DNA of 13,974 nucleotides, from NCBI GenBank assembly GCA_938045315.1, contig CALINM010000214.1:1-13974 (forward strand), in the 5' to 3' direction. The stretch comes from an uncultured bacterium (GTDB lineage Bacteria > CALINM01). Shown piece by piece: positions 1 through 13,974 of this stretch (position 1 is the first letter of the stretch; every line of letters begins with the position of its first letter). A program made the translations under genes and the position numbers. Under the pieces are notes generated by a model, which made no database searches, was not told where the DNA came from, and saw nothing but the letters and a program-made list of their open reading frames with translations.

Positions 1-575
1 AGCTGACTTTTTATTTGCCTTAAAGCTTTATATCTATGGCTTATTTTATTTTTTAACTCATCTCCCAGCTCAGCCAGTGTTTTACCATATTCAGATATAT
101 AAAAAATCGGGTCATATCCAAAACCACCACTACCTCTCATCTCATCAATTATATAACCATGAAGAATACCTTCTCCTTCTATATAGCTGCCATCTTGCTT
201 CATAATAACCACTGTTGATATAAAATATGCCTCTCTTTGATTAAAAGGAATACCCTTTAACAACTCTAACAGTTTAATATTATTTTCCAAATCTGTAGCG
301 TTAGATCCAGCAAATCTTCTGGAAAAAACTCCTGGTTTACCATTTAACGCTTTAACTACAAGTCCAGAATCTTCACCCATTGATATTATTTTAAAAGCAT
401 CAACAGCTTTTTTAGCTTTCATATAGGCATTTTCAAAAAAGGTTTTTCCTGTTTCTTCTATAACAATATCTGGAAAATCATTTAAATTTTTAAGCCTAAT
501 ATCTTTACAATCAAAAATCTCGATGATCTCTCTAAGTTTGTTAGAATTTTTTGTAACAACTAATATATCAATCAT
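1..575 (-). CDS. rdgB: RdgB/HAM1-type non-canonical purine NTP pyrophosphatase (3' end cut by window)
   Basis: Hydrolyses dITP, XTP and ITP to the monophosphates in the cytosol, keeping deaminated purines out of DNA and RNA. The reading frame starts at ATG 575 and stays open for 191 codons to the window edge; E. coli RdgB is about 197 aa, so only a few C-terminal residues are missing. Family motifs seen in order: TKNSNK at 8-13, TFFENA at about 45-50, EDSGL at 68-72 with the expected catalytic Asp69, [18 protein letters not shown] and SHRYKAL close to the cut end. The start lies inside the end of rph (8-bp overlap, ATGATTGA), so the two are probably translationally coupled. rph-rdgB pairing is common in bacteria. 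No damage is visible in the part present. Confidence 0.95.
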
Positions 576-1287
576 TTGCTAATGCTTTATTTTGAATTTT
601 AAAAATCTGTTTTATACCTCTCCACCCAATTTTAATTATCCTATCTAGCTGCTTTTTTGTTAAAAGTCCTTTCTCACCAGTACCCTGTATCTCAATGATT
701 CTACCTTCTTTATCCATAATTAGATTTATATCTACCTGACAATTACTATCTTCTTCATAATTTAAATCTAATAAAATCTCGTCATTTACTAATCCTAAAG
801 ATACGGCTGCAATCTGTGTTTTTACAGGATTTTCAAGAATTATACCATTCTTAATACACTTTTGAATAGCAAGCACAAGGGCAACATATGCACCTGTTAT
901 AGAAGCTGTTCTTGTCCCACCATCAGCCTGTATAACATCGCAATCAATCCAGATTGTTCTTTCTCCCAATTTTTCTAAATCCACTGCAGCACGAAGAGAT
1001 CTACCTATTATTCTTTGTATTTCTTGAGTTCTACCTGACAATTTGCCTGTTGTTGCTTCTCTGATCATCCTTGTTTGAGTTGATCTTGGTAGCATTGAGT
1101 ATTCGGCAGTTATCCATCCCTTGTTTGCGCCCTTTAAAAAATTTGGGACCTTCTCTTCAATAGAAGCGTTACATATTACTTTAGTATTACCCCAACTAAT
1201 TAGCACAGATCCCTCTGGATAAATAATAAAATCTCTTATTATTTTAATTGATCTTAATTGATTGCTTTTTCTACCATCTATTCTCAA
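568..1287 (-). CDS. rph: Ribonuclease PH
   Basis: Phosphorolytic 3'-5' exoribonuclease that trims tRNA 3' ends and other RNAs, using phosphate as co-substrate; the family forms hexameric rings. The protein is nearly canonical along its length: RIDGR at the N-terminus, [52 protein letters not shown] and a normal C-terminus. I choose TTG 1287 as start (239 aa, beginning MRIDGRK as most RNase PH proteins do) rather than the longer in-frame TTG at 1305. A Shine-Dalgarno GGGAGG at 1299-1294 sits 6 nt upstream of 1287 and would lie inside the longer version. It overlaps rdgB by 8 bp. Just upstream on the same strand is the decayed end of gltB, so rph may originally have followed that gene. Confidence 0.96.
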
Positions 1288-1293
1288 ACCAAA

Positions 1294-1299
1294 CCTCCC
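1294..1299 (-). promoter_or_regulatory. Ribosome-binding site that fixes the rph start at TTG 1287
   Basis: GGGAGG on the minus strand, followed by a 6-nt spacer and TTG. It fixes the start, because the longest frame (TTG 1305) would place this site inside the coding region. Confidence 0.7.
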
Positions 1300-1319
1300 A
1301 TACAATTTTTAGATTAAAA

Positions 1320-1325
1320 ATTATA
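1320..1325 (-). promoter_or_regulatory. Possible -10 box for rph-rdgB
   Basis: A perfect TATAAT on the minus strand about 33 nt upstream of the rph start. No convincing -35 hexamer lies 16-18 nt further upstream (TACCAA at 17 nt). The region is very AT-rich, so a chance match is quite possible. Confidence 0.3.
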
Positions 1326-1900
1326 AAACGCTTTTTTTCAAATTGGTATAACTTTTTTAAATTTCTTCACCTCATAGTTAAAATTTTGAATAATCGACCC
1401 ATTCCTTTCACTATAAAGTACAGAAATAATGCTATTCAATGAAAGTACTAATTATCTTAACATCTACTTCTTAGATATATAAAATTTTTACATAATGATT
1501 GTTTTATCTTAAATTCAAGTTATCTAATTCATCATAAAAATGAATTACACCCTCTGTCTTACCCTCACCCACATTTAATCCCACTGTAACCAATTCATTT
1601 AAAACTGTAATTCCTGCTAAATAATTTTTATAACTTACGATTGAAACTTAAGGACCCTTCATACTGTGTCACTATTTCTGCAGGCCCTGTATTTAGATGA
1701 TATTGTCTTGCCATAATACATTTACAGGCTAGTATTATTAGTATACAAAGCTATATTCTTTAGCACCTAATAACGCACCAATAAAAATATCTATATCCAC
1801 TTTAAACCACCATCACCCCTTAATGTATCCTTTTTTATCAAGTTATTTTCACATAGACTTATATGTGTTTCTAATAGTCCAGTCTCACAGTAACAACCCC
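1326..1900 (-). pseudogene. gltB: Decayed C-terminal part of glutamate synthase large subunit
   Basis: No long frame survives, but short minus-strand segments line up in order with the end of GltB. First comes GLLETHISLCENN (about 1879-1840), matching the family's GLAETHQ..N. Then LRGDGGLK (about 1823-1802), and after a one-base frameshift DIDIFIGALLGAKEYSF (1797-1747), matching DGGxKTGxDVxxAALLGAEEFxF. Next is CIMARQYHLNTGP (about 1720-1680), where the usual Cys residues of CHLNTCP read Tyr and Gly. A piece with GXGXG-domain character (GITVLNELVTVGLNVGEGKT) follows at about 1611-1552, and NFNYEVKKFKKVIPI ending at 1341 matches the last residues of GltB. Stops and frameshifts separate every segment. 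Intact GltB makes glutamate from glutamine and 2-oxoglutarate. I infer a real, advanced pseudogene rather than sequencing error. Confidence 0.8.
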
Positions 1901-1958
1901 AATTTTTTAGTTGACATATAGGGTGATGTGCCTGTTTCAACATCTATAGAACTTATAT

Positions 1959-2096
1959 AAAGCTATAGATACAATAGAAAAAGAATTCAATTAAAAGCTC
2001 TTAGAGGTATATTCTCAAACAAAAACTGTAGAACTTCTCGGAATAAAAAGGTCAACTTTAAATTATAAAACATGGTCTTTTAAACAAAATAATTGA
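1959..2096 (+). pseudogene. Remnant of an NtrC-family regulator: Fis-type DNA-binding end
   Basis: The plus frame from 1959 reads KAIDTIEKEFN, a TAA stop at 1992-1994, then KLLEVYSQTKTVELLGIKRS, TLNYKTWSF and a TGA at 2094-2096. This is the C-terminal Fis-type helix-turn-helix of sigma-54-dependent activators (typical form LExxLIxxALEx.xNqxkAAxLLGIxRxTLxxKL). Upstream, VPVSTSIELI at about 1930-1956 may be linker sequence from the same gene in another frame. The AAA+ and receiver domains are absent and the surviving helix has an internal stop, so it is non-functional. The target genes of the lost regulator cannot be told. Confidence 0.65.
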
Positions 2097-2116
2097 CAAC
2101 TAAAAAGACAACCAAA

Positions 2117-2230
2117 ATGGCATCAAAATTGCTGAATTTTACAAACGTGATTAAATTTATAGTATGTTTTTTTATAGCTTTGACAACTTCTTGTAAAAGT
2201 AACATATCAATTAACAATATTTACCCATAA
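2117..2230 (+). pseudogene. Short lipoprotein signal-peptide fragment
   Basis: A 37-codon frame (ATG 2117; GTG 2147 is an alternative start) holds a hydrophobic stretch FIVCFFIALTTSC, ending in a lipobox-like ALTTSC. Only 11 residues follow before TAA 2228. This looks like the beginning of a secreted lipoprotein whose body has been lost, in keeping with the surrounding decay. No ribosome-binding site is clear. Just downstream (about 2236-2339) is an open frame of roughly 35 codons with no start and no family I recognise. Confidence 0.4.
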
Positions 2231-2339
2231 ATAGATAACCAAAAGAGCAAATTTTTTTGAATTCTATGCAAGGGGTGGCGAAAGGCATTTAAGTCTAATA
2301 GATTGGTGTGAAGAATCTGTGTCCGCAACTTTGGTATTT

Positions 2340-3098
2340 ATGCGTAAAACATTTTTCATTTTATTTATTTTCATGCTTACTACCGCCTGTGAAAAAAAAA
2401 GCTCAAAAAAGCACAATTACGGGAACAATTTATCAAGCGATGCTATCTTTTTATATATACGTTTATAAAGATAATATGGATTTAAAGGGACCGGCATTTG
2501 CAGAGACTATATCTGACAAAGATAGTAACTCCTCACTTCAATTACCACTCAGTAAATGTTTTTTAGTAGCTCGCATGAGAAGTAGCGGTGAGATTGCTGG
2601 ACCGATTGAAGTTGGTGATTTTAAGAGCGAGGTAATTGGACCTATCACAATTAATGAAGATGGAAAAATAATAAAACAAGATATAAAAGTATTAAAAAAA
2701 CCGGTGAAAGCAAAGATATTGCCATAAAAGAAAATAAGAATGAATCGAAAACAGGCATTAGTGGCACAATTTATAATGCTGATTCGAAACCAATAGCTGG
2801 TGCAAAAGTACATGTTTATGATCATGTTCAAATGTCTGAAAGACCAAAATTTGTTTCCAGTCCCACAGGCCCTGAGGGTAAATATAAATTTATCTTCCTA
2901 TAAGGAGGCACATACTATTTAGCAGCAAGAGATAATTTTGGCTGCCCTCCTAAAGTTGGTGATTTGTACGAAAGATATGACAGGGGAACTATAGAACCAT
3001 CAGGAGTAATTGTTAAAGATAACGAAATTTTCCAAAATATTGATATTACAATCCACAGGGGAGATAATGAAAAAACTTTTTTTAAGGGACCGAAATAA
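2340..3098 (+). pseudogene. Frameshifted lipoprotein with two carboxypeptidase-regulatory-like (beta-sandwich) repeats
   Basis: ATG 2340 opens a clear lipoprotein signal (MRKTFFILFIFMLTTAC, lipobox LTTAC). The signal frame is lost in an A-rich run at about 2391-2406. Repeat 1 continues in the next frame (ITGTIY... YVYKD ... KGPAFAETISDKD ... FLVARMRSSGE ... VGDF ... PITINEDGKI). The frame returns to the first one at an A-run near 2693-2700. Repeat 2 follows (ISGTIYNADSKPIAGAKVHV ... PKFVSSPTGPEGKYKF), broken by TAA 2901-2903 exactly where the family has Pro in LPGGTYYL, then GGTYYLAARDNFG ... VGDLYERYD to TAA 3096. The intact protein would be about 252 aa and anchored in the outer or inner membrane. 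Such domains are general extracellular beta-sandwich folds and do not give a specific function. It overlaps the next ORF by 32 bp, so it was probably the head of the operon that follows. Confidence 0.7.
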
Positions 3099-3348
3099 AA
3101 GAAGATCTGCGATCCACAACAATTATGGTGGTAATTGAAAAATTATCAAAAAAATTGGTATTAAATTTAATGCTTTCATAAAAAATAATTTTGATTTTTA
3201 CTCAGGCTTTTTCCAGTTAAACAATCTATCTTTTGAAAATAATTACTTTTATGATAAACCATCGATTTTTGATAAAACAAAAGATTCGGACCTAAACTCA
3301 ATAATCAATGTCAGCCCCATATTAACAAATTTTCCAAACTGGCATTGA
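3067..3348 (+). pseudogene. Small ORF of unknown function, broken by TGA at codon 24
   Basis: ATG 3067 follows a purine-rich GGGGAG by 3 nt. The frame reads MKKLFLRDRNKRRSA ... HNNYGGN, then TGA (3136-3138), then stays open for another 69 codons, rich in Asn, Phe, Lys and Ile, ending SPILTNFPNWH and TGA 3346. Read through, it would be about 93 aa with a basic head and an aromatic/Asn-rich body and no Cys. I do not recognise the family. TGA is one base from TGG (Trp), so a simple nonsense mutation would explain the break. An alternative ATG at 3125 reaches the same downstream frame only with a one-base shift at the A7 run near 3148-3154. It lies 21 nt before the pqqD-like gene and overlaps the lipoprotein, so it may once have been a cassette member or substrate; that is inference. 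Confidence 0.45.
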
Positions 3349-3369
3349 TTTTGCTTAATATTTAATATT

Positions 3370-3687
3370 ATGAAATTTAAGATCCCTGATGATATTTTCG
3401 AGGGAGTTGAAGAAGAAAATTTAAAAATTGCTGAAGAATGCATAAAAAAAGGTATGTTCGAAGAAGCTGAAAATATTGGTGTTTTGACATTAATCAAAAG
3501 CGGTATCATGACACAACTAAATCCAATGGGTAAAATAATATGGGATAATCTAAAAACCTTAAATACAATAGAATCACTAGCACAAAAAGTAAGTAAAGAA
3601 TTTGATATAAATTTTGAAGAATGTTACAAAGATATTGAATGCTTCATTAAAGAACTAATCGAAAAGGGATTCATAATTTATGAATAA
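3370..3687 (+). CDS. PqqD-family peptide-binding protein, GeoRSP-like system
   Basis: 105 aa. The C-terminal two thirds follow the PqqD pattern: LNPMGKIIWDNL at 50-61 (family LxPxGxxIWxxL), then an acidic helix pair ending in a cluster like ECFIKELIEKGFI. PqqD proteins are RiPP recognition elements that bind a leader peptide and bring it to a radical SAM enzyme. An extra N-terminal segment of about 45 residues, strongly acidic and helical in character, precedes the domain. No Shine-Dalgarno is visible before ATG 3370 (upstream bases are TTTAATATT). The gene overlaps the next by 8 bp (ATGAATAA). PqqD / radical SAM-SPASM / SPASM-only order matches what I know as the GeoRSP system. The assignment to that subfamily is from architecture, not from a search. 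Confidence 0.85.
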   Translation: MKFKIPDDIFEGVEEENLKIAEECIKKGMFEEAENIGVLTLIKSGIMTQLNPMGKIIWDNLKTLNTIESLAQKVSKEFDINFEECYKDIECFIKELIEKGFIIYE

Positions 3688-4696
3688 ATCTTTTTTTCTA
3701 AATGTACCTCTTACTATTAATATTACATTATCTTACAGGTGCAATTTTAATTGTGCCCATTGCTACAGTAGAGAAGAAGACTTTAACGATGAATTATCTT
3801 TTGAACAATTTAAGAAAGTTATTGATATTCTCTCTTCCTGGAATGTACCTTTTTTGAATATAGGTGGTGGTGAACCATTAATTTACCCTCATTTATTTGA
3901 TTTTGTCAGCTATGCAACATCAAAAGGTATACAGTGTACCATGAATACAAATGGTTATCTACTTGACAGAGAAGTAGCTAAGAAAATCAAACAAACTGGA
4001 TTTAAATCCATTGGTGTAAGTATAGATAGCCCAGAAGAAGAAAAACATGACATTTTTAGGAATAAAAAAGGTAGTTTTAAAAAAGCCCTCACTGCTCTTG
4101 ATAATTTGCGTTTGGAAAATGTTAAAACAACAGTATCTATGGTAATTTCGAAGCTTAACTTTAACAATTTTGAAGAATTGATTCCCATATTAAGACAATA
4201 TAAAGTGGCTCAATTATTTCTTCATAATTATAAATGTTCTGGATTGGGATATAAAAATATGGAACAATACGATCTAACACCTGAAGAATGGAAGGAATTT
4301 TATACAAGAGCTTTACAACTCAAAAAACATACTAAAGATATTATTATTTCCTTTGATGATCCCATACTTCATTTATTACCCGAATACGAAGAGTCACCTC
4401 TTGTAAAAGGAAGCACATGCGGTAAATTATCTTTAAATATAAAAGCAAATGGAGACATTACACCCTGTGGATTTATGCCAATTACTTTAGGAAATGTTTT
4501 AAAAGATGACATTAAAAAAATATGGAATGAATCACACATACTAAACATATTAAGAAATCCAATACCCCAAGATAAATGCTCTAAGTGCGGAGTATTTGAA
4601 AATTGTCTTGGTGGTTGTAAGGCAAGAACATATATGATGACTGGTGAATTTCATAAACCAGATCCTCACTGCTGGAAAAAAGGAGGTGAGCTATAA
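3680..4696 (+). CDS. Radical SAM/SPASM maturase, GeoRSP-like system
   Basis: 338 aa. The N-terminal radical SAM domain has the cluster motif C21-x3-C25-x2-C28 (YRCNFNCAHCYS), which binds the [4Fe-4S] cluster that cleaves S-adenosylmethionine, and the SAM-binding GGGEP at 62-66. A complete SPASM domain follows: C247, C263, C300, C303, C309, C313 and C331, spaced Cx15C ... Cx2Cx5Cx3C ... C, enough for two auxiliary Fe-S clusters. Such enzymes modify ribosomally made peptides (thioether or C-C bonds, decarboxylation) or activate proteins. The substrate here is unknown. The start ATG overlaps the end of the PqqD-like gene, and the stop shares a base with the ATG of a 17-codon mini-ORF. No damage is seen, so the enzyme is probably active although genes just upstream are broken. 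Confidence 0.92.
   Translation: MNKSFFLNVPLTINITLSYRCNFNCAHCYSREEDFNDELSFEQFKKVIDILSSWNVPFLNIGGGEPLIYPHLFDFVSYATSKGIQCTMNTNGYLLDREVAKKIKQTGFKSIGVSIDSPEEEKHDIFRNKKGSFKKALTALDNLRLENVKTTVSMVISKLNFNNFEELIPILRQYKVAQLFLHNYKCSGLGYKNMEQYDLTPEEWKEFYTRALQLKKHTKDIIISFDDPILHLLPEYEESPLVKGSTCGKLSLNIKANGDITPCGFMPITLGNVLKDDIKKIWNESHILNILRNPIPQDKCSKCGVFENCLGGCKARTYMMTGEFHKPDPHCWKKGGEL
4681..4689 (+). promoter_or_regulatory. Strong ribosome-binding site before the 17-codon mini-ORF
   Basis: AGGAGGTGA, a near-perfect anti-16S match, lies in the last codons of the radical SAM gene, 6 nt before ATG 4696. It serves the mini-ORF, not the SPASM-only gene, whose frame is separated from it by two stops. Confidence 0.75.
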
Positions 4697-4749
4697 TGAA
4701 ATACATTAAACCAAAAACACTGGGCATATCAACAGTTCATCCTTGTTGA
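4696..4749 (+). CDS. 17-aa mini-ORF between the radical SAM and SPASM-only genes
   Basis: ATG 4696 shares its A with the TAA of the radical SAM gene (TAATG) and has the best Shine-Dalgarno of the operon. It encodes MKYIKPKTLGISTVHPC and stops at TGA 4747-4749, with another in-frame TAA at 4753-4755. It is in the same frame as the SPASM-only gene. Three readings are possible: a true small peptide (a substrate of the maturase, or a leader whose translation controls the next gene); the former N-terminus of the SPASM-only protein, now cut off by two stops; or a by-product. Its basic, Thr/Ser/Cys-containing sequence has no family I recognise. Reinitiation at TTG 4768, 18 nt past the stop, would be natural. 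Confidence 0.45.
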   Translation: MKYIKPKTLGISTVHPC

Positions 4750-4767
4750 AATTAAAGGGATTTAAAA

Positions 4768-5646
4768 TTGTTACCTTTGAGAATTACCTTTGCTTTTAAA
4801 GGTAAAAAGGGGAATAATTTTGTAGAAAGCTGTATTAACATAGCAAAAAAATACAAGCTTTATATGTCTGAATTTGAGGTAGATACTTTTTCCATAGACT
4901 TATTACTTAACATGCTTTCTGCAAAATGTATACCGGTTTTTAGTAAAATTATCCGAGTAATCGATATTAACCTACTTGAAAAAATTTTAGAGTTCCGAAA
5001 TATTTTTAAGGAAATTCAATTCGAATTTCCTTACTCTTTCTCAAGAGATTGGATGACAAAAACTTTTTTTCAATTAGAAAAACTCCTACAGAGGGAAAAT
5101 ATTGTTATCTCCATTTATTTGAACAAGTCCAACATTAATCACTTAGAAGCCTTTTTAAATCTTGCCAGTAAAATAAATATTAGAAAAATAGTTATACCAA
5201 ACCCTGATTTAATAGAACATTTAGATTTTGTTAAAAGTAATTATTTGACACTTCAAGTTTTAAAACAAATTGATATAATAACAGAATATATGTATCAGAT
5301 TGAATTTAGCATACATGACTTTTTTATAGCAAAAAGACCTGGAATTAAAGATGCTCTTTTTTTCCGTGGATGCCAATCTGGCAAATTGCTTTGCTATGTT
5401 TTAAATGGTGATGTTTTTCCGTGCAAGACAATACCAATCTTATGTGGAAATTTAAATGAAGAATCTTTTGAAGTAATCTGGAAAAAAGTTAATACTGAAG
5501 TTAATAAAATCTCAAAAGGACGTTTGTGTTTAAAATGTAAGAATTCAAATATTTGTTACTTTGGTTGCCCTGGAACTGTTTTTTTTATAAATGACGGTAC
5601 AAAGGATCCACTGTGTGAGGAGATATATGGGAATATACCTGGATAA
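4768..5646 (+). CDS. SPASM-domain protein lacking the radical SAM cluster, GeoRSP-like system
   Basis: 292 aa. No Cx3Cx2C motif is present; the only Cys residues in the first 200 are C22 and C54. The C-terminus carries a full SPASM set: C202, C219, C254, C257, C263, C267 and C283 (Cx2Cx5Cx3C core), plus extra C209 and C226. The N-terminal 190 residues look like a relic TIM-barrel-type domain that has lost SAM cleavage. The likely role is an auxiliary Fe-S subunit or partner of the preceding maturase, as in GeoRSP cassettes. The start is uncertain. TTG 4768 has AAGGGA 7 nt upstream; there is no in-frame ATG nearby upstream except 4696, which is blocked by two stops. The end overlaps the cysteine desulfurase by 20 bp. 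Confidence 0.82.
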   Translation: MLPLRITFAFKGKKGNNFVESCINIAKKYKLYMSEFEVDTFSIDLLLNMLSAKCIPVFSKIIRVIDINLLEKILEFRNIFKEIQFEFPYSFSRDWMTKTFFQLEKLLQRENIVISIYLNKSNINHLEAFLNLASKINIRKIVIPNPDLIEHLDFVKSNYLTLQVLKQIDIITEYMYQIEFSIHDFFIAKRPGIKDALFFRGCQSGKLLCYVLNGDVFPCKTIPILCGNLNEESFEVIWKKVNTEVNKISKGRLCLKCKNSNICYFGCPGTVFFINDGTKDPLCEEIYGNIPG

Positions 5647-6775
5647 TGCAGCTACATCATATCCAAAACCTCCAGAAGTTTATGAGGCAGTATATAAAGC
5701 TATGAAAGAAATAGGAGCAAATCCTGGTAGAGGTGGTCATAAGTTATCTTTATTAGCATCAAGAATTGTTTTTGAGTGTAGAGAAGAAATCGCAAGTTTT
5801 TTTAATATACCGGATAGTAAAAATATAGTTTTCACATCAAATGCTACAGAAGCCCTTAACTTAGCGATTAAAGGTATTCTTAAAAAAAATGATAAAGTTA
5901 TTACCTCTACAATTGAGCACAACTCTGTAATTAGACCATTAACTAAACTAGAAAAAGAATTAAATATAAAAATTACTTTTATTCAATCTGATAATAGGGG
6001 AAGCATAAATCCTGATAATATACTCCCATACCTTGATGATAACATTAAATTAATTGTTTTAACCCATTCATCAAATGTTATTGGCAATATTGTACCTATT
6101 GAAGAAATATTTTATCATTGCAAAAAAAAGGGAATAATAACACTACTTGATGCAGCACAAACTGCAGGACTGATACCAATAGATGTTCAAAAAATGAATA
6201 TAGACCTTCTCGCATGTCCAGGGCACAAATCACTATTAGGGCCACAGGGTACAGGTTTTCTATACATAAGAAGTGGTTTAGAATTAGATACTTTAAAAGA
6301 AGGTGGCACTGGCACAGAATCATCATCAATTATCCAACCATTAGAATTGCCCGAAAGATTTGAATCAGGAACACTTAATATGCCAGGGATAGCTGGACTT
6401 TTAGCGGGAATTAGATTCATTAAAAAAACAGGTATTGAAAATATAAGAAATCATGAAATTAAACTCATGCAAAAGCTTATAGAAGGATTAAAAAATACAA
6501 AAAATTTAAAACTTTATGGCTCTCTTGTACCTGAAAAAATGACTTCCACTTTATCATTTAATCTGCTAAATTTAGATTGTTCAGAAGTTGGATTTATATT
6601 GGATGAGGTTTATAATATATATACAAGAGTTGGTTTGCATTGTGCACCACTGGCACACAAAACAATTGGGACTTTCCCATCGGGAACTGTGAGGGTTAGT
6701 CCTGGTTATTTCAACAACGAAGGGGACATAGATGAATTTCTTAAGGCTATTAAAGAGATTAGTGAAAGGCATTAG
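5627..6775 (+). CDS. Cysteine desulfurase family protein (class-V aminotransferase fold)
   Basis: 382 aa. PLP enzyme predicted to take sulfur from cysteine as a protein persulfide. Key residues: LDNAAT at 5-10, H98 stacking on PLP (IEHNS), D175 and Q178 (DAAQT), PLP lysine K201 in CPGHKS, and active-site Cys339 in GLHCAPLAH. The short N-terminus and NPGRGGHKLS stretch suit the SufS-like/EF2568-type group rather than housekeeping IscS. I choose ATG 5627 because GAGGAG lies 4 nt upstream and the protein then starts MGIYLDNAAT; the longer frame from 5591 adds residues foreign to the family. It overlaps the SPASM-only gene by 20 bp, implying coupled translation, so it may feed sulfur to the Fe-S clusters of the cassette or to its product. 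Confidence 0.9.
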   Translation: MGIYLDNAATSYPKPPEVYEAVYKAMKEIGANPGRGGHKLSLLASRIVFECREEIASFFNIPDSKNIVFTSNATEALNLAIKGILKKNDKVITSTIEHNSVIRPLTKLEKELNIKITFIQSDNRGSINPDNILPYLDDNIKLIVLTHSSNVIGNIVPIEEIFYHCKKKGIITLLDAAQTAGLIPIDVQKMNIDLLACPGHKSLLGPQGTGFLYIRSGLELDTLKEGGTGTESSSIIQPLELPERFESGTLNMPGIAGLLAGIRFIKKTGIENIRNHEIKLMQKLIEGLKNTKNLKLYGSLVPEKMTSTLSFNLLNLDCSEVGFILDEVYNIYTRVGLHCAPLAHKTIGTFPSGTVRVSPGYFNNEGDIDEFLKAIKEISERH

Positions 6776-7025
6776 TATATTGTTTTTCACACTTTTTTTA
6801 TACAACTGTTCATTACCACCAGATGTACCTGTTACTAAAGAAGCTATCGATAATACAAAACTATACTCAACCTTCCTTATAGAAGAAAGCCCTGATGCAC
6901 TTATACACGTACTAAATAAAAATGGTGAAGCAGTAATAAGGGCAACATACAGGGGAATACCTGTTTATTTAAAGATTTACGCCACCTCACGTGGTTTAAT
7001 CTGGTATGTCTATCCAAGAGAATAG
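6762..7025 (+). CDS. Small predicted lipoprotein of unknown function
   Basis: With GTG 6762 as start the protein is 87 aa and opens with a textbook type II signal, MKGISILFFTLFLYNC, lipobox L13-Y14-N15-C16. An AAAGAGA stretch sits just upstream as a modest ribosome-binding site. ATG 6732 is an in-frame alternative adding 10 residues and a longer overlap with the desulfurase. The mature part (about 70 aa) has short beta-strand-like blocks such as DALIHVLNKNGEAVIRATY and ends TSRGLIWYVYPRE. I recognise no family. The gene overlaps the desulfurase by 14 bp and is 3 nt from tsaD. Confidence 0.75.
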   Translation: MKGISILFFTLFLYNCSLPPDVPVTKEAIDNTKLYSTFLIEESPDALIHVLNKNGEAVIRATYRGIPVYLKIYATSRGLIWYVYPRE

Positions 7026-7028
7026 GCA

Positions 7029-8018
7029 ATGAACATTTTGGCAATAGAAACATCCTGTGATGATACATCTTGTGCAGTTATTACTGATAATTATAAACTT
7101 CTTTCGCTGAATATATCTTCTCAAAATGACATTCATGGTAATTTTGGCGGAGTCGTACCAGAAATTGCTTCAAGACAACATCTAAGAATACTACCATTTA
7201 TCTTCCAAAAAACGCTGCAAGATGCAAAAATTTCAATAAAGGATATAGATGGTATTTGTGCCACAATTGGACCTGGGCTGGTAGGTTCTCTTTTGGTGGG
7301 ACTGATGTTTGCTAAGGGATTGTGTATATCAAATAAAAAACCTTTTTTTGGGGTTAATCACATTGAAGGTCATTTCTTTGCATCCTTTTTAGAAGAAAAA
7401 AGGCCAGATTTTCCCTTTATTGCCCTTGTTGCTTCTGGTGGGCATACAGCTTTATACTTAGTAAAGGGATTTAGAAACTATAAAATTATTGGACAAACAA
7501 GAGACGATGCAGCAGGTGAAGCTTTTGATAAAGTTGCCAAACTTTTAGGAATTGGTTATCCAGGAGGCGTTGCAATTGAAAAATTTGCTGAAGGTGTTAG
7601 AGGAAGCATTAACCTGCCCTATCCTTTAGAAAAAGAGAAAGACTTTAGTTTCTCAGGACTTAAAACGGCTGTATTAACTATAGTAAAAAAGACTGATAAT
7701 TTATCTGATGACTTCAAAAAAAACCTTTGTGCAAGTTTTCAAGAAAAAGTCGTCAAAATACTTGTGGATAAAACCGTTAGAGCATGTAAAAAATATAAAG
7801 TAAAAAATATTGTAATTTCAGGAGGTGTTGCTTCAAATAAATTGCTACGACAAGAAATTACCACAATTGCAAAGAGCGAAGACTTAGAAGTTTTTATACC
7901 CCAAAAAAAATTTTGCACCGATAATGCGGCAATGATTGGAGTTGTTGGGTATTATTTTCTTAAAAATAATTTCAAAACAGATTTATCAGTATCCGCTATC
8001 CCTGACTGGTCATTTTAA
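7029..8018 (+). CDS. tsaD: TsaD, tRNA N6-threonylcarbamoyladenosine transferase subunit
   Basis: 329 aa, full length. Transfers the threonylcarbamoyl group from threonylcarbamoyl-AMP to A37 of tRNAs reading ANN codons, working with TsaB and TsaE in the cytosol. The ASKHA-fold motifs are intact: LAIETSCDDTSCA at the N-terminus, GGVVPEIASRQH, the metal-binding HIEGH at 111-115, ASGGHTALYL, DDAAGEAFDKVAKLLG, SGGVASN and CTDNAAMIG near the end. It closes the plus-strand operon. Its ribosome-binding site is weak, so it may depend on coupling with the lipoprotein 3 nt upstream. The 3' end overlaps the converging phosphatidyltransferase gene by 9 bp. Confidence 0.97.
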   Translation: MNILAIETSCDDTSCAVITDNYKLLSLNISSQNDIHGNFGGVVPEIASRQHLRILPFIFQKTLQDAKISIKDIDGICATIGPGLVGSLLVGLMFAKGLCISNKKPFFGVNHIEGHFFASFLEEKRPDFPFIALVASGGHTALYLVKGFRNYKIIGQTRDDAAGEAFDKVAKLLGIGYPGGVAIEKFAEGVRGSINLPYPLEKEKDFSFSGLKTAVLTIVKKTDNLSDDFKKNLCASFQEKVVKILVDKTVRACKKYKVKNIVISGGVASNKLLRQEITTIAKSEDLEVFIPQKKFCTDNAAMIGVVGYYFLKNNFKTDLSVSAIPDWSF

Positions 8019-8573
8019 CTTTTTATAAATCCAGAAAACCCTTTGAAAAACAGTTATTAGTGAAAAAAAAGACAAAATAAACAAAAAAATTTTTACCTGA
8101 TCAAAAATCAAACCAATTAATATGATTATGATTCTTTCAGGTCTTTCAACTAAACCAACTTTGCAATCAATTCCTAAACCCTCAGCTCTTGCTCTAACAT
8201 AGCTAATTAAATAAGAAAAAATCATAACGATGTTTGAAAAAAATGCACCAACAAAATCAACTGACAATGCAAAATGAATTGCGATACCCAAAAATAAAAA
8301 TCCTTCAGAAATTCTATCTAAAAATGAATCTAGAAAGGCTCCAAATTTTGTCACCTTCCCATTAACTCTAGCAGCTATACCATCTAACATATCAAATATG
8401 CTCCCTACGCCCAATAAAATACCACCCATAAAAAAATCTTCTATTACTACATATGCAGAAGATAGATTTAATAAAAGTCCAATTATAGTAAAGTAGTTTG
8501 GGTTTATATTAACAGACTTAATGATGGGAGCTAAAGGTTTATCTAAAAAATGTCCTAATTTACTACTTAACAT
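8010..8573 (-). CDS. CDP-alcohol phosphatidyltransferase, probable phosphatidylinositol-phosphate synthase
   Basis: 187 aa, integral membrane. The catalytic motif is complete: D61-x2-D64-G65-x2-A68-R69-x8-G78-x3-D82-x3-D86, the metal and CDP-lipid site. Several hydrophobic segments flank it (about 27-60, 88-120, 148-185). SYVRARAEGLG followed by ERPER near residues 123-147 resembles the PgsA1/PI-phosphate synthase branch of actinobacteria. The gene begins on the stop codon of the inositol-phosphate synthase (TAATG), so the substrate is most likely inositol-1-phosphate, giving an inositol phospholipid; that is inference from context plus motif. Alternatives are phosphatidylglycerophosphate synthase or, in a thermophile, a di-myo-inositol-phosphate pathway enzyme. 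Confidence 0.85.
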   Translation of the reverse strand: MLSSKLGHFLDKPLAPIIKSVNINPNYFTIIGLLLNLSSAYVVIEDFFMGGILLGVGSIFDMLDGIAARVNGKVTKFGAFLDSFLDRISEGFLFLGIAIHFALSVDFVGAFFSNIVMIFSYLISYVRARAEGLGIDCKVGLVERPERIIIILIGLIFDQVKIFLFILSFFSLITVFQRVFWIYKKLK

Positions 8574-9685
8574 TATCTATCAACCGAACCATCTATGAAC
8601 CTCTCTACCAAACTTCTTGCTTCTTCATCAGAATATTGTACAGGCGGATGTTTCATAAAATAAGCAGAAGGTGAAGTTAAAACACCACCTATACCCCTAT
8701 CCAGTGCGATTTTGCAACATCTTATTGCATCTATAACTACACCTGCACTATTTGGTGAGTCTTCAACTGATAACCTTAATTCTAAATTTATTGGAACATT
8801 ACCAAATATTCTACCCTCCATTCTCAAAAAACAAATCTTATTGTCATTTAAAAATGGAACAAAGTCTGATGGACCCACATGAATCTTATTCCACGCAAGT
8901 GGTGTTTTTAATTGGGACTGAACTGCTTCAGTTTTAGAAATTTTTTTAGATTTTAATCGTGTTCTATTTAACATATTTAGAAAATCTGTATTACCACCTA
9001 CATTAAGTTGATAAGTAGCATCTAATTCAACGCCTCTATCTTGAAACAATTTTGTTAAAACCCTATGAACAATCGTAGCACCGATTTGACTCTTCACATC
9101 ATCACCAATAATTGGTATTCCCTTTTTCTTGAATTTATCAGACCATCTTTTATCTGAAGCTATGAATACGGGCATGCAATTAATAAAAGCAACATTTGCT
9201 TCTAAACAAGCCTCGGCATAAAATCTAACAGCCTTTTCTGATCCTACAGGCAAAAAATTAACAACTATTTCAGTCCCCGTATCTTTTAAAACCTTAGCTA
9301 TGTTTACAGGTTTTTTATCAGCAATTATAAATCTGCAATCCTCTGGATAATCTTTCATATGTTCCGATACCCCATCTAACACCTCTCCCATCTGAACAAC
9401 CGGACCATCTTCCACATCCTTATAAAAAACTTTAGTGCAATTTGGTTTTGAAAAAATTGCTTCTCTTAATTTTTTACCAACCTTCCTTGCATCAATATCA
9501 AATGCCGAAGTAATTATAATGTCACCAGGCTTATATCCACCTAAATTTCTGTGCATAAGACCTAATGAAGCATTCTCATCATCATCATCCAGTGCTTTAT
9601 AATAGCTAATTCCTTGCACTAATGCACTTGCACAATTCCCAACACCAATTATACCAACTCGTATTTCTTTTTTTCCTGTTGCCAT
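8573..9685 (-). CDS. ino1: myo-Inositol-1-phosphate synthase
   Basis: 370 aa. Converts glucose-6-phosphate to inositol-1-phosphate using NAD as a catalytic cofactor. It looks like the actinobacterial-type enzyme throughout: VGIIGVGNCASALVQG (NAD-binding loop) near 10-25, NFLPVGSEKA, NCMPVFIASD, GDDVKSQIGATIVHR, LNVGGNTDFLNM, KKISKTEAVQSQL, HVGPSDFVPF and DSPNSAGVVIDAIR followed by DRGIGG near the C-terminus. ATG 9685 has GAGGGT 6 nt upstream. A consensus-like promoter lies a little further up. Stop and start are fused with the phosphatidyltransferase gene. Inositol lipids are uncommon outside actinobacteria, archaea and some thermophiles, so the pair could have been acquired by transfer, but codon use looks like the neighbours. 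Confidence 0.95.
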   Translation of the reverse strand: MATGKKEIRVGIIGVGNCASALVQGISYYKALDDDDENASLGLMHRNLGGYKPGDIIITSAFDIDARKVGKKLREAIFSKPNCTKVFYKDVEDGPVVQMGEVLDGVSEHMKDYPEDCRFIIADKKPVNIAKVLKDTGTEIVVNFLPVGSEKAVRFYAEACLEANVAFINCMPVFIASDKRWSDKFKKKGIPIIGDDVKSQIGATIVHRVLTKLFQDRGVELDATYQLNVGGNTDFLNMLNRTRLKSKKISKTEAVQSQLKTPLAWNKIHVGPSDFVPFLNDNKICFLRMEGRIFGNVPINLELRLSVEDSPNSAGVVIDAIRCCKIALDRGIGGVLTSPSAYFMKHPPVQYSDEEARSLVERFIDGSVDR

Positions 9686-9717
9686 TCATTTACCCTCATA
9701 GAATTAAATTTAATAAT

Positions 9718-9746
9718 AAAATAATCAAACTACAAAAGATTGTCAA
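9718..9746 (-). promoter_or_regulatory. Predicted sigma-70-type promoter of the inositol operon
   Basis: On the minus strand TTGACA (9746-9741) is followed by a 17-nt spacer and TATTTT (9723-9718). A start site near 9711 would give a leader of about 26 nt to ATG 9685, including GAGGGT. The perfect -35 hexamer and correct spacing are the reasons for the call; the -10 is 4 of 6. Confidence 0.5.
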
Positions 9747-9786
9747 TTTTTTTGAGATAATACTAAAATAACTATGAACTAAAAAG

Positions 9787-9863
<77 letters not shown>

Positions 9864-9932
9864 AATGTTTGATATTGTTGCATATTTTGAAAAATCATGC
9901 AATAATATTTTAAATATTTGCATTTAAAAACA
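9864..9932. promoter_or_regulatory. Divergent control region with repeated TTGCAT/ATGCAA
   Basis: This gap separates tRNA-Pro (minus) from the corrinoid methyltransferase (plus). It contains TTGCAT (9878-9883), ATGCAA (9897-9902) and TTGCAT (9918-9923): an inverted pair with 13 nt between, plus a third copy. A weak plus-strand promoter, TTGAAA (9887-9892) with 17 nt to TTAAAT (9910-9915), overlaps them. No Shine-Dalgarno precedes ATG 9933. Confidence 0.3.
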
Positions 9933-10721
9933 ATGAAAATAATTTCAGAAAATTTACAACCCTTTGAAAAAAAGGCAAAATTAGCTTTTGAAAGAAACCG
10001 GGATGCACTAATAAATTTTTTACATGAGATAGAAGTAAAGGGTATAACAGCAATAGATGTAAATTTGGGACCTATAAGAAAAAACAAAAAAGAAATTGTT
10101 AGATTCTTTATTAATACGATAGAAGAATTTAGTAATCTTGAAATTTTTTTAGATTCTGCTGATCCAGAAATTATAAAGTTAGGATTAGAGTGTGCAACAA
10201 AAAAAATCACCATTAATGGATTTTCTTTAGAAGAGAAAAAATTAAAAGAAATCTTACCACTTGCAGCTCACTATAAAGTTGACATTGTAGGATTAATTAT
10301 GACTGGATCTTTTATACCTTCAATTCTGGAAGAAAAATTATTATTAGCAGAAGAGATGATATACCACGCAGAACAAAATGGAATAGATAGATCACAAATA
10401 ATATTAGATCCAGTTGTGGTCCCATTAGGCTGGGAAAATGGTGCAATATCAGCAAAAAGTAACATAGATTTTATAAAACACTTACCTTCCATATTTGGAC
10501 CTGAAATAAGAACCCTTGTAGGACTTTCAAATCTAACAACCAGAGCAGCAGGCGGAAAAGCTAAAGATTTGCTTCAATCCCTTTATCTTTCTATGCTTTA
10601 CAATGCCGGGTTAGATATGGTTATGCTTGACGTTTTTAATGAAAATATAATGTCCACTATAAAGTTTATTGATACCTTAGAAGGAAAGAGAATTTTCTCC
10701 TTTTTCGAGTTCACTTCTTAA
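9933..10721 (+). CDS. Methyltetrahydrofolate:corrinoid methyltransferase-like (pterin-binding TIM barrel)
   Basis: 262 aa, the usual size of AcsE/MeTr, which moves the methyl group of methyltetrahydrofolate to a corrinoid Fe-S protein. Residues at the expected pterin-site positions are present: D74 (FLDSADPE), N95 (TINGFSLE), D159 (LDPVVVPLG) and N200 (VGLSNLTT). The sequence SLEEKKLKEILPLAAHY and the VGLSN strand are closer to MeTr and the MetH pterin domain than to folate-synthesis FolP. I start at ATG 9933 (MKIISEN, like MIIIGEN in relatives) rather than TTG 9918; neither has a clear ribosome-binding site. No carbonyl-branch Wood-Ljungdahl genes are in the window, so the corrinoid partner is unknown. 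The 3' end overlaps the converging gene by 45 bp. Confidence 0.85.
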   Translation: MKIISENLQPFEKKAKLAFERNRDALINFLHEIEVKGITAIDVNLGPIRKNKKEIVRFFINTIEEFSNLEIFLDSADPEIIKLGLECATKKITINGFSLEEKKLKEILPLAAHYKVDIVGLIMTGSFIPSILEEKLLLAEEMIYHAEQNGIDRSQIILDPVVVPLGWENGAISAKSNIDFIKHLPSIFGPEIRTLVGLSNLTTRAAGGKAKDLLQSLYLSMLYNAGLDMVMLDVFNENIMSTIKFIDTLEGKRIFSFFEFTS

Positions 10722-11093
10722 TCTTTCAATTTCTAATTCTCTCTTCTTTTCTTTAAGCTTTTTTAAAACAAACTTTTTAATAAAACTTTGTTTGCTTAGA
10801 TAGGGAAGACAATTTTGTTCAAAATCTTTTAAAACAATTTTTTTTACGCTGTCAAGTTCAACTTCAATAACAGCATTTTTAGTGATGGTCTTTGTATAAA
10901 CCAATTTATCACCTAAAAAGTTCATAACTTCATTATAAAGATGCTCATCATCAAAGATTGAACTATCAATATTTATATGCGAGTATAATTTTAAAACTAC
11001 ATTAAAATAATTACAAAAATATCTAATAGTTTCATCAAAAATAATTACTTTAAGCCCATTCGAAAGAATGTACTCCTTTAAAATTTTACCCAT
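10677..11093 (-). CDS. Hypothetical protein, 138 aa, coupled to CoA-disulfide reductase
   Basis: I do not recognise the family. ATG 11093 is preferred: GGGAG lies 5 nt upstream, and the start overlaps the end of the CoA-disulfide reductase gene by 8 bp (ATGGGTAA). Longer in-frame starts at 11105 and 11123 overlap it further. The protein looks soluble. An alpha/beta-like first half (LSNGLKVIIFDETIRYF, IEVELDSVKKIVL) is followed by a long, highly charged C-terminal helix rich in Lys/Glu (about 108-138, KKLKEKKRELEIERLRSELE), possibly a coiled coil. No signal peptide or membrane segment. Its place in the operon suggests a link to thiol/persulfide metabolism or to the diguanylate cyclase upstream, but nothing in the sequence shows it. 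Confidence 0.75.
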   Translation of the reverse strand: MGKILKEYILSNGLKVIIFDETIRYFCNYFNVVLKLYSHINIDSSIFDDEHLYNEVMNFLGDKLVYTKTITKNAVIEVELDSVKKIVLKDFEQNCLPYLSKQSFIKKFVLKKLKEKKRELEIERLRSELEKGENSLSF

Positions 11094-12711
11094 TTTTTCT
11101 CCCATGTAATTTGTATCCACCACTTAAATTATAAACCTTCGTAAAACCCTTGTTTAAAAGCATTCTTGTAGCAATATAGCTTCTATAACCACTGGCGCAA
11201 CTAATCAAAATCTTTTCATCCCTCTTTTCATTTAACTTCTCAATTTTTGATCTCAATTCATCTATAGGTATATTGATTGCATTGGGATAAGAGCTTTTTC
11301 TCAACTCTGATGGTGTTCTCACATCGAGAAGTATAAATTCACTTAAATTTTCTGGAATTTTCCATAACGTTGGCGCCTCACCCTTCACAATATTATTCCC
11401 AATCATACCTGCCAAAATAACTGGATCTTTAGCTGAAGAAAAAGGCGGCGCATAAGCTAAATCAAAAGATTCAAGATCTTCAAAAGTAAGCCCTGAATAT
11501 ATCGCAGAAGCAAAAACATCAATTCTTTTATCAACCCCGCTTTCGCCAACTATTTGAACACCTAAAATTTTTCCTTCTCTATTACCAGTAACTTTTATGT
11601 ATAAAGGTCTTGCACCTGGATAATAATCAGCATGATCCTGAGTAACAAGATAATAACTTATATAATCTGTGCCATCCTGTAATAGTTTTTTTTCATTAAA
11701 TCCCGTTACTGCAAAAACACAATCTTTAAACTTTGCGATAGCTGTGCCCAGTGTACCTTTATATTCCTTCTTACTATTCGATACAGCGTTATAACCAGCA
11801 ATTCTACCCTGTTTATTAGCTGAACCTGCGAGTGGAATCCATGTGGGCTCTCCATTTATCACGTAATAATTCTCAGCAACATCACCAGCTGCATATATAT
11901 CTTTTACTGTTGTTTCCATAAATTTATCAACTTTTATAGCATTTCTCAACCCTAATTCAATGCCAGTATTTTCACATAATTTAGAATTTGGTTTAACGCC
12001 TAAAGAAGCTATCCCTAAATCAAATTCTATTGTGTTGCCATCATCTAAATAAGCAATATTTTCATTTATCCTATTTACTCCAACACCAGTGATAACTCTA
12101 ACACCATAATATCTTAACCTATCTAAAACAATATCTGCCATCTCCGAATCAAAAGGTGCCAGTATCTGGTTCATCTTCTCGATAATAGTCACATCCATGC
12201 CGAGATTTAAAAGATTTTCAGCTAATTCAATACCAATAAAACCACCACCCATAATGAGAGCTCTTTTGGGTTTTTGATTCTCAATGAAACTTTTCAAAAT
12301 ATCCATTTCGTTAAGATTATAAAGAGAAAATACCCTTTCACTTTTTAAATCCCCAGGGATGATAGGGCTTGCACCAGTAGCAATGATTAGTTTATCATAC
12401 TTATCTTCAAATAAAACTCCACTGTTTAAGTTTTTAACAACAATGGTTTTATTATCTGGAATGATTTTTATTACCTCATGTTTAATTCTAACTTCTATAT
12501 TAAATCTATTTTTTAAATAATTTGGTGTGACCACTAATAAATCATCCCTATCTTTTATTATTTTCCCAACATAATAGGGCATACCACAATTCGCATAGGA
12601 TATATAATCACCTTTTTCATAAATTAATATTTCCCATTCTTCAGATGTTCTTCTTGCTTTAACAGCAGAAGATGCTCCAGCAGCAACACCACCTATAACC
12701 AACAATTTCAT
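11086..12711 (-). CDS. CoA-disulfide / persulfide reductase with C-terminal rhodanese domain
   Basis: 541 aa flavoprotein. FAD-binding loop GGVAAGASSAVKARR at 7-21; redox Cys42 in SYANCGMPYYVG, the single-cysteine signature of CoA-disulfide reductases; second dinucleotide loop MGGGFIGIELAENL near 155-168; FAD/NAD motif YAAGDVAE near 270; a rhodanese domain from about 455 with DVRTPSE and active Cys505 in the loop CASGYRS. This CoADR-Rhd architecture is known from NADH-dependent persulfide/polysulfide reductases (Shewanella Npsr, Bacillus CoADR-RHD), which reduce CoA disulfide, CoA persulfide or polysulfide with NAD(P)H. AGGGGGT lies 5 nt upstream of the ATG, inside the end of the diguanylate cyclase gene 3 nt away. 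The protein is intact and cytosolic. Confidence 0.93.
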   Translation of the reverse strand: MKLLVIGGVAAGASSAVKARRTSEEWEILIYEKGDYISYANCGMPYYVGKIIKDRDDLLVVTPNYLKNRFNIEVRIKHEVIKIIPDNKTIVVKNLNSGVLFEDKYDKLIIATGASPIIPGDLKSERVFSLYNLNEMDILKSFIENQKPKRALIMGGGFIGIELAENLLNLGMDVTIIEKMNQILAPFDSEMADIVLDRLRYYGVRVITGVGVNRINENIAYLDDGNTIEFDLGIASLGVKPNSKLCENTGIELGLRNAIKVDKFMETTVKDIYAAGDVAENYYVINGEPTWIPLAGSANKQGRIAGYNAVSNSKKEYKGTLGTAIAKFKDCVFAVTGFNEKKLLQDGTDYISYYLVTQDHADYYPGARPLYIKVTGNREGKILGVQIVGESGVDKRIDVFASAIYSGLTFEDLESFDLAYAPPFSSAKDPVILAGMIGNNIVKGEAPTLWKIPENLSEFILLDVRTPSELRKSSYPNAINIPIDELRSKIEKLNEKRDEKILISCASGYRSYIATRMLLNKGFTKVYNLSGGYKLHGRKNG

Positions 12712-12714
12712 TTT

Positions 12715-13974
12715 TTACCCCCTATAAAACTTCACCTGGTTTCTACCATTTTTCTTGGCTTCATACAAGGCAATATCAGCTTCATTTATAAATTTATCTA
12801 AATCTTTATCCTTCGAGTATGTACTTATACCAAAACTCAGTGTAACAGGTGCATTTAAGCCTTCAATTATAAAGGAATTAAAAATCTTCCTGATTCTTTC
12901 AGCGAGAAGAATAGCATTTTGAATAGATGTTTCAGGTGAAATAATAATAAATTCTTCACCACCAAATCTTCCTACATAATCCACTTTTCTAATTGAATTT
13001 CTCAATATCAAGGCCACTTTTCTTAAAACAGTATCACCCATATTATGGCCAAAAGTGTCATTTATTTTTTTAAAAAAATCGATATCAGCTATGATTAATG
13101 CCAATTCATAATCATATCTCTTTGCTCTATCCATTTCCATTCTTAAAATTTCTAAAATTTTTCGTCTATTGTAAAGGGATGTTAGTTCATCAGTTATTGA
13201 CATTTCCACAATTTTTTTATGCAAAATACTGTTGTTTATAACTAAAAGAATGTGGGGGAGAATAAAGGATATTCTTTTCAAAGAATCATAATTATCTTTG
13301 TTATAGCAGAAAAATACACCACCTTTAAGTGTTTGAAATGTTTTATCTGAAAGGGTTTCATATGTATCAACATATAAAAATTCTCTTTTTTCATAATAGT
13401 TGTCTGGTATAGGTTCTTCTCCAATACTATAATCAAAAATTAGATTTTCAAAACCTGTATCATGAAGAATTTCTTTAATATAGGAATTAAATTCCTCTAT
13501 ATGGGTTCCATACTCATAATTCGTCCATACATTAATTTTCATATTTTTATCTTCAGCTAATGCAAAAGCAATAAGATATGTATTAAGCATTTTACTTAAA
13601 GTTTTTGAACACCCACTAATTACTTCAGCTAGAGAACTTATACGATAAGAATATTGAGCAATTTCATTAATCATTGATATCTCGAAAATTCTTTTATCAA
13701 GAAAATCATTTAAAAAACCAAGTATCTCCTTTTCAGTAATCTCAATGCTTTTATAAGCAGGTTTGTAATTACTTTCTGTTATAAGTTTTTCAATTTCATT
13801 TACAAGGGTCGTAATATCTTGATTTTTACTTCTATAATAATCAGCTCCTGCTTCATATCCCCATAATTCATCAATTGGTTGATCAAGGGCAGTTAAAAGC
13901 ATAACTGGCATATCAACTGTTTGTGGGTGATTTTTCAAAAATCTACATGCCTGATAACCACTCATAACCGGCAT
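12715..13974 (-). CDS. Diguanylate cyclase with receiver domain (N-terminus beyond window)
   Basis: 419 residues visible; the frame is open at the right edge. Residues 1-70 are the second half of a response-regulator receiver: MPVMSGYQACRFLK just after the expected phospho-Asp (outside the window), LLTALD with the conserved Thr, and GADYYRSKNQD, where the invariant Lys remains but the following Pro is Asn. A 180-residue middle region looks GAF-like. The GGDEF domain has DELTSLYNRR, ADIDFFKKINDTFGHNMGD, the active loop GGEEF at 338-342, and an inhibitory site RKVD at 329-332 spaced five residues before it. It should make c-di-GMP with product feedback. The first ATG in the window is not the true start. 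It heads the operon with the CoA-disulfide reductase. Confidence 0.92.
   Translation of the reverse strand: MPVMSGYQACRFLKNHPQTVDMPVMLLTALDQPIDELWGYEAGADYYRSKNQDITTLVNEIEKLITESNYKPAYKSIEITEKEILGFLNDFLDKRIFEISMINEIAQYSYRISSLAEVISGCSKTLSKMLNTYLIAFALAEDKNMKINVWTNYEYGTHIEEFNSYIKEILHDTGFENLIFDYSIGEEPIPDNYYEKREFLYVDTYETLSDKTFQTLKGGVFFCYNKDNYDSLKRISFILPHILLVINNSILHKKIVEMSITDELTSLYNRRKILEILRMEMDRAKRYDYELALIIADIDFFKKINDTFGHNMGDTVLRKVALILRNSIRKVDYVGRFGGEEFIIISPETSIQNAILLAERIRKIFNSFIIEGLNAPVTLSFGISTYSKDKDLDKFINEADIALYEAKKNGRNQVKFYRG

Follow-up and report, generated by a model that had tools for sequence, protein, structure and literature searches.

A conserved short peptide ending in His-Pro-Cys as candidate precursor of the GeoRSP radical SAM system

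The 17-residue product of a mini-ORF, MKYIKPKTLGISTVHPC, is on sequence grounds the best candidate for the missing precursor of GeoRSP, a named yet orphan radical SAM system which is common in Desulfuromonadia and for which no substrate was found in the literature searched. The mini-ORF lies in a GeoRSP-type cassette on a contig of 13,974 nucleotides from an uncultured bacterium (the whole of this stretch is called the window here). Because like peptides recur with the same C-terminal His-Pro-Cys (HPC), are present or absent together with GeoRSP and are often encoded behind giant cytochromes, the product is very probably the missing substrate. A short encoded candidate precursor conserved together with the enzymes, as expected of a ribosomally synthesised, modified peptide (RiPP), is at hand. 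An earlier note on this DNA mentioned the mini-ORF only in passing; here it was the most informative element of the cassette, a conserved candidate precursor.

The four genes that the earlier note had described, coding for a PqqD-like protein, a radical SAM/SPASM enzyme, a SPASM-only protein and a class-V desulfurase, were all found as open reading frames at the positions in Table 1. The overlaps of 8 bp between the first two genes and of 20 bp between the last two were as reported, but the cassette is not "fused" to the desulfurase, the genes being separate and overlapping. From its ATG the desulfurase reads MGIYLDNAATS; a longer frame starting at 5591 is unsupported, the homologue at locus L004 beginning with MGIYLDNSATS. 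A TAATG junction (4694-4698) and the mini-ORF of 17 codons do lie between the radical SAM and SPASM-only genes. The mini-ORF is preceded, six bases 5', by a perfect Shine-Dalgarno sequence and ends in TGA, and the SPASM-only gene begins 18 nt after that stop codon.

Table 1. Positions of the cassette and adjoining features in the window, with supporting evidence
Feature	Position	Strand	Evidence
PqqD-like RiPP recognition (RRE) protein	3370..3687	+	PF05402 48.9 bits (gathering 23.4); TIGR04302 47.5 bits; lasso_PqqD_Bac 35.9 bits
Radical SAM/SPASM maturase, GeoRSP type	3680..4696	+	TIGR04303 385.9 bits, E 1.9e-115; CxxxCxxC and SPASM Cys kept in 11 homologues
Shine-Dalgarno AAGGAGGTGA of the mini-ORF, within the coding end of the radical SAM gene	4680..4689	+	Sequence
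Mini-ORF, candidate RiPP precursor MKYIKPKTLGISTVHPC, TGA stop	4696..4749	+	Conserved family, 110 non-redundant copies; co-occurrence with GeoRSP
SPASM-only partner, TTG start	4768..5646	+	TIGR04304 35.7 bits; 7 invariant SPASM Cys; AF2 model and PDB matches
Class-V cysteine desulfurase, EF2568 type	5627..6775	+	TIGR01977 522 bits (cut-off 377); catalytic Cys and PLP Lys present
Small lipoprotein-like protein of desulfurase-PhoH-TsaD block	6732..7025	+	Homologues in 17 loci

Upstream of the cassette, positions 2302-3345 hold what is left of a neighbourhood typical of GeoRSP. First comes a TTR-like (CpReg) gene interrupted by a frameshift and a stop, next a fragment of the binding protein of 162 aa, and last 69 residues from the C terminus of a beta-helix protein. 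The genes between these remnants exist in a genome of the same genus (G001) and are absent from the window, which suggests a deletion scar or a fault in assembly. Elsewhere in the window, a methyltetrahydrofolate:corrinoid methyltransferase-like protein (9918-10721) scores under its model cut-off, and a CoA-disulfide-reductase-like protein with a C-terminal rhodanese domain is encoded on the minus strand (11086-12711).

The first three proteins of the cassette were compared with the NCBIfam GeoRSP models TIGR04302 (PqqD, cut-off 100), TIGR04303 (radical SAM, 400) and TIGR04304 (SPASM-only, 300). Each had its best match in the corresponding model, the radical SAM protein slightly below the cut-off and the PqqD and SPASM-only proteins far below theirs. 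In a second genome of the same family (G002) the radical SAM protein scores 409.8, above the cut-off. The three genes are adjacent, with the order and strand seen in gene maps of GeoRSP loci that exceed the cut-offs. The earlier assignment to GeoRSP is correct in kind and the radical SAM enzyme, by its sequence, most likely belongs with that system, with the reservation that all three window proteins stay under the cut-offs; the named system, for its part, has no model matching the peptide. A literature search made largely outside the subscription journals turned up no paper on GeoRSP. The radical SAM protein carries, as had been claimed, the CxxxCxxC motif (C21, C25 and C28) and SPASM cysteines, the latter seven in number.

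The SPASM-only protein retains seven SPASM cysteines without a SAM cluster. When it was aligned with 39 positional homologues, these cysteines were invariant, and so shared with bona fide GeoRSP members, an HD pair was nearly invariant, and CxxxCxxC was absent from all 40 sequences. Its AlphaFold (AF2) model (pLDDT 80.8, pTM 0.81) matched TigE, PqqE and SuiB in the PDB with Z scores of 14.7-14.8 over about 265 residues, and a search with the family profile found PqqE (E 1.4e-15). The cysteine pattern, taken with the fold and profile matches, indicates a predicted radical SAM fold from which the SAM-cluster cysteines are missing; the earlier note had named a match to an unrelated family as a refutation of its reading, and the protein does not belong to an unrelated family.

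The earlier note proposed that the desulfurase supplies sulfur to the clusters or inserts it into the product. It is unlikely that the enzyme is such a dedicated member of the set, making this a sulfur-inserting variant of GeoRSP. The arrangement does recur: of the 91 GeoRSP loci in the neighbourhood survey, which include redundant and truncated ones, 31 have a desulfurase next to them, with the active Cys and Lys kept in all 31. In the window the desulfurase gene overlaps the SPASM-only gene. However, a desulfurase stands next to PhoH in two GeoRSP-negative genomes (G421 and G456), and a desulfurase-lipoprotein-PhoH block lies far from GeoRSP in others of Geobacter type (G310, G430, G445 and G469), so that a dedicated role as sulfur donor is unsupported. 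GeoRSP-linked desulfurases, among which are those of L238, L243 and L245, also interleave with unlinked copies in a tree, and the window genome has four other class-V PLP genes. We read the desulfurase as part of a neighbouring housekeeping block, where it may help in Fe-S supply without being dedicated to the cassette. A desulfurase-(95-aa lipoprotein)-PhoH block, kept independently of GeoRSP, was observed at L232, L233, L235, L236, L239 and L242; in the window a TsaD gene lies 3' of the small lipoprotein gene. Against the selenocysteine lyase SclA model (NF040779) the window desulfurase scored 364 bits, below the cut-off of 525.

The peptide itself was found again at equivalent places. The operon of G002 has MKYVRPKAKGISSVHPC at the same position, found independently, and in another lineage MKKEYEKPAVVASSYIHPC is located after the radical SAM gene. 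A contig scan with the radical SAM alignment gave 80 loci. Most of those from Desulfuromonadales have a like peptide directly 3' of the radical SAM gene (MKKYMKPRVVGSSNVHPC and variants). Four Geobacter-type loci have it about 7.6 kb before that gene, close to the upstream limit of the retrieved stretch. A profile (A2) built from 25 such peptides gave full-length matches, mostly with E < 1e-5, in almost every one of the 42 genomes with known loci; there were often several per genome, far from the GeoRSP enzymes, most copies being in trans. The family comprises peptides of 17-21 residues and is spread across Desulfuromonadia, Nitrospirota and others. Pfam and NCBIfam hold no model for the 20-residue forms.

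Conservation was assessed on 110 non-redundant copies. The C-terminal H, P and C are invariant in all 110, as is Pro at -12, and Tyr occupies position -15 in 107 copies, the other 3 having Phe there, with a fixed spacing from the Tyr to the C terminus; [YF]xxPx[VILAT] occurs in the N-terminal half of all 90 distinct peptides. Synonymous sites are saturated (pS 0.78) and pN is 0.24, giving a pN/pS of 0.31; all four Pro codons are used, and an RBS-like stretch lies 5' of 103 copies. As judged from these substitutions, the family is under coding selection. One further copy (L191) has a four-residue tail beyond HPC. A Nitrospirae genome (G400, L189-L193) has about 14 copies, most with Cys at -5 (VCVHPC or ACVHPC), in runs which alternate with genes for TTR-like secreted proteins.

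Both GeoRSP and the peptide were searched for in 146 genomes of Desulfuromonadia, the class of G310. GeoRSP is present in 50, and the peptide was found in 49 of these and in none of the other 96 (Fisher p 2.5e-38, a value that overstates independence as the genomes are related). Some of these genomes supplied training peptides, which affects the sensitivity and not the zero among the negatives. Presence and absence of the peptide track GeoRSP even inside families and genera. In a broad sample, nine of 372 genomes were positive with the peptide profile, six of them outside its training set, and all nine carry GeoRSP (Fisher p 2e-16). The peptide went undetected in two GeoRSP genomes, at L258 (G445, with none within the 19 kb retrieved near GeoRSP) and L023 (G246), where it was either lost, diverged or missed.

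This strict co-occurrence bears on a different reading, that the mini-ORF encodes a regulatory leader or arrest peptide, its Pro-Cys-stop stalling the ribosome and so controlling the downstream gene. Its shortness, the invariant C terminus right before the stop with Pro penultimate, and a gene starting only 18 nt further on in the window would suit such a role. An attenuator would not be expected to co-occur with GeoRSP in this way, however, nor to have an N-terminal YxxP nearly as conserved as the C terminus, and many copies are last in their operon, the gene that follows being read in the other direction (eg L146, L149, L151, L155 and L199). The arrest peptide is very improbable and was rejected on the orientation of the next gene. 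A selenopeptide ending CUN, with the TGA after HPC read as selenocysteine, is hardly credible: the SelD gene of the window genome has one in-frame TGA (G000:C10:29515-30420), which makes use of selenocysteine in that genome probable, a YedE family "selenium transporter" is among the neighbours in related loci and the desulfurase is of EF2568 type, but homologues stop at the same point with TAA (29), TAG (15) or TGA (66), the close relative at L004 having TAA, and SelD is missing from four of the 18 GeoRSP genomes tested, on which count selenium was also rejected as the purpose of the cassette.

With the mini-ORF product taken as a RiPP precursor, the cassette can be set beside known systems. 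Discrete lasso RREs bind a [Y/W]xxPx[L/V/I/F/A] motif (PMC13381572; PMC12710340), with which the YxxPx[VILAT] of the peptides (Tyr or Phe first) agrees, and the window PqqD protein matches the lasso PqqD model. On this likeness the N-terminal half would be the leader, bound by the PqqD-like protein as in lasso systems, and HPC the core. Unlike a lasso system, the cassette has no cyclase or lasso protease, and the peptide has no lasso core and a fixed spacer to its C terminus. PQQ biosynthesis (PqqA/D/E) shares a discrete PqqD and a SPASM enzyme, and has in PqqE a structural match to the SPASM-only fold (Z 14.7), but the GeoRSP peptide has no Glu/Tyr pair, and the SPASM-only partner has no SAM cluster.

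The mycofactocin precursor has its modified Tyr at the C terminus. Mycofactocin (MftA/MftB/MftC) resembles GeoRSP in its PqqD-like chaperone, its radical SAM/SPASM enzyme and a precursor conserved at the extreme C terminus; it differs in that the GeoRSP core is HPC and not VY, that GeoRSP precursors are many and in trans, and that there is a SPASM-only partner. The MftC model is the second best for the window radical SAM protein, at 180 bits against a cut-off of 265, ie below mycofactocin membership. The mycofactocin maturase oxidatively decarboxylates the terminal Tyr of the precursor peptide, which it also crosslinks to the penultimate Val (review PMC9012708, where the Tyr is called N-terminal). 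By analogy, the GeoRSP radical SAM/SPASM enzyme would modify the invariant HPC, with the SPASM-only protein as its non-catalytic partner. The likeliest chemistry would be oxidative, and we tentatively place it at the C-terminal Cys, which would be joined in a thioether or decarboxylated as in mycofactocin. The set did not clearly include a leader peptidase or an exporter.

The neighbours of the trans copies were counted for the 59 with a same-strand gene ending no more than 400 bp upstream. Of these, 23 stand directly behind a cytochrome with at least 10 CXXCH motifs (up to 38), against 2 of 344 background ORFs that follow such a cytochrome, counted over 400 kb spread evenly across one such genome. 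One of the cytochromes matches TIGR01904 (CxxxxCH/CxxCH type). Other copies adjoin TTR-like (CarboxypepD_reg) secreted proteins, and further secreted neighbours read from sequence as beta-helix or VCBS-repeat proteins. The GeoRSP clusters themselves contain substrate-binding proteins, a Sulf_transp YedE permease, ResB and a permease. Since the trans copies lie beside secreted proteins, and above all giant multihaem cytochromes, the same enzymes would serve them and the product may be used with the outer electron-transfer apparatus, a role that we consider possible rather than likely. The link is not universal and fails in the organism studied here, as the window organism and G002 have no TIGR01904 (CxxxxCH-type) cytochromes; G001, of the same genus, has one.

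No earlier description of the precursor was found in the literature searched, which lay largely outside the subscription journals; the peptide is the new result here, and it may be known elsewhere. At 17-21 residues it is shorter than the products that gene-calling and family-scanning programs usually keep, and this would account for its having been overlooked. With a precursor in hand, the GeoRSP system becomes experimentally testable. Giant extracellular multihaem cytochromes, and secreted proteins associated with them, could have in the HPC peptides a cofactor, ligand or assembly factor that belongs to a new class of C-terminally modified RiPPs. A single set of enzymes in the cell would then serve several precursors whose genes lie in different cytochrome operons. 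By their position behind giant cytochromes, the trans copies suggest a RiPP linked to extracellular electron transfer, for which the literature searched offered no precedent.
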